Origin: Bacteroidota bacterium
GTDB taxonomy: Bacteria > Bacteroidota > Bacteroidia > Bacteroidales > Prolixibacteraceae
DNA length: 64,000 nt
Assembly: GCA_023251435.1 (NCBI GenBank)
Contig: JAHEYU010000021.1
Coordinates: forward strand, 1 to 64,000
Direction: 5' to 3'
Position numbers and translations under genes: made by a program. Below are positions 1 to 64,000 of this stretch, one piece after another (within the stretch, counting starts at the first letter, position 1; each line of letters starts with the position of its first letter). The notes beneath the pieces are model-generated. The model was not told the origin of the DNA. It saw nothing but the letters and a program-made list of their open reading frames with translations, and searched no databases.

Positions 1-9
1 ATTTTATTA

Positions 10-597
10 ATGCTTGCAACAAGCAGTTTTTGGTCGGTTGCCCAACGTTTTGAGGGCGGTATTTTGGGCGGTTTAAACGCCTCGCAGGTTGATGGAGATA
101 CCTACAGTGGATACCATAAACCCGGAATTGCGCTGGGTGGTTACGTTCAGGTCGATCTTTCGAGAACAGTTTATACCGGCATGGAACTGAAATTGATGCA
201 AAAAGGTAGCCGGAACATCGATTCACTGGCCACCGATGGACGAATCAGGTATATTATGCGGTTGAATTATGTCGATCTTCCGTTCTATCTTGGCATAAGA
301 ACCAGTGACAAAATTTCGCTGCTTTTTGGACTTTCGCCCGGCTACCTCTTAATCGGAAATGAATACGACGATTATGACAAATTCGCCGAACAAGATCAAA
401 ATGCATTCAATCCCATCGACTTGCAGGGATTTTTTGGTTTCCGGTTTCAGCTAAACAGACGACTTCGTATTGATTTGCGTGGTGCTTATTCTTTGTTGCC
501 TATTCGCGAACAGAAGGGCGACCCGTTGTGGTATTGGAAAAGTAATCAGTTTAATAATCTGTTGAGTACAACTGTACTTTATCGCCTCGATTTTTAA
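10..597 (+). CDS. outer membrane beta-barrel protein (PorT-like)
   Basis: ORF; alternating beta-strand pattern, GGLNAS...G.KL.QKGS motif typical of Bacteroidota PorT-like barrels, C-terminal aromatic. Confidence 0.7.
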   Translation: MLATSSFWSVAQRFEGGILGGLNASQVDGDTYSGYHKPGIALGGYVQVDLSRTVYTGMELKLMQKGSRNIDSLATDGRIRYIMRLNYVDLPFYLGIRTSDKISLLFGLSPGYLLIGNEYDDYDKFAEQDQNAFNPIDLQGFFGFRFQLNRRLRIDLRGAYSLLPIREQKGDPLWYWKSNQFNNLLSTTVLYRLDF

Positions 598-626
598 CCA
601 TTCAAGCCTTTTGTCAACTAAACCTT

Positions 627-1976
627 ATGAGAATCAATACATTAACCACCATTTTATTGCTTTCCCTGTTTTTTTGTTTCTGTTCTGTTCAGGAGAAAAA
701 AAGTGAGTTTACCGACGAAAAGATTTTTAACGAGTTATCCGAATCCCTGAATAAAGAACTGTTCGAAGTCTGGTATCCGCGCACCATTGACAGTATTCAC
801 GGAGGCTTTCTGAGCGATTTCGACTACAAGTGGGAAATGAAAGGCCGGCAGAATAAAATGATCGTGACCCAAAGCCGACACGTTTGGACGACTTCGACTG
901 CGGCAGAGTTTTTCCCTGATAAAAAGGATCATTTTCTGAAAATTGCTGGTAACGGAGTTCAATTTCTGAATGATAAAATGTGGGATTCGGAGAAGGGCGG
1001 ATTCTTTAATCTCGTTGATCGTGAAGGAAATGTGCTGAAATCGGGAAAATCTGACCGAATAATAAAAGAAGCTTATGGGAATGCTTTTGCCATTTACGGA
1101 TTGGCGGCCTATTCGCGCGTTTCAGGGGATACGGCGGCACTATCGCTGGCAAAAAAAGCTTTTCTCTGGCTCGACAAACATAGCTACGATCGGCAGTTTG
1201 GCGGGTATTTTCAGTTTATGGAGGCTGATGGAACTCCTTTGAAAAGCGGTTTTAACAGTGTTCCGCCAAAAGATCAGAATGGGTCCATTCACCTGCTCGA
1301 AGCCTTTACCGAATTATACCAGGTGTGGCCCGATCCGCTGGTACGCGAGCGTTTGCTGATGATGCTCGCATTGGTTCGCGACCGGATTGCCCATCCGAAA
1401 GGTTATTTGCAGCTTTTCCTGAACGAAGATTTATCGCCGGTTTCGTACCGCGATTCGGCTGAAGATATCAGGAAAAAGAATTGGCTTCACGATCATATTT
1501 CGTTTGGGCATGATGTTGAAATAGCTTTTTTGATGCTGGAAGCTTCTGAAATTGCAGGGCTTGAAAACGATACTCTTACACTGCGAAAAGCCAAACAAAT
1601 GGTCGATCATTCGATCGAAAATGGCTGGGATAAGGAAGTTGGAGGGTTTTACGAAGCAGGTTATTATTTCAAAAATCAGGATACAGTTACCATTATTAAA
1701 GACACCAAAAACTGGTGGGCGCAGGCCGAAGGTTTGAATTCACTTTTATTGATGTCGGAACTTTTTCCCGAAGATCCCCACAATTACAAATCACTTTTCC
1801 TGAAGGAATGGGAATATATTAAAACCTATTTAATTGATAATGAACATGGTGGCTGGTACCCGAATGGAATCGACAATGAACCGGAAGCAAAACTTGCTAT
1901 GAAATCGCAAATATGGAAAGGGAATTACCACACATCACGGGCGTTGATGAATTGCATGAAACGGCTGAATCAGTAA
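627..1976 (+). CDS. AGE (N-acylglucosamine 2-epimerase/cellobiose epimerase) family lipoprotein
   Basis: lipoprotein signal (FFCFCSVQ); RHVWTTS, GFNSVPPKDQNGSIHLLEAFTELY, HDHISFGHDVEIAFLMLEA motifs. Confidence 0.8.
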   Translation: MRINTLTTILLLSLFFCFCSVQEKKSEFTDEKIFNELSESLNKELFEVWYPRTIDSIHGGFLSDFDYKWEMKGRQNKMIVTQSRHVWTTSTAAEFFPDKKDHFLKIAGNGVQFLNDKMWDSEKGGFFNLVDREGNVLKSGKSDRIIKEAYGNAFAIYGLAAYSRVSGDTAALSLAKKAFLWLDKHSYDRQFGGYFQFMEADGTPLKSGFNSVPPKDQNGSIHLLEAFTELYQVWPDPLVRERLLMMLALVRDRIAHPKGYLQLFLNEDLSPVSYRDSAEDIRKKNWLHDHISFGHDVEIAFLMLEASEIAGLENDTLTLRKAKQMVDHSIENGWDKEVGGFYEAGYYFKNQDTVTIIKDTKNWWAQAEGLNSLLLMSELFPEDPHNYKSLFLKEWEYIKTYLIDNEHGGWYPNGIDNEPEAKLAMKSQIWKGNYHTSRALMNCMKRLNQ

Positions 1977-1985
1977 ATTTTGTTT

Positions 1986-2675
1986 TCAGGCGGTTGCCAA
2001 AGTTGCGATACTCACACGGGCGTTGGTTTTAGTGATGATCTCGTGGGCACATGCTTCAAGCGTCGAGCCGGTTGTAACCACATCATCAACCAATAAAATA
2101 TGTTTTCCTGAAAAGGCTTCAGGATGTGTGAGTTCAAAAATTCCATCCACGTTTTGCCAGCGCTCGAAGCGGTTTTTACGGGTTTGTGTTTCGGTGGCGG
2201 TTACCCGTTTCAGGTTATCGTCCGACAGCTCTTTCTGCATTTGCTGCGCGATGCCCGAGGCGATCCACCAGCTTTGATTATATCCGCGCTTCTTTTCTTT
2301 TGATAGATGCAGCGGAACCGGGCAAATCACATCAACCGACGAAAAATCGGGTGACATCAACAAATCAATGCCAAAATGTTTTCCGATTTCAGCACCCAAT
2401 TCCTTCATTCCCTTGTACTTCAGGTTATGCAACAGAGATTGGTATTTACTGCCTTTGCTGAAATAAAAAAACGAAGTGGCAAATTCTATTTGTACCCTTC
2501 CGAAAAAAAGCTGAGCAACCCGGTTTTCGGATTCCAAATGGTAATTGGTACGCGGAATATGGTGCAAGCAGTGCAGGCAAATCCACTGTTCCTGCTCAAT
2601 CAGCTTGTCGCCGCATACTACACAGAGTCGGGGAAAAAGAAGTTCGGTGAGGTAAAAGAAAAGAGGGATATTCAT
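1986..2675 (-). CDS. ComF family phosphoribosyltransferase-like protein
   Basis: Zn-finger-like CVVCGDKL...CLHCL, PRTase motif ILLVDDVVTTGSTL. Confidence 0.9.
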   Translation of the reverse strand: MNIPLFFYLTELLFPRLCVVCGDKLIEQEQWICLHCLHHIPRTNYHLESENRVAQLFFGRVQIEFATSFFYFSKGSKYQSLLHNLKYKGMKELGAEIGKHFGIDLLMSPDFSSVDVICPVPLHLSKEKKRGYNQSWWIASGIAQQMQKELSDDNLKRVTATETQTRKNRFERWQNVDGIFELTHPEAFSGKHILLVDDVVTTGSTLEACAHEIITKTNARVSIATLATA

Positions 2676-2682
2676 AAGCCAG

Positions 2683-2985
2683 CTACGAAAAAAAGTTCAG
2701 ATAAACGATGGCGCTTATCGACAAACAGGCCAGAATTGTGATGAGGATGGTAACCGATAATCTATACCTTCTCTCTTTTGTTGAAGCGCTTCTTATTTGC
2801 TTTTTTATTTTGCCCAGACTTTCATCAGAAATGTCGGTTTCACGAAGTTGATTGTTCCGGGTATTCCATCCGTCTTTTAGGAATAACTCATTAAGTTTGC
2901 GCGTTTTTTCTTTTCTTTCTTTTTTCGAAGCTGCAGCATTCTTCATCCTGCTAATCATATCAAAAACATGTCCTGCACTACTCAT
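2683..2985 (-). CDS. hypothetical small membrane protein
   Basis: 100-aa ORF, C-terminal TM segment. Confidence 0.55.
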   Translation of the reverse strand: MSSAGHVFDMISRMKNAAASKKERKEKTRKLNELFLKDGWNTRNNQLRETDISDESLGKIKKQIRSASTKERRYRLSVTILITILACLSISAIVYLNFFS

Positions 2986-3089
2986 CTGATCTGAATTAAT
3001 CTGTTACAATAATAAACGGGTTGAGACGATTAAATATAACAATAATTCTTTTGAATCAGCTGGTAATCTGGTTGTATTGTCAGATATTT

Positions 3090-3509
3090 CTAATTTTTCT
3101 GAATTAGCAGGGTAACTACCAAGTCTTCGGGTTTCGAATCGGTGCCGTATTTCGGATATGGTTGAGCGTCAACAATTTTTATGGTGAACCCTTCAGGCAA
3201 TTTATCTTGCTGGTTAACTACCGAATGTATTTCAAAGGTCGATTTGTTGTTGTTGTCAGTCCATTCGCCCTTTACGGTAACTTCTCCCTGCCAGACACAA
3301 ACCACTCCTTCGGCACAGCGTGAGTCGCTTATTTCTTTGATAATTAGTGTATTTTGCCCATCGGCCGAAGTGTAGAGCTGGTTAACTCTGAAAGTTGATA
3401 CTTTTCCTACTGTAAATGCAGGATCGGGGGTAATAACAGTTTCTTCGCAGCCCATTGTGGCAAAAAGGAAGAAAATCATTAAATATTTGATTGTAGCATT
3501 GAGTTTCAT
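3090..3509 (-). CDS. hypothetical lipoprotein
   Basis: lipobox-like FATMGCEE signal peptide; 139 aa. Confidence 0.65.
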   Translation of the reverse strand: MKLNATIKYLMIFFLFATMGCEETVITPDPAFTVGKVSTFRVNQLYTSADGQNTLIIKEISDSRCAEGVVCVWQGEVTVKGEWTDNNNKSTFEIHSVVNQQDKLPEGFTIKIVDAQPYPKYGTDSKPEDLVVTLLIQKN

Positions 3510-3714
3510 GATGTCTGTTAAAGTAATAGTTTTGAGTTTTTAAGCTTTTCTTACAGAATTATAGACGATTGTTCGATCGTTTTAGTTGCGTAAAGCTAAC
3601 TAAGTATTTTCTGTTAGATAATCTTCCAGAGTTGATCGGTTATAAAAACCTGAGGGTTTTGTCTCTTTGGTACTTTGTTACTTACTTTGCACCGTTGATA
3701 AAAGATAGAAAACT

Positions 3715-4728
3715 GTGAAGATCGGAACTATTGATTTGGGTGAAATGCCGCTGTTTCTGGCGCCAATGGAAGATGTGACGTACAAATCGTTTCGGTACAT
3801 GTGCAAAAAGTACGGTGCCGATGTGATGTACACCGAGTTTGTTTCGTCGGAGGCGCTGATTAGGGATATTCAGAAGACAAAACAAAAAATGACTTTATTC
3901 GATTTCGACCGTCCGGTGGCTATCCAGATCTACGGACACGACATCAATTCGATGGTTGAAGCGGCCAAGGTGGCCGAAGAATCGCAGCCCGATTTTATCG
4001 ACATCAATTATGGCTGCCCAATGAAAAAAATCATTCGTCATGGTGCAGGGGCAGGGATGTTACTCGACCCCGACAAAATGCAGCGAATGACCGAAGCCAT
4101 TGTGAAAGCTGTTAAAATACCGGTAACTGCCAAAACCCGCCTGGGATGGGATCACGACAGCAAAATAATTGTTGATGTGGCTGAACGTTTGCAGGATGCA
4201 GGAGTGGCGGCATTGGCGATTCACGGGCGTACCCGCAGCATGTTATATACCGGAGAAGCTGATTGGTCGCTGATTGCTGACGTGAAAAACAATCCGCGCA
4301 TGACCATTCCGATTATCGGAAACGGAGACATCAACGGCCCATTAAAGGCCAAAGCGTTTCTGGACCAGAGTGGGGTAGATGCGCTGATGATTGGTCGCGG
4401 GTCGATTGGCCGCCCATGGATATTTTCGGAAGTGAAACATTACCTTCAAACCGGTGAACTACTCCCTCCTCCAACGGTTTCAGATGTTGTACAGAATGTA
4501 CGCGATCAGCTGAACATGTCGATTGAATGGAAAGACAATGTGCGCAGCGGAATACTGATGATGCGCCGCCATTTTGCCAAATATTTCCCGACATTGCCAA
4601 ATTTTCGGGAGCATCGCATTCGTTTATTACAGGCCGAAACGCTTGAAGACGTTCAGGAAATGCTCGAACTGATTGAAAAATTGTACGGAGATGTGCGGGT
4701 TGATTATGAAAATGTAAGTTTGAAATAG
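3715..4728 (+). CDS. dusB: tRNA-dihydrouridine synthase
   Basis: LAPMEDVTYKSFR, DINYGCPMKKI, HGRTRSMLYTGEADW, GNGDI, MIGRGSIGRPWIF. Confidence 0.93.
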   Translation: MKIGTIDLGEMPLFLAPMEDVTYKSFRYMCKKYGADVMYTEFVSSEALIRDIQKTKQKMTLFDFDRPVAIQIYGHDINSMVEAAKVAEESQPDFIDINYGCPMKKIIRHGAGAGMLLDPDKMQRMTEAIVKAVKIPVTAKTRLGWDHDSKIIVDVAERLQDAGVAALAIHGRTRSMLYTGEADWSLIADVKNNPRMTIPIIGNGDINGPLKAKAFLDQSGVDALMIGRGSIGRPWIFSEVKHYLQTGELLPPPTVSDVVQNVRDQLNMSIEWKDNVRSGILMMRRHFAKYFPTLPNFREHRIRLLQAETLEDVQEMLELIEKLYGDVRVDYENVSLK

Positions 4729-4808
4729 CATGGGGCAGAGGGCAGAGGGCATGGAGCAAATAGCATGGAGCATAGACAACTCGCACCTCGTATCCGCAAC
4801 TCACAACA

Positions 4809-5258
4809 ATGAAAAAATTTCGAACAATTCAAATTGGAGCCAATCTTTACAGCTTATTTGCTGATGAAATTAAATCGGCCAAATTCCGGAAGCACTATTC
4901 GGATAGTTCGTTCTGGGATAAATTGAAGCGATATTCGAAAGTGGCCGGAATGAAAGTTGTGTATCCTGCGCTGTTGTTGCAATACATGATGAAATCGGAC
5001 GATGTGCCACTTAGAGCTAAATTGATTTTATCGGCAGCCCTGGGTTATTTTATCCTGCCGATTGACTTTATCCCCGATTTTGCACCGTTGCTCGGGTTTA
5101 CTGACGATCTGGGTGTTTTACTGCTTATCATCCGCCAGATGGCTGTTTTCATTACTCCAGAAATCAGGAAACAAGCCCGCGATCATGTACAAAAATGGTT
5201 TGGCGAAACCGATAGTGCCGAATTGGATATGCTGGATAAAGAGTATACAAAACTTTGA
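4809..5258 (+). CDS. YkvA/DUF1232 family membrane protein
   Basis: LGYFILPIDFIPDFAPLLGFTDDLGVL motif. Confidence 0.88.
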   Translation: MKKFRTIQIGANLYSLFADEIKSAKFRKHYSDSSFWDKLKRYSKVAGMKVVYPALLLQYMMKSDDVPLRAKLILSAALGYFILPIDFIPDFAPLLGFTDDLGVLLLIIRQMAVFITPEIRKQARDHVQKWFGETDSAELDMLDKEYTKL

Positions 5259-5261
5259 TAA

Positions 5262-6017
5262 ATGGAACTTCTCTCTTCGTTACACATTAATGCTCTCGAA
5301 TGGACCATCATCATGGTTTGTGGAATGCTTATCGGGATGTCGAAGGTTGGTGTTCCGGGAGTTTCCATGATCGTTGTGCCGGCACTGGCTTTTATCTTCG
5401 GCGCCAAACAATCAACCGGAGTTTTACTTCCTATCCTGATGATGGCCGATATTTTTGGCGTAGCTTATTATCGCCGTCATGCCAACTGGAACCACCTTGT
5501 AAAAGTAATTCCCTGGGCGGTAGTTGGCTTGATTTTGGCGCTTTGGGTTGGAGAATTGGTGAACGACGAGCAATTCAAAAATTTAATTGCTATACTGGTA
5601 TTTTTAAGCATCGGCCTGATGTTGTGGCAGGACAAACGAAAGGGCACAAAACTTTTTCCCGACAAGTGGTGGTTTGCTGCAGCAATGGGCATTTTGGGAG
5701 GGTTTGCCACCATGATTGGCAATGTGGCCGGACCTGTTTTTGCCATTTACCTGCTGGCGATGCACCTTCCGAAGAACAGTTTCATTGGCACCAGCGCCTG
5801 GTTTTTCATGATCATCAACATCACCAAATTTCCGCTACAGCTATTTGTTTGGGACAATATTAATGCTGAAACATTGATGATTGACCTTGTGACTTTACCC
5901 GCCATTGCGGTGGGTGCATTTGTTGGATTCAAAGCCGTAAAAATAATTCCTGAACATGTTTACCGCGGATTCGTGATTGCAATTACTGCTGTTTCAGCTT
6001 TTTTGCTGCTGATCTGA
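5262..6017 (+). CDS. sulfite exporter TauE/SafE family protein
   Basis: multi-TM; GMSKVGVPG, GGFATMIGNVAGP motifs. Confidence 0.88.
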   Translation: MELLSSLHINALEWTIIMVCGMLIGMSKVGVPGVSMIVVPALAFIFGAKQSTGVLLPILMMADIFGVAYYRRHANWNHLVKVIPWAVVGLILALWVGELVNDEQFKNLIAILVFLSIGLMLWQDKRKGTKLFPDKWWFAAAMGILGGFATMIGNVAGPVFAIYLLAMHLPKNSFIGTSAWFFMIINITKFPLQLFVWDNINAETLMIDLVTLPAIAVGAFVGFKAVKIIPEHVYRGFVIAITAVSAFLLLI

Positions 6018-6059
6018 AAACAAGTTCCTCCGTCTTAAGGAAAGATCTGGGAAAAATCA

Positions 6060-6110
6060 GAAAGCCTTTCCACGAGACAAAAACTTTTTTGCTGCAATGG
6101 AAAGGCTTTC
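6060..6110. terminator. bidirectional hairpin between convergent TauE and pit genes
   Basis: GAAAGCCTTTCCA ... TGGAAAGGCTTTC, 13-bp perfect arms. Confidence 0.75.
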
Positions 6111-6167
6111 AGGATTTTATAGATCAAGCAACCAAAAATGCCAGTTAAGATTCTGATATTTATAGCG

Positions 6168-8429
6168 CTAGTTCTTTAACGATTGGGTAAAATCATTTTG
6201 AATCTTCATCATATTCGATGTATAGATGAGTAAATTACGGGTTTCAGCTAAAATTGACATCACCAGCAAACTGTTTTTTGTACCAATTTCATTCTTTTTC
6301 ACCGCTTTAATCAGATTCTTACGGGCCTCTTTGTTCATGCCAATAATTTTTGCCTGTTCAGCGACAATGGTATCAAGCTTATCGTTGCTATTTTCATCCA
6401 GCGAATTAACAACAAGTTTCATGTAATTATCAACCTCTGCTGCCAGTCCCTTTAACTCTTCTGCTTGTGGCTCAGTAAGCGGTTTATGGTTATTGTCAAC
6501 ATGCTTGTAAACAGGCTCAATCAGGAACGTAGCACAATGCACAATTTCCTTCAGGTAATCGAGCGTTAAAATATAATAATGGGTGGCTTCGATTGAGTCG
6601 GCCATTGGCGAAGTATTTACATTTTGGTAGCTATTGGCTCGTTTCTTATCAATTTTCTTCATCAAATCCGATGATCTCTGAAGCTGCTTCTTTAGCTCTT
6701 TGTGATCTTCTTTAATAAGAAGCTGAATCGTGTTGCTGTAAAGATCGTTCACTTCGGTCAGCGTTTTTGTAATCCCGTTGTTGCATTTTTCCAGAAGGCT
6801 CCCGGCAGGATGGATTTCTTCTTCATCTTTATCCTGAATGAGGCTAGCGCTTTCGCGTTTTTTGTGTGTAAGATAAGTGCGGTAGAATGCAAAAACTGAA
6901 ACCGCAACAAGGATCATTACCCCAATTGCCTGAGTGAAACCAAGGAAAGTTGAAAGAAGAAATGCCACAGTAAAAGCAGCAAGACCGGTAATGAACCAAC
7001 CACCGATTACAGTGAATACACCTGTTATTCGGTAAACAGCGCTATCGCGACCCCATGCGCCATCGACCAGCGAAGTACTCATGGCTACCATAAAAGTTAC
7101 ATACGTTGTCGAGAGTGGTAATTTATAGGAAGTTCCTACAGCTATCAGAATTGATGCAACCATCATATTTACAGAGGCCCTTACCAAATCAAACATAGGC
7201 GGATCGACTTCCTTTTTAAGACTTTTTTCGAGTTCGGTACGATCGAAACGTTTGCTGATTTTTGCCACAACTGGCTTTGGTATTACAGTACTGAAAAACG
7301 TAGATGCATTTACAACATTGCGAACCAAATATCTTGAAAATGCTGACGAACCAAAACGTTCCTGTCCTTCATCCTGACGACTAAGCTTTAATTCGGTATC
7401 GGCTACATTTTTGGCTTTTTTCGAAAACCAAAGTGTGATTACCATCACTATACCTGCGGTAACGAGGAAGTACATCGGGGTTTTTATTTCATTCAGCAAA
7501 TCGCCCATTAAAAGGTCGTTGCCATTGTTGGCCATGTATGTTTTAAATGCCTCAAAGCCAGCGAGCGGAACCCCGATGAAGTTCACCAGGTCGTTGCCGG
7601 CAAATGCCATGGCAAGTGCAAAAGTACCGGCCAAAACTACAATTTTTAACGGATTGGCCTTAAAAATCCAATAAAGGGTTTGCAGAAATAGTGACGACAA
7701 AACAAAGCTTCCGGCAATGATCAACAAGGTATTCTTTTGAATGATTTCATAGTGCTCGTCTGACATGAATGAGGCGTCTTTCAAACCTTTTATCATGATA
7801 AAATAGGTAATTGCTGAAATAGCCAGACCTCCCCAGAGTGCCCCATAATATTTAATTGTTTTTTCGATGTTAAAGGTAAAAAGCAAACGGCTTAACCATT
7901 GGATAACTATCCCAAAAACAAACGACAAAGCCACCGACAAGAGTATGCTTGAAATGATTACCAGCGCTTTTGAGGAGTTGATAAAATCGCCAATCTGTGC
8001 GATCTTTTCTACTCCATCGACTACAATTACAGCGCCATCGCCAACTTTAAAAAATGCCATTCCAACAGCAGCGCCCAAAATCCCAAAAACGAGGGAAACT
8101 GTTGTGGAAGTTGGAAGTCCGAAGGTGTTAAAGAAGTCGAGCAGCAGAACATCGGTAAACATCACTGCCATAAAAATGATAATGATCTCAGTAAAAAAGA
8201 AATACTGCGGATGAATAAGACCTTTACGGGCTACTTCCATCATCCCGTTCGACAGAAGCGCTCCGGCCATAATCCCGAGACTTGCTATAATCAAGATTAC
8301 ACGGCGCCGGGCTACCTTTGAGCCAATGGCTGAATTCAGGAAGTTGATGGCATCGTTGGCTACACCAACCATCAGGTCGGAAATTGCCAAACAAAAAAGT
8401 ACTGCGATAAAAAGAACGTAAATGCTCAT
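6168..8429 (-). CDS. PiT-family inorganic phosphate transporter with C-terminal PhoU-like region (copy 1)
   Basis: ANDAINFLNSAIGS, AGNDLVNFIGVPLAG, LPLSTTYVTFMVAMSTSL; helical C-terminus; paralog of 51750..54017. Confidence 0.92.
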   Translation of the reverse strand: MSIYVLFIAVLFCLAISDLMVGVANDAINFLNSAIGSKVARRRVILIIASLGIMAGALLSNGMMEVARKGLIHPQYFFFTEIIIIFMAVMFTDVLLLDFFNTFGLPTSTTVSLVFGILGAAVGMAFFKVGDGAVIVVDGVEKIAQIGDFINSSKALVIISSILLSVALSFVFGIVIQWLSRLLFTFNIEKTIKYYGALWGGLAISAITYFIMIKGLKDASFMSDEHYEIIQKNTLLIIAGSFVLSSLFLQTLYWIFKANPLKIVVLAGTFALAMAFAGNDLVNFIGVPLAGFEAFKTYMANNGNDLLMGDLLNEIKTPMYFLVTAGIVMVITLWFSKKAKNVADTELKLSRQDEGQERFGSSAFSRYLVRNVVNASTFFSTVIPKPVVAKISKRFDRTELEKSLKKEVDPPMFDLVRASVNMMVASILIAVGTSYKLPLSTTYVTFMVAMSTSLVDGAWGRDSAVYRITGVFTVIGGWFITGLAAFTVAFLLSTFLGFTQAIGVMILVAVSVFAFYRTYLTHKKRESASLIQDKDEEEIHPAGSLLEKCNNGITKTLTEVNDLYSNTIQLLIKEDHKELKKQLQRSSDLMKKIDKKRANSYQNVNTSPMADSIEATHYYILTLDYLKEIVHCATFLIEPVYKHVDNNHKPLTEPQAEELKGLAAEVDNYMKLVVNSLDENSNDKLDTIVAEQAKIIGMNKEARKNLIKAVKKNEIGTKNSLLVMSILAETRNLLIYTSNMMKIQNDFTQSLKN

Positions 8430-8607
8430 AGATTGGTTATTAATTCATTTATCAAATTTTAATTTACAAATTATATTTTAATAGACTTATGTGTTTGGTA
8501 ATCAGATGTATGTATTGTTTTTATAAAATATTCGGACGCAAAATTAGATAAATATATTGGGCACAATTAGATTATCGTTAACCACTTTCATTTCAAAAAC
8601 GTTCTCA

Positions 8608-8632
8608 TTACAAATTTAATCGTTTTGTAATA
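8608..8632 (+). promoter_or_regulatory. candidate Pho box (11-bp direct repeat)
   Basis: TTAATCGTTTT-GTAATA, half-sites at 8616 and 8627. Confidence 0.5.
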
Positions 8633-8702
8633 TTTATTGTTCTTCAGTAGCAATCAATAGTTGGTTAAGGCTAATTTAGCTGCTATTTGTCATGTTTCGG
8701 CC

Positions 8703-8719
8703 TTAATCATTTCTTAACA
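8703..8719 (+). promoter_or_regulatory. candidate Pho box
   Basis: TTAATCATTTC-TTAACA, half-sites 11 bp apart. Confidence 0.5.
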
Positions 8720-8785
8720 AATCACCATTGACTAAGATTTCAATTAAAATAACTTACTTGACTTTTTTTATTTCCATCCCAAACC

Positions 8786-8802
8786 TTAATCGTTTTTTAA
8801 CT
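8786..8802 (+). promoter_or_regulatory. candidate Pho box
   Basis: TTAATCGTTTT-TTAACT, half-sites 11 bp apart. Confidence 0.5.
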
Positions 8803-8881
8803 GTATAAGAGATTTGTAAATTGATGCATCCATTTGATTTATTGGCTATTTTAGTTTATTGCCGATTACAAACCTGTTAAT

Positions 8882-8925
8882 TTAATTGTTTTGTAATATT
8901 TCTGTAACAGACGTGTAATTGCATC
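8882..8925 (+). promoter_or_regulatory. candidate extended Pho box (four half-sites)
   Basis: TTAATTGTTTT-GTAATATTTCT-GTAACAGACGT-GTAATTGCATC at 8882/8893/8904/8915, just upstream of the pst porin. Confidence 0.6.
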
Positions 8926-8974
8926 GCATAATCTTTGTATCGGCTTAAAATTCAAAAATAAATCTTGAGTAGAA

Positions 8975-9961
8975 ATGAAAAAACCGTTATTAACAACCTT
9001 TGTGATACTTTGTATCACGTTAATCGCTATGTCGCAGGAACCCAAAGAAGCATTTAAACCACATGGAAAACCAATTATCAGGGTTTTTGGCAATGCTCAC
9101 ACCTCGTTTGCCGATGGTGAATCCCAATCTGCTTTCGAACTCACCCGGGTTTATCTTGGCTACGAACATTTTTTCAGTGAAAATTTCTCCGGAACAGTAA
9201 TCTACGATGTTGGAAATCCAGGAGTAGGAAAATTGCAATTGACCGCTTTCGTAAAAAATGCTTTCCTGAATTATAAACACAACAATCTCTCGGTTGATTT
9301 TGGGATGATACCAACCACGCAATTTAAGGTCCAGGAAAATTTCTGGGGATATCGTTACATGGAAAAGGTATTTCAGGATGCTTATGATTTTGCTTCGAGC
9401 GCCGATATTGGAACCAGTGTAACCTATAAATTTGCTGAAGCTTTGAGCGCTGATATTGCCTTGTACAACGGCGAAGGGTACAAAAAAATACAGTCGGACA
9501 ATATCCTGAAAACGGCCGTTGGATTGACATTAACTCCAGCTAAAAGTTTGATCATTCGCGGAATGTATGATTTCATGAGCGGTAGCGTAACACAAAGTAC
9601 TTATGCAGGTTTTATTGGGTATAAAGCAAAAAAATTGTCACTCGGAGCCGAATACAACTATCAGACAAACCATTTAATGGTTGATGGAAACGACTATTTC
9701 GGACCTTCTTTTTACGGAACGTACGTAGCCTCTAAAAAAGTGAAAGTCTTTGCCCGCTACGACGATCTTCAATCAAAAACTCCATCAGGAAAAACAGAAA
9801 ACTGGAACATGGCCAACGACGGGAAACTGCTTATGGCTGGAGTGGAATTTGCTCCGGTTTCAGGAATAAAATTAACGCCAAACTATCGTGGCTGGAATCC
9901 GGCTAACGAAACAGAACCATTCATTTCAACACTGATGTTGAATTGCGAAATAAAATTTTAA
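8975..9961 (+). CDS. porin/outer membrane barrel, phosphate-regulon associated
   Basis: signal peptide, barrel strands, directly upstream of pstS. Confidence 0.72.
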   Translation: MKKPLLTTFVILCITLIAMSQEPKEAFKPHGKPIIRVFGNAHTSFADGESQSAFELTRVYLGYEHFFSENFSGTVIYDVGNPGVGKLQLTAFVKNAFLNYKHNNLSVDFGMIPTTQFKVQENFWGYRYMEKVFQDAYDFASSADIGTSVTYKFAEALSADIALYNGEGYKKIQSDNILKTAVGLTLTPAKSLIIRGMYDFMSGSVTQSTYAGFIGYKAKKLSLGAEYNYQTNHLMVDGNDYFGPSFYGTYVASKKVKVFARYDDLQSKTPSGKTENWNMANDGKLLMAGVEFAPVSGIKLTPNYRGWNPANETEPFISTLMLNCEIKF

Positions 9962-9980
9962 TAAAAGAAAAGAAAAAATT

Positions 9981-11045
9981 ATGAAGACAATTATTACAGT
10001 ATTGGTATTGGCAGTTCTTTTTACTGCCTGTCAGAATTCAGGAAAGAAAACTGAAAAATCGTCGGGCGAAAAAGTTTCGCTGACTGCAGCAGGAGCAACC
10101 TTCCCTCTTCCATATTACAACCTGGTATTCAAGAATTATACTGAATCAAAAGGCACATTGGTCACTTACGGAGGTATTGGTTCAGGTGGAGGTATCCGTA
10201 GTTTGACCGACAAAGTGGTCGATTTTGGAGCTACCGATGCTTACCTCGAAGACAAACAACTGGCCGAAATGCCTGCGCCGGTTGTGCATATTCCAACCTG
10301 TTTGGGAGCGGTGGTGATTGCATACAACCTGACCGGAGTTGACGAATTGAAATTATCTAACGAACTGCTCGAAAAAATCTTCCTCGGCGAAATTACCAAA
10401 TGGAACGACGCGCAGATTGCTGCCAATAACGCAGGAGTGACACTTCCGGCCAAAGACATCCTATTTGTTCATCGCTCTGACGGAAGCGGAACTACACACA
10501 TCTTTTCAGATTACATGACCAAAATCAGCACGAAATGGGCTGAAAAAGTAGGCACCGGAAAATCACTGAACTGGCCTGTTGGAATGGGTGCTAAAGGTAA
10601 TCCCGGTGTAGTGGGAACCATCAGCCAGACCGAAGGCGCGATTGGATATGTAGGTTCTGAATTTGCATTTTCACAGAAAATACAGATGGCCAAAGTGCAA
10701 AACAGCAAAGGCGAATATGTGTTGCCAACCATTGCTTCGGTTAGCGCTGCTGCCAAAGGAAATATTCCTGACGATACCCGCATTATGCTGACCAATTCAA
10801 GCGATCCGGACTCGTATCCGATCAGTGGTTTTACCTGGATTATTCTGTACAAAGAACAATCCTACAATGGCCGCTCACTGGCACAGGCTGAAGAAACTGT
10901 GAAATTACTTGATTGGTTGGTAAGCGCCGAAGCTCAGGCTGAAGCTGCGAACGTAAACTATGCCCCGCTAACTGAAGATGCGGCTGCAAAAGCAAAAGCG
11001 ATTCTTCGTAGCATTACTTACGACGGAAAAGCAATCCTTAATTAA
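9981..11045 (+). CDS. pstS: phosphate ABC transporter substrate-binding protein
   Basis: lipobox; AAGATFPLPYY, GIGSGGGI, VHRSDGSGTTHIFSDY, YVGSEFA. Confidence 0.95.
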   Translation: MKTIITVLVLAVLFTACQNSGKKTEKSSGEKVSLTAAGATFPLPYYNLVFKNYTESKGTLVTYGGIGSGGGIRSLTDKVVDFGATDAYLEDKQLAEMPAPVVHIPTCLGAVVIAYNLTGVDELKLSNELLEKIFLGEITKWNDAQIAANNAGVTLPAKDILFVHRSDGSGTTHIFSDYMTKISTKWAEKVGTGKSLNWPVGMGAKGNPGVVGTISQTEGAIGYVGSEFAFSQKIQMAKVQNSKGEYVLPTIASVSAAAKGNIPDDTRIMLTNSSDPDSYPISGFTWIILYKEQSYNGRSLAQAEETVKLLDWLVSAEAQAEAANVNYAPLTEDAAAKAKAILRSITYDGKAILN

Positions 11046-11061
11046 GACTTAAAACAGTTAA

Positions 11062-11913
11062 ATGAACAGCGACAAGATTACAAAAATCGTATTATTTTCT
11101 GTTTCATTTATTATCCTGATTATAGCAGGAGGTATGGTGTTCTCCCTTGTTGGGGGCGCCATACCTTCGTTTAAAACTTTTGGTTTAGGTTTTATTACCT
11201 CTTCGCAATGGGACCCGACTGAAGGGAAAGAAAATTACGGAGCGCTTCCGTTTATTGCCGGAACACTGATTACATCGTTTGCGGCACTGATTATCAGCTT
11301 CCCGCTTTCGTTTGCCACCTCCTTGTTTTTGGGCGAATATTTCCGGAATACCCGCGTTGCCAAAGTCCTGGGAACGATGGTCGATCTCCTGGCCGGTATT
11401 CCATCGATCGTTTATGGGTTGTGGGGATTTTATGTTCTGCGTCCGTTCCTGATTGATATTGGTTTCGAAAATCAAGGATTCGGGGTTTTTACTTCCAGTC
11501 TGGTTTTATCCATTATGATCATTCCTTATGCCACATCTTTGAGTAACGAAATTATTTCTATGGTTCCGAACGATCTGAAAGAAGCGGCATACTCATTGGG
11601 TTCTACCCGTTACGAAGTTATCAGGCACGTTACCATTCCAGCGGCACGTTCTGGAATATTTGCCGGATACATTCTGGCATTTGGGAGGGCTTTGGGTGAA
11701 ACCATGGCCGTTACCATGCTTATCGGAAATGCGAACAGGATTCCAGATGGCTTATTTTCGACGGGGAACACGATGGCCTCGGTGATTGCCAACCAGTTTG
11801 GCGAGGCCGACGGACTTAAGCTTAGCGCCTTGATTTCGATTGGGTTGTTGCTTTTTGTAATCACGGGAATTGTGAATGGAATCGGGAAACTGATCATTAA
11901 AAAAATGAGTTAA
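11062..11913 (+). CDS. pstC: phosphate ABC transporter permease PstC
   Basis: LLAGIPSIVYGLWGFYVLRP, EAAYSLGSTRYEVIRHVTIPAARSGI, GRALGETMAV. Confidence 0.95.
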   Translation: MNSDKITKIVLFSVSFIILIIAGGMVFSLVGGAIPSFKTFGLGFITSSQWDPTEGKENYGALPFIAGTLITSFAALIISFPLSFATSLFLGEYFRNTRVAKVLGTMVDLLAGIPSIVYGLWGFYVLRPFLIDIGFENQGFGVFTSSLVLSIMIIPYATSLSNEIISMVPNDLKEAAYSLGSTRYEVIRHVTIPAARSGIFAGYILAFGRALGETMAVTMLIGNANRIPDGLFSTGNTMASVIANQFGEADGLKLSALISIGLLLFVITGIVNGIGKLIIKKMS

Positions 11914-11917
11914 TAAG

Positions 11918-12796
11918 ATGAAGTCAATTAGCGAAATCGATAATATTGGGGCGAGAACAAAAAAGGACCGCATCTTTATGGGACTGGTTGTGCTTCTGTC
12001 TGTCGTAACCGTTTCTCCAATTGTCCTGATTATTTCCAAACTAATAATTAAAGGATATAAGCAGCTCAACTTTGGATTTCTGGTGGAGAAAATGCCTGAC
12101 ACGATGCAGGCGATGACTGCCGTTGCCAACAATGAACTGATCCCCGGAGGTATCGCAAATGCCATACTCGGGACGCTCCTGATGGTTGTTTTGGCTTCGG
12201 CAATTGCCATCCCGGTCGGCATCATTTCAGGAGTTTATCTCTATGAGAATCAGGGGAAATGGATGGCAAATCTCACACGGAGCGTTTCCGATATTTTACA
12301 GGGAGTTCCGTCGATCGTACTTGGGTTGATTTCGTATTTGTGGGTGGTTAAGCATGTTACCAACGGATTTTCGGCTTTGGCCGGCAGTTTTGCACTGGGA
12401 ATTATGATGTTGCCCATGATTGTTCGTTCGACCGAAGAAACGCTGAAAATGATACCACAAACCCTCAAAGAAGCCGGACTTGCGTTGGGAATTCCTTACT
12501 GGCGGGTACTCTTCGGAATTCTGATTCCAACAGGTTTCAGTGGACTGATGACCGGGATCCTTCTGGCCGTGTCGAGAGTAATTGGCGAAACTGCTCCGTT
12601 AATGCTCACAGCCTTGGGTAGCTCTGTTATCAATACGAATATCTCGAAACCAACCAGCGCTATTCCTTTGGTAATCTGGGAATTTTATAACGACCCGAAT
12701 ATGGTGGACCTGATTTGGAGTTCATCACTTTTATTAATGATCATGGTACTTGCATTTAATCTGACTGCGAAACAGGTTGCAGCCAGCAGAAAATAG
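11918..12796 (+). CDS. pstA: phosphate ABC transporter permease PstA
   Basis: [55 protein letters not shown]. Confidence 0.95.
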
Positions 12797-12803
12797 AATA
12801 GAA

Positions 12804-13583
12804 ATGAACACGAACATATTACAGATAAAAGATCCGATACTTTCCATTCAGGATTTGTCGGTAGCCTACGACAAGAATGTGGCGGTAAAGAATGTGTCGG
12901 TCGGAATCAAAAAGAACAATGTAACAGCCATTATGGGGCCATCGGGTTGCGGGAAAAGTACACTTTTGCGTGCGCTTAACCGTTTGCACGAGTTGTACGA
13001 AAACATTACAACAACCGGATCGGTGTTTCTGAACGATGAAGATATTTTCAAAATGTCGCCCATCAAACTACGCCGAAAAATGGGAATGGTTTTTCAACGT
13101 CCCAACCCGTTTCCAACTATGAGCATTTACGACAATGTAATTGCCGGCTACAAACTGAATGGCATTAGCCAGAAAAGGCAGGAACGCGATGAAATTGTGG
13201 AACGCTCGCTGCGCGATGTTGCTTTGTGGGACGAGGTAAAAGATTCGCTCACCAAAAAGGGAACTTTTTTAAGTGGGGGCCAGCAGCAAAGGCTTTGTAT
13301 AGCACGTGCCCTGGCATTTAATCCTGAAATCATCCTGCTCGACGAACCCACTTCGGCGCTCGATCCGGTGGCGACTTCGAAAATCGAGGATTTGCTTATC
13401 AAACTGAAAGAGAACTATACCATCATCATGGTAACTCACAACATGTCGCAGGCTGCACGCATTTCAGACTATTCATTATTTATGTATCTTGGTGAATTGG
13501 TGGAGTACGGCAAAACCAAAAACATGTTTACGAATCCGCAGGACAGGCGGACAGAAGAATACCTGACCGGAAAGTTTGGTTGA
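12804..13583 (+). CDS. pstB: phosphate ABC transporter ATPase PstB (start set to MNTNILQ; track ORF starts at 12777)
   Basis: [45 protein letters not shown]. Confidence 0.96.
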
Positions 13584-13676
13584 CGTTCTGGTCGCTGGCT
13601 GCTAGCTTCTAAAAGCCAGAAACTATTGTAAGTTGCGAATCATTTCTAATAGTGTTAATGATATAAATAATAACCC

Positions 13677-14396
13677 ATGTCAGTAAAAAAAGACGAAGCG
13701 ATAAAAGATATTTTGGCCGATTACGAATCGCTGGCCAATCTGGTGCTACGGCAACTCGACATTCTCGAAGCCCTGATATCAAGCAGCGAGCTACATTTGT
13801 CTGAAGAACAACTTAGCCAGATCAAGGAAAATGAAGATAAACTCGACAAATGGGAGGTGAAACTAAGTGATAATATTGTCAACACGATTGTGCTTTATCA
13901 TCCGGTAGCTTCCGAAATTCGTAAATTAATTGCACTTTACCGGATCATCATCAGCCTCGAACGAATTGGCGATTTGGCCGTCAGTATCACTAAATTTATG
14001 AAGGAAATAAAGAACGAAGAGGTGTATGCCAGCCTTTCGGATTTTATTTCGCACATGATGATATTAAGTGTTAAAATGGTGAAGAATGCTATGCTTTCGT
14101 TCATCAATAAGGACATGGATCTGGCAATATGGACCATCAGAAATGAAGATGTAGTTGACGAGTTGAACCGGAAAATGCTGAAAAAGGCCATTGGTAAAGC
14201 GCAGAAAGCCGAGGAAAAGAAGAATATTCTGATTAGTTTTATCAATATTAAAGAAATGGTCTCTAACATCGAACGAATATCCGACCATGCCGCAAACATT
14301 GCAGAGGCGTCGATTTATGCTTTTGAAGGAAAAGACATCAGGCACCACCGGAAAAGAGAAATTGAAGCAAAATATAAATCATCAGAAAATGAGTGA
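13677..14396 (+). CDS. phoU: PhoU family phosphate signalling protein
   Basis: PhoU helical repeats (LIALYRIIISLERIGDLAVSI, ISDHAANIAEA) and position after pstB. Confidence 0.9.
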   Translation: MSVKKDEAIKDILADYESLANLVLRQLDILEALISSSELHLSEEQLSQIKENEDKLDKWEVKLSDNIVNTIVLYHPVASEIRKLIALYRIIISLERIGDLAVSITKFMKEIKNEEVYASLSDFISHMMILSVKMVKNAMLSFINKDMDLAIWTIRNEDVVDELNRKMLKKAIGKAQKAEEKKNILISFINIKEMVSNIERISDHAANIAEASIYAFEGKDIRHHRKREIEAKYKSSENE

Positions 14397-15069
14397 AGCA
14401 TATAAAATATTAGTGGTTGACGATGAGAAGGACTTATGCGAAATCCTTCAGTTCAACCTGGCAAGCGAAGGGTTCGACATCGAAGTGGCTTATTCAGGAG
14501 AAGAGGCACTAAACAAGTCGATTGACCGCTTTGATTTGTTGTTGCTCGATGTAATGATGGGTGGAATGTCGGGGTTTAAACTGGCAGACAAAATCAGGAA
14601 GGAACTGGGTCTTTCGGTTCCAATCATTTTTCTGACAGCCCGCGAGACCGAAAACGATATGCTCACCGGTTTTAATGTTGGCGCCGACGACTATCTGTCG
14701 AAACCCTTTTCAATAAAGGAACTGACAGCCCGCATCAAAGCAGTTCTTCGCCGTGGCAAATCGGTTGAGGTGAAACCCAAAGTAATTACCGTTGACGGCA
14801 TGGAGCTGGATTTGAACCGCAAATCGATAACCATTGACAATGAGCCTGTTTTGCTTACCCGAAAAGAGTTCGAGATTTTGGTTATGCTGATTTCTAACAA
14901 AGGAAAATACCTTAGCCGACAGGAAATTCTGGATCGTATATGGAGCGACGATGTGATTGTAACCGAGCGTAATGTGGATGTAAACATTGCCCGTCTCCGG
15001 AAAAAGATCGGTGAATATGGCAACTGTATCAAAGGTCGGTCGGGATACGGATACTGTTTTGAAAACTAG
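14389..15069 (+). CDS. OmpR/PhoB-family response regulator (start set to MSEAYK, ATGA overlap with phoU)
   Basis: receiver ILVVDDEKDL, LLLDVMMG, DDYLSKPF; winged-helix LTRKEFEILVMLISNKGKYLSRQEIL. Confidence 0.93.
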   Translation: MSEAYKILVVDDEKDLCEILQFNLASEGFDIEVAYSGEEALNKSIDRFDLLLLDVMMGGMSGFKLADKIRKELGLSVPIIFLTARETENDMLTGFNVGADDYLSKPFSIKELTARIKAVLRRGKSVEVKPKVITVDGMELDLNRKSITIDNEPVLLTRKEFEILVMLISNKGKYLSRQEILDRIWSDDVIVTERNVDVNIARLRKKIGEYGNCIKGRSGYGYCFEN

Positions 15070-15087
15070 GAAATAAAAAAGATTAAC

Positions 15088-16860
15088 ATGATTGTACAAC
15101 GCACTTTTCGCCGCCGAATATTCATCAACTTCTTTGTTGTATTTTCCATATTCACCTTGGCTGTTCTTTTGTACCAGTACGATAGGGAAAAGAGCTATCG
15201 TACCGGTCAGCTCGAAAATATTCTGGATAATATTTCGGAAGTAACCTACCGCTACATTGAGCACAAACAAATTTTCGAATCAGGTGATTTCAAATCACTC
15301 GATACGCTGAAAACACTTCTACCTATCGAAAATACACGTTTGACAGTGATGGATATGACTGGGAAAGTAGTGTACGATAGTTTTGTAGAGGATGTTGAAC
15401 CGGTTGAAAACCATTTGAAACGGCCCGAAGTACAAAAGGCGCTTTATTCCGGAAAAGGTTCGAGCATTCGCCTTTCGGCTACCACCAATCAAAAATTTTA
15501 CTACTACGCTAAAAATTGCAAGAAATATTTTGTGCGTACAGCCGCCGTTTATAACGTCGATATCGTCAAATTCCTGAAAACTGAACGAATATTCCTAACT
15601 TTCGTAGTTTTTCTGTTCCTTTTGATGTGGCTTTTGCTTCATTTTACCACTCGCCGGTTAAGCGAATTCATTGTAAAACTCAAAGATTTTGCGCTGAAAG
15701 CCGGACAAAATGAAGACATTTCTAAGATGGACAGCAACTTTCAGGATAACGAACTGGGCGTAATCCGCAAACAGATTATTCAGATTTACGATAACCTGAA
15801 AACGACCAAAGACCAGCTAACCAGCGAAAAGGAAAAATTGTACGGACATCTTCAGGTGCTGAGAGAAGGTATTTCTATTTTTTCTCCTGAAAAGTATAAG
15901 ATACTGGCCAACAGTCATTTTATTCAATTCATCAACATGATTTCTGATAAATCGACCATCTCTGCAGAACACATATTTTCGATTCCGGAATTTAGTAAAG
16001 TAGTTGAGTTTGTTGATCAATACCGCGATAAGGACATTCAGACCCAAAATAAAGAACTTCCGCAGATTGAATATACCATCGAGAAAAGCGAAAAATTCTT
16101 TCAAATCAGGTGCATCATTTTTGTCGATAAAAGTTTTGAAGTGCTGATCAGCGATGTGACCCGTCCGGAGAAACAGCGATTGCTTAAACAACAGCTCACC
16201 TCCAACATTGCCCACGAATTAAAAACGCCATTGTCATCTATAAAAGGTTATCTCGAAACCATTTTGAACAATCCGAATATTCCGTCAGATAAACAAACCT
16301 ATTTTTTGGAGAAAGCTTTTGCCCAATCGGAGCGATTGACCGATCTGCTCAACGATATTTCGTTGCTCAATAACATTGAAGATGCTGGGGGATTATTTGA
16401 ATTCAAATCGTTGATGCTGAAGCCCGTAATTCGCGATGTGGTTGAAAACCTGAAAAGCCGGTTGACCGAAAGGAATATGGATTGTGTGGTTGATGTTGAT
16501 AGCGATGCGGTGGTGAACGGAAACGAATCGCTTCTTTTTTCGGTGTTCCAGAACCTGATCGAGAATTCGATTAATTACGCTGGAAACGGCACCCGGATTG
16601 CTATTAGGAAATACCTGGAAGATGAGAAATTCTATTATTTCCAGTATTCCGATTCAGGTTCCGGAATTCCGGAGGAACATTTGCCACGCATTTTCGAGCG
16701 ATTTTACCGTATTGATTATGGACGTTCGCGCGAAAACGGAGGAACCGGTTTGGGGCTTTCAATCGTAAAAAATGCTGTAATGCTGCACAAAGGCGAGATC
16801 TCGGTTAAAAACCGGCCCGAAGGAGGACTGGAATTTCTGTTTTCGCTGGCAAAAAAATAA
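15088..16860 (+). CDS. sensor histidine kinase (PhoR-like)
   Basis: two TM, SNIAHELKTPLSSIKGYLETI, GGTGLGLSIVKNAV. Confidence 0.92.
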   Translation: MIVQRTFRRRIFINFFVVFSIFTLAVLLYQYDREKSYRTGQLENILDNISEVTYRYIEHKQIFESGDFKSLDTLKTLLPIENTRLTVMDMTGKVVYDSFVEDVEPVENHLKRPEVQKALYSGKGSSIRLSATTNQKFYYYAKNCKKYFVRTAAVYNVDIVKFLKTERIFLTFVVFLFLLMWLLLHFTTRRLSEFIVKLKDFALKAGQNEDISKMDSNFQDNELGVIRKQIIQIYDNLKTTKDQLTSEKEKLYGHLQVLREGISIFSPEKYKILANSHFIQFINMISDKSTISAEHIFSIPEFSKVVEFVDQYRDKDIQTQNKELPQIEYTIEKSEKFFQIRCIIFVDKSFEVLISDVTRPEKQRLLKQQLTSNIAHELKTPLSSIKGYLETILNNPNIPSDKQTYFLEKAFAQSERLTDLLNDISLLNNIEDAGGLFEFKSLMLKPVIRDVVENLKSRLTERNMDCVVDVDSDAVVNGNESLLFSVFQNLIENSINYAGNGTRIAIRKYLEDEKFYYFQYSDSGSGIPEEHLPRIFERFYRIDYGRSRENGGTGLGLSIVKNAVMLHKGEISVKNRPEGGLEFLFSLAKK

Positions 16861-16994
16861 TCCGGGAATTCTGCTGGCTTTATGCAAAATCGCATCAACG
16901 CTGTTTCCTTCAAATTTTAGTTGGAGTTAAGATTTGGATATTCTACTTTTGAAAAAATCTGTAATATTCAACTAAAACTATAATAGTAGCGCAA

Positions 16995-17885
16995 ATGAAA
17001 TCGAAACTGATTACCCTTTTACTTATCTCCATCCTGTTTAATTCGATTGGCTTACAGGCAAAAAGCAAAGTTGACCTGAAGTTGAATTTCAAAAAGGGAG
17101 CCGCTTACGAAATGACGACTGTTTTAAATAGTGTGACTGAACAGGTAATGAACGGCACCAAAATGAAAGTTGATCAGAAAATGGAGACCGGTTTTTCTTT
17201 TCAGGTATTAGATATTTATCCCAATAAGAACTTTTTGGTAGAGTATTCGATCCGGAAAATGAAAATTTATGTGAGTATGAATGGGCAGGAACGAAGTTTT
17301 GATTCGGAAACAAACAATGGTGATAATTCGATGACTGATATGCTGAATTCACTTCCGAAGATAAAACTTGAAGTTACCCCGCAGGGTAAAATTATTCGTG
17401 TGGAAGAGATTGACTTGTCAACATTGGTCGGCGAAAATTTAATGATGCAATTTATGCACGTTTTCCTGGGCAATAGAAGTCTTGAAGTGTATATGGGCCA
17501 GATGTTTAACTATTTTCCTGAAGCAAGTGTGGGAGAGGGTGACAAATGGAGCACTACTGTAAGATTAGCCAACTTGATGAATCTGGAATCGCCAATGAAT
17601 TATGAAGTAATTGCCCATGAAAAGGGCCAGATGACATTAAAAGTTACTTCTGAAGAAAATTCAACTACTCCAATTGAAAAAGATGGGATTGCGATTGAAA
17701 TGAAAAAAATTGGGAAACAGTCGGGTACAATGACGATTGACACCAAAGATGGCTGGATAAGATCTTCTGAATTGGCTCAGAAATTTAATTTAAACATGAA
17801 AACGAAGGATCCCAAAACACAATTGGATACTGAAATTCCAATCTCGTCAGATTCGGTTTTCAAGATTTCAGTTGTCAAAAAGTGA
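16995..17885 (+). CDS. DUF6263-like secreted/periplasmic protein
   Basis: signal peptide; VDLKLNFKKGAAYEM and VGEGDKWS motifs; family name tentative. Confidence 0.55.
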   Translation: MKSKLITLLLISILFNSIGLQAKSKVDLKLNFKKGAAYEMTTVLNSVTEQVMNGTKMKVDQKMETGFSFQVLDIYPNKNFLVEYSIRKMKIYVSMNGQERSFDSETNNGDNSMTDMLNSLPKIKLEVTPQGKIIRVEEIDLSTLVGENLMMQFMHVFLGNRSLEVYMGQMFNYFPEASVGEGDKWSTTVRLANLMNLESPMNYEVIAHEKGQMTLKVTSEENSTTPIEKDGIAIEMKKIGKQSGTMTIDTKDGWIRSSELAQKFNLNMKTKDPKTQLDTEIPISSDSVFKISVVKK

Positions 17886-17900
17886 TATTTCGATTTAAAG

Positions 17901-17938
17901 AGAAAGCCCTGAAACTGTTGTCGGTTTCAGGGCTTTCT
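17901..17938. terminator. bidirectional hairpin between convergent genes
   Basis: AGAAAGCCCTGAAAC-N8-GTTTCAGGGCTTTCT. Confidence 0.85.
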
Positions 17939-17960
17939 GCATAAATATCGGAACCTCAGT

Positions 17961-18914
17961 TTAGAACACTGCCTCCACAATTTTTCGGGTATTGTCAGAA
18001 ACACCGTAAGTGTAAATATGCAAACTCGGAACCTGATGTGCAACAAGGTCTTTTGATTGCTGAATTGCCCATTCCGTTCCCACCACTTTGGCATCGTCGT
18101 CGGTTTTACATTTGCCTAATTCTGTCGCCAGTTCCTGGGGAATATCGATGCTGAATAGCTTTGGCAAAACAGTCAACTGGTTTTTCAGATTGATTGGTTT
18201 GATGCCCGGAATGATCGGCACCTGAATGCCAATATCCCGGCATTTATCTACAAAATTGTAGTATTTCTGGTTGTCGAAAAACATTTGGGTCACAATGTAA
18301 TCGGCACCTGCGTCCACTTTTTGTTTCAGGTATTGCAGATCAATCCCGGCATTTGGTGCCTCAAAATGTTTCTCCGGATAGCCAGCCACCCCAATGCAAA
18401 AATCCATAGGATGTGTATTCTTTAGATCGGCTTCCAGGTATTTGCCATTCCGGAGATTTACAATTTGTTCGACCAATTGATTGGCATTCGAATGTCCGTT
18501 TGGATCAGGTCTGAAAACGTGTTCACCTTTGTTGCCATCGCCACGTAAAGCCAACACATTACTGATTCCCATGAAATTCAGGTCAATCAAAACATGTTCG
18601 GTTTCGCTTTTCGAAAAGCCACCGCATAAAATATGCGGAATCACGGGAATACCGTATTTGTGCTGAATACTGGCCGCAATTGCAACCGTTCCGGGGCGTT
18701 TGCGAACCGTGCGTTTTTCGATGCGTCCATCGGGCAATTCTATGTACATCATCTCATCGCGATGCGTAGTAATGTTGATGTACTTCGGATCAAAATCGAC
18801 CAGCGTTTCGATGGTTTTATATATTTTACTGGCATCGTTTCCTTTGAGCGGGGGCAACAACTCAAACGAAAAAACGGTTTTATTGCTTTGATTGATAATA
18901 TCAATAACTTTCAT
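17961..18914 (-). CDS. metF: methylenetetrahydrofolate reductase
   Basis: FSFELLPP, IPVIPHILCGG, ALRGD, GADYIVTQMFFDNQKYY, VPIIPGIKPI. Confidence 0.96.
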   Translation of the reverse strand: MKVIDIINQSNKTVFSFELLPPLKGNDASKIYKTIETLVDFDPKYINITTHRDEMMYIELPDGRIEKRTVRKRPGTVAIAASIQHKYGIPVIPHILCGGFSKSETEHVLIDLNFMGISNVLALRGDGNKGEHVFRPDPNGHSNANQLVEQIVNLRNGKYLEADLKNTHPMDFCIGVAGYPEKHFEAPNAGIDLQYLKQKVDAGADYIVTQMFFDNQKYYNFVDKCRDIGIQVPIIPGIKPINLKNQLTVLPKLFSIDIPQELATELGKCKTDDDAKVVGTEWAIQQSKDLVAHQVPSLHIYTYGVSDNTRKIVEAVF

Positions 18915-18971
18915 TTAAGGGGTATTTAAAGGTTCAAGCACGGAGCTGACTTTCAGAATTTGAACGAAATA

Positions 18972-19130
18972 TTATTTAAAAATGTTCTCTATTTTCTTTT
19001 CTGTTTTATTCATTTCGCGTTTCAGTTGGGTTTCAACCGAATTATTGAAATGAAAAATCATATCGGATACAAACATAACAGCCAAACCTAGAATGAAAAA
19101 GATAATTGCAGATTTTGTGTTTTTATTCAT
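18972..19130 (-). CDS. small 52-aa membrane protein (not in ORF track)
   Basis: manual translation MNKNTKSAIIFFILGLAVMFVSDMIFHFNNSVETQLKREMNKTEKKIENIFK; one TM plus charged tail. Confidence 0.55.
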   Translation of the reverse strand: MNKNTKSAIIFFILGLAVMFVSDMIFHFNNSVETQLKREMNKTEKKIENIFK

Positions 19131-19287
19131 GAGTTATTAATTTTTAGATCATATTTTTATTCGCAATATCGGACAAATACCTTAAAATCCTAAAGTGTGA
19201 CTTTATATTTTCAAGATAAATGATTCTTTCCAACAAAAAAAGCAGAGTTTTCATTCTGCCTTATTGAAGTTTTTCTGTTGGTTATGC

Positions 19288-19599
19288 CTATGCGATTTCT
19301 AAACCAGTCCTTTTTACCAAATCAACCAATGGTGAATTGTCGTTGCTATAAAAGCGTTTTGTACCAACTAAAAAGGGTTCAATCCTTGAATTGACTTTGC
19401 GAGTCAGATTCCATATTTTACCAGCCAAATAATCGTCGGTATCGTTATCTGTCACAATCATCAAATCAATATCGCTTTCGCTTGTTGCCGTATTGCTCAG
19501 GTAACTTCCATACAAAAAAGCTTTATCTACTGATATTCCTTCCAATCTAAGCAGAAGGACTTAGTTTCGTGATATTTCTATAACTTCATTTTTAGTCAT
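19288..19599 (-). pseudogene. MNT-type nucleotidyltransferase with in-frame TAA at codon 13 (track ORF 19288..19545 uses a TTG start)
   Basis: MTKNEVIEISRN*VLLLRLEGISVDKAFLYGSYLSNTATSESDIDLMIV; GS..(A/T)..(S)DIDL motif; stop codon complement at 19561-19563. Confidence 0.65.
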
Positions 19600-19697
19600 T
19601 TCGACATTTTTTATGAAGACGTAATCTATTCCGTCCGAAAGCAGTCAGTTTCTTTGTTTTAGGTTTTTGCGCGGACGGTTTCCCCGTTGTCCATTTT

Positions 19698-19750
19698 AAC
19701 CCGGGGTGCTTTACCCCGGGCTACAAATATTCCGCTCCTCTGGAGCTATG
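19698..19750. repeat. palindromic interspersed repeat
   Basis: AACCCGGGGTGCTTTACCCCGGGCTACAAATATTCCGCTCCTCTGGAGCT; CCCGGGGT/ACCCCGGG hairpin. Confidence 0.6.
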
Positions 19751-19802
19751 CGATTGTTCCGAGCAAGCCTTTTTGCGACTGAACACTGCGACTGCCAACT
19801 TT

Positions 19803-22800
19803 CTAAACTCCTTTATAATTCAAATTCGAAGGCATAAACTTTTCGATTATTTCAACGCTCACACCTTTACGGCGGGCATAATCTTCAACCTGGTCTTTAC
19901 CAATTTTCTCGAGACTGAAATATTTTGATTCAGGATGCACAAAGAATTCTCCACTCACCGAAGCTGTTGGGAACATCATAAAATGTTCGGTCAAAGTCAT
20001 TCCAATTTCATTAGCTTTCAGCATGTTGAACAGATTGGCCTTTTCGTGGTGCTCGGGACAGGCCGGATAGCCTATGGCTGGGCGGATTCCCTGGTAATCG
20101 ACATGAAACATTTCCTCCAAAGTCAGCTTTTCGTCAGGAACATAACCCCAGTATTCTTTGCGAACCTGTAGATGCAACAACTCGGCAAATGCTTCCGACA
20201 ATCGGTCGGCCAGAGATTCGAGCAGAATGGCATTGTAATCGTCGTGGTCGTCGTGGAATTTCTTCATCCATTTTTCGATGCCCACCCCGCCGGTTACGGC
20301 AAATGCGCCAAAATAATCGGTTTTACCGCTTTCAATTGGGGCGATAAAATCGGATAAACAATAGTTCGGCGAACCATGTTTTTTGGCTTCCTGCTGCCGA
20401 AGCTCATAAAAACGACCGGCTTCTTTCCTTCGGGTTTCGTCTTCGTAAACCACAATGTCGTCGCCATCGGCATTGGCGGGCCAGATTCCGAAGACACCGT
20501 TGGCCTGAACCATCTTCTCCGCTTCCATCCGATCGAGCATCCGATTGGCATCGGCATACAGTTTTCGGGCTTCTTCGCCCTGATGTTCGTCGTTCAGGAT
20601 ATCCGGAAATTTGCCTTTCAGCTCCCACACAAAGAAAAAGAAGGTCCAGTCGATAAATTTCCGGAGTTCCGAAATTGGGTAATCAATCAGTTGTTTGATG
20701 CCCACAAAATTGGGTTTATAAATCGGGGTATTGTCCCAGTCAATTTTCAGCTTATTGGCACGCGCTTCCTCAATTGACAGGTACTTTTTAGCCTTCTTCT
20801 GTCCGTGCAAATCGCGCACATTTTGATAGTCGTCACGAATTTCCTTCAGGAATTCCTGATTCCCGGAGAGCAGGTTCGAAACTACGCTCACTGCACGAGA
20901 TGCATCTTTGACATGAATTATCGCATTTTTATATTGCGGTGCAATTTTAACGGCAGCATGAATTTTCGAAGTGGTTGCTCCGCCAACCAGCAATGGCAGG
21001 TTCATACCCCGGCGTTCCATTTCGGTAGCCACATCCACCATAATTTCGAGCGACGGTGTAATCAGCCCGCTCAGACCAATGATGTCCACGTTTTCCGCAA
21101 TGGCCGTATCGAGGATTTTATCGGTCGGCACCATAACTCCCAAATCGATGACCCGGTAGTTGTTGCAGCCCAAAACCACGCCCACAATGTTTTTACCAAT
21201 GTCGTGCACGTCGCCTTTTACGGTAGCCATCAACACCACTTTTCGGTTGTCGGTGGTATCGAATTTGTCTTTATCGGCTTCGATGTACGGCAACAAATAA
21301 GCCACCGCTTTTTTCATCACGCGGGCCGATTTGATCACCTGCGGAAGGAACATTTTTCCGGTGCCAAACAAGTCGCCAACTACATTCATTCCGTCCATCA
21401 GCGGACCTTCGATGATGTTCAGAACAGGCGAGTATAGCGGCAGCGCTTCTGCCAGATCAATATCGATATAATCCGGCAAGCCTTTTACCAGCGCGTGTTC
21501 CAGCCGTTTTTCAACCGGAAGGTCGCGCCATTCGTCTTTTCGCTCTTCTTTGGCATCCTGTGCTTTTAAAGTCTGAGCGAATTCGAGCAACTCTTCGGTG
21601 GCATTCGGATTTTTATTCAGTACTAAATTCTCTACTTTTTCCAGAAAATCCTTCGGAATTTCATCGTAAATCTGCAACATTCCGGGATTCACAATACCCA
21701 TGTCGAGTCCGGCTTTTATGGCATGAAACAGGAAAACCGAATGGATGGCTTCGCGCACCTGATCGTTTCCGCGGAAACTGAATGACACATTGCTGATCCC
21801 GCCGCTGGTTTTGGCGTGTTTCAGATTTTTCTTGATCCAGCTAACCGCGTTGATAAAGTCAACCGCGTAATTCAGATGTTCCTCCATTCCGGTGCCGATG
21901 ATCAGGATGTTCGAATCGAAAATGATATCCTGTGGCGGAAAGTTGATCTCGTTGACAAGAATATTGTAGGCGCGTTGGCAGATTTCAATCCGTCGTTCGA
22001 ACGAATCGGCCTGACCGATTTCATCGAAAGCCATTACTACCACAGCCGCACCATACCGTTTCAGAAGTAGCGCTTGTTGGCGGAACACTGCTTCTCCTTC
22101 TTTCATGCTGATGGAATTCACAATCGCTTTGCCCTGAACACATTTCAGCCCTGCTTCAATCACTTCCCATTTTGACGAGTCGATCATCATCGGAACGCGG
22201 GCAATATCAGGTTCGGCCATCAGCAAATTCAGGAAAGTGACCATTTCTTTTTTGGCATCGAGCATGGCATCGTCCATATTGATGTCGATGACCTGCGCCC
22301 CTTCATCCACCTGATTGCGGGCAATGGCAATGGCTTCCTCATATTTTCCTTCGCGGATTAAACGGGCGAATTTACGCGAACCCGACACATTGCATCTTTC
22401 ACCAATATTCATAAACACCGACTCATGAGTCAATGTTACCGGTTCAAGTCCACTAAAGATCGTATGTTTATCCTTTTTCCTCCGGTGATGAGGTTTCGAT
22501 TTGGCTGCAATTTTGGCCAGTTCACGAATGTGATCGGGAGTTGTTCCACAGCAGCCACCAATGATATTTATAAATTTATTATCGAGAAAATCGCCGACCT
22601 GATGTGCCATTTCTGCAGGAGTTTCGTCGTATTCGCCAAATTGGTTGGGTAAACCGGCATTCGGATAGGCGCTGATGAAAAAGGATGATTTTTTCGAAAG
22701 TTCTTCCAGATACGGACGTAAATCACGGGCTCCCAGCGAGCAGTTCAGCCCGATTGAAAGCAGATCGATGTGTGAAACCGAAGTCAGGAAAGCCTCAACC

Positions 22801-23471
22801 GTTTGGCCTGAAAGAGTACGTCCGCTGGCATCGGTAATTGTTCCTGAAACCATCACCGGAAGCCGCATCCCGCGTTCTTCCAGTTCGTCCTCAATAGCAA
22901 AAAGTGCAGCTTTGGCATTCAGCGTATCGAAAATGGTTTCGACCAAAAGCAAATCGACTCCACCATCGAGCAAACCTTTCAACTGTTCACGATAGGATGC
23001 TTTTACCTCGTCAAAAGTTACCGAACGGAAACCCGGATCGTTAACATCTGGAGAAAGCGAAAGCGTTTTATTCATCGGACCGATTGCACCAGCCACATAG
23101 CGCGGTTTCTCCGGATTTTTTGCCGTGAACTCCGCGGCGACTTCAACAGCCAGCTTAGCCGATTGCAGGTTAAGCTGATACACCCACTCTTCCAGATGGT
23201 AATCGGCCTGCGAAATACTGGTTGAGTTGAACGTATTGGTTTCGATAATGTCGGCGCCTGCTTCCAAAAATTGCGCATGAATTTCGCGGATGACTTCAGG
23301 TTTAGTGATCGAAAGCAAGTCGTTGTTGCCTTTCAAATCGTACTGAAAATCAGTAAAAATAGTACCCCGGAAATCCTCTTCCGACAAGCGGTGTTTCTGA
23401 ATCATGGTTCCCATGGCGCCGTCGAGCACCAACACCCGCGATTCGAGATCGTGTTGTATATTGTATTTCAT
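19803..23471 (-). CDS. metH: B12-dependent methionine synthase (start set to MKYNIQHDL; track ORF starts at 23525)
   Basis: homocysteine-binding [11 protein letters not shown]...GGCCGT; pterin domain [16 protein letters not shown]; cobalamin site [22 protein letters not shown]; AdoMet activation domain [16 protein letters not shown]. Confidence 0.97.
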
Positions 23472-23474
23472 TAT

Positions 23475-23511
23475 AAGCCCCCTTCCTAACCTTCCCCCGT
23501 GAGGGGAAGGA
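23475..23511. repeat. palindromic repeat upstream of metH
   Basis: AGCCCCCTTCCTAACCTTCCCCCGTGAGGGGAAGGAA. Confidence 0.55.
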
Positions 23512-23573
23512 ACCGGATATTGCATTTTTAGTTTATATTTCTTTTTACTTAGTGTTCTTGGTGCCCTTTGTGG

Positions 23574-24389
23574 TTAAATGAGTTGCCTTAATTTCATTTT
23601 AAACTGCCCACGGATACCAATTTTATCGCAGCAAATAATTACTGCCGAGAGTATCTCAGGAAACTGCTCCGTTTGCTGTGTTACCTGCTGCACATCATCT
23701 GGCACCTGTACCAAATTACCAAACGTAGTTGCCAGCGCATCAGCCAAAGCGGTGTTTCGGCAAATAATCATAGTCGCATCGGTTTTGCCTAAACTCACCG
23801 ACGGACCAACTGTTCCGGCGGAAGTACAAACTCCCAGCGGCGATTCGGAAGCCTGAATTTCGATGCCAATCTTTTCCGACAAAGGTGAACTTCCGGCATA
23901 AACAGACATCAGCAAATATCGTTCAATTTTCAGGAAAATATCACCACCATTTTCAACCACCAATTCCTGAATTCCAAATTGTTGCATCAAATGTCTCCCA
24001 ACCATTTCTGAAAAAGCACCGGCCACGGAAGCCATCGGCCCCACTCCGGCACGATTGGCAGCTTCAGCCATGACCTTAACAATTTCGGGGGCATTCGGTT
24101 CTACCGGATGTGGTTCGAACGTCTTTCCAAAGACCGGATCTGTCAGCAAATATGCCTCCATTTCCGATCGCAACTGCACCACTTTTGAGTGGGCAACTTC
24201 CTTCATTTCTTCCCGGAACGAAGCCGGATCAACGCCAATCCACAAGTCCGTTTCCTTGTAATTCACCACAAACGACCGAAATCGTTGCTTTGAAAACTGG
24301 TTGCGATATGTGCGAGGTTCAAAGCCTCCCCCAACCCCTCCAAACGGAGGGGAGAAAGAACCAGCATTCGTAGATTTATCCTTAATCAT
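23574..24389 (-). CDS. UPF0280/COG2122 family protein
   Basis: FEPRTYRNQF...VNYKETDLWIGVD, PMASVAGAFSEMVG, VENGGDIFL, GVCTSAGTVGPSVS; N-terminal 15 or so aa encoded by repeat. Confidence 0.85.
   Translation of the reverse strand: MIKDKSTNAGSFSPPFGGVGGGFEPRTYRNQFSKQRFRSFVVNYKETDLWIGVDPASFREEMKEVAHSKVVQLRSEMEAYLLTDPVFGKTFEPHPVEPNAPEIVKVMAEAANRAGVGPMASVAGAFSEMVGRHLMQQFGIQELVVENGGDIFLKIERYLLMSVYAGSSPLSEKIGIEIQASESPLGVCTSAGTVGPSVSLGKTDATMIICRNTALADALATTFGNLVQVPDDVQQVTQQTEQFPEILSAVIICCDKIGIRGQFKMKLRQLI
24321..24358. repeat. palindromic repeat inside the 5' end of the UPF0280 CDS
   Basis: AAAGCCTCCCCCAACCCCTCCAAACGGAGGGGAGAAA, encodes FSPPFGGVGGGF. Confidence 0.6.
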
Positions 24390-24440
24390 TGTAAAAAATG
24401 CACCTCAATGAATATATATTATGCACTTGCAGCACCGAAA

Positions 24441-24472
24441 GTCTCCCCGTTTGGGGAGATTTAGAGGGGTCC
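24441..24472. repeat. palindromic repeat abutting the NIL-ferredoxin stop codon
   Basis: GTCTCCCCGTTTGGGGAGATTTAGAGGGGT; same family as 26253..26281. Confidence 0.6.
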
Positions 24473-24473
24473 A

Positions 24474-24893
24474 TTATTCCCTAAAATCTATCTTAAACAA
24501 ATTCAGCGGACAAGCCGGAACGCAAAGTTCGCAAACAATACACTTTTCAGGATCGAATTGCAGTTCCCATTTTTCAGGATCCATTTGCAAAGCGCCTGCA
24601 AAACAAACCGCGGTGCAATTTCCACAACTGATACAGCGAATATGATCCCAGGTAATTTTCTTATTCAACGGCTCGCAACTCACCTGATTTGCTTTCAGAT
24701 AAGCGATTCCGTTTTTCAGGTTGGTAGTGGTTCCTTCCAGTTCCAGCACCAAACTTCCGGTCTTCCCCGGCCAAACTTCAGCACGAAGAATATTAATCCG
24801 AATGTCGAAATCTTTTACCAAATGATAGCTAAACGGCTGATCTCCACTTTGTGGCGGAAACTTCAGCACATATCTTTTTTTCTGCATTTTCAT
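24474..24893 (-). CDS. NIL domain + 2x[4Fe-4S] ferredoxin protein (start set to MKMQKKRYVLKFP; track ORF starts at 24992)
   Basis: CISCGNCTAVC and CIVCELCVPACP clusters preceded by a NIL domain. Confidence 0.9.
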   Translation of the reverse strand: MKMQKKRYVLKFPPQSGDQPFSYHLVKDFDIRINILRAEVWPGKTGSLVLELEGTTTNLKNGIAYLKANQVSCEPLNKKITWDHIRCISCGNCTAVCFAGALQMDPEKWELQFDPEKCIVCELCVPACPLNLFKIDFRE

Positions 24894-24900
24894 CTCAAGA

Positions 24901-24937
24901 AATTTACAATTTACTGATTTACAATTTACTATTGAAG
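24901..24937. repeat. low-complexity direct repeat
   Basis: AATTTACAATTTACTGATTTACAATTTACT; related to 26189..26218. Confidence 0.5.
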
Positions 24938-25032
24938 AAGTGCGGAGTGCATTAAGTTTCAAGTTCTTCTGACTTCGGTCTTTTCTGAACACTGCGACTG
25001 GCCACTGAACACTTTCTTCTGACTTCCATCTT

Positions 25033-26181
25033 TCATCTCTCTTTCAGTGATTTCAATGAGGTATTGGTCGGGAACATCTGAACCGGTTTGCTGATTTCGA
25101 ACTCACCGGCCAGAATCGATTGTTTCAGGATTTCAGCAATTTTACGGGCTTTGCTTAGGCTCGAAACCGGCGCTGTCCGAATCTTTTTCCCCTGAACTTC
25201 AATTTCTCCTGAACGCAATTCCGCATAAGTTACACGACCCAAAGCAGGAGCTCCTTCTACTCCGTAATCGCAAACCGTTGTTTCAATCTGCTCGTTCCTG
25301 ATGGAGACATTTTTTGCGATGTCGGCATTCAGCACGGGAATTGGGATTCCGATCCCCACGAATAAACTCACGCCGTATTTTTCGTAATAAGCTGCCTGCA
25401 AAAATTCCGACGACATTTCTTTCAAATTGCCCATCACGGCCAGCGTAGCCGAATTTCCTACCGGAACGCCGTATTCATTTTTCGGTTTCGAGGTGTTGAA
25501 CTGCGTTCCCGGCCAAACCACAAATCCTTGTGTTCCGCCGAGAAAAATTCGGGTTCCGATGCCAATAGTTTTCATTTCCGGGTCGTTCAGCAACGGACTC
25601 AGTTCTCCGGAAGTGGAATAGGTGGCATTGCGCATGTTGGGAAGCAAATTTCCCATGTACGTGTATTTCATTTGCGAAGTAGAATTCACCGCCACGGGAT
25701 AATTCTGATAGGCATTGCGCGGATTGAACAGAATCATTTCGTTCACCGTTTCCTTGTTGATGATGGTTTTGATGTGTTTCCGCGGGTAACAATCGGTACC
25801 TTTTCCCCAGGCTTCCAGTTCTACATCTTTGCCATCAACTAAGTCCTGAATCACATGTGCCCCGCCATATTTCGGATTCTCAGGATCGCAGGCCGTTGCG
25901 CCAATGTAGGTATCAACAGCAGCCAAACCTTCGTACGCAGGCACTCCGTTCAATCGTATTTTTTCCATCCGGATGGGTGGATTGGCGTGGCCAAAATTGA
26001 CAATCGCACCTGACGAGCACATGGCTCCAAAAGTAGCTGTGGTAACCACATCCACTTTTTCGGCTATTTCTTCAGGAGTAGCAGTTAAAGCCATTTGCGA
26101 AACTTCCTCAGCAGTCAGAACTACCGCTTCGCCCCGACGGATTTTTTCGTTGATTTCTTCGTATGTTTTTTGAATGCTCAT
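25033..26181 (-). CDS. homocysteine biosynthesis protein (DUF39/COG1900), no CBS domains
   Basis: VVTTATFGAMCSSGAIVNFGH, GGAHVIQDLVDG, GTDCYPRK, RIFLGGTQGFVVWPGTQF. Confidence 0.88.
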   Translation of the reverse strand: MSIQKTYEEINEKIRRGEAVVLTAEEVSQMALTATPEEIAEKVDVVTTATFGAMCSSGAIVNFGHANPPIRMEKIRLNGVPAYEGLAAVDTYIGATACDPENPKYGGAHVIQDLVDGKDVELEAWGKGTDCYPRKHIKTIINKETVNEMILFNPRNAYQNYPVAVNSTSQMKYTYMGNLLPNMRNATYSTSGELSPLLNDPEMKTIGIGTRIFLGGTQGFVVWPGTQFNTSKPKNEYGVPVGNSATLAVMGNLKEMSSEFLQAAYYEKYGVSLFVGIGIPIPVLNADIAKNVSIRNEQIETTVCDYGVEGAPALGRVTYAELRSGEIEVQGKKIRTAPVSSLSKARKIAEILKQSILAGEFEISKPVQMFPTNTSLKSLKER

Positions 26182-26252
26182 GAATATATTTACGATTTAA
26201 TGATTTACAATTTACTGGCAATGCCCAGAGTTTGTTTTATAGGGGATTTTTC

Positions 26253-26281
26253 AAGTCTCCCCTTTGGGGAGATTTAGTGGG
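26253..26281. repeat. palindromic repeat between riboswitch and DUF39 gene
   Basis: AAGTCTCCCCTTTGGGGAGATTTAGTGGG. Confidence 0.6.
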
Positions 26282-26359
26282 ACTTTTTTAGCACATGCAC
26301 ATATTAGAAAAATACATGAAACTAAGGAAGTAATGATTTGAGTGTTTCTTCATTTTCTT

Positions 26360-26466
26360 GTTTAAATTATAATTCCGTTTCCGGCCGGGTATTGGCACCT
26401 TTTCTGTTTCAGCTGGTTGCCAGAGTTTCGCTGAGCCCGATCTCTCCGCTCTTCTTTATAATCAAA
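26360..26466 (-). ncRNA. SAM-I (S-box) riboswitch
   Basis: minus strand: GATTATAAAGAAGAGCGGAGAGATCGGGCTCAGCGAAACTCTGGCAACCAGCTGAAACAGAAAAGGTGCCAATACCCGGCC...TTATAAT; P1 ATTATAA/TTATAAT, P3 core GGCAACC, AAGGTGCcAAT. Confidence 0.9.
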
Positions 26467-26501
26467 CAATCAGTTTGTGCGAGGATTATTTGATAATGAG
26501 G

Positions 26502-26533
26502 CAAAAATAAGCTCAAAAAACCGATTTGGCAAA
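26502..26533 (-). promoter_or_regulatory. Bacteroidota-type promoter for riboswitch transcript
   Basis: minus strand TTTG-N20-TATTTTTG (TTTG / TAnnTTTG). Confidence 0.5.
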
Positions 26534-26694
26534 CAAAACCTGATTTTGAGTGAGGAGTTTTAGTAAAAGTTGATGTTTTAATTACGAATTGCAATCTATC
26601 TTTACTTATTATTACATATAAATGCAGGTTCTCCTGTGTAGTCCGTCCTTTCATCAATAATTTTTACATTTGCAGCATCAAAAAATCGAAAGTC

Positions 26695-28170
26695 ATGATT
26701 CAGGAAATACAAATTTACAACACACTTACCCGCAAGAAAGAAGTTTTTGAACCGCTGGTTCCCGGCAAGGTTGGGTTGTACGTTTGTGGGCCTACCGTTT
26801 ATGGCCCGCCACATTTGGGCCATGCCCGCTCGGCCATTAGTTTCGATTTGGTGTTTCGTTTCCTGAAACAGATTGGCTACAAAGTTCGCTATGTGCGCAA
26901 CATCACCGATGTGGGCCATTTGGTGGCCGATGCCGATGAGGGCGAAGACAAAATTGCCCAGCAAGCCAAACTTGACGAGCTGGAACCGATGGAGGTGGTG
27001 CAGAAATATACCAACATGTATCATGAGGCGATGGCCATGCTTAACCTCGAATCGCCCAGCATTGAGCCACGCGCTTCGGGCCATATTATTGAACAGATTG
27101 AAGAAGTGAAGAAAATATTGAGCTCAGGATATGCTTATGAAAGCAATGGATCGGTGTATTTCGATGTGGAAAAATTTGCTTCTGAAAATGAATACGGAAA
27201 ACTGTCGGGCCGGAAAATTGAAGATTTGCTTTGCAATACCCGCACTTTAGATGGACAGGACGAAAAACGCTCCGGACTGGATTTTGCCATCTGGAAAAAA
27301 GCTTCGCCCGAACACATTATGCGGTGGCCTTCGCCCTGGAGCGACGGATTTCCGGGCTGGCACATGGAATGTACGGCCATGAGTTGCAAATACCTGGGCG
27401 AAACATTCGACATTCACGGCGGCGGAATGGATTTGACGTTTCCGCACCACGAAGCAGAAATGGCACAGGCACAGGCAGCCCACGGAAAACCTGCCGTTCG
27501 CTACTGGATGCACAATAACATGATTACTCTGAACGGGCAGAAAATGGGCAAATCGCTTGGAAACGCCATTTCGCTGGAACAGTTTTTCAATGGCGATCAC
27601 CCTTTGCTCGAAATGGCCTACAGCCCAATGACCATACGTTTTTTCATGTTACAAGCACACTACCGCAGCACACTCGATTTCTCGAACGAAGCACTTCAGG
27701 CCTCGGAAAAAGGACTGGAACGTCTGATGAAAGCAGTTGCTAAAATTGAAACCTTACCTGTTTCTACTGTTTCATCAGTAAATATTGCTGAATTATCGGC
27801 CAATTGTTATACCGCTATGGCCGACGATATGAACAGCCCGATTGCCATGAGTTATTTATTTGAAGGGGTAAAGATCATTAACTCGGTAGCCGATGGAAAA
27901 TCAACAATTACTTCTGTAGATCGTGAAGCCTTAAAAATGCTTTTCAATGCTTTTGTGTTCGATATCTTTGGGTTGAAAGCAGAAGGTCAGGTTGATTCAG
28001 GAAACAGCGAAGTGCTGAACGAAGTAGTCGGTTTACTGATGAAACTTCGCGCTGAAGCCAAAGCCAACAAAGATTGGGCAACTTCGGATAAAATCCGCAA
28101 CGAACTTGCCGCAATTGGCTTCGACATTAAAGATGGAAAAGACGGAGTGAGCTGGGAGTTGAAGAAGTAG
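26695..28170 (+). CDS. cysS: cysteinyl-tRNA synthetase
   Basis: [44 protein letters not shown]. Confidence 0.97.
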
Positions 28171-28218
28171 GCAGTATTCAGTCGCAGTTTGCAATTCATG
28201 TTCAATAACAATTCCCTT

Positions 28219-28236
28219 TTGTAACATACGTTACAA
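28219..28236 (+). promoter_or_regulatory. candidate CRP/FNR-superfamily operator
   Basis: perfect inverted repeat TTGTAAC-ATAC-GTTACAA upstream of nrfHA. Confidence 0.5.
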
Positions 28237-28318
28237 TTTAATCCACTTAATAGCTGTAATTTTATGTTGCAGATTGAAAATCAGATAAAAAGCTGGTTTC
28301 TGCCAAAACCTTACAGCT

Positions 28319-28510
28319 ATGAAACGAGCATGTTTGCTAAATTCTAAAACACCGGTAAAGACGTTAACATGTGAGTTCCATACGACAATTAAAAAACAAA
28401 TTGTTTTCGTATGAAACGAGCCATGAGCGATAATCTCACACAGACAAATGATTATAGTTGGCGAGTTCCATGTGACAATTAAAAAACGAATTATAAACAC
28501 ATGAAATTCA
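28319..28510 (+). repeat. duplicated translation-initiation region upstream of nrfH
   Basis: GAGTTCCATnnGACAATTAAAAAACrAATT at 28373 and 28463 (90 bp apart), each followed by ATGAAA. Confidence 0.65.
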
Positions 28511-29082
28511 TATTGCATTTTCTTCCTCCGAAAGCCTGGAGATTCCCGGTTCTGCTGCTAGCCGGAATTTTTATAGGCTTATTTTTCTTCCTGTTTTATG
28601 TGAGCAAAGCCTATTCGTATTTATCGGACGAGCCTGAGACCTGCGTGAATTGTCACATCATGGCACCGCAATATGCCACCTGGGGGCACAGTTCGCACCG
28701 CGAATACACCAATTGCAACGACTGCCATGTACCGCACAACAACGTTTTCAACAAATACTTTTTTAAGGCCAAAGACGGAATGCGCCATGCATCCATGTTT
28801 GCCTTGAGGTTGGAGCCTCAGGTTATCTTTATTCATGAGGCCGGACGGGATGTGGTTCATCAGAATTGTGTCCGCTGTCATTCCAAATTATTGGTTGATC
28901 CGAAGTTGAGCGCTTCGGTAAAAGATTTGCACGCCCAACGAACCGACCGTGTTTGCTGGGAATGCCACCGCGAAGTTCCTCACGGAAGGGTGAATAGTTT
29001 GAGCAGCACACCCAATGCAAGGGTTCCTTTGCCTGAAAGTCCGGTTCCGGATTGGCTAAAAAAAGCAATGTCAGATAAATAA
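28501..29082 (+). CDS. nrfH: cytochrome c nitrite reductase small subunit
   Basis: N-terminal TM; four CxxCH (CVNCH, CNDCH, CVRCH, CWECH). Confidence 0.93.
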   Translation: MKFILHFLPPKAWRFPVLLLAGIFIGLFFFLFYVSKAYSYLSDEPETCVNCHIMAPQYATWGHSSHREYTNCNDCHVPHNNVFNKYFFKAKDGMRHASMFALRLEPQVIFIHEAGRDVVHQNCVRCHSKLLVDPKLSASVKDLHAQRTDRVCWECHREVPHGRVNSLSSTPNARVPLPESPVPDWLKKAMSDK

Positions 29083-29104
29083 TAACAATAAAATACATAT
29101 CCAA

Positions 29105-30622
29105 ATGAAACCTATTACACAAATTATTGAAAAACGCCCATGGATGGCCTGGCTCATCTTCTTTGTAACAATCGTTGTCGTTTTTTTAGTCGGTTTATTG
29201 GCTTCTTCGGTTATCGAACGCCGTGCCGAAGCAGTTTTCGTAAATATTCCGAAAACAGAAATTTCACAATTCGAACCGCGAAATTCTGTTTGGGGTCAAA
29301 ATTATCCGCGTGAATATCAATCGTATTCTCAAACTTCGGACACTACTTTTGGTAGTAAATACAACGGAAGCCGGATGATCGACATGCTGGAAGTTGATCC
29401 GCGGTTGGTGGTACTGTGGGCAGGATATGGCTTTTCGAGAGATTACAGCCAGGGACGCGGACATTTCTATGCGGTTGAAGATATCCGAAATACACTGCGC
29501 ACCGGCGGACCTACCAACGATACTGATGGGCCGCAACCTTCAACCTGCTGGACCTGCAAAAGTCCGGATGTTCCGCGCCTGATGCAGGAAAAGGGTGTGA
29601 CCGAATTTTACAAAGGGAAATGGTCGGCTGGAGGTTCCGAAGTAGTGAACCCGATTGGCTGTGCCGATTGCCACGATTCGAAAACCATGAACCTGCACAT
29701 TTCGCGCCCGGGATTAATTGAAGCTTTCGCACGTCAGGGAAAAGACATTACCAAAGCTAGCCATCAGGAAATGCGCTCACTGGTTTGCGCCCAATGCCAT
29801 GTTGAATATTATTTCGACAAGAAGAAAGTTGAAGGTGCGGCTTACCTGACTTTCCCATGGGATAAAGGAATGAGCGCTGAAAATATCGAAAAATATTACG
29901 ATGAAATTGAATTCTCAGACTGGACACACTCGATGAGCAAAGCGCCCATGCTGAAAGCCCAACATCCGGAATACGAAACTCATTCGATGGGAATTCATGC
30001 TGAACGTGGTGTGTCGTGCGCCGACTGCCATATGCCTTACAAAAGCGAAGGCGGACAGAAATTTACCGATCACCATATTCAGTCGCCACTGAATAATGTG
30101 GCGAATTCGTGCCAGGTTTGTCACCGCGAAGAAACGGCTAAGTTGGTTCAGAATGTGTACGACCGTCAGGATAAAATTATTGAGAACCGCGACAAACTGG
30201 AAGAATTACTGGTACACGCGCATGTCGAGGCCAAAAAAGCCTGGGATTTAGGCGCGACCGAAGCCGAGATGAAAGATATTTTGATGGGAATACGCCATTC
30301 GCAATGGCGATGGGATTTTGCAGCAGCCAGCCATGGCGCTTCGTTTCATGCGCCGCTCGAAACCAGCCGCATCATTTCAACCGGAATAACCATTGTTGGT
30401 GAAACCCGTATTAAACTTTCGCGCTTGTTGGCTAGCAAAGGATTTAATAAGGAAATTCCTTATCCCGATATCGCCACCAAAGAAAAAGCACAGGAATTTA
30501 TTGGGCTGGATATGAAAAAGTTGCGTGAAGAAAAGCAAACCTTCAAGAAAAATTTGTTGCCTAAATGGATTGAAGCTGCCGAAAAGCGTGAGGCTGGATA
30601 CGGCAAAAAGGTGGAAATGTAA
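29105..30622 (+). CDS. nrfA: ammonia-forming cytochrome c nitrite reductase
   Basis: CWTCK active-site heme motif plus CADCH, CAQCH, CADCH, CQVCH. Confidence 0.97.
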   Translation: MKPITQIIEKRPWMAWLIFFVTIVVVFLVGLLASSVIERRAEAVFVNIPKTEISQFEPRNSVWGQNYPREYQSYSQTSDTTFGSKYNGSRMIDMLEVDPRLVVLWAGYGFSRDYSQGRGHFYAVEDIRNTLRTGGPTNDTDGPQPSTCWTCKSPDVPRLMQEKGVTEFYKGKWSAGGSEVVNPIGCADCHDSKTMNLHISRPGLIEAFARQGKDITKASHQEMRSLVCAQCHVEYYFDKKKVEGAAYLTFPWDKGMSAENIEKYYDEIEFSDWTHSMSKAPMLKAQHPEYETHSMGIHAERGVSCADCHMPYKSEGGQKFTDHHIQSPLNNVANSCQVCHREETAKLVQNVYDRQDKIIENRDKLEELLVHAHVEAKKAWDLGATEAEMKDILMGIRHSQWRWDFAAASHGASFHAPLETSRIISTGITIVGETRIKLSRLLASKGFNKEIPYPDIATKEKAQEFIGLDMKKLREEKQTFKKNLLPKWIEAAEKREAGYGKKVEM

Positions 30623-30681
30623 AACATTGATGTCTAAACGGACAAAACAAATTTCATCGAACCATCAAACAATAATGTAAA

Positions 30682-31905
30682 ATGAAACAATTATTAGTTA
30701 TTGCAATATTTAGTCTTTTGCTGGGCAGTCAGTTGAAAGCGCAATTCAGCCTTTCGGGCGAGTTGCGACCACGTACTGAATATAGTCACGGTTTTGCTAC
30801 TTTGGCTGCTGAAAATCAGGATCCATCGCTGTTTACATCGCAACGCACACGCCTAAACTTCGATTACAAAATGGATTTGCTGAAAGTCGGTTTGGTTTTA
30901 CAGGATGTTCGCATCTGGGGAAATCAGGCACAACAGGTATCTAATCAGGATTTTGCAACTTCGGTTCATCAGGCTTGGGCTGAAATGAATTTGGGTAAGA
31001 GCGTGATCCTGAAAGTTGGGCGACAGGAATTGGTGTATGATGATCAGCGGATTTTAGGAAATTCAGGATGGGCTCAACAGGCCAGATCGCATGATATGGC
31101 CGTATTTAAATATGCAAAAAAGGTGAACGTTCATTTGGGGATTGCACACCACGAAAATACCAATAGAAAAAACAATTTCTACGACGGGCCTGATGCTTAT
31201 AAAGATTTACAATTTATTTGGCTTAATCGAAAAACGGAAAAGTTTAACCTAAGTTTTTTATTTCTGAACAATGGAAAACCTGTAATGGAAGGTACCGAAC
31301 AGAAATCAAAGTACAGCCAGACTTTTGGAACTCGTGTTGAAGTTCCGGTTGATAATGTGGCATTTTCAGGCAATCTCTATTTCCAGACAGGAGAGGATGG
31401 AGCCAACAAATCTTTAAATGCCTATAATTTGCTGGTCGAAGCAACTTATAAAATCTCTGATAAATCACAGTTAAATCTGGGTTATGAGATTCTTTCTGGA
31501 TCTGATTATAACCAAACACAGAAGAATAATTCTTTCACACCTATTTATGGATCGAACCACAAGTTCAATGGGTTCATGGATTATTTTTATGTCGGAAATC
31601 ACCTGAATACAGTTGGATTGTCGAATGGCTACGTTAAATTCTCCACGTCAAAAAATAAAACAGTTATAAATGCTGATCTTCATTTCTTTGCCACTTCTGC
31701 TAAAATTTCAGAAACTGCTGATAATTATTTAGGAACAGAGTTGGATTTGACATTGACGCAGACGTTGAATCCGGTAACAAAAATTTCGTTTGGCTATTCG
31801 CAGATGTTTGGAAGCGAAAGTCTTGAAATCCTGAAAGGTGGTTCGAAAAGTGCTTTCAATAACTGGGCTTATTTGATGATTTCTGTAACGCCGAAATTTT
31901 TATAA
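30682..31905 (+). CDS. alginate-export-like outer membrane porin
   Basis: signal peptide; SGELRPRTEYSHGF, VGRQELVYDDQRILG motifs. Confidence 0.75.
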   Translation: MKQLLVIAIFSLLLGSQLKAQFSLSGELRPRTEYSHGFATLAAENQDPSLFTSQRTRLNFDYKMDLLKVGLVLQDVRIWGNQAQQVSNQDFATSVHQAWAEMNLGKSVILKVGRQELVYDDQRILGNSGWAQQARSHDMAVFKYAKKVNVHLGIAHHENTNRKNNFYDGPDAYKDLQFIWLNRKTEKFNLSFLFLNNGKPVMEGTEQKSKYSQTFGTRVEVPVDNVAFSGNLYFQTGEDGANKSLNAYNLLVEATYKISDKSQLNLGYEILSGSDYNQTQKNNSFTPIYGSNHKFNGFMDYFYVGNHLNTVGLSNGYVKFSTSKNKTVINADLHFFATSAKISETADNYLGTELDLTLTQTLNPVTKISFGYSQMFGSESLEILKGGSKSAFNNWAYLMISVTPKFL

Positions 31906-31910
31906 AAAGT

Positions 31911-31943
31911 ATTGAGGGTTTCACTTAAAATGAAGCCCTCAAT
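31911..31943. terminator. hairpin between convergent genes
   Basis: ATTGAGGGTTTCA ... TGAAGCCCTCAAT. Confidence 0.7.
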
Positions 31944-31958
31944 AACATCTCCAACAAA

Positions 31959-32843
31959 TTACCCGATTCTCACCGAAGTCATGGTTAACGATCCCATTAC
32001 CGGCTTGTCGTTGAAGAATGAAATGGCTTCTTTCTCTTCTTTCAAAGCCAATGCATATAGCAACGGCAAATAATGATCGGGAGTTGGAACAGCCAACTGA
32101 ACCTCGAGACCAAGAGAAGTATAGTTGATCAATTCCTTATGATTTCCGGATTTGATCAGTTGCTTAAACTTATCGTTGGCCTGAATCGCCCAATCGAAAC
32201 CATATTCCGGTTCGTTCATTTTGTCCCAGGCAACCATCCGGAGGTTGTGAACCATGTTTCCGCTTCCGATGATTAGTACACCTTTATTCCGGAGTGCAGC
32301 CAATTGCTTGCCCAGCTCGTAATGATACTGCGGACCCTGACTGTAATCCATGCTCATTTCAATAACCGGAACATCGGCTTCAGGATAAATTCGCCGGATG
32401 ACGCTCCATGCACCATGGTCCAAACCCCATTTTTCATCAAGTCCAACCGTAGTTTTGGTAATGATTCGTTTGGTTTCGTGGGCCAGTTCGGGACTTCCCG
32501 GTGCCGGGTACTGGACATCGAAGAGCGCTTTTGGAAAGCCTCCAAAATCGTGAATCGTTTGTGGTTTTGGAGTGGCTGTTACAAAAGTTCCTTTCGTTTC
32601 CCAGTGTGCTGAAACACAAAGAATGGCTTTTGGGCGGGGAATCGATTTTCCGATATTTCGCCATTCCTGAACAAATTCGTTTTCTTCGATGGCGTTCATC
32701 GGACTTCCGTGTCCGACAAACAAAACCGGCATTCGGGCCGTATTTTCGCCAAATGTGATTAATTGGTTGATCTCATTGGAATTCATGGCTTTCAGTGCAA
32801 AGGGTAATAAAAAGGCTGATCCTAAAAAAGACCGACGTTTCAT
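31959..32843 (-). CDS. DODA-type extradiol aromatic ring-opening dioxygenase (YgiD-like)
   Basis: MPVLFVGHGSPMNAIEENEF, LCVSAHWETKGT, GLDHGAWSV, IIGSGNMVHNLR. Confidence 0.9.
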   Translation of the reverse strand: MKRRSFLGSAFLLPFALKAMNSNEINQLITFGENTARMPVLFVGHGSPMNAIEENEFVQEWRNIGKSIPRPKAILCVSAHWETKGTFVTATPKPQTIHDFGGFPKALFDVQYPAPGSPELAHETKRIITKTTVGLDEKWGLDHGAWSVIRRIYPEADVPVIEMSMDYSQGPQYHYELGKQLAALRNKGVLIIGSGNMVHNLRMVAWDKMNEPEYGFDWAIQANDKFKQLIKSGNHKELINYTSLGLEVQLAVPTPDHYLPLLYALALKEEKEAISFFNDKPVMGSLTMTSVRIG

Positions 32844-32897
32844 GTTTGCTTATTTATTGTTTCTAGCCACAATAAACAAGCAAATGCAGCATAAGTT

Positions 32898-33917
32898 TTA
32901 CCTGATTTCTTCTGTACCATCGGCATGGCGGGCAAAGCGACCCTTTTCGCGCGGATGTACCTGATCGCGGCGCGACCACGGCCAGCCACCAAATTCGGTT
33001 CGCTGGTAGTCGTGCATCGCTTGCTGAATTTCGGCCTGAGTATTCATCACAAACGGCCCGTATTGCACAACCGGTTCGTTGATGGGTTTGCCCTGAAGCA
33101 ACAGGAAATACCCGTCGGTACTACCATTTTCAACAATCAATTCCTGATTTGGCTTAAGCTGAATAGCCTTTTCAACCGGTATTTCTTCTCCGTCAATCCG
33201 GATAGACGAACCCCGATAGAAATACACGGTTCGGTTGACTTGTTCGCTGGCTGCTGCAATTTTCCACTGTGCTCCGGCTTCCATTTTTATTGTCCAGATG
33301 GCCACTTCATTTTCCGGTTCAGCCGCCCAAGAATCGGGTGCAGGGTCGAGTGCTGTCACATTTCCGACACTTCCGGCAATTACATTGATTTCAACCAATT
33401 TCCCATTTTCATCCGGAATCCGGACCAGCGGAATATCTTCAGACCAAAGCATTTTAAAATGTGGTTTGACAAACTTTTTGGCCTTGGGCAGATTGAGCCA
33501 AACCTGAAACAATTCAGCAGGGTTTCGGCTTTCCTGATTCAGCAACGGAAACATTTCGCTGTGCTGAAGTCCTGCTCCGGCAGTCATCCATTGCACATCG
33601 CCTCCGCCATATCGACCGGCCTGACTGTGCGAATCTGCATGATCTACCAGCCCTTTCGTGACTATGGTTACCGTCTCAAACCCGCGGTGCGGATGCGCCG
33701 GAAATCCTGGAATGGTTTCGCCATGATACATGCGCCAACCATCTTTAATGGTAAAATCCTGACCAATATCACGGCCTTTCAGCAACGATTTTTCAGGACC
33801 CATTTGTTCGTTTCCTTCAGGAAAATCGTCGAGATGATGCGCACAAAACAAAAACGGATTGGACACGGGCCACATAAAGCCGAGTGGTTTGATGCTGATG
33901 ATGGAATTATTTTTCAT
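32898..33917 (-). CDS. pirin family protein
   Basis: HPHRGFETVTIV, GGGDVQWMTAGAGLQHSEM. Confidence 0.93.
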   Translation of the reverse strand: MKNNSIISIKPLGFMWPVSNPFLFCAHHLDDFPEGNEQMGPEKSLLKGRDIGQDFTIKDGWRMYHGETIPGFPAHPHRGFETVTIVTKGLVDHADSHSQAGRYGGGDVQWMTAGAGLQHSEMFPLLNQESRNPAELFQVWLNLPKAKKFVKPHFKMLWSEDIPLVRIPDENGKLVEINVIAGSVGNVTALDPAPDSWAAEPENEVAIWTIKMEAGAQWKIAAASEQVNRTVYFYRGSSIRIDGEEIPVEKAIQLKPNQELIVENGSTDGYFLLLQGKPINEPVVQYGPFVMNTQAEIQQAMHDYQRTEFGGWPWSRRDQVHPREKGRFARHADGTEEIR

Positions 33918-33926
33918 GGGTCAGTT

Positions 33927-35270
33927 CTATTCAACAGCAATCAAAAAATGCTGCGTCCTGAAATAAAGTGTGTTGCCTGATATTGCCGGCGTTGCCATGC
34001 AAACATCTTTCAATGCATTTTTTGCCAGAACTTTAAATTCCGGCCCAGCCTGAAGCACGTAAATATTGCCATCCTCAGAGCTGAAATAAATCTTACCGTC
34101 GGCTGCAATTCCCGAGGCAGAAAAAGCTTCCTTCAGGCTGTCCTTGTATTTCATCTCGCCTGTTAGGGCATCGAAACACATCAGCTGTCCGTTTACCTGA
34201 AGGTTGTACAAATAACCATTGTAAACGAGCGGTGTTTGCATATAAGCCCCTCCACGTTTGACACTCCATGCAATATATTGGTTTTTGGTACTGTCAGCAG
34301 CCAGTGTAATATCTCCGGTTGCATTGGGTCGAACCGCGAAGATAGGAGAGAACTTTCCGTGCGCGCTGTTCAGGTATATGAGATCATTGGCAACAATTGG
34401 TGTAGGAGTCGGGATATCACCACCATTGCCAAGTTTCCAGATTTCTTTCCCAGTCTCGAAATCGTATCCGCCTGCATGTTTGAATCCGTTTACGAGAATC
34501 TGCGTTTCTCCGTTTTTTGTATAAATGGCAGGCGTTCCGTAAGTTTCGACTTCGTCGCCACGCGAAGTTTTCCATATTTCGTTGCCGGTGGCCAAATCGA
34601 GTGCTGTTAGGTAAGGTGTTTTGGGAATATCGCATTGAACAATTATGCGGTTTTCATGAATAATCGGCGAGCTGGAATAGCCCCACTCAATACCCGGAGC
34701 CGCAAAAAAGCCCGGATTTAACAGTCCCATATCTTTCTTCCAGACAAGATTTCCTTTAAAATCGTAGCAATACAATCCTTCCGATCCAAAGTGGACGACT
34801 ACATATTTTCCATCAGTTGCTGCAGTGCAGTTGGCTTGCGATGCCTTGGTATGACGTTTTGACTTTGGAATTCCCTTATGAGACAGCCTTTCCCAGATAA
34901 TTTTTCCGGAGTTTTTGTCGAGACAATATACTTTAAACTCGTGAACTGCACTATCGTTGGCTTCGCCAATGTCGCCGTACAAACCCACTTTGAGCGATTC
35001 GCTGCTAGTAGTATTTACCGCCGTTGTTACAAAAAGGTAATTGTCCCAGATCACCGGACTCGAATGGCCTAAACCAGGAATCGAAGTTTTCCATTTAATG
35101 TGCTCGCCTGTCTCGGCGTTCCAGGTAGTTGGTGGTTTGGCATTTTCGATGAACCCGAGCGCCCACGGACCTCTGAACGATGGCCATTGCTGATTGTAAG
35201 GAGTTTGCGAATAGCCGTTCTGAAATAGGAAACAGAAAAGCAGGAAAAGAAAGTTGGCTGATGTTTTCAT
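33927..35270 (-). CDS. PQQ-like beta-propeller repeat secreted protein
   Basis: signal peptide; WPSFRGP, repeated GxxxW / LYxL propeller blades. Confidence 0.85.
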   Translation of the reverse strand: MKTSANFLFLLFCFLFQNGYSQTPYNQQWPSFRGPWALGFIENAKPPTTWNAETGEHIKWKTSIPGLGHSSPVIWDNYLFVTTAVNTTSSESLKVGLYGDIGEANDSAVHEFKVYCLDKNSGKIIWERLSHKGIPKSKRHTKASQANCTAATDGKYVVVHFGSEGLYCYDFKGNLVWKKDMGLLNPGFFAAPGIEWGYSSSPIIHENRIIVQCDIPKTPYLTALDLATGNEIWKTSRGDEVETYGTPAIYTKNGETQILVNGFKHAGGYDFETGKEIWKLGNGGDIPTPTPIVANDLIYLNSAHGKFSPIFAVRPNATGDITLAADSTKNQYIAWSVKRGGAYMQTPLVYNGYLYNLQVNGQLMCFDALTGEMKYKDSLKEAFSASGIAADGKIYFSSEDGNIYVLQAGPEFKVLAKNALKDVCMATPAISGNTLYFRTQHFLIAVE

Positions 35271-35368
35271 GGTTAATGGTTTTATTTTCAGGAATAGTAT
35301 AGGAACCGGACATAAAATTACGCCTTTTGACAGTCATTCTTATGAATGCCTGAAGATAAAACAAAAGA

Positions 35369-35959
35369 TCAATTGTGCTCTTCCATATTCCGGAGAATAA
35401 TTTCTATTCGCTTGTCCGGAATCAGCCAAATTAAAGCTACCAGAACATAAAAGCTTCCCGAAATCCACTCGCTGATAAAACTGGACCCGATGCCCAACAA
35501 ATAAAGAATGGGAGACATTTTTCCCTTGATGTCGCTCCCAATGGCACGAGCCAATAGCGAACGTTCGCCTTGTGCCCTGATGATCTGATTTTGCAGGACG
35601 AAATAGGCGATAGCGGCCATCAGCAATACGATACCATAAACGGCCATCGGGATGGGCGCAAAATGATTTTCTCCGATCCAGCCGGTGGTAAACGGAACCA
35701 GCGACAGCCAAAACAGCAAATGCAGGTTTGCCCATAGAATGGCTCCTGAAATGTGTTTCACCGTGTGCATCATGTGGTGATGATTGTTCCAGTAAATACC
35801 TATATAAATGAAACTTAAAATGTAGCTGATCACTACCGGAATCAGCGGTTTCAAAGCCGCAAAGTCAGCGCCGTGCGGCACTTTGATTTCCAAAACCATG
35901 ATGGTGATGATGATGGCCAATACACCATCACTAAATGCTTCAAGTCGTGTGCGGTTCAT
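35369..35959 (-). CDS. TMEM175 (DUF1211) family membrane protein
   Basis: NRTRLEAFSDGVLAIIITIMVLEI, SFIYIGIYWNNHHHMM. Confidence 0.92.
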   Translation of the reverse strand: MNRTRLEAFSDGVLAIIITIMVLEIKVPHGADFAALKPLIPVVISYILSFIYIGIYWNNHHHMMHTVKHISGAILWANLHLLFWLSLVPFTTGWIGENHFAPIPMAVYGIVLLMAAIAYFVLQNQIIRAQGERSLLARAIGSDIKGKMSPILYLLGIGSSFISEWISGSFYVLVALIWLIPDKRIEIILRNMEEHN

Positions 35960-36016
35960 AACGTTCTGTTTATGTGACGAAATTGAAACGTTTGGTAGTT
36001 AAAAAAGTTGGGAAAG

Positions 36017-36412
36017 CTATTTGTTTAACCCATTAATTATCGGAGTTAGCAGAAAATGCTCCTGCCAATCCTTTTCCGCTTCCGGATTTTCTGATGCCTT
36101 TTGCGCATATCGTGCTGCATATTGTGAATGACCAGCAACATGAGCTGTGGCAGCAGCATGTCCTGCAGCCCTTGCCGCAGCAATGGCTTTGGGATTGATT
36201 GCGTCGCGTGCCGCAGCATGAGCTGCAAATGCAAACTTACGTGCGTCATTCATTTTAAGTTCACCGCGTACCCACGCACGGGCCGCCTCAACGGCTTGCC
36301 TTGGACGGTTATCTTCCGGATAATCTTGCTCAAAAACAGCAAGTACATGTTCGGCACAGGCGGCAGCCCAGAGAGTAAGTGCATAGTGGCTGGCAGAAAT
36401 TTAGTTGGTCAT
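36017..36412 (-). pseudogene. Imm5-like 'putative immunity protein' with in-frame TAA at codon 4 (track ORF 36017..36253)
   Basis: MTN*ISASHYALTLWAAACAEHVLAVFEQDYPEDNRPRQAVEAARAWVRGELKMNDARKFAFAAHAAARDA...AAARAAGHAAATAHVAGHS; stop complement at 36401-36403. Confidence 0.6.
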
Positions 36413-36441
36413 TGGTAAACGTTTGATTAACAGAACTACTA

Positions 36442-37506
36442 CTACTCATTTCTCCGGATATCCTTTTTGTAGTTCTTCATTATTTTCCCAAACTCTTTTT
36501 CTCTTTTCCGCTTCTCGACAATTGTAGCTTCAAAATGGGCTTTCTCCCGTTCCATTTTTTGATAATTTTCATACGAAGCCGCATCGATTTCTCCATTTTC
36601 AACAGCCTCCAAAACAGCGCACCCAACTTCGGTGGTATGTGTGCAATCCTTGAATTTACAATCTTTGGAAAGTTGAAAGATATGGTCAAAAGTGATTTCC
36701 AAACCGCTTCCGGCATCGGCAATGCCAACTTCTCTCATACCCGGATTGTCGATTAAGATTCCGCTATTTTCCAAAACAACCAGCTCCCGGTTGGTGGTTA
36801 CATGCCGTCCTTTGTGTGTGCTCTGGCTTATCGCATCGGTTCGCATCAGTGTTTTTCCTGAAAGATTATTCACCAACGAAGATTTTCCGACTCCCGAAGA
36901 ACCAAGCATGCAATAGGTTTTTCCTTTTTCAATTAGCGCATTTACAGCTTCATATCCGTCGCGGGTTTCGTTGCTGATAGCCATAACCGGGACATGGCTG
37001 ATTCGTGCCTTTATACTTTCGATGATGGCGTTCAGTGCGGACGCATCGATTAAATCAGTCTTGCTCAATACAATCAACGGTTTAACTCCTGAAGTATTGC
37101 AAATCGTCAGGTACCGTTCCAGTCGGTTGATGTTAAAATCGCGGTCGGCAGCCTGCACCAGAAAAGCAAAATCGATGTTTGTTGCAATGATTTGCACCTC
37201 GCCAAACTGACCGATAGCCTGCCTTTTGATGGTGGAGTACCTCGGAAATACCTGGTGAATAATCGCCAGATCACCATCATAAACGATCAGAGAAACCCAG
37301 TCGCCAACAGCAGGAAAATCCTCGCGGCTTTTTGCCGAAAAGCGCATATTTCCGGTTATCTCTGCTTCCAGTTCGCCTTTTTCAGTCCACACCATATACC
37401 GTTCCTTGTGCTCGGTAATCACCCGTCCCACCTCAAAACTTAGGAGATTATTCTCTATCCTGAATTTTTCAAGGTCTTCGTTATATCCAAAATCTGCTAA
37501 TTTCAT
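36442..37506 (-). CDS. rsgA: ribosome small-subunit-dependent GTPase A
   Basis: circularly permuted GTPase: VLSKTDLID, LGSSGVGKSSLVNNL, ILIDNPGMREVG; Zn site C..C.H....C. Confidence 0.94.
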   Translation of the reverse strand: MKLADFGYNEDLEKFRIENNLLSFEVGRVITEHKERYMVWTEKGELEAEITGNMRFSAKSREDFPAVGDWVSLIVYDGDLAIIHQVFPRYSTIKRQAIGQFGEVQIIATNIDFAFLVQAADRDFNINRLERYLTICNTSGVKPLIVLSKTDLIDASALNAIIESIKARISHVPVMAISNETRDGYEAVNALIEKGKTYCMLGSSGVGKSSLVNNLSGKTLMRTDAISQSTHKGRHVTTNRELVVLENSGILIDNPGMREVGIADAGSGLEITFDHIFQLSKDCKFKDCTHTTEVGCAVLEAVENGEIDAASYENYQKMEREKAHFEATIVEKRKREKEFGKIMKNYKKDIRRNE

Positions 37507-37679
37507 CGCTATTCAATGTTGAAGATTACATTCTACCGAATAAATATAGCGATTTTACAAATTGGTAGATTGCCAATCGCGCAGGAAACAAACTATTTTA
37601 CAGCTCAATCTTTGGTGATTTGTGGCTCAAAAATCAATATTAATGAGCTCAAAAAAGGAGATTGGGGAGCTTTGTTTTT

Positions 37680-38186
37680 TTATTCGTCATCATTTTTATT
37701 AGCCAAATATCCTATTCTATTCTTTGGTTTGTCTTTTAAACTTGTCATTTCAGTTAGCGCCTGATAAATATCGTTGAACTGCAAATTCGTTTCAATCATA
37801 AAGCTATCCAACTTTTGATTGAGCTCTGCATAACCTAATGCGTACTGTCTAAGCGCGATAAAGGCTCGTACAATTTGGATATTTACCTGAATGGCAGTTT
37901 CGCTTTTCAATACGCTTGCCAACATTGCCACTCCTTGTTCGGTAAACGCAAAAGGCAGGTATCTCAAACCTCCCCAACTTGAGGTCGCAAATTGCGTCCT
38001 CAAGATTTTCCATTCATCAGGGCTCAATTCAAACATGAAATCACTAGGAAAACGGGCATTATTCCTTCTGACAGCTTCTTTTAAACGCTTGGTTTCGGTG
38101 TCATAAAGTACGGCAAGATCAAAATCCAGCATTACCCACTGACCTCTAATCTCGTATATTTTATTTTGAATTACTTGTAATTCCAT
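37680..38186 (-). CDS. ORF6N domain-containing protein
   Basis: IYEIRGQWVMLDFDLAVLYDTETKRLKEAVRRNNARFPSDFMFEL, GVAMLASVLKSETAI. Confidence 0.9.
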   Translation of the reverse strand: MELQVIQNKIYEIRGQWVMLDFDLAVLYDTETKRLKEAVRRNNARFPSDFMFELSPDEWKILRTQFATSSWGGLRYLPFAFTEQGVAMLASVLKSETAIQVNIQIVRAFIALRQYALGYAELNQKLDSFMIETNLQFNDIYQALTEMTSLKDKPKNRIGYLANKNDDE

Positions 38187-38432
38187 CTGGAGCGTTCATT
38201 TTTCATCGGGTTTCTGTGTCAACGAACAATAGCCAATGCTATTTCGCATTTTTCGCTACTGTTTGCTGATTATATGCAAATATAGAATGTTTTAGGATTC
38301 TTTGTTAGTTTTCATAAGGAAGGAATTTTTAGAATATTCGGTTATTTTTTAGCACCGTTACGCTCGAATTATCATCATCAAAATATTTCTTCCCACCTTT
38401 TTGTATCTTCGGCCACAAATCCATTATTCGCT

Positions 38433-39686
38433 ATGAGTAACGAAAACAGCAGAAAAACATGGGCACATCCGTGGTCGTACCGCGAAGGAACGATAGTTAC
38501 AGTAGCAATTCTTTTGCTTGGCTTTGCCCTTCAGGCTGCCGGTGGAGGCATGGTGCTTCGGTTTTCTGGCTTCCCGTGGAATTTGATTTCAGGAATTGTA
38601 TTTCTGGGTATTCTTGTTTCGTGTTATTTGTGGCTGAAAAAGCATCGGGCAGTAAAATGGCTGGGTAGCGTTAAAGCTGCTTTACCAGCCATTCTGGGTT
38701 TTACTTTTCTGGTTTTGCTGATGGGTTTTGTGAAACAGGATGTTGTTCATCAAAATAGTTTGGTTCGAATTTTTGGATTATCTCATTTGGTACAAACCTG
38801 GCCATTTATCCTGATTAACCTCTATCTAATGGTTTTGCTTGGCATCGTTACCCTGAAACGGCTGACTCCGTTTACACTTCGGAACTTTGGCTTCTTTCTC
38901 AATCATTTCGGGTTGTTTCTGGTTTTGTTTTCGACTGCTCTTGGAAGTAGCGATGTGCAGACTTTAAACATGAATTGTTACGAAAATAAGTCGGAATGGC
39001 GGGCCAGCGACCGTCGTGGAAACATTGTCGAGTTGCCGCTGGCCATAAAACTGTTGGATTTTAGCATCGAGGAATTTCGCCCAAAAGTGACAATTGTTGA
39101 CAATAAAACCGGCAAAATATTGATGGACAAAAACCGCCAGTCGTTTGAATTGCTCGACCGCGATACTTTCGATTTGTTTGAATACCATCTGGAAGTGGAC
39201 ACTTTTTTGGCTACTTCAGGAAAAGTAGGGGAGAGCTATTTCGCGGTAAATGAACCCGGTTCGTCGCCATCGGCAATGGTTAAGGTGACCAATTCACTCA
39301 ATGGGACAGTCATTTCAGGATGGATTTGCAGCGGAAGTTTTGTGCTGCAACCCGAAGCACTAAAACTGAACGAAACGTATTCGCTGGTAATGCTGCCTGC
39401 CGAACCGAAAAAGTTTAGTTCAGAAGTCTCTGTTTTAACCAATGACGGAACAAGCCGGATCGTAATGATAGAAGTGAACAAGCCTTTCAGGATAAATGGC
39501 TGGACAATTTACCAGCTAAGCTATAACGAAGAAATGGGCAGATGGTCGGATATGAGCGTGCTGCAGTTTGTGCGCGACCCTTGGCTTCCAGCAGTTTATT
39601 CAGGTATCTTCCTGATGATGGCCGGTGCTGTCTTTTTGTTTATTTTCGGAAAACCAAAAAATGGAGGAGTTGAAAATGTGGCTTAA
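38433..39686 (+). CDS. cytochrome c biogenesis protein ResB
   Basis: multi-TM; ResB-like domain, paired with CcsA. Confidence 0.82.
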   Translation: MSNENSRKTWAHPWSYREGTIVTVAILLLGFALQAAGGGMVLRFSGFPWNLISGIVFLGILVSCYLWLKKHRAVKWLGSVKAALPAILGFTFLVLLMGFVKQDVVHQNSLVRIFGLSHLVQTWPFILINLYLMVLLGIVTLKRLTPFTLRNFGFFLNHFGLFLVLFSTALGSSDVQTLNMNCYENKSEWRASDRRGNIVELPLAIKLLDFSIEEFRPKVTIVDNKTGKILMDKNRQSFELLDRDTFDLFEYHLEVDTFLATSGKVGESYFAVNEPGSSPSAMVKVTNSLNGTVISGWICSGSFVLQPEALKLNETYSLVMLPAEPKKFSSEVSVLTNDGTSRIVMIEVNKPFRINGWTIYQLSYNEEMGRWSDMSVLQFVRDPWLPAVYSGIFLMMAGAVFLFIFGKPKNGGVENVA

Positions 39687-40470
39687 TTTTCCGGTTGTTG
39701 CATCATTCGCTATTGTACTTTGGCTGGCTGCGACTGGCCTTTTTCTGTTTTCGGCTTCAAAACTGCTGAACAGGCTGGCCGCTGGTTTAAGTGTAACAGG
39801 AACAGTTGCTTTGCTTGTTTTTGTGATCATGTTGTGGATTTCGATCGACCGGCCACCTATGCGCACGCTGGGCGAAACCCGTTTATGGTACGCTATATTT
39901 CTTTCCGGAATTGGCCTTATCTCCTATTTTCGCTGGAAGTACAAATGGCTGGTGTGTTACAGTCTCACCTTGGCTGTGATGTTCTTGTCAGTCAATCTGA
40001 ATCATCCGGAAACGTACGATAAAACCTTGATGCCCGCATTGCAAAGCCCGTGGTTTGTGCCGCACGTAATCGTATATATTTTTGCTTATGCACTTTTGGG
40101 CGCTTCGTCGCTGGTGGCTATCCGTATTTTGTTTGTCAAACAATCAGGCAAAGCAATCAGCGGGCCGGTTTCTATGGCCGACAACCTGGTTTATCTCGGA
40201 TTTTCGTTCCTGACACTGGGATTGCTGTTTGGTGCGCTTTGGGCGAAGGAAGCCTGGGGGCACTACTGGACCTGGGATCCGAAAGAAACCTGGGCATTTA
40301 TTACCTGGATGTTTTACCTCGTTTATATTCATTACCGTTTCAGGAACCCATTGGCTCACAACAAGGCCATGATGATACTGGCGGCTTCGTTCGTTATTCT
40401 GCTTATTTGCTGGTTTGGAGTTAATTACCTTCCAAGTGCTCAAAACAGCGTGCATATTTATACCGAATAA
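39661..40470 (+). CDS. ccsA: cytochrome c biogenesis protein CcsA/ResC (start trimmed to 39661)
   Basis: WAKEAWGHYWTWDPKETWAFITW heme-handling WWD motif. Confidence 0.92.
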   Translation: MEELKMWLNFPVVASFAIVLWLAATGLFLFSASKLLNRLAAGLSVTGTVALLVFVIMLWISIDRPPMRTLGETRLWYAIFLSGIGLISYFRWKYKWLVCYSLTLAVMFLSVNLNHPETYDKTLMPALQSPWFVPHVIVYIFAYALLGASSLVAIRILFVKQSGKAISGPVSMADNLVYLGFSFLTLGLLFGALWAKEAWGHYWTWDPKETWAFITWMFYLVYIHYRFRNPLAHNKAMMILAASFVILLICWFGVNYLPSAQNSVHIYTE

Positions 40471-40476
40471 GCGGTA

Positions 40477-41712
40477 CTATTTTTTCATCTCCAGGAACCA
40501 AATGATGGTTTGCAATCCAACAGGAACAACTCCCAGAGGATGATCGTATCCAGGAATGATTTTAAGCTCTAATTTGGTATTCGACACTCCCGTAGTCATA
40601 AAATCGGCTAACATTTTCTGGCTAACATTTACCGGAATGTACTCGTCGTTGCCTGCATGGTAAAGTCTTGTTGGCGTAGAAATTTTCCAGGGCGAAACAC
40701 TGTTGGCAACAAATGCACTTTTCAGTTCTGCAAATTTGGGGTTGGTGGCATATCCGGTGCGATAGTCCGAAGTTAAAAGGGTAGCCATATTGGTAGATAA
40801 TTCTGAATTTATTGCACCTCCACTGTGTTTGCCATCGAACAAGCCTGGAATTTTTGCAGCATAAGGCGCCTGAATAAAGTCGCTTAGCGGGTTTTTTACC
40901 AAGCCGATGGAAGTATAGGAATTGAGCAGGTAGGTCAAAAAATAAGGCATTGGATATTCGGTTTTTGCAATAACCTGTTCATTCATAAATTCGAGCGAGT
41001 ATGGACCGGCTGCGCATGAACTTGCAATCAGGTCGAATTCTGAAGCATAATTTTTTTCGATTGCTTCCTGTAACTTCAAAGTTGCCCAGCCTCCCTGCGA
41101 GTAGCCAAAAATAAATAGCTCTTTGGTTGGTTTTGCCACAATTTTTTCGTCTTTTCCCAATTCATTTACAGCCCTAAGCATATCCAGAATACTTTGTGTG
41201 GTCGATTCAGCATGAAGGTAAGGATGAGCAAGTTGTGAAGATGCTCCAAAGCCAATGTAATCGGGAATAACCACAATAAAGCCGGTTGAGGCAACACTTT
41301 CAAGAATTGAAAACAAGTCGTTTTTTGGATTTTCACTGGGAGCTTTGTTGTGCTCGGTGTTGGTTCCGTTCTGAAAACACAGAATGGGGTAATTCCCGGG
41401 CACCTTTGGCAAACAAACCAATCCGGAGGCCTGAATATTCGTGTTTTTGAATTTGGTTTTGTAAACTATCTTATGAACTTCGATTTCGTCGGTAGCTTCA
41501 GAACCAATGACCGAGCTCCCGGCGTAAATCAGCTCAACATACGATAACCTTATTTGCGATTCCTGGGCGGGGATGGCAAATTTGAACTCGTTCTTAATTA
41601 GATACTCGTTCTGAATTTCTTCAGGTTCATCATTTTCATTGCACGAATTCAGCAATAAACCTGAGAAAATGAACATCAGCAAATAAACGCGGTAAATTCT
41701 GAAGTTTTTCAT
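40477..41712 (-). CDS. secreted alpha/beta hydrolase (lipase-like) lipoprotein
   Basis: lipobox LLLNSCNE; IPDYIGFG, FGYSQGGWATL nucleophile elbow. Confidence 0.82.
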   Translation of the reverse strand: MKNFRIYRVYLLMFIFSGLLLNSCNENDEPEEIQNEYLIKNEFKFAIPAQESQIRLSYVELIYAGSSVIGSEATDEIEVHKIVYKTKFKNTNIQASGLVCLPKVPGNYPILCFQNGTNTEHNKAPSENPKNDLFSILESVASTGFIVVIPDYIGFGASSQLAHPYLHAESTTQSILDMLRAVNELGKDEKIVAKPTKELFIFGYSQGGWATLKLQEAIEKNYASEFDLIASSCAAGPYSLEFMNEQVIAKTEYPMPYFLTYLLNSYTSIGLVKNPLSDFIQAPYAAKIPGLFDGKHSGGAINSELSTNMATLLTSDYRTGYATNPKFAELKSAFVANSVSPWKISTPTRLYHAGNDEYIPVNVSQKMLADFMTTGVSNTKLELKIIPGYDHPLGVVPVGLQTIIWFLEMKK

Positions 41713-41756
41713 GTGTTTTAAATTTGTTTATATGGATATCCTTAATATTACCCAAT

Positions 41757-41833
41757 GTCATAAAAGTCATTCAATTGTCATTTGGTAGTCATTAAGTTGC
41801 CAGGAAATGACAACCGAATGACAATAAATGACT
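41757..41833. repeat. intergenic hairpin element copy A with 11-bp phased GTCAT
   Basis: ATTGTCATTTGGTAGTCATT/AATGACAACCGAATGACAAT arms (18/20 complementary). Confidence 0.6.
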
Positions 41834-41884
41834 CATGCAAAATGCCAAATAGGTATGCAAACGGACAATCATATTGTTTATACT

Positions 41885-42268
41885 TTAAATCTTAAGTTCA
41901 TATCCCAGTTCAGCCGCTGAGTTCCTAAGAAATTCACGGGTAAAATAATCCGGGTCTACCACTTCGTCGTTCCAAATCAGGATGTCGAGATCTATGTTTC
42001 GCGGTCCGTATTTTTTCTGTGACCGGTCTCTTCCCATTTGATCTTCAAGGTTTTTGAGATATAGTGATAATTCTTCCATCTCCATTTCTGTTTGTATTCT
42101 GACTGCTCCGTTTGTATAATCGGGTTGTTCGGTTATACCAATCGGTTTGGTTTGTACCATTTCCGAAACCTTAACAATCCCGACATCAGCAGCCAAAAAC
42201 CTCAGCATTTCCTGAATGTGGTATTTGGCTTCGATATTCGACCCGATGCCAATAATACAATCGTTCAT
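41885..42268 (-). CDS. folK: 2-amino-4-hydroxy-6-hydroxymethyldihydropteridine diphosphokinase
   Basis: IGIGSNIEAK, PDYTNGAVRI, DRSQKKYGPRNIDLDIL. Confidence 0.93.
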   Translation of the reverse strand: MNDCIIGIGSNIEAKYHIQEMLRFLAADVGIVKVSEMVQTKPIGITEQPDYTNGAVRIQTEMEMEELSLYLKNLEDQMGRDRSQKKYGPRNIDLDILIWNDEVVDPDYFTREFLRNSAAELGYELKI

Positions 42269-42618
42269 CTCCTTGCCTCCATTTCGAACGAAACCGATTC
42301 GGCGAACCGCAGTGCGTGTGGCTTGTCAACTTCTACCCGGGCATGGCTTACACGTTGGTCTGCCATTATCAGGTCGAGAATATTTTTTGTAAGCACTTCC
42401 AACAGCTTGAAACGGTTGTCCTGAACCAGTTCAATAACTTGTTTTGTAATTGTTTTATAGTTGTAAATGCCAACAGGTTCGTCCACAAGCAAGGCTTCCT
42501 CCGGAATATCCGCTTCAATCTCAATGTTAATAACTACATCTTGTTTATTCGCAACTTCTTCGGGATTAAAACCGATATAAGTTCGCAGCAATAAATTCTT
42601 TACGCGGATGAGTGCCAT
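42265..42618 (-). CDS. folB: dihydroneopterin aldolase
   Basis: VKNLLLRTYIGFNPEE, YKTITKQVIELVQDNRFKLLEVL, VEVDKPHALRFAESVS. Confidence 0.92.
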   Translation of the reverse strand: MALIRVKNLLLRTYIGFNPEEVANKQDVVINIEIEADIPEEALLVDEPVGIYNYKTITKQVIELVQDNRFKLLEVLTKNILDLIMADQRVSHARVEVDKPHALRFAESVSFEMEARR

Positions 42619-42628
42619 TTAAATTGTT

Positions 42629-43357
42629 TTAATCTGTTAATCCAAGATTTTCACCTCCATCACAAAATAAAAGCTGACCGGTTAAATAGTCGTTGTTTAC
42701 GATGTAATCCAGACTTTTCAGTATCGGATCGAGACCACCAGGACGCTTCATCGCAATGTTTCCGGCCAGTTTCCACAGGTAATCCTCGTCCTTCTCTTCA
42801 GGAGGAAGTGTTAAGCCCGGAGCAATTGCATTGACACGAATATTTGGTCCAAATTCGAGCGCCGCCATTTTTGTCATCTCCCACAAAGCCTTTTTCGATA
42901 GCGAGTAAGCTGCAAAATTCGACTTATTATTGGTGATGCGGGTATCTGCAAAGTTGATAATCAATCCATTTTTTGCCAGCCTTACATATTCGCGCGTGAG
43001 AATAAACGGAGCTCTAAAGTTAACATTCATCTGCCGATCGAGAAACTCGGTATCAGTACCGGCGAAATCAGCACGGTCAAAAACAGATGCGTTGTTGATG
43101 AGCAAATCGACGTTCTTCATGGCATCGACAACCCTCGAAACAAGCGTTTCAACTTCAGGAGCATTGTTTAAATTGCCACCGAAAAGCGCAAATTGCTGGC
43201 CGGGGAACGATGATTTTAACTGCTCCATGAGCAATTTTGCGTCGGATTCAGATGTATTGTAATGTATGGCGATATTCCAGCCTTTTGCTGCAAGATGAAT
43301 TGCCATGGCTTTTCCAACGCGTTTGGCTGCCCCGGTTATCAGTGCTGTTTTTGTCAT
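42629..43357 (-). CDS. SDR-family pteridine/dihydromonapterin reductase (FolM-like)
   Basis: TALITGAAKRVGKAMA, NNASVF, YSLSKKAL; co-oriented with folB-folK. Confidence 0.8.
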   Translation of the reverse strand: MTKTALITGAAKRVGKAMAIHLAAKGWNIAIHYNTSESDAKLLMEQLKSSFPGQQFALFGGNLNNAPEVETLVSRVVDAMKNVDLLINNASVFDRADFAGTDTEFLDRQMNVNFRAPFILTREYVRLAKNGLIINFADTRITNNKSNFAAYSLSKKALWEMTKMAALEFGPNIRVNAIAPGLTLPPEEKDEDYLWKLAGNIAMKRPGGLDPILKSLDYIVNNDYLTGQLLFCDGGENLGLTD

Positions 43358-43421
43358 TTCTTTATAAACATTCAATCATTCCTGAAGTTTAAAAACTGTT
43401 ACTTTTAGTTTGTCGCCGGTA

Positions 43422-44531
43422 TTACGGATTATTTGTTCTTTTTGCAAGGTTGCGAATGAAGTCGCCTCGTGATGATGTTCCGCTTTCGGTATTTTGTGCA
43501 ATTATTTTCTCAATCGTTGTACTTTTTTTTACAGCAAATTTTTCTCCTGAAAGTATAAGTTCAATTTGTTGCAGCTCCAAATTCGTGAATTTCAAATTTT
43601 TCAAAGCATCCACATTGTCTTCTAGTTGTTTCACTGAGCTGGCTCCAATCAGTACGGAGGTTACTCTGCTATCTTTCAGCAGCCATACCAGCGCCATTTG
43701 GGCAAGTGTTTGTCCTCTTTTTAAGGCAATTTCATTTAGTTTCTTTACTTTTTCAATAGCGGGTTCAACCTGCTCGGGTTTAAGAAATCCCCATGATTTG
43801 GAGGCCCTTGATCCCTCTGGAATTCCATTCAGGTATTTGTCGGTGAGTAATCCCTGCGCCAGTGGTGAAAATGGGATACAGCCAATTCCCTCACGTTCTG
43901 CTACATCCAGCAGTCCATCTTCAACCCAGCGTTCAAACATCGAATATTTGGGTTGATGAATCAAGCAGGGCGTTCCCAGTTCTTTCAGTATTTTCGATGC
44001 TTTTTGAGCCATTTTTGCCGGGTAATTAGAAATTCCGGCGTATAATGCTTTTCCCTGGCGTACAGCATGGTCGAGTGCCATCATGGTTTCTTCAAGCGGT
44101 GTGTCGGGATCGGGACGATGCGAATAGAAAATATCTACATATTCGAGGTTCATCCTTTTCAGGCTTTGATCGAGACTTGAAAGCATATATTTGCGACTGC
44201 CCCATTCGCCATAAGGACCAGGCCACATAAGGTAACCAGCCTTGGTCGAAATAATTAACTCGTCGCGGTAGGGAGCCAGATCGAGTTGCATAATTTTACC
44301 GAAATTTTCTTCGGCACTGCCGGGAGGCGGCCCATAATTGTTGGCAAGGTCGAAATGAGTTATTCCAAGATCGAAGGCACGGCGGCACATAGCACGTCCG
44401 TTTTCAAAATCATCAACTCCGCCGAAATTGTGCCAGAGTCCCAGCGAAATAGCCGGAAGTTTCAGTCCCCATTTCCCGCATTTATTGTATGGCATCTGGC
44501 CATATCTTTCAGAATCAGCCTGGTATTGCAT
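43422..44531 (-). CDS. aldo/keto reductase (YghZ/Gpr-like)
   Basis: LKLPAISLGLWHNFG, FDLANNYGPPPGSAE, DIFYSHRPDPDTPLEETM. Confidence 0.92.
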   Translation of the reverse strand: MQYQADSERYGQMPYNKCGKWGLKLPAISLGLWHNFGGVDDFENGRAMCRRAFDLGITHFDLANNYGPPPGSAEENFGKIMQLDLAPYRDELIISTKAGYLMWPGPYGEWGSRKYMLSSLDQSLKRMNLEYVDIFYSHRPDPDTPLEETMMALDHAVRQGKALYAGISNYPAKMAQKASKILKELGTPCLIHQPKYSMFERWVEDGLLDVAEREGIGCIPFSPLAQGLLTDKYLNGIPEGSRASKSWGFLKPEQVEPAIEKVKKLNEIALKRGQTLAQMALVWLLKDSRVTSVLIGASSVKQLEDNVDALKNLKFTNLELQQIELILSGEKFAVKKSTTIEKIIAQNTESGTSSRGDFIRNLAKRTNNP

Positions 44532-44700
44532 TTGGTTTGATATTAGTTTTTTAATTTTAGATCGTTAAAAAAGCCAATTTAAGAAATAATGTCTGTTCGA
44601 ACGTAATTAAACCGAACTTTTTTAAACCGAAGCGGTTCATTTCATTAATATTGATTGCAGTTTCAAGCTATTTTTGTTTCCGGAGAAAGAATTAACTTTT

Positions 44701-44806
44701 ATGCATATCCGTAAATTTACCTGATGTCATTCAGTTGTCATTTGGTGGTAATTAGGTTGCTTTGAAATCACGACAGTATGACAATATAATGACCACAACT
44801 GACTGC
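44701..44806. repeat. intergenic element copy B (paralog of 41757..41833)
   Basis: GATGTCATTCAGTTGTCATTTGGTGGTAATTAGGTTG ... aligns with copy A. Confidence 0.6.
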
Positions 44807-44853
44807 TATAAAATGCAAAATGGGTAATTAAATGGTCAAAAAAATTTAACTCT

Positions 44854-45729
44854 ATGAGCGAAGAAAAAAATGAAAAACATGTTGGCCCGATTTATATTGT
44901 TTCAGGAGGGAAAGGCCTTGCAGGAAACAATATGGTTCATTCGCTGCTGATCCAATATCCGAACAACAATGTTCCGGTAAATATTGTGCCCAATATTCAC
45001 GAAGAAATTCAGCTCGTTAAGTTGGTCGAAAAAGCGAAACACGAAGACGGACTTATAGCCCACACTCTGGTGAACCGCGAATTACGTGATTCTCTGAAGA
45101 AACTTTGTGCCGAGAAAGGGGTTAAAAATATTGATTACATGGGCGAGCTGGCCGATTATCTGGATGAAAAACTGGACATTCCATCGGTGCAGTCGCCCGG
45201 ACTTTACCGAGAGCTGAACCAGCAATATTTTGATCGTATTGAAGCCATTGAATTTACACTGAATCACGACGATGGCCTGCAGCCGCAGAAATTGCACAAA
45301 GCAGAAATTATACTTACCGGGGTTTCGCGCTCGGGAAAAACTCCGCTCAGTGTTTACCTTGCCATGTACGGATGGAAAGTGGCCAATATTCCTTTGGTAA
45401 ACGGCATCGATCCGCCAAAAGAATTGTTCGAGGTTGATCCCCGACGTGTGTTTGGGCTGAGTATAAGTTCCGGGCAGCTTATATCGCACCGAATTAAAAG
45501 ACTGCGAAGTTTAAACAATACCGACAATACCAACTATGTTGACGAACGTTTGGTAGCGCTTGAAATCAGGAGTGCAAATTTTATTTTCGAAAGGGGCGGT
45601 TTTACAGTTATCAATGTATCGAACAAACCGGTTGAAACCACCGCCAACGAAATATTGAACATGATGGCCACCCGGTTTGAATATCGTGGTCGGAGACTTG
45701 ATTCGCCTTACCAGCAAAAATCAGAATGA
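44854..45729 (+). CDS. PPDK/PEP synthase regulatory kinase-pyrophosphorylase (DUF299)
   Basis: IYIVSGGKGLAGNNMV, ILTGVSRSGKTPLSVYLA, DPRRVFGLSIS. Confidence 0.9.
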   Translation: MSEEKNEKHVGPIYIVSGGKGLAGNNMVHSLLIQYPNNNVPVNIVPNIHEEIQLVKLVEKAKHEDGLIAHTLVNRELRDSLKKLCAEKGVKNIDYMGELADYLDEKLDIPSVQSPGLYRELNQQYFDRIEAIEFTLNHDDGLQPQKLHKAEIILTGVSRSGKTPLSVYLAMYGWKVANIPLVNGIDPPKELFEVDPRRVFGLSISSGQLISHRIKRLRSLNNTDNTNYVDERLVALEIRSANFIFERGGFTVINVSNKPVETTANEILNMMATRFEYRGRRLDSPYQQKSE

Positions 45730-45741
45730 ACCCTTTCGTGA

Positions 45742-47580
45742 TTACTCAACGGTAACCGATTTCGCAAGGTTTCTGGGCTGATCGACATCGCATCCGCGCA
45801 TTACAGCAATGTAATACGAGAACAGCTGCAAAGGAATAATAGCAAGCAATGGCGAAACTGCCGGGTGCGATTTCGGAATTTCGAACACGTCGTTAACCAT
45901 GTTTTTCAGGGTATCGTCGCCTTCGGTAACTACCGCAATAATATTTCCTTTACGGGCTTTAACTTCCTGAATGTTGCTTACAATTTTCTCGTAATAGTGG
46001 TCTTTGGCGGCCACAACAATCACCGGCAAATTATCATCGACAAGTGCAATCGGGCCATGTTTCATTTCACCGGCAGCGTATCCTTCGGCATGGATGTAAG
46101 AAATCTCCTTTAGTTTCAATGCTCCTTCGAGTGCAACCGGGAAAAGATAACCTCTGCCAAGATAAAGTGCATTGATAGAATCTTTGTATTTGGCTGCAAT
46201 TTCTTTGATATGTGGATGCTTTACTAAAATTGATTTTAACTTTTCCGGAATTTCAGCCAGTTCTGAAATTAGTTGCAGGTATAATTCAGGAGAAATTGTT
46301 TGCTTTTCTTTTGCAAGTTTAAGGGCAAGTAATGTAATTACAGTTACCTGTGCGGTAAATGCTTTGGTCGATGCAACTCCGATTTCAACGCCTGCGTGGG
46401 TATAAACGCCAGCATCGGTTTCGCGGGCAATGCTCGATCCAACCACATTGCAAATTCCAAGAATGGTTGCGCCATTTTCTTTGGCCATGCGCAATGCGGC
46501 CAGTGTGTCGGCAGTTTCACCACTTTGGCTGATGGCAATCACCACGTCGTCGCTGTTTAAAATAGGGTTGCGGTAGCGGAACTCCGATGCATATTCAACT
46601 TCAACCGGAATGCGAGCATACTCTTCGATCAGGTATTCGCCCACCAAAGCGGCATGCCATGAAGTACCACATCCTATTATGATTATTCGTCTGGCCTTCA
46701 GTAGTTTTGGGAAAACATCCAGTAGTCCGCCCAGTACAATTTCTGAATGGTCGGGCGAGATGCGGCCCCTGAAAGTATCTTCGATGGTTTTTGGTTGCTC
46801 GAAAATTTCTTTCAGCATAAAATGCTCGAAATCTCCTTTTTCGAGATCGCCGATACTCATATCAACCTTCGTGATTTTAAAAGCTACCGGATTATTTTCA
46901 AGTGTTTTAAGAGTCAGGCTGTCTTTGTTTATGATGGCAACATCGTGGTCGTTCAGATAAATAACACTGTCTGTGTAATTTACAATAGGAGTTGCATCGG
47001 ATGCAATGAAATATTCGCCACGGCCAATCCCGATTACCAGCGGACTTCCTTTACGGGCAGCTATGAGCTGGTTTTTTTCGTTTTTGCAGATTACCACAAT
47101 TCCATAAGCTCCCACCACTTTCGAGAGTGCCAGTCTGACAGCAATTTCGGCATTCACTTCTTCGGCATTCAGGTAGAAGTATTCGATCAGGTTAACCAAT
47201 ACTTCAGTATCGGTGTCCGACTGAAAAGAGTAGCCTTTTTTCTGAAGGTCAGATTTCAATTCGGCATAGTTTTCTATGATTCCATTGTGAACCAGCACAA
47301 AATCGCCGTTCATTGAGGTATGTGGATGGGCATTTCGGTCGTTTGGTTCGCCGTGGGTAGCCCAACGGGTATGCCCGATTCCGATATTTCCGCTGATATC
47401 TTCGGCTGAAACGAATTTTTCTAGGTCGGCAACCCGCCCCTTACATTTAAAAACTTTCAGTGAACTGTTATAGATAGCCAATCCGGCAGAATCATAACCA
47501 CGATATTCGAGCCTTTGAAGGCCTTGAATCAAAATGGGATAAACATTTTTATCGCCAATGTAACCAACTATTCCACACAT
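45742..47580 (-). CDS. glmS: glutamine--fructose-6-phosphate aminotransferase
   Basis: CGIVGYIG, GHTRWATHGEP, GCGTSWHA, SQSGETADTLAALR, EGYAAGEMKHGPIAL. Confidence 0.97.
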   Translation of the reverse strand: MCGIVGYIGDKNVYPILIQGLQRLEYRGYDSAGLAIYNSSLKVFKCKGRVADLEKFVSAEDISGNIGIGHTRWATHGEPNDRNAHPHTSMNGDFVLVHNGIIENYAELKSDLQKKGYSFQSDTDTEVLVNLIEYFYLNAEEVNAEIAVRLALSKVVGAYGIVVICKNEKNQLIAARKGSPLVIGIGRGEYFIASDATPIVNYTDSVIYLNDHDVAIINKDSLTLKTLENNPVAFKITKVDMSIGDLEKGDFEHFMLKEIFEQPKTIEDTFRGRISPDHSEIVLGGLLDVFPKLLKARRIIIIGCGTSWHAALVGEYLIEEYARIPVEVEYASEFRYRNPILNSDDVVIAISQSGETADTLAALRMAKENGATILGICNVVGSSIARETDAGVYTHAGVEIGVASTKAFTAQVTVITLLALKLAKEKQTISPELYLQLISELAEIPEKLKSILVKHPHIKEIAAKYKDSINALYLGRGYLFPVALEGALKLKEISYIHAEGYAAGEMKHGPIALVDDNLPVIVVAAKDHYYEKIVSNIQEVKARKGNIIAVVTEGDDTLKNMVNDVFEIPKSHPAVSPLLAIIPLQLFSYYIAVMRGCDVDQPRNLAKSVTVE

Positions 47581-47614
47581 ACGATTAATTTTTGGGGTTA
47601 TCGAAAATGGGGGA

Positions 47615-48952
47615 CTAATTTATTTTTGAATAAGTTATCTCAAGCCGAATACCTGTTTTGCTGGTGGCTCCTTTTAAAACTACTCTTCTGAAACTTGCAG
47701 CTCTAAAGGCTGTTTCGAGGTAAAATCCGTAGTTTTCTTTTCCTGCTTTTTTGTCAATCACTTCCTGTAAGTGCTTGGCTATATTAAACCTGTAGGTTTT
47801 ATCTTTGCTGTTATAAGCACCGCCATAATATGCTTGCGAGAAAAGGAAATCCGAAGGAAAATATTTGGTCGGATTGCCATCTTTGTCAACTCCAATGGCC
47901 GAAAAAACCAATTGTTCGGGGGGTAACAATTTTTTGAGGTCTGTAATTGTCGAATCAACCTGGAAAACAAGTTCTGCCTTGTTGATAGCAAAATTGGTTG
48001 AATCGCTCCAGTTTCCCAAATCAGGAATTAACACTTTGGTTCTTAGTCCACCGGTAGTCTGGAGATAGATCAAACTATCCTGAACAGTTTGTTTGTCGAG
48101 ATTGGCAGCGAATTTGGTTGTTGAATAATCGTGCTTAAACTGACTAACATTGGCTGCATTTTTAGTAACATAAAAGGTCTGCTTATATTTTGTGGTATCG
48201 TTTTGTTTGCGGAAATACAATATCATACCCGAACCGGTTGTCTTCATGATAGTTCCACCACTTGCAAGGTCGCCGGCTTCGATGTACAAACCCTTAAAGT
48301 GCTTGATAAATTTTTCATTGTCCGACAGAATCACCGAATCGGTTGCCATCAGTTTTCGGGCCAGTGAATGGTTTAGGTGTAAGGCAATTTCTTGTGTTAC
48401 AGTGTCTTTTATTGTCGATGTTGATGATCGTAATGTATCTTTAAATTTTGGGATGTAATTGAAATCGGCCAATACTTCACTTTTTGCAAGCCCCTTCAGG
48501 TCGATGTCCTGATAATATTTATTGTCGTAAATCAGGTCGGATGCAAGTTCGTAAACTTTCAGTTTCTGGGCGGTTAATGTATCCCCATAGATTTCCTTGT
48601 ACGCTATGTAATAAATAATTGAGTCGATAAAATCGTTTGCCTTGAATTTAGGAAATGTATTTAGCCTTAGCTGGCAGGCATAATTGGCAGTCGATTTACC
48701 AAAAATCGGATCGTTCAGGCTACCAAGCAAATTGAAGGGAGGTTCATCTGTTCGCTGTTTTTCGTCACTCATGGTGTAAGCTTTTATCATTCCTTTTTCG
48801 CTCACCCATTTTCTTACGGTAACCAGGTCGCTTTTATCCAGCAAATCTTTTCCAAGATCATTGATATCGTCTGTACAACTTCCAAGTGCTATTACGATAC
48901 ATGCAAATCCGACTACGAATTTGAACATTACTGCCAGTTCTTTTTTCACCAA
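47615..48952 (-). CDS. DUF4270 family lipoprotein
   Basis: lipobox, SLNDPIFGKSTA, position between glgA-like and glmS. Confidence 0.82.
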   Translation of the reverse strand: MVKKELAVMFKFVVGFACIVIALGSCTDDINDLGKDLLDKSDLVTVRKWVSEKGMIKAYTMSDEKQRTDEPPFNLLGSLNDPIFGKSTANYACQLRLNTFPKFKANDFIDSIIYYIAYKEIYGDTLTAQKLKVYELASDLIYDNKYYQDIDLKGLAKSEVLADFNYIPKFKDTLRSSTSTIKDTVTQEIALHLNHSLARKLMATDSVILSDNEKFIKHFKGLYIEAGDLASGGTIMKTTGSGMILYFRKQNDTTKYKQTFYVTKNAANVSQFKHDYSTTKFAANLDKQTVQDSLIYLQTTGGLRTKVLIPDLGNWSDSTNFAINKAELVFQVDSTITDLKKLLPPEQLVFSAIGVDKDGNPTKYFPSDFLFSQAYYGGAYNSKDKTYRFNIAKHLQEVIDKKAGKENYGFYLETAFRAASFRRVVLKGATSKTGIRLEITYSKIN

Positions 48953-48983
48953 TTATATTTTTTAAAATTGTTAAACCTATTTC

Positions 48984-49787
48984 TTACAACATTTTGTCAT
49001 ACAGATCATTGTAAGCATCAATATAGGTACTTTCAGGTTGGTAGTCTAGAAATAATCTTTCCGAAGATTTAATATATTCTAAGATTTCGCTGTTAATTTT
49101 ACTTGTCCCCTGAATAACTGCATCCGAATAATTAATTGCCAGTTTGCTTAAATTCACATAACTCGGTTCATCAACAAGTTCTGTGTCCTCGTTCGAAATG
49201 TTATTCATTTTCAATTTGTTCCTGAAGTTTACATCGAGCGACTTCTTAAAGTCGTCGTGATAAACAGAATAAATCACTTTTGCATTTACAAATAAGGGAT
49301 CGTCGTTGTAAGCCTTTTTAACGTAAAGGGGAATCAGCGAAGTTAACCATCCGCTGCAATGAATCAGATCGGGGGCCCAGCGCAGCTTAATTACCGTCTC
49401 GAGTACTCCGCGTGCAAAGAAGATTGCTCTTTCATCGTTATCGGCGAATTCATTTCCTTTGGTATCTTTCAAAACATGCTTTCGCTGAAAGTAATCTTCG
49501 TTATCGATAAAATAAACCTGCATTCGTGCTGATTGAATAGAGGCAACTTTTATAATCAACGGGTGGTCGGTGTCATCAATGATCAGGTTCATACCCGACA
49601 AGCGGATAACCTCATGTAATTGATTACGACGTTCATTCACACTACCATATCTAGGCATAAAAGTCCGGATTTCCTTTCCTCTCTCCTGAATTCCCTGTGG
49701 CAGGAACCTGGATTTTCTCGACATTTCGGTCTCGGGAAGATAGGGGGTAATTTCTGAAGAAATAAATAAGACTTTTTTCTTTTCCAT
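48984..49787 (-). CDS. glycogen/starch synthase catalytic-domain-like protein
   Basis: KKVLFISSEITPYLPETEMSRKSRFLPQGIQERGKEIRTFMPRYGSVNERRNQ, N-terminal GT5 domain only. Confidence 0.8.
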   Translation of the reverse strand: MEKKKVLFISSEITPYLPETEMSRKSRFLPQGIQERGKEIRTFMPRYGSVNERRNQLHEVIRLSGMNLIIDDTDHPLIIKVASIQSARMQVYFIDNEDYFQRKHVLKDTKGNEFADNDERAIFFARGVLETVIKLRWAPDLIHCSGWLTSLIPLYVKKAYNDDPLFVNAKVIYSVYHDDFKKSLDVNFRNKLKMNNISNEDTELVDEPSYVNLSKLAINYSDAVIQGTSKINSEILEYIKSSERLFLDYQPESTYIDAYNDLYDKML

Positions 49788-49934
49788 TTAATTCGCCTGA
49801 GTTTAATTGTGCAAAATTAGTAAAATATCGGCAATATTCAATTCCAGCAGGTTACAGAGGTCTTAAAAAACCTTAACAAGTTACAAATGGTATTGATTTA
49901 TTTATTTACTTTGCACCCTCATTTTTTATTCAAA

Positions 49935-50777
49935 ATGCAGATAGTAAAGCATATAAACGCTCTTCGGGCGATAATTGACGGGAAAAGGGAAGAAGGATTG
50001 AGCATTGGTTTTGTTCCAACTATGGGCGCATTACATCCCGGGCACCTTTCTTTGGTTGATTTGGCCGGACAACAATCCGGTTTTGTTGTGGTCAGCATTT
50101 TTGTAAATCCTACTCAATTTAACGACAAAGGCGATCTGGAACGCTATCCCCGAGATCTTCAAAAAGACATTGATTTACTTGCTCCTTCCGCATGCCAGCT
50201 GGTATTTGCACCCGAAACCAACGAAATTTATCCGGAACCAGATACCCGTCAATTCAACTTCGGAACGCTCGAAGAAGTAATGGAAGGTAAATTCAGACCC
50301 GGACATTTTAACGGGGTTGCACAGGTTGTGAGCCGCTTATTCGAGATTGTTCAGCCCGATAAAGCTTTTTTCGGACAGAAGGACTTTCAGCAATTGGCCA
50401 TTATAAACGAAATGGTCAGGAAATTAAATCTTCCGGTTGAAGTGATTGCATGCCCGATTATCCGCGAAGAGGATGGCTTGGCCATGAGTTCGCGAAATAT
50501 GTTGCTGAGCCCCGAACAACGATTAAATTCAGCGCATATATCGGCCACGCTGTTCGAAGCAGCAAACAAAACAAGTCAGTTCTCCGTAGAAAATCTTTGC
50601 AGTTGGGTAGTTGACCGCATTAATCAAAACGAATTTCTGAACACAGAGTACTTTGAAATTGTTGATTCGGTGACGCTTCAATCGGTAAAAAGTTGGGACG
50701 ATCCTTGTTCGAAAGTAGGCTGTATTGCTGTGCATTGTGGAAAAATCAGGTTAATTGATAACATTGAATTTAAATAA
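49935..50777 (+). CDS. panC: pantoate--beta-alanine ligase (start trimmed to MQIVKH)
   Basis: [41 protein letters not shown]. Confidence 0.96.
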
Positions 50778-50778
50778 G

Positions 50779-51129
50779 ATGATCATAGAAGTTTGCAAAT
50801 CGAAAATACATAAAGTTACTGTTACCGAAGCCAATTTGCAGTATGTTGGAAGTATTACCATTGATCAGGATTTGATGGATGCTGCCAATTTGATTGAAAA
50901 CGAAAAGGTTCAGGTGGTGAACATCAACAATGGAGAGCGCCTCGAAACGTATATTATTAAGGGGGAACGTGGTTCAGGTGTAATTTGCCTGAATGGCCCG
51001 GCAGCCCGGAAAGTGGCTGTTGGCGATGTGGTAATTATTATGTCGTACGCGCAAATGGACTTCGAAGAAGCCAAAACTTTTAAGCCATGGTTGGTTTTTC
51101 CTGATACCGAAACAAACAAGCTGATATAA
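50779..51129 (+). CDS. panD: aspartate 1-decarboxylase
   Basis: [23 protein letters not shown] (self-cleavage GS), [19 protein letters not shown]. Confidence 0.95.
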
Positions 51130-51154
51130 TTTCTTTTTGAAAAGATACCAATGA

Positions 51155-51190
51155 AAAACCTCATCGCTTTCTTAAGCAATGAGGTTTTTT
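51155..51190 (+). terminator. intrinsic terminator after panD
   Basis: AAAACCTCATCGCTTTCTTAAGCAATGAGGTTTTTT. Confidence 0.8.
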
Positions 51191-51216
51191 CTATTTTTAC
51201 AAAAAACATTTTTCAG

Positions 51217-51714
51217 ATGACTGCCACAGAAATCATAAAATCTAAAATATTTGAGACTGCTTGTGAATTTATACCCGTTTTAGACAGCTGGAAACAATCG
51301 GGATGTTCTGTGGTTTTTACAAATGGATGTTTCGACCTTATTCATCGCGGACATATCGACTCGCTGGCAAAGGCCGCCGCACTTGGCAGCAAACTAATTG
51401 TTGGCCTGAACTCCGATGCTTCGGTCAAAATATTAAAAGGCGCAACCCGGCCTCTTATTGATCAGCAATCGCGTGCGATATTACTGGCTTCCCTGTTGAT
51501 GGTCGATGCTGTGATCTTTTTTGACGAAGAAACTCCTTACGAACTCATCAGGAGTATTTTGCCTGATGTTTTAGCAAAAGGAAGTGAGTACCAGATCGAA
51601 GAAATTTCGGGATTCGACATTGTTTTAGCCTCGGGCGGACGTATTGAACGCATTGAATTAACCGACGGGTTTTCGACAAGTGATATTATTGAAAAAATTA
51701 AAGGCAGTGTTTAG
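51217..51714 (+). CDS. HldE/RfaE2-type heptose-1-phosphate adenylyltransferase (start trimmed past terminator)
   Basis: VFTNGCFDLIHRGHIDSL, VGLNSDASVKILKG. Confidence 0.9.
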   Translation: MTATEIIKSKIFETACEFIPVLDSWKQSGCSVVFTNGCFDLIHRGHIDSLAKAAALGSKLIVGLNSDASVKILKGATRPLIDQQSRAILLASLLMVDAVIFFDEETPYELIRSILPDVLAKGSEYQIEEISGFDIVLASGGRIERIELTDGFSTSDIIEKIKGSV

Positions 51715-51739
51715 CTGCCTTTAATTTTTTCAATAATAT
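51683..51739. terminator. 25-bp perfect inverted repeat overlapping the end of the rfaE2-like gene
   Basis: ATATTATTGAAAAAATTAAAGGCAG-TGTTTAG-CTGCCTTTAATTTTTTCAATAATAT. Confidence 0.85.
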
Positions 51740-51749
51740 TTGATTCTTT

Positions 51750-54017
51750 CTATTTTTCTTCTTTCACCGTGACCGTAAAATCATTCTGAATTCTCATCAT
51801 ATTAACGGCATAAATCAGGATATTTCTGGTTTCATTTAATATGCCCAGTACCAACATGCTTGTTTTGGTTCCGACCTCTTTCCGTTTGATTGTTTTAATC
51901 AGGTTTTTGCGCAATTCTTTAATCATCAGGAGAATTTTGGCCTGTTCTTCATTTATTCTATCAAGTTTTTCCTGGCTGTTGTCTTCAAGCGAACTAAGCA
52001 CTAATTTCATAAACTTGTTAAAAGCATGTGTCAATTGTGTTAATTCTTCTGCCTGCGATTCAATCAGTGGTTTGTGGTTGTTGTCAACATGATTATAAAC
52101 CGGTTCTATCAGGAAAGTGGTACAATGAGCAAGCTCTTTCAGGTAGTCGAGGGTCAAAATATAATAATGAGTTGCCTCAATTGATTCAGAAACAGGTAAT
52201 GAGGGAATTGCCTGATATAGCTTGTTTCTCTTATTGTTGAGTTTCTCTTCCAGTTGTGTCGAAATTTTCAGCTGTTTCTTTAATTCCTTGTGATCTTCTT
52301 TTATCAACTGAGTAATTGTTTCGCTGTATAAATCGGTTACAGTATTCAGTGTTTTTCTGATTCCGGAATTACATTTTTCGAAGAGAGTTGCAACCGAACG
52401 GTTTTCTTCAACTTCTTCAGCGGTTTCAATTTGATTTTTTTCGCGTCTTTTGTGGGTAATATTTGTACGGTAAAACGAGAATATTATAAAAACTACCAGG
52501 GAAATTACGCCAAAGAGTTGCGCCCATCCCATAAATATCGAGAGAAGAAAGGCTACTGAAAAGGCCGCAAACCCGGTGATAAACCAACCGCCGATAACAG
52601 TGAACACTCCGGTAATGCGGTAAACTGCGCTGTCGCGTCCCCACGCTCCATCAACCAGCGAAGTACTCATGGCCACCATAAAGGTTACATAAGTTGTTGA
52701 TAGTGGTAATTTATAAGATGTTCCGACTGCAATCAGGATAGATGCTACCATCATGTTTACTGCAGCCCGAACTAAATCGAACATTGGAGGATCCACTTCT
52801 TTTTGGTTCTTTTTCTCTATTTCGGATTGATCAAACCGTTTTCGGATCTTTTCAACCATTGGTTTTGGTAAAATACTACTGAAGAAAGTATTCGTTGAAA
52901 CTACTTTTCTTACAAGCACTCTTGAGAAAGCTGAAGAACCGAATCGTTCACTTCCTTCATCCTGTCTGCTAAGCTTTAATTCAGTGTCTGCTACTGTTTG
53001 TGCTTTCTTTGAAGTCCAAAGAGTAATGACCATCACAACTCCGGCTCCTATCAAAAAATACATGGGAGTTTTTATGTTGCCAAGCAAACCAGTCATTAAC
53101 AAATCATTCCCATTGTTTGACATATAAATCTTGTATGCTTCGAATCCGGCGAGAGGCACCCCGATAAAGTTAACAAGATCGTTCCCGGCAAAAGCCATTG
53201 CCAAAGCAAAAGTACCTGCCAGAACAACTATTTTCAGTGGGTTGGTTTTAAATAGCCAGCTAAACAGCTGAAGAAAAACAGTCCAAAAAATAAAACTTAT
53301 TCCGAGTATGATAAGTGTATTTTCCTTGATCAGTGCGTAACTTTCCTCTGTCATGAAAGAAGCATCTTTCAGCCCCTTTATAAGAATAAAATAGGTAATT
53401 GCCGAGATGGCAACACTACCCCAGAGAGCGCCATAATATTTAATTGTTTTTTCAGTATTAAAACTGAAAAGCAGACGACTGATCCATTGAATAACAATCC
53501 CGAAAGCAAAGGATAACACAACGGACAATAATATACTCGAAATAATCGTGAGCGCTTTAGATGAATTTATAAAATCACTGATTGCTGCAATCTTTTCAAT
53601 TCCATCTACGACTACAATTGCACCATCTCCAACTTTGAAAAATGCCATTCCAACGGCTGCACCCAATAATCCAAATACCATTGAAACCGTGGTGGAGGTT
53701 GGCAACCCAAACGTATTAAAGAAATCGAGCAATAATACATCCGTAAACATGACAGCCATAAAAATGAGGATGATTTCTGCAAACAGGAAATATTGCGGAT
53801 GAAAGAGTCCTTTGCGGGCAACCTCCATCATCCCATTCGAAAGAAGGGCTCCAGCTAAAATACCAGCACTGGCCACAATCATAATGATTCGTCGTTTAGC
53901 CACTTGTGAACCGATTGCTGAATTCAGAAAGTTTACTGCATCGTTGGCTACACCAACCATTAAGTCTGAAATGGCCAGTAAAAAAAGTACTACTAAAAAG
54001 AAAATGTAAATACTCAT
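51750..54017 (-). CDS. PiT-family inorganic phosphate transporter with C-terminal PhoU-like region (copy 2)
   Basis: very similar along its length to 6168..8429; ANDAVNFLNSAIGS, AGNDLVNFIGVPLAG. Confidence 0.92.
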   Translation of the reverse strand: MSIYIFFLVVLFLLAISDLMVGVANDAVNFLNSAIGSQVAKRRIIMIVASAGILAGALLSNGMMEVARKGLFHPQYFLFAEIILIFMAVMFTDVLLLDFFNTFGLPTSTTVSMVFGLLGAAVGMAFFKVGDGAIVVVDGIEKIAAISDFINSSKALTIISSILLSVVLSFAFGIVIQWISRLLFSFNTEKTIKYYGALWGSVAISAITYFILIKGLKDASFMTEESYALIKENTLIILGISFIFWTVFLQLFSWLFKTNPLKIVVLAGTFALAMAFAGNDLVNFIGVPLAGFEAYKIYMSNNGNDLLMTGLLGNIKTPMYFLIGAGVVMVITLWTSKKAQTVADTELKLSRQDEGSERFGSSAFSRVLVRKVVSTNTFFSSILPKPMVEKIRKRFDQSEIEKKNQKEVDPPMFDLVRAAVNMMVASILIAVGTSYKLPLSTTYVTFMVAMSTSLVDGAWGRDSAVYRITGVFTVIGGWFITGFAAFSVAFLLSIFMGWAQLFGVISLVVFIIFSFYRTNITHKRREKNQIETAEEVEENRSVATLFEKCNSGIRKTLNTVTDLYSETITQLIKEDHKELKKQLKISTQLEEKLNNKRNKLYQAIPSLPVSESIEATHYYILTLDYLKELAHCTTFLIEPVYNHVDNNHKPLIESQAEELTQLTHAFNKFMKLVLSSLEDNSQEKLDRINEEQAKILLMIKELRKNLIKTIKRKEVGTKTSMLVLGILNETRNILIYAVNMMRIQNDFTVTVKEEK

Positions 54018-54091
54018 AGGATTGGTTTTTGTTCGCGGATTCTACAATTTTTTCAGGAAAATTCCTGAATTTAATAGATTGTTATTTTTTA

Positions 54092-54130
54092 TTAATCATT
54101 TGTTAATCAAATCTTAATCGTTATTTAATT
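54092..54130 (+). promoter_or_regulatory. candidate Pho box array upstream of pit copy 2
   Basis: TTAATCATTTG-TTAATCAAATC-TTAATCGTTAT-TTAAT, starts 54092/54103/54114/54125. Confidence 0.6.
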
Positions 54131-54251
54131 TTAAAGGGCGAGCAAAAATACTTAAATTATCTTTTGCAACGAACGATTAAGTTTGTTTAATCATTTAATA
54201 ACATAGCAAATTTTCCCATTTCCCAATTAACTGGTCTTTATTTGTAGCATT

Positions 54252-54887
54252 CTAACCTTTGAGCATATCCAGCACGATTGGCTTTAATCCGCTAAAAAAG
54301 AACTCAACAGCAATCACCATAACAATAAGACCCATCAGCCGCATCATCACGTTGATCCCGGTTTGTCCAAGTATTTTAATGATGCGCGACGAGCTGTAAA
54401 AGATAATATAGGTGATAAACATGACAACCAGAATGGTGCTGAAAAGGATTATTTTCCGGGTTAAGTTAGAGGCATCTTCCATTAATACAATTGAATTGGT
54501 AATTGCGCCAGGCCCGCAAATCATCGGAATGGCAAGCGGGGTTACCGAAATGTCGTTCACGTATGTTTTAACTTCCGAATCCTTGATTTTTACCTGACCA
54601 AGCCGTGCCTGAAGCATATCCATTCCCATGATAAAAAAGATAACTCCGCCAACAACCCGGAAACTATTGACTGAAATGCCGAAAAATTTAAAAAGCAATT
54701 GCCCGGAAAGTGCAAAAATGATAATTGTAATTAATGCTACAATCGTGGCTTTTTTTGCGGTTCGGTTTCGTTCTTTGTCACTAAGATCAGCGGTCATGGT
54801 CATAAAAACCGGCATGGTGCTTAGCGGATTAATCAGGGTGAAAAATGAAGTAAAACACAAAAGTCCAAATGCAAGGGCGTCGTTCAT
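54252..54887 (-). CDS. MarC family integral membrane protein
   Basis: FTLINPLSTMPVFMTMT, PLAIPMICGPGAITNSIVL. Confidence 0.92.
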   Translation of the reverse strand: MNDALAFGLLCFTSFFTLINPLSTMPVFMTMTADLSDKERNRTAKKATIVALITIIIFALSGQLLFKFFGISVNSFRVVGGVIFFIMGMDMLQARLGQVKIKDSEVKTYVNDISVTPLAIPMICGPGAITNSIVLMEDASNLTRKIILFSTILVVMFITYIIFYSSSRIIKILGQTGINVMMRLMGLIVMVIAVEFFFSGLKPIVLDMLKG

Positions 54888-54998
54888 TTTGCTTTTTTTA
54901 GTGAGTTCGAAAAGAGTCGAAACTTTTGCTGCGCCTCAAAGTTAGGAAACTTCTGTTGCCGATTTGTATTACTTTTACTGAAAGTTTAAAATCATACC

Positions 54999-57197
54999 GT
55001 GAGCCAGAAAGTATTATTTATCACGCCTCCGTTTACGCAGCTAAATACGCCGTATCCCGCAACTGCCTATCTGAAAGGATTTCTGAATACAAAATCTATC
55101 ATCTCCAATCAGTGCGATTTGGGGATCGAAGTTATTCTGGAATTGTTTTCTTCGGAAGGGTTGAACTTTCTTTTCTCGCAACTTGCAACACATAACCCGC
55201 AACTTTCAGCAAACGCCCAACGAATCTACAACCTTCGCAACAGCTATATTCAAACCATCGAGCAGGTAATTGCTTTTTTACACGGCAAAAACGATGCATT
55301 GGCACATGTAATTTGCGACGAAAATTTTCTTCCTATAGCGTCGCGTTTCAATCAGGTGGAAGATTTGGACTGGGCTTTCGGAACTATGGGAATTCGCGAT
55401 AAAGCGCGGCATTTGGCAACTTTGTTCCTCGAGGATTTATCTGACTTGATTGTTGAAGCCGTTGATCCGCATTTCGGTTTTAGCCGTTATGCCGAACGAC
55501 TGGGCAGGTCTGCTGCTACCTTCGATGAAATTGATCAGGAACTGAAATCTCCGGATGGACTTATCGACGGGATTTTACTACGGCTGCTTCAGCAAAAAAT
55601 AGAAACATACAGGCCAACCATTGTCGCTCTTTCAGTGCCTTTCCCCGGAAACTTGTACTGTGCTTTTAAATGTGGCCAATGGCTGAAAAAACATTATCCT
55701 GAAATTAAGATCGCGATGGGCGGCGGTTTCCCAAATACCGAACTTCGCTCGTTGTCTGATAAGCGTGTATTTGATTACCTCGATTTTATAATGCTTGATG
55801 ATGGTGAAGCGCCTTTGCTGAATTTAATTGAATACCTCGACGGAAACTGCGCCAATACTGAATTAAAAAGAACTTTTGCACTGCAAAATGGCGAAGTGGT
55901 TTACCTTAATGGCTCCGCTTCCGGAGATTTTTCGCAATCAGAAGTGGGCGTGCCCGATTATTCCGATTTTTTGCTCGACAAATACCTTTCGGTCATCGAA
56001 ATTGTTAACCCGATGCACCGCCTTTGGAGCGACGGACGATGGAACAAAATGACGCTGGCACACGGATGTTATTGGGGGCGATGCACGTTTTGCGACACTT
56101 CGCTCGACTATATTAAACGCTACGAACCAAGTGCAGCGCAGCTTTTATGCGACCGCATCGAACAAATAATCCTTCAGACCGGCCAAATCGGATTCCATTT
56201 TGTTGACGAAGCCGCTCCTCCTGCTCTGATGCGGGCTTTGGCCTTGGAAATTATCCGCAGAAAAATCACAGTGGTTTGGTGGACCAATATCCGCTTCGAA
56301 AAAAGTTTTACTTACGATTTATGCCATCTTCTGAAAGAATCTGGTTGCATCGCGGTATCAGGAGGACTGGAAGTTGCCTCCGATCGCTTGCTGGGCTTGA
56401 TTAACAAAGGAGTGAGCGTGGTGAAAGTGGCGAAAGTTACCGATAATTTCACCCGCGCCGGGATCATGGTTCATGCTTATTTAATGTACGGATTCCCAAC
56501 GCAAACAGCGCAGGAAACCATCGATTCACTCGAAGTGGTCCGCCAGTTGTTCGAAGCAGGAGTGGTACAATCGGGTTTCTGGCACCAGTTTGCGATGACG
56601 GCCCACAGTCCTGTTGGGCTGAATCCCTCGCAATTCAAGGTTAAAATTGAAAACGAAAAACCCGGAACATTCGCCAATAACGATCTCATTCACTCCGATC
56701 CAACCGGAGCAGAACATGAACTATTCAGCGAAGGATTGAAAAAATCACTTTTTAACTACATGCACGGAATTTGCTTCGATTTTCCACTTCAGGATTGGTT
56801 CGGTTTTAAAGTGCCACGCACTACCGTCGCGCCCAGTTATATTCGCGAAGCAATTGATTCGCAGGATTTTGAATCTCCGGGGCCAAATGCTAAAGTATAT
56901 TGGTTGGGAGGAGCTGTTGCGGTGCGCTATTTCAGCAAAAAGAAAAAGAACCAAACCTTCGAAATGGCTGAACTGACCTTCGTAAATAAAAAAGAGAATT
57001 TAATCATTCAATTGAAACAGGACCAAGGGAAATGGCTGTTCGAACAAATTCCTGAAATTTCAGTAAGTAGCAATAAACTAGCGACTTTTGGAGAACTTGC
57101 AAAAGATTTTGAAGATCAAACCGGAAGTGATTTAGTGCTTTTCTGGAACAGTACATCCATGAAAAACCTAAGGGAAAACGGACTGCTGATGTTGTGA
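54999..57197 (+). CDS. B12-binding-domain radical SAM protein
   Basis: N-terminal VLFITPPFTQLNTPYPATAYLKGFL, IKIAMGGGFPNTEL; cluster HGCYWGRCTFCDT (CX4CX2C). Confidence 0.85.
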   Translation: MSQKVLFITPPFTQLNTPYPATAYLKGFLNTKSIISNQCDLGIEVILELFSSEGLNFLFSQLATHNPQLSANAQRIYNLRNSYIQTIEQVIAFLHGKNDALAHVICDENFLPIASRFNQVEDLDWAFGTMGIRDKARHLATLFLEDLSDLIVEAVDPHFGFSRYAERLGRSAATFDEIDQELKSPDGLIDGILLRLLQQKIETYRPTIVALSVPFPGNLYCAFKCGQWLKKHYPEIKIAMGGGFPNTELRSLSDKRVFDYLDFIMLDDGEAPLLNLIEYLDGNCANTELKRTFALQNGEVVYLNGSASGDFSQSEVGVPDYSDFLLDKYLSVIEIVNPMHRLWSDGRWNKMTLAHGCYWGRCTFCDTSLDYIKRYEPSAAQLLCDRIEQIILQTGQIGFHFVDEAAPPALMRALALEIIRRKITVVWWTNIRFEKSFTYDLCHLLKESGCIAVSGGLEVASDRLLGLINKGVSVVKVAKVTDNFTRAGIMVHAYLMYGFPTQTAQETIDSLEVVRQLFEAGVVQSGFWHQFAMTAHSPVGLNPSQFKVKIENEKPGTFANNDLIHSDPTGAEHELFSEGLKKSLFNYMHGICFDFPLQDWFGFKVPRTTVAPSYIREAIDSQDFESPGPNAKVYWLGGAVAVRYFSKKKKNQTFEMAELTFVNKKENLIIQLKQDQGKWLFEQIPEISVSSNKLATFGELAKDFEDQTGSDLVLFWNSTSMKNLRENGLLML

Positions 57198-57245
57198 AAG
57201 AGTTATTTCAACTATCTTTGTCACCCTCAATAAAATCATCGTACA

Positions 57246-59279
57246 ATGACTGACTTTAAGCGTACCCTCATTACTTCGGCTTTGCCGTATGCCAACGGCC
57301 CGGTTCACATCGGACACCTTGCTGGTGTGTATGTTCCGGCTGATATTTATGCCCGCTACCTGCGTATGAACGGACAGGATGTGGCATTTATAGGCGGTTC
57401 CGATGAACACGGTGTACCCATTACCCTGAAAGCCAAAAATGAAGGAGTTACCCCACAAGATATAGTGGACAAATACCACGGCATCATAAAAGATGCTTTT
57501 TCCCGCTTCGGAATTTCATTCGATGTGTATTCGCGGACGAGTGCCCCGATACATCATGAAACAGCATCTGCATTCTTCAAAAAATTATATGAAGAGGGCA
57601 AATTCATCGAGAAAACCAGCGAACAATACTATGACGCCGAAGCCAAACAATTCCTGGCCGACCGTTACATCACCGGCACTTGTCCACGTTGCGGCAACGA
57701 ACGCGCTTATGGCGACCAGTGCGAAGCTTGCGGAAGTACGCTGAATGCTACCGATCTGATCAACCCGAAATCGACTTTGAGCGGAAATCCGCCGGTGATG
57801 AAAGAAACCAAACACTGGTATTTGCCACTCGATCAATACGAAGGTTGGCTGAAAGAATGGATTCTTGAAGGCCATAAAGAATGGAAATCGAATGTTTACG
57901 GTCAGTGCAAATCGTGGATCGACAGCGGATTGCAACCACGCGCCGTAACCCGCGACCTCGATTGGGGCGTGCCTGTTCCGGTTGAAGGCGCCGAAGGAAA
58001 AGTGTTGTACGTGTGGTTCGACGCGCCGATTGGATACATTTCGGCTACCAAAGAATGGACACCCGACTGGGAAAAATGGTGGAAAGATCCGGAAACCAAA
58101 CTGGTTCATTTCATCGGGAAAGACAATATTGTATTCCATTGCATCATTTTTCCGGCCATGCTCAAAGCCGAAGGAACATTTATTTTGCCTGAAAATGTAC
58201 CGGCCAACGAATTCCTGAATTTAGAAGGCGACAAAATCTCGACTTCGCGCAATTGGGCTGTCTGGCTGCATGAATACCTCGACGAATTTCCGGGCAAGGA
58301 AGATGTACTGAAATATGTATTGACCGCCAACGCTCCCGAAACCAAAGACAACGATTTTACCTGGAAAGATTTTCAGGCCCGCAACAACAACGAACTGGTG
58401 GCTGTGCTGGGTAACTTCGTAAACCGTGCACTGGTGCTGACTCAAAAATATTACGACGGAAAAGTTCCGGCGGCAGGCGAACTAACAGAAACAGACAAAC
58501 TGGCGCTGGCTGAAATTTCAGTCATTAAAGCTGAAGTGGAAAAGAGCATTTCGCAATATCGTTTCCGCGAAGCCCTGAAATTCGCGATGGATCTGGCCCG
58601 TTTGGGGAACAAATACCTGGCCGATGCCGAGCCCTGGAAGGTTGTAAAAACCGATCCTGCCCGGGTGGAAACCATCATGAATGTCTGTTTGCAGATTACC
58701 GCCAACCTGACGATAATTTTCGCGCCGTTCCTTCCATTCAGTATGGATAAATTGCGTATATTCCTGAATATGGACGAACTGAACTGGAGCAACCTCGGGC
58801 GCACCGATCTGCTTCTTTTTGGTCACCAAACCAACACTCCTGAATTGCTGTTCGAAAAAATTGAAGACGATGTTATTGAGTTTCAGGTAAACAAATTGCT
58901 GGCTACCAAAAAAGCCAATGAAGTAGCCAATGCAACTGCCGCACCAGCGAAAGAAAACTGCACATACGACGATTTCCAGAAAATGGACATCCGCACCGGG
59001 ACCATCATCGAAGCCGAGAAAGTGGCCAAAACTAAAAAGCTGCTGAAACTGACCATCGACACCGGAATCGACAAACGCACCGTAGTTTCGGGCATTGCCG
59101 AATATTACAATCCGGAAGAAATTATTGGCCAGCAGGTGAGCATTCTGGTGAACCTCGAACCTCGTGAACTGAAAGGAATCCTATCGCAGGGAATGATCCT
59201 GATGGCACAGGATGCCGATGGTTCGCTGAAATTCGTGACCCCAACCGTACCTGTTAAAAACGGGTCAGAAATAAAATAG
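57246..59279 (+). CDS. metG: methionyl-tRNA synthetase with C-terminal tRNA-binding domain
   Basis: [56 protein letters not shown]-terminal [13 protein letters not shown]. Confidence 0.97.
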
Positions 59280-59295
59280 ATATCAATATTGTGCA

Positions 59296-59383
59296 GTCAT
59301 CCCGAATTTATTTCGGGATCTGATATAAGTTGAGATCCTGAAACCCCGCCTGACAAGTTAGCGGGCAGGAAGTTCAGGATGAC
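59296..59383. repeat. interspersed repeat with inverted GTCATCC ends
   Basis: GTCATCCCGAA ... TTCAGGATGAC; internal CCCGAATTTATTTCGGG hairpin. Confidence 0.6.
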
Positions 59384-59496
59384 GTTTTCAAAGGAGTATT
59401 TCCAAAATATAATTGCGCCAACTACTGTTGGTGTGGTTTTCGTAAGCCTCAGTGCCGTCGTCAAGGCGGGTCGGTTGCTTACTCTATTATAACCGA

Positions 59497-59526
59497 ACCC
59501 ACTTTCTTACGAGAAGGTGGGTTTTT
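59497..59526 (+). terminator. intrinsic terminator
   Basis: ACCCACTTTCTTACGAGAAGGTGGGTTTTT. Confidence 0.75.
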
Positions 59527-59550
59527 AATTTCAAAAAAATATCTTCAGTA

Positions 59551-59602
59551 TTTGGATTTTACAAAAAGCAATGTATATTTGTGTATTAATAAACTAATAC
59601 AC
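59551..59602 (+). promoter_or_regulatory. promoter and GntR-type operator of the ABC operon
   Basis: TTTG-N19-TATATTTG, then perfect GTGTATTA-ATAAAC-TAATACAC at 59581-59602. Confidence 0.75.
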
Positions 59603-59609
59603 CAACACT

Positions 59610-60446
59610 GTGATAAAAATTGAAAATCTGAATTTTTACTATCAGCGCAAACATCAGGTTTACGATAGTTTAAACCTGACTATTGAAGATGGCGCTGTTT
59701 GTGCTTTGCTCGGGCTTAACGGTGCAGGGAAAACAACCTTGCTAAATCTTATTGCCGGGTTTCTAATTCCCAAAGCTGGTTCATGCCAGGTTTTTGGGCA
59801 CGAAGCCTCCTTTCGTGAACCTGAAATGCTCGAAGAAATATTTCTGGTAGGCGATACCAGCGAATTTCCGAACATGACAATTGCAGAGTTTTGCAATCTA
59901 TATTCCGGATTTTATCCAAAGTTCGATCAAAAACTTTTATCAGATTGCATATCCGAGTTTGGGTTAAACCCCGGTTCATCGCTAAAAAGGCTTTCGTATG
60001 GCGATAAGCGTAAAGTAATGATAAGCTTTGCTATTGCTACACGATGCCGAATTTTACTTTTTGATGAACCAACAAACGGGTTGGATATTCCTTCAAAATC
60101 GACCTTTCGAAAATTAATCGCAGCATCGTTGACTGAAGATCAAACTATTATAATGGCCACGCATCAGGTGCGCGATTTGGCAAATTTAGTAGATCGGATT
60201 ATTGTCGAACACAATGGTAAAATAATCCTGAATCAACAGGTTGACCATATTGCTGAAAAGTTGATTTTTGGGTTAAATCCTGAAAAAGTTGAAGTTGGAA
60301 ATCTTATCTATAAAGCCGATAATTTTAATCCCAACGATACGATTTCACTAAACAAGGACGGTGAACCCGGACTGGTTGATATTGAGTCACTTTTTACGGC
60401 GGCAGTGACAATGCCGACTGAAATTTCAAAGATTTTTAATTCTTAA
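59610..60446 (+). CDS. ABC transporter ATP-binding protein
   Basis: LLGLNGAGKTTLLNLIAG, RLSYGDKRKVMISFAIA, LLFDEPTNGLDIPSK. Confidence 0.92.
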   Translation: MIKIENLNFYYQRKHQVYDSLNLTIEDGAVCALLGLNGAGKTTLLNLIAGFLIPKAGSCQVFGHEASFREPEMLEEIFLVGDTSEFPNMTIAEFCNLYSGFYPKFDQKLLSDCISEFGLNPGSSLKRLSYGDKRKVMISFAIATRCRILLFDEPTNGLDIPSKSTFRKLIAASLTEDQTIIMATHQVRDLANLVDRIIVEHNGKIILNQQVDHIAEKLIFGLNPEKVEVGNLIYKADNFNPNDTISLNKDGEPGLVDIESLFTAAVTMPTEISKIFNS

Positions 60447-60456
60447 ACCTACCAAC

Positions 60457-61170
60457 ATGAATCATTCATTTATTAAAATGCTCCAATACGAGTATAAAGC
60501 AAACTATATGATGTGGTTGTATAATCTTATCATTGGAGTCGGATTACTAACAACCTTTTATTTTTCTGGTACTACTCATGGTTCCGCTTATCCAATATTT
60601 ATTTTTCCAATTTTTTTGTTGTTAACATGGGTTTTTACCATTAACTCATACCAGGAATCGACCAAAAGCCAGTCAATGCAAATGTATCATCTTGTTCCAA
60701 TTTCAAGAAATACGAAATTCATATCTAAACAATGTATTACACTGTTGGCCTACCCGCTGGCATTATCATTACTTACAGCTTTTTTAATTGGAATAATCAG
60801 GATTTTTGTAAATAATCCGGATGTATTTCATAATTATAGTACCTCTTCTAATGTATCTAATCACACAAGTATAACTGGATTTAACTTGCTATTAATTTGG
60901 ATTTTCGGTCACTCTGTAAGTACTTTTTTTGCTATTATTTTCAAGAAAAACAAAATAGTATATGCCTTTCTAATTTCTTTGGGATTACAATTCGTTTCAT
61001 CTATTGCAATGGCAATCTATATTTCGATTCTCAACCTAAAAAACGGAGACAGAGTTCCAACTATTTTCACTAATAACAACATTGGCGACTATTTTGTCGT
61101 TGTTGCTTTGTTGCTTTCACTTGTTCTATATGGCATTTCGTATCATCTGTTTTTCAGGAGGCAATTGTAA
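60457..61170 (+). CDS. ABC-associated integral membrane protein (probable permease)
   Basis: six or so TM segments, between ABC ATPase and GntR regulator. Confidence 0.7.
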   Translation: MNHSFIKMLQYEYKANYMMWLYNLIIGVGLLTTFYFSGTTHGSAYPIFIFPIFLLLTWVFTINSYQESTKSQSMQMYHLVPISRNTKFISKQCITLLAYPLALSLLTAFLIGIIRIFVNNPDVFHNYSTSSNVSNHTSITGFNLLLIWIFGHSVSTFFAIIFKKNKIVYAFLISLGLQFVSSIAMAIYISILNLKNGDRVPTIFTNNNIGDYFVVVALLLSLVLYGISYHLFFRRQL

Positions 61171-61529
61171 TGGAATTTCATTCACAACGTGCTATATTTT
61201 TTCAGATTGCCGATCTGTTAACCGACGGCATCCTGGAAAAGAAATGGGCTGCCGATGAACGTGTCCCCTCGGTGCGCGAACTGGCAGCTTCGATTGAGGT
61301 GAACCCCAACACGGTGATGCGTGCCTATACTTTTCTTCAGGATCAGGGCATTATTGTCAATAAGCGGGGAATTGGCTTTTTTGTCACCAGCGATTCTGTT
61401 TCAAAGATCATTGAATTGAAAAGAGCAGAATTCATTGTACAGGAAATTCCAAAAATTTCGAGAACCTTAAAATTGCTGAATCTGTCGTTCGATGAAATGA
61501 AAAGCTTGCTCGAGGCAACTAAGATCTGA
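61170..61529 (+). CDS. GntR family (YtrA-like) transcriptional regulator
   Basis: IFFQIADLLTDGILEKKWAADERVPSVRELAASIEVNPNTVMRAYTFLQDQGII. Confidence 0.92.
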   Translation: MEFHSQRAIFFQIADLLTDGILEKKWAADERVPSVRELAASIEVNPNTVMRAYTFLQDQGIIVNKRGIGFFVTSDSVSKIIELKRAEFIVQEIPKISRTLKLLNLSFDEMKSLLEATKI

Positions 61530-61558
61530 TCATTTTATTTTCGACAACAACTGCATCG

Positions 61559-61590
61559 AACCCGTTTTCTTCCGAGAAGGCGGGTTTTTT
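61559..61590 (+). terminator. intrinsic terminator of ABC/GntR operon
   Basis: AACCCGTTTTCTTCCGAGAAGGCGGGTTTTTT. Confidence 0.85.
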
Positions 61591-61604
61591 CAGGCCATAA
61601 AACG

Positions 61605-61692
61605 AAAACTACCCTAACTTTGTGTCGATATTTGGTGAAAATTACCCTAACTTTGTTACTATATTTAGTAATAATTACCCTAACTTTGTGCC
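61605..61692 (+). repeat. three 33-bp direct repeats upstream of DUF4143 ATPase
   Basis: ACCCTAACTTTGT at 61611, 61644, 61677. Confidence 0.8.
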
Positions 61693-63054
61693 ATGTTTAA
61701 CAGATATATTATAGCAGAACTCGATACATGGCTGGCTCAATTAAGCCGCAAGCCTTTGATATTAAGGGGAGCCAGGCAAGTTGGAAAAACGACTTTGGTG
61801 ATGCAGTTTGCCAGTCGGTTTGAGCAATACATTTACCTGAATCTGGAATTACCGGAAGACCGGCAACCTTTCGAACAATTTGCCTCTGTTGAAACTTTGA
61901 TTCAGGCTCTGTTTTTTATCAAAAACTGTTCGCTGGATCAAAAGAAAAGAACCTTGATTTTTATCGATGAAATTCAGGAAGTACCTGCTGCACTAAATAT
62001 TCTGAGATATTTTTTTGAACAGGAACCAGATATTCCGGTGATTGCCGCAGGCAGTATGCTGGAAACCCTTTTCGATAAAAACATCAGTTTTCCGGTTGGT
62101 CGGGTGGAATACAAAGTGGTTAGGCCTGCCTCCTTCCCTGAATTTCTGGATGCAATGGGAGAAAAAGCTGCATTAACCCAACTGGAGAAGATTCCGGTTG
62201 CAAAATTTGCCCACTCCAAATTGTTACAGCTATTTCATACCTACACACTTATTGGTGGGATGCCCGAGATTGTTAATAGCTACAGTCAGAATAAAGATAT
62301 AAAAGCGCTTTCTCCCATATACGATTCCTTAATTGCTTCATATCTCGAGGATGTTGAGAAATATGCATCCTCCAACTCACAAATTCAGCACATTCGTCAT
62401 GCCATCTCGTTTTCATTTCCAAATGCCGGAAAGCGTATCAAATTTGAAGGCTTTGGTAATTCTGCATATAAGTCGCGCGACATGGGCGAAGCACTTCGAA
62501 TTTTAGAAAAAGCGCTCTTGCTTCAACTGATTTTCCCCTGTACATCAGCGATTTTGCCTTTAATGCCAGATGTTAAGAAATCGCCCAGATTACAAGTATT
62601 GGATACCGGACTGATTAATTATTCGGTTGGCATTCAGAAAGAAATTTTGGGAACTACCGATTTGCTCTCGGTTTATCAGGGAGCAATCATTGAACATCTG
62701 ATCGGTCAAGAGTTAATTTCCACCCAAAATCTGGCGTTGAGTGCCCTTCAATTTTGGGTGCGCGAGAAAAAGACTTCGAATGCTGAAGTGGATTATATTT
62801 TCCCTTTTGAAGGAAAACTGATCCCGATTGAGGTTAAATCGGGAAAAGAAGGAACTTTAAAGTCGTTGCACCTTTTTATGGACGAAGCGCCTCATTCGTT
62901 TGCCGTCCGGTTTTATTCGGGAGAATTGAGTGTTACAGAAGCCCAAACCACCTCCGGAAAGGTTTATCAATTGCTGAATTTGCCGTATTATCTTGGTACA
63001 CAGCTCGAAAAGCACCTGAATTGGTTTGTAAACCGAAATATTAGTAATGAGTAG
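61693..63054 (+). CDS. AAA ATPase with C-terminal DUF4143
   Basis: LILRGARQVGKTTLVMQFA, LIFIDEIQEVP, AEVDYIFPFEGKLIPIEVKSGKEG. Confidence 0.93.
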   Translation: MFNRYIIAELDTWLAQLSRKPLILRGARQVGKTTLVMQFASRFEQYIYLNLELPEDRQPFEQFASVETLIQALFFIKNCSLDQKKRTLIFIDEIQEVPAALNILRYFFEQEPDIPVIAAGSMLETLFDKNISFPVGRVEYKVVRPASFPEFLDAMGEKAALTQLEKIPVAKFAHSKLLQLFHTYTLIGGMPEIVNSYSQNKDIKALSPIYDSLIASYLEDVEKYASSNSQIQHIRHAISFSFPNAGKRIKFEGFGNSAYKSRDMGEALRILEKALLLQLIFPCTSAILPLMPDVKKSPRLQVLDTGLINYSVGIQKEILGTTDLLSVYQGAIIEHLIGQELISTQNLALSALQFWVREKKTSNAEVDYIFPFEGKLIPIEVKSGKEGTLKSLHLFMDEAPHSFAVRFYSGELSVTEAQTTSGKVYQLLNLPYYLGTQLEKHLNWFVNRNISNE

Positions 63055-63380
63055 AAGCTTTATTCCCTAATCTTTCGATCATTTATTTTTCGCATTCTCC
63101 AATTATTGCTGAATTTTTGATCCGCAATTATTTCCTAAAAAATATTAAATCCTGTAACGTTTCATTTAGCAGATCGTCATATTCTGGTGTACAGAAAATT
63201 CAGAAACAGAAAACACGATGATTTGGAAATTGGGTTTACCGGTATTCCGGGGCTCTTTTAACCTGAAAAAAGGAGCATTTTAACCGTTTTACGGTCTGAA
63301 ATCTGCCATTCATCGAAAAAAATAAGTCAAGAGGAATATTATACACGATTTTTGATTCGAAAACTACAGAAAACAAAGCC

Positions 63381-64000
63381 ATGATTAGATTAAACAACAT
63401 TCACAAATCCTATGAAATGGGAAGCAACAGTCTCCATGTTCTGAAAGGCATCGACCTTAATATTGAGCAGGGAGATTTTGTTTCTATCATGGGTTCCTCC
63501 GGTTCAGGAAAGTCAACTCTCCTGAATATTCTGGGGATGCTCGATAATTATGACAAAGGAACTTACCATTTGTCAGGCAATCTGATTGCAAATATGAGTG
63601 AGAAAAAGGCCGCCAAATATCGGAATGATATGGTGGGTTTTGTATTTCAGTCGTTCAACCTCATTTCGTTTAAAAATGCCATGGAAAACGTGGCGCTTCC
63701 ACTTTATTACAAGGGAGTTCCACGAAAAAAACGGAATCTGATCGCGATGGAATATCTCGAAAAACTGGGGCTGAAAGAGTGGGCCAACCACATGCCCAGC
63801 GAGATGTCGGGTGGTCAGAAACAGCGTGTAGCCATTGCCCGTGCACTGATTTCGCAGCCTAAAATAATTTTGGCAGATGAGCCAACCGGTGCTTTAGATA
63901 CTGCAACTTCGTACGAAGTAATGGAAATTCTGAAAGACATTAATGCCGCCGGAATTACTGTAATTATTGTTACCCACGAACACGATATTGCTGCAATGAC
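63381..64000 (+). CDS. ABC transporter ATP-binding protein (LolD/MacB-like), truncated by window end
   Basis: MIRLNNIHKSYEMGSNSLHVLKGIDLNIEQGDFVSIMGSSGSGKSTLLNILG; MSGGQKQRVAIARALI; ADEPTGALD. Confidence 0.92.
   Translation, partial: MIRLNNIHKSYEMGSNSLHVLKGIDLNIEQGDFVSIMGSSGSGKSTLLNILGMLDNYDKGTYHLSGNLIANMSEKKAAKYRNDMVGFVFQSFNLISFKNAMENVALPLYYKGVPRKKRNLIAMEYLEKLGLKEWANHMPSEMSGGQKQRVAIARALISQPKIILADEPTGALDTATSYEVMEILKDINAAGITVIIVTHEHDIAAM

Follow-up and report, generated by a model that had tools for sequence, protein, structure and literature searches.

We studied a stretch of 64,000 nucleotides, which we call the window throughout, and in particular a locus on its minus strand at which five co-directional genes stand behind a SAM-I (S-box) riboswitch aptamer. 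Reading away from the aptamer, these genes encode a DUF39 protein (COG1900, HcyBio; 25033..26181, 382 residues, PF01837 at 496 bits), a NIL-domain 4Fe-4S ferredoxin (24474..24992; PF09383 and PF00037), a UPF0280/COG2122 protein (23574..24389; NCBIfam PRK04334 at 266.5 bits, just under its cut-off of 271), the B12-dependent methionine synthase MetH (19803..23525; TIGR02082 at 1739.6 bits) and the methylenetetrahydrofolate reductase MetF (17961..18914; PF02219 at 225 bits). The genes from DUF39 to metF are a coherent homocysteine-to-methionine cluster, presumably carried on a single transcript. The listed open reading frames of UPF0280 and MetH open with repeat-like extensions, and the real starts of both are probably internal; judging from the positions of its methionines, the NIL-ferredoxin probably starts at an ATG at about 24887-24893.

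The first-pass annotation of this DNA had described the DUF39 module as uncharacterised. That description does not hold, since PF01837 is listed in Pfam as 'Homocysteine biosynthesis enzyme, sulfur-incorporation', and since genetics in Desulfovibrio and Methanosarcina has shown that DUF39, the NIL/ferredoxin protein and COG2122 are needed for homocysteine synthesis (PMC5764234, PMC12068725). The window holds the same set of three as this L-aspartate semialdehyde sulfurtransferase pathway (PMC5764234, PMC12068725), together with both key cysteines: the Methanosarcina enzyme has Cys54 and Cys131 (PMC12068725), to which Cys55 and Cys131 of the window protein correspond in position. The two differ in that archaeal DUF39 carries a CBS domain that permits control by SAM (PMC12068725), whereas the window protein has none; for the latter, SAM sensing apparently takes place in the mRNA leader and not on the protein. 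The source genome also retains the metY/metA route, with metY (TIGR01326, 656.8 bits) and metA/HTS (PF04204, 457.4 bits) on contig C88, which rules out DUF39 as the only route to homocysteine; we found no genuine metX in that genome. In one relative, the DUF39 gene lies in two overlapping frames (L126/L127, G020:C44), by frameshift or assembly error.

The aptamer itself occupies 26364..26464 on the minus strand. When the whole window was searched with cmscan, RF00162 matched 26464..26364 with a score of 63.2 bits, against a gathering threshold of 44.4 (E 2.5e-12), and the match spans the full model from 1 to 108 without truncation. It is the sole match above the gathering threshold in the window, and the only copy of RF00162 in the 5.7 Mb genome. 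The first-pass annotation had proposed an S-box riboswitch here, naming a covariance-model score above the gathering cutoff as its check, and the proposal is borne out: the core letters GGCAACC and AAGGTGCCAAT and the closing stem ATTATAA/TTATAAT that it cited are found in the aptamer, and of the span 26360-26466 that it gave, the start at 26360 overshoots the end of the model by 4 nt. The L2/J3-4 pseudoknot, which is absent from the RF00162 model and hence unscored there, provides further evidence. Its strands read CGGG/CCCG in the window, and they are complementary in 85 of 116 related aptamers, compared with a mean of 30 and a maximum of 44 over 1000 reshufflings of partners; the pair sets among relatives are TAGG/CCTA, CAGG/CCTG and CGGG/CCCG. 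In the cmscan alignment, examined by eye, the SAM-contacting core (J1/2 and the P3 internal loop) consists of consensus letters; that is, the core is unchanged, unlike that of the spermidine-variant aptamer (PMC10853860). The window aptamer is a plain, ordinary member of SAM-I and a predicted SAM sensor. It heads a cluster that includes metH and metF, and the tie to methionine/SAM homeostasis drawn by the first-pass annotation is supported as well.

The same annotation had placed a promoter, TTTG-N20-TATTTTTG, just upstream. A Bacteroidota-type promoter of this form lies at 26502..26533 on the minus strand (26533 to 26502 in the direction of reading), ending 37 nt 5' of the aptamer. Within the window the pattern by itself is no commoner than chance would give, with 3 matches against 2.24 expected, although its placement is supported by relatives: the -7 element is held 45-47 nt before the aptamer in close relatives, and 73 out of 123 leaders, where 6 are expected, carry TAnnTTTG at a distance of 25-80 nt upstream.

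Aptamers of this class are common in the group. S-boxes in Bacteroidetes/Chlorobi had been noted by 2007 (PMC2211319), and we find SAM-I in 303 of 397 genomes of the class; the aptamer alone is therefore ordinary. Of the 23 genomes in the genus, 11 carry both PF01837 and RF00162 and 12 carry neither; some of these 12 are incomplete assemblies. Elsewhere in the family the aptamer sometimes heads an aspartokinase-metY-metA operon instead (G028, G033). In Bacteroidales many DUF39 genes lack a riboswitch, and the methionine leader motif described below is largely absent before these, with one possible case (L036). Outside Bacteroidota, 11 further loci in Firmicutes and Nitrospirota have SAM-I upstream of DUF39, and T-boxes lie directly upstream of DUF39 at two loci, on an Actinomycetota contig and a Gracilibacteraceae contig (L062, L063). 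Several lineages thus tie DUF39 to control at the RNA level, of a kind that fits methionine/SAM supply.

What makes the locus unusual is a leader ORF that lies behind the aptamer and ahead of DUF39 and that the first-pass annotation missed. This ORF of 21 codons, MKKHSNHYFLSFMYFSNMCMC followed by its stop, lies at 26288..26353 on the minus strand; its ATG starts 10 nt after the P1 helix of the aptamer, and its closing codons are Met-Cys-Met-Cys. All DUF39 leaders of the family that could be read, with the single exception of L091, have an ORF with an ATG start directly after the aptamer; in L091 the start codon of DUF39 itself occupies the position of the leader ORF. Among 10 close relatives the ORF begins 7-11 nt after the aptamer, its lengths differ by whole codons, and the encoded peptides include MKPLSILHLLSFMYFSNGCMC, MKRVKIQANSLFLLSFMHFSNSCMR and MKRQLHKLFFISYMHGTNMCMKKRS. 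Identity among close relatives is 0.76 over the leader ORF, 0.40 over the stretch behind it and 0.87 over the start of DUF39. When ten sequences of the same length are compared, 61% of the single-base codon differences are synonymous in the frame of the ORF, compared with 23% and 18% in the other two frames, and the variable columns number 13, 5 and 16 at the first, second and third codon positions. Across 18 leader peptides, Met20 is invariant and Met13 and Asn17 are nearly so, giving a C-terminal consensus for the family of M-[YH]-[FG]-[SA]-N-x-C-M-[RC], which abuts the stop codon or shortly precedes it; no NCBIfam family matched the peptides. Judged by these coding-type substitutions, and by the fixed spacing and the excess of methionine motifs, the leader ORF is conserved as a protein in the family.

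The excess of methionine motifs is best seen in the order as a whole. We gathered 93 SAM-I leaders from Bacteroidales, a sample that is partly hand-picked and phylogenetically uneven, and the gene start of 85 of these lies over 60 nt downstream. A leader ORF was counted if it had 8-59 codons and an ATG 5-17 nt after the aptamer, and the null expectation was drawn from 500 dinucleotide shuffles. By this measure a leader ORF is present in 67 of the 85 leaders and not in the remaining 18, whereas the shuffles give a mean of 11.7 and a maximum of 23. Met-x-Met or Met-Met occurs near the end of the ORF in 36 of the 85, against a shuffle mean of 0.08 and a maximum of 2, and methionine accounts for 16.7% of the residues at the ends of the ORFs, compared with 2.0% in shuffles. 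When one leader is taken per family, the ORF is found in 29 of 42 and the methionine motif in 15. Outside the family of the source genome the peptide ends vary widely (MPLMPMSM, MDMRCMR, MPMCMR and MGMH, for example), and spaced methionine is their main common trait. In seven leaders, including that of the DUF39 gene L091, the gene's own ATG lies 11-20 nt after the aptamer. Since these genes start where other leaders have their ORF, the P1-proximal ATG appears, from its placement, to be the regulated start, which would open a leader peptide or an enzyme depending on the leader. Beyond the order but within the class, many aptamers lie 35-150 nt before a gene with no leader ORF.

Individual leaders show other codon choices. 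An aspartokinase leader peptide, MITMTTITRTSISML, starts 16 nt after a SAM-I aptamer (L106) and contains Thr, Ile and Met codons, a mixture that would suit the branch point at aspartokinase and is reminiscent of the thr leader. Two possible polycysteine leader ORFs lie downstream of aptamers, one ending in HMMCCCCCCMPFGA before a metY-like gene (L145) and one ending in GMRCCC (L156).

A methionine-rich leader ORF is also found where there is no riboswitch. On contig C88 of the source genome (G000), the aspartokinase-metY-metA operon has no RF00162 match, and it is preceded, at about 214.48-214.58 kb, by a leader ORF encoding MNHSAKNSVSGISQFMGCNDSMMSSMPMIMR and conserved in the genus and the family (L256, L273). 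Its TAG stop runs into a hairpin, AGCCTTC..GAAGGC. In 16 sequences, 93.5% of the cells of this hairpin pair and 9 of its 14 pairs show changes on both sides, which none of 500 shuffles reaches. The exact hairpin motif occurs once in the genome, at this operon, and its pattern is found in 5 of 296 genomes of the order; four of the five belong to the same family, and so the exact form is mostly a family-level feature. No Rfam family fits the aspartokinase leaders, and of the structures of a leader attenuator we find only a part at this operon, namely one hairpin. This leader supports the view that methionine leader ORFs are regulatory elements independent of the riboswitch.

The 106 nt between the leader ORF and DUF39 (26182..26287, minus strand) are an untranslated stretch of low conservation. 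No terminator-like site occurs on the minus strand in 26100..26700, and we therefore rejected an intrinsic terminator, that is, a hairpin with a U-run before the gene, as the expression platform. We found no conserved alternative structures after the ORF among the DUF39 leaders, where this stretch has the 0.40 identity given above, and these leaders do not have the post-stop hairpin of the aspartokinase-metY-metA operon. An excess of C over G, of the kind seen at Rho sites, proved weak and inconsistent. The stretch also holds a palindrome, CTCCCCAAAGGGGAG (26271..26257), which we rejected as a regulator given that its surroundings are not conserved and that a second copy lies at 24443. The form CTCCCC..GGGGAG occurs twice in intergenic DNA (24443-24458 and 26257-26271) where none is expected by chance, and it looks like a dispersed repeat.

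How, then, might the aptamer and the ORF act together? We hold it somewhat better than an even chance that the initiation of translation at the first ATG beyond P1, which here opens the leader ORF, serves as the platform of this SAM-I switch, that the Met and Cys codons of the ORF provide a second input, and that both are coupled to DUF39. When SAM is high, P1 would stay closed at a distance of 10 nt from the leader ATG, a geometry in which ribosomes would fail to load. When SAM is low, the leader ORF would be translated as far as its closing Met-Cys-Met-Cys codons, and poorly charged Met or Cys tRNAs would lengthen the stay of the ribosome at the end of the ORF. A ribosome in that position may keep the transcript going or accessible, and so turn on DUF39, the NIL-ferredoxin, UPF0280, metH and metF. 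The coupling could be Rho-dependent attenuation or translational coupling over the 106 nt, and we prefer the former because no terminator was found. Each of these steps, from SAM binding through ORF translation and tRNA sensing to downstream coupling, is one that we infer. The main gap in a reading by attenuation is the lack, in the DUF39 leaders, of the hairpin that follows the stop in the aspartokinase-metY-metA operon; the logic of classical operons is therefore not simply transferable to them.

The locus could also be read as an ordinary SAM-I riboswitch whose usual platform controls DUF39, with the leader ORF acting as a bystander or passive relay, so that neither its peptide nor its codons matter. 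The frequent placement of Bacteroidia SAM-I switches directly before a gene start accords with such an arrangement, as does L091, which indicates that the system can evidently dispense with the leader ORF. Yet neither the coding-type conservation of the ORF nor the excess of methionine motifs (36 against 0.08) is expected of a passive relay, and we consider this account doubtful. Less probable again, and in our view unlikely, is that M-[YH]-[FG]-[SA]-N-x-C-M-[RC] acts as a nascent-chain arrest peptide, stalling the ribosome perhaps upon SAM or methionine rather than by codon-by-codon sensing of tRNA. The sensing of tRNA alone would not need conserved residues other than Met and Cys, such as Asn17, which leaves room for an arrest peptide, and both the near-fixed residues of the 18 peptides and the place of the motif at or shortly before the stop codon fit that role; the peptide ends outside the family, however, differ so widely that spaced methionine is mainly what they share. 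It is highly improbable that the stretch is conserved as an RNA structure or a protein-binding site and only resembles an ORF: a short hairpin, CATGTAC/GTGCATG, is possible within the ORF, but only 1 of its 8 predicted pairs changes on both sides, which is weak support for structure as the source of the conservation, and the length differences in multiples of three and the frame-specific synonymous bias both speak against it.

Returning to initiation at the leader ATG with a second input from its codons, the arrangement can be compared with several known systems. With SAM-I (RF00162) as generally described it shares the aptamer sequence, the structure, the pseudoknot and the place before methionine-pathway genes; it differs in that no intrinsic terminator was found at the locus and in that the start codon adjacent to P1 is that of a conserved leader ORF. 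The trp, his and thr leaders are ribosome-mediated attenuators with regulatory codons for the amino acid of their pathway. The cysS uORF of Rhodobacterales, uORFC-8-2, is likewise a short ORF with regulatory codons before a gene (PMC8632094). All of these codon attenuators resemble our case in having a short ORF before the gene with codons for the pathway's amino acid, but here a SAM aptamer precedes the ORF, and no conserved hairpin or terminator follows it in the DUF39 leaders. The closest published arrangement that we found is the metA SAM-II riboswitch of Sinorhizobium meliloti, which has an upstream AUG1 in frame with the distal AUG2 from which the gene is translated, and a terminator between them (PMC9373788). 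That system shares with ours a SAM riboswitch with an upstream start codon, whereas its aptamer class and layout are different and no separate methionine-rich leader peptide is described there. Tandem riboswitches acting as two-input gates (PMC9481103) likewise place two RNA-level sensors in one leader; in our case it is a leader ORF, not an aptamer, that is proposed as the second.

We found no description of Bacteroidetes leader peptides with riboswitches in the open-access literature that we searched. As no paper describing them was found there, and as they have no Rfam or NCBIfam match, such leader ORFs have apparently not been catalogued in Bacteroidales, and their novelty is provisional. 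More broadly, we propose tentatively, and at slightly less than even chances, that methionine leader-peptide attenuators form a widespread and so far undescribed class in Bacteroidales, and that many of them sit directly beneath a SAM-I aptamer. One leader would then sense free SAM as well as how fully Met (or Cys) tRNA is charged, the riboswitch determining whether the leader peptide is translated. The sequences suggest that Bacteroidales combine a SAM sensor and a leader peptide with methionine codons. If this is true, the SAM aptamer and the Met-codon leader ORF together form a two-input RNA device that reads the end product of the pathway in two chemical forms, and such a device would explain how these SAM-I switches of Bacteroidota work free of terminators.
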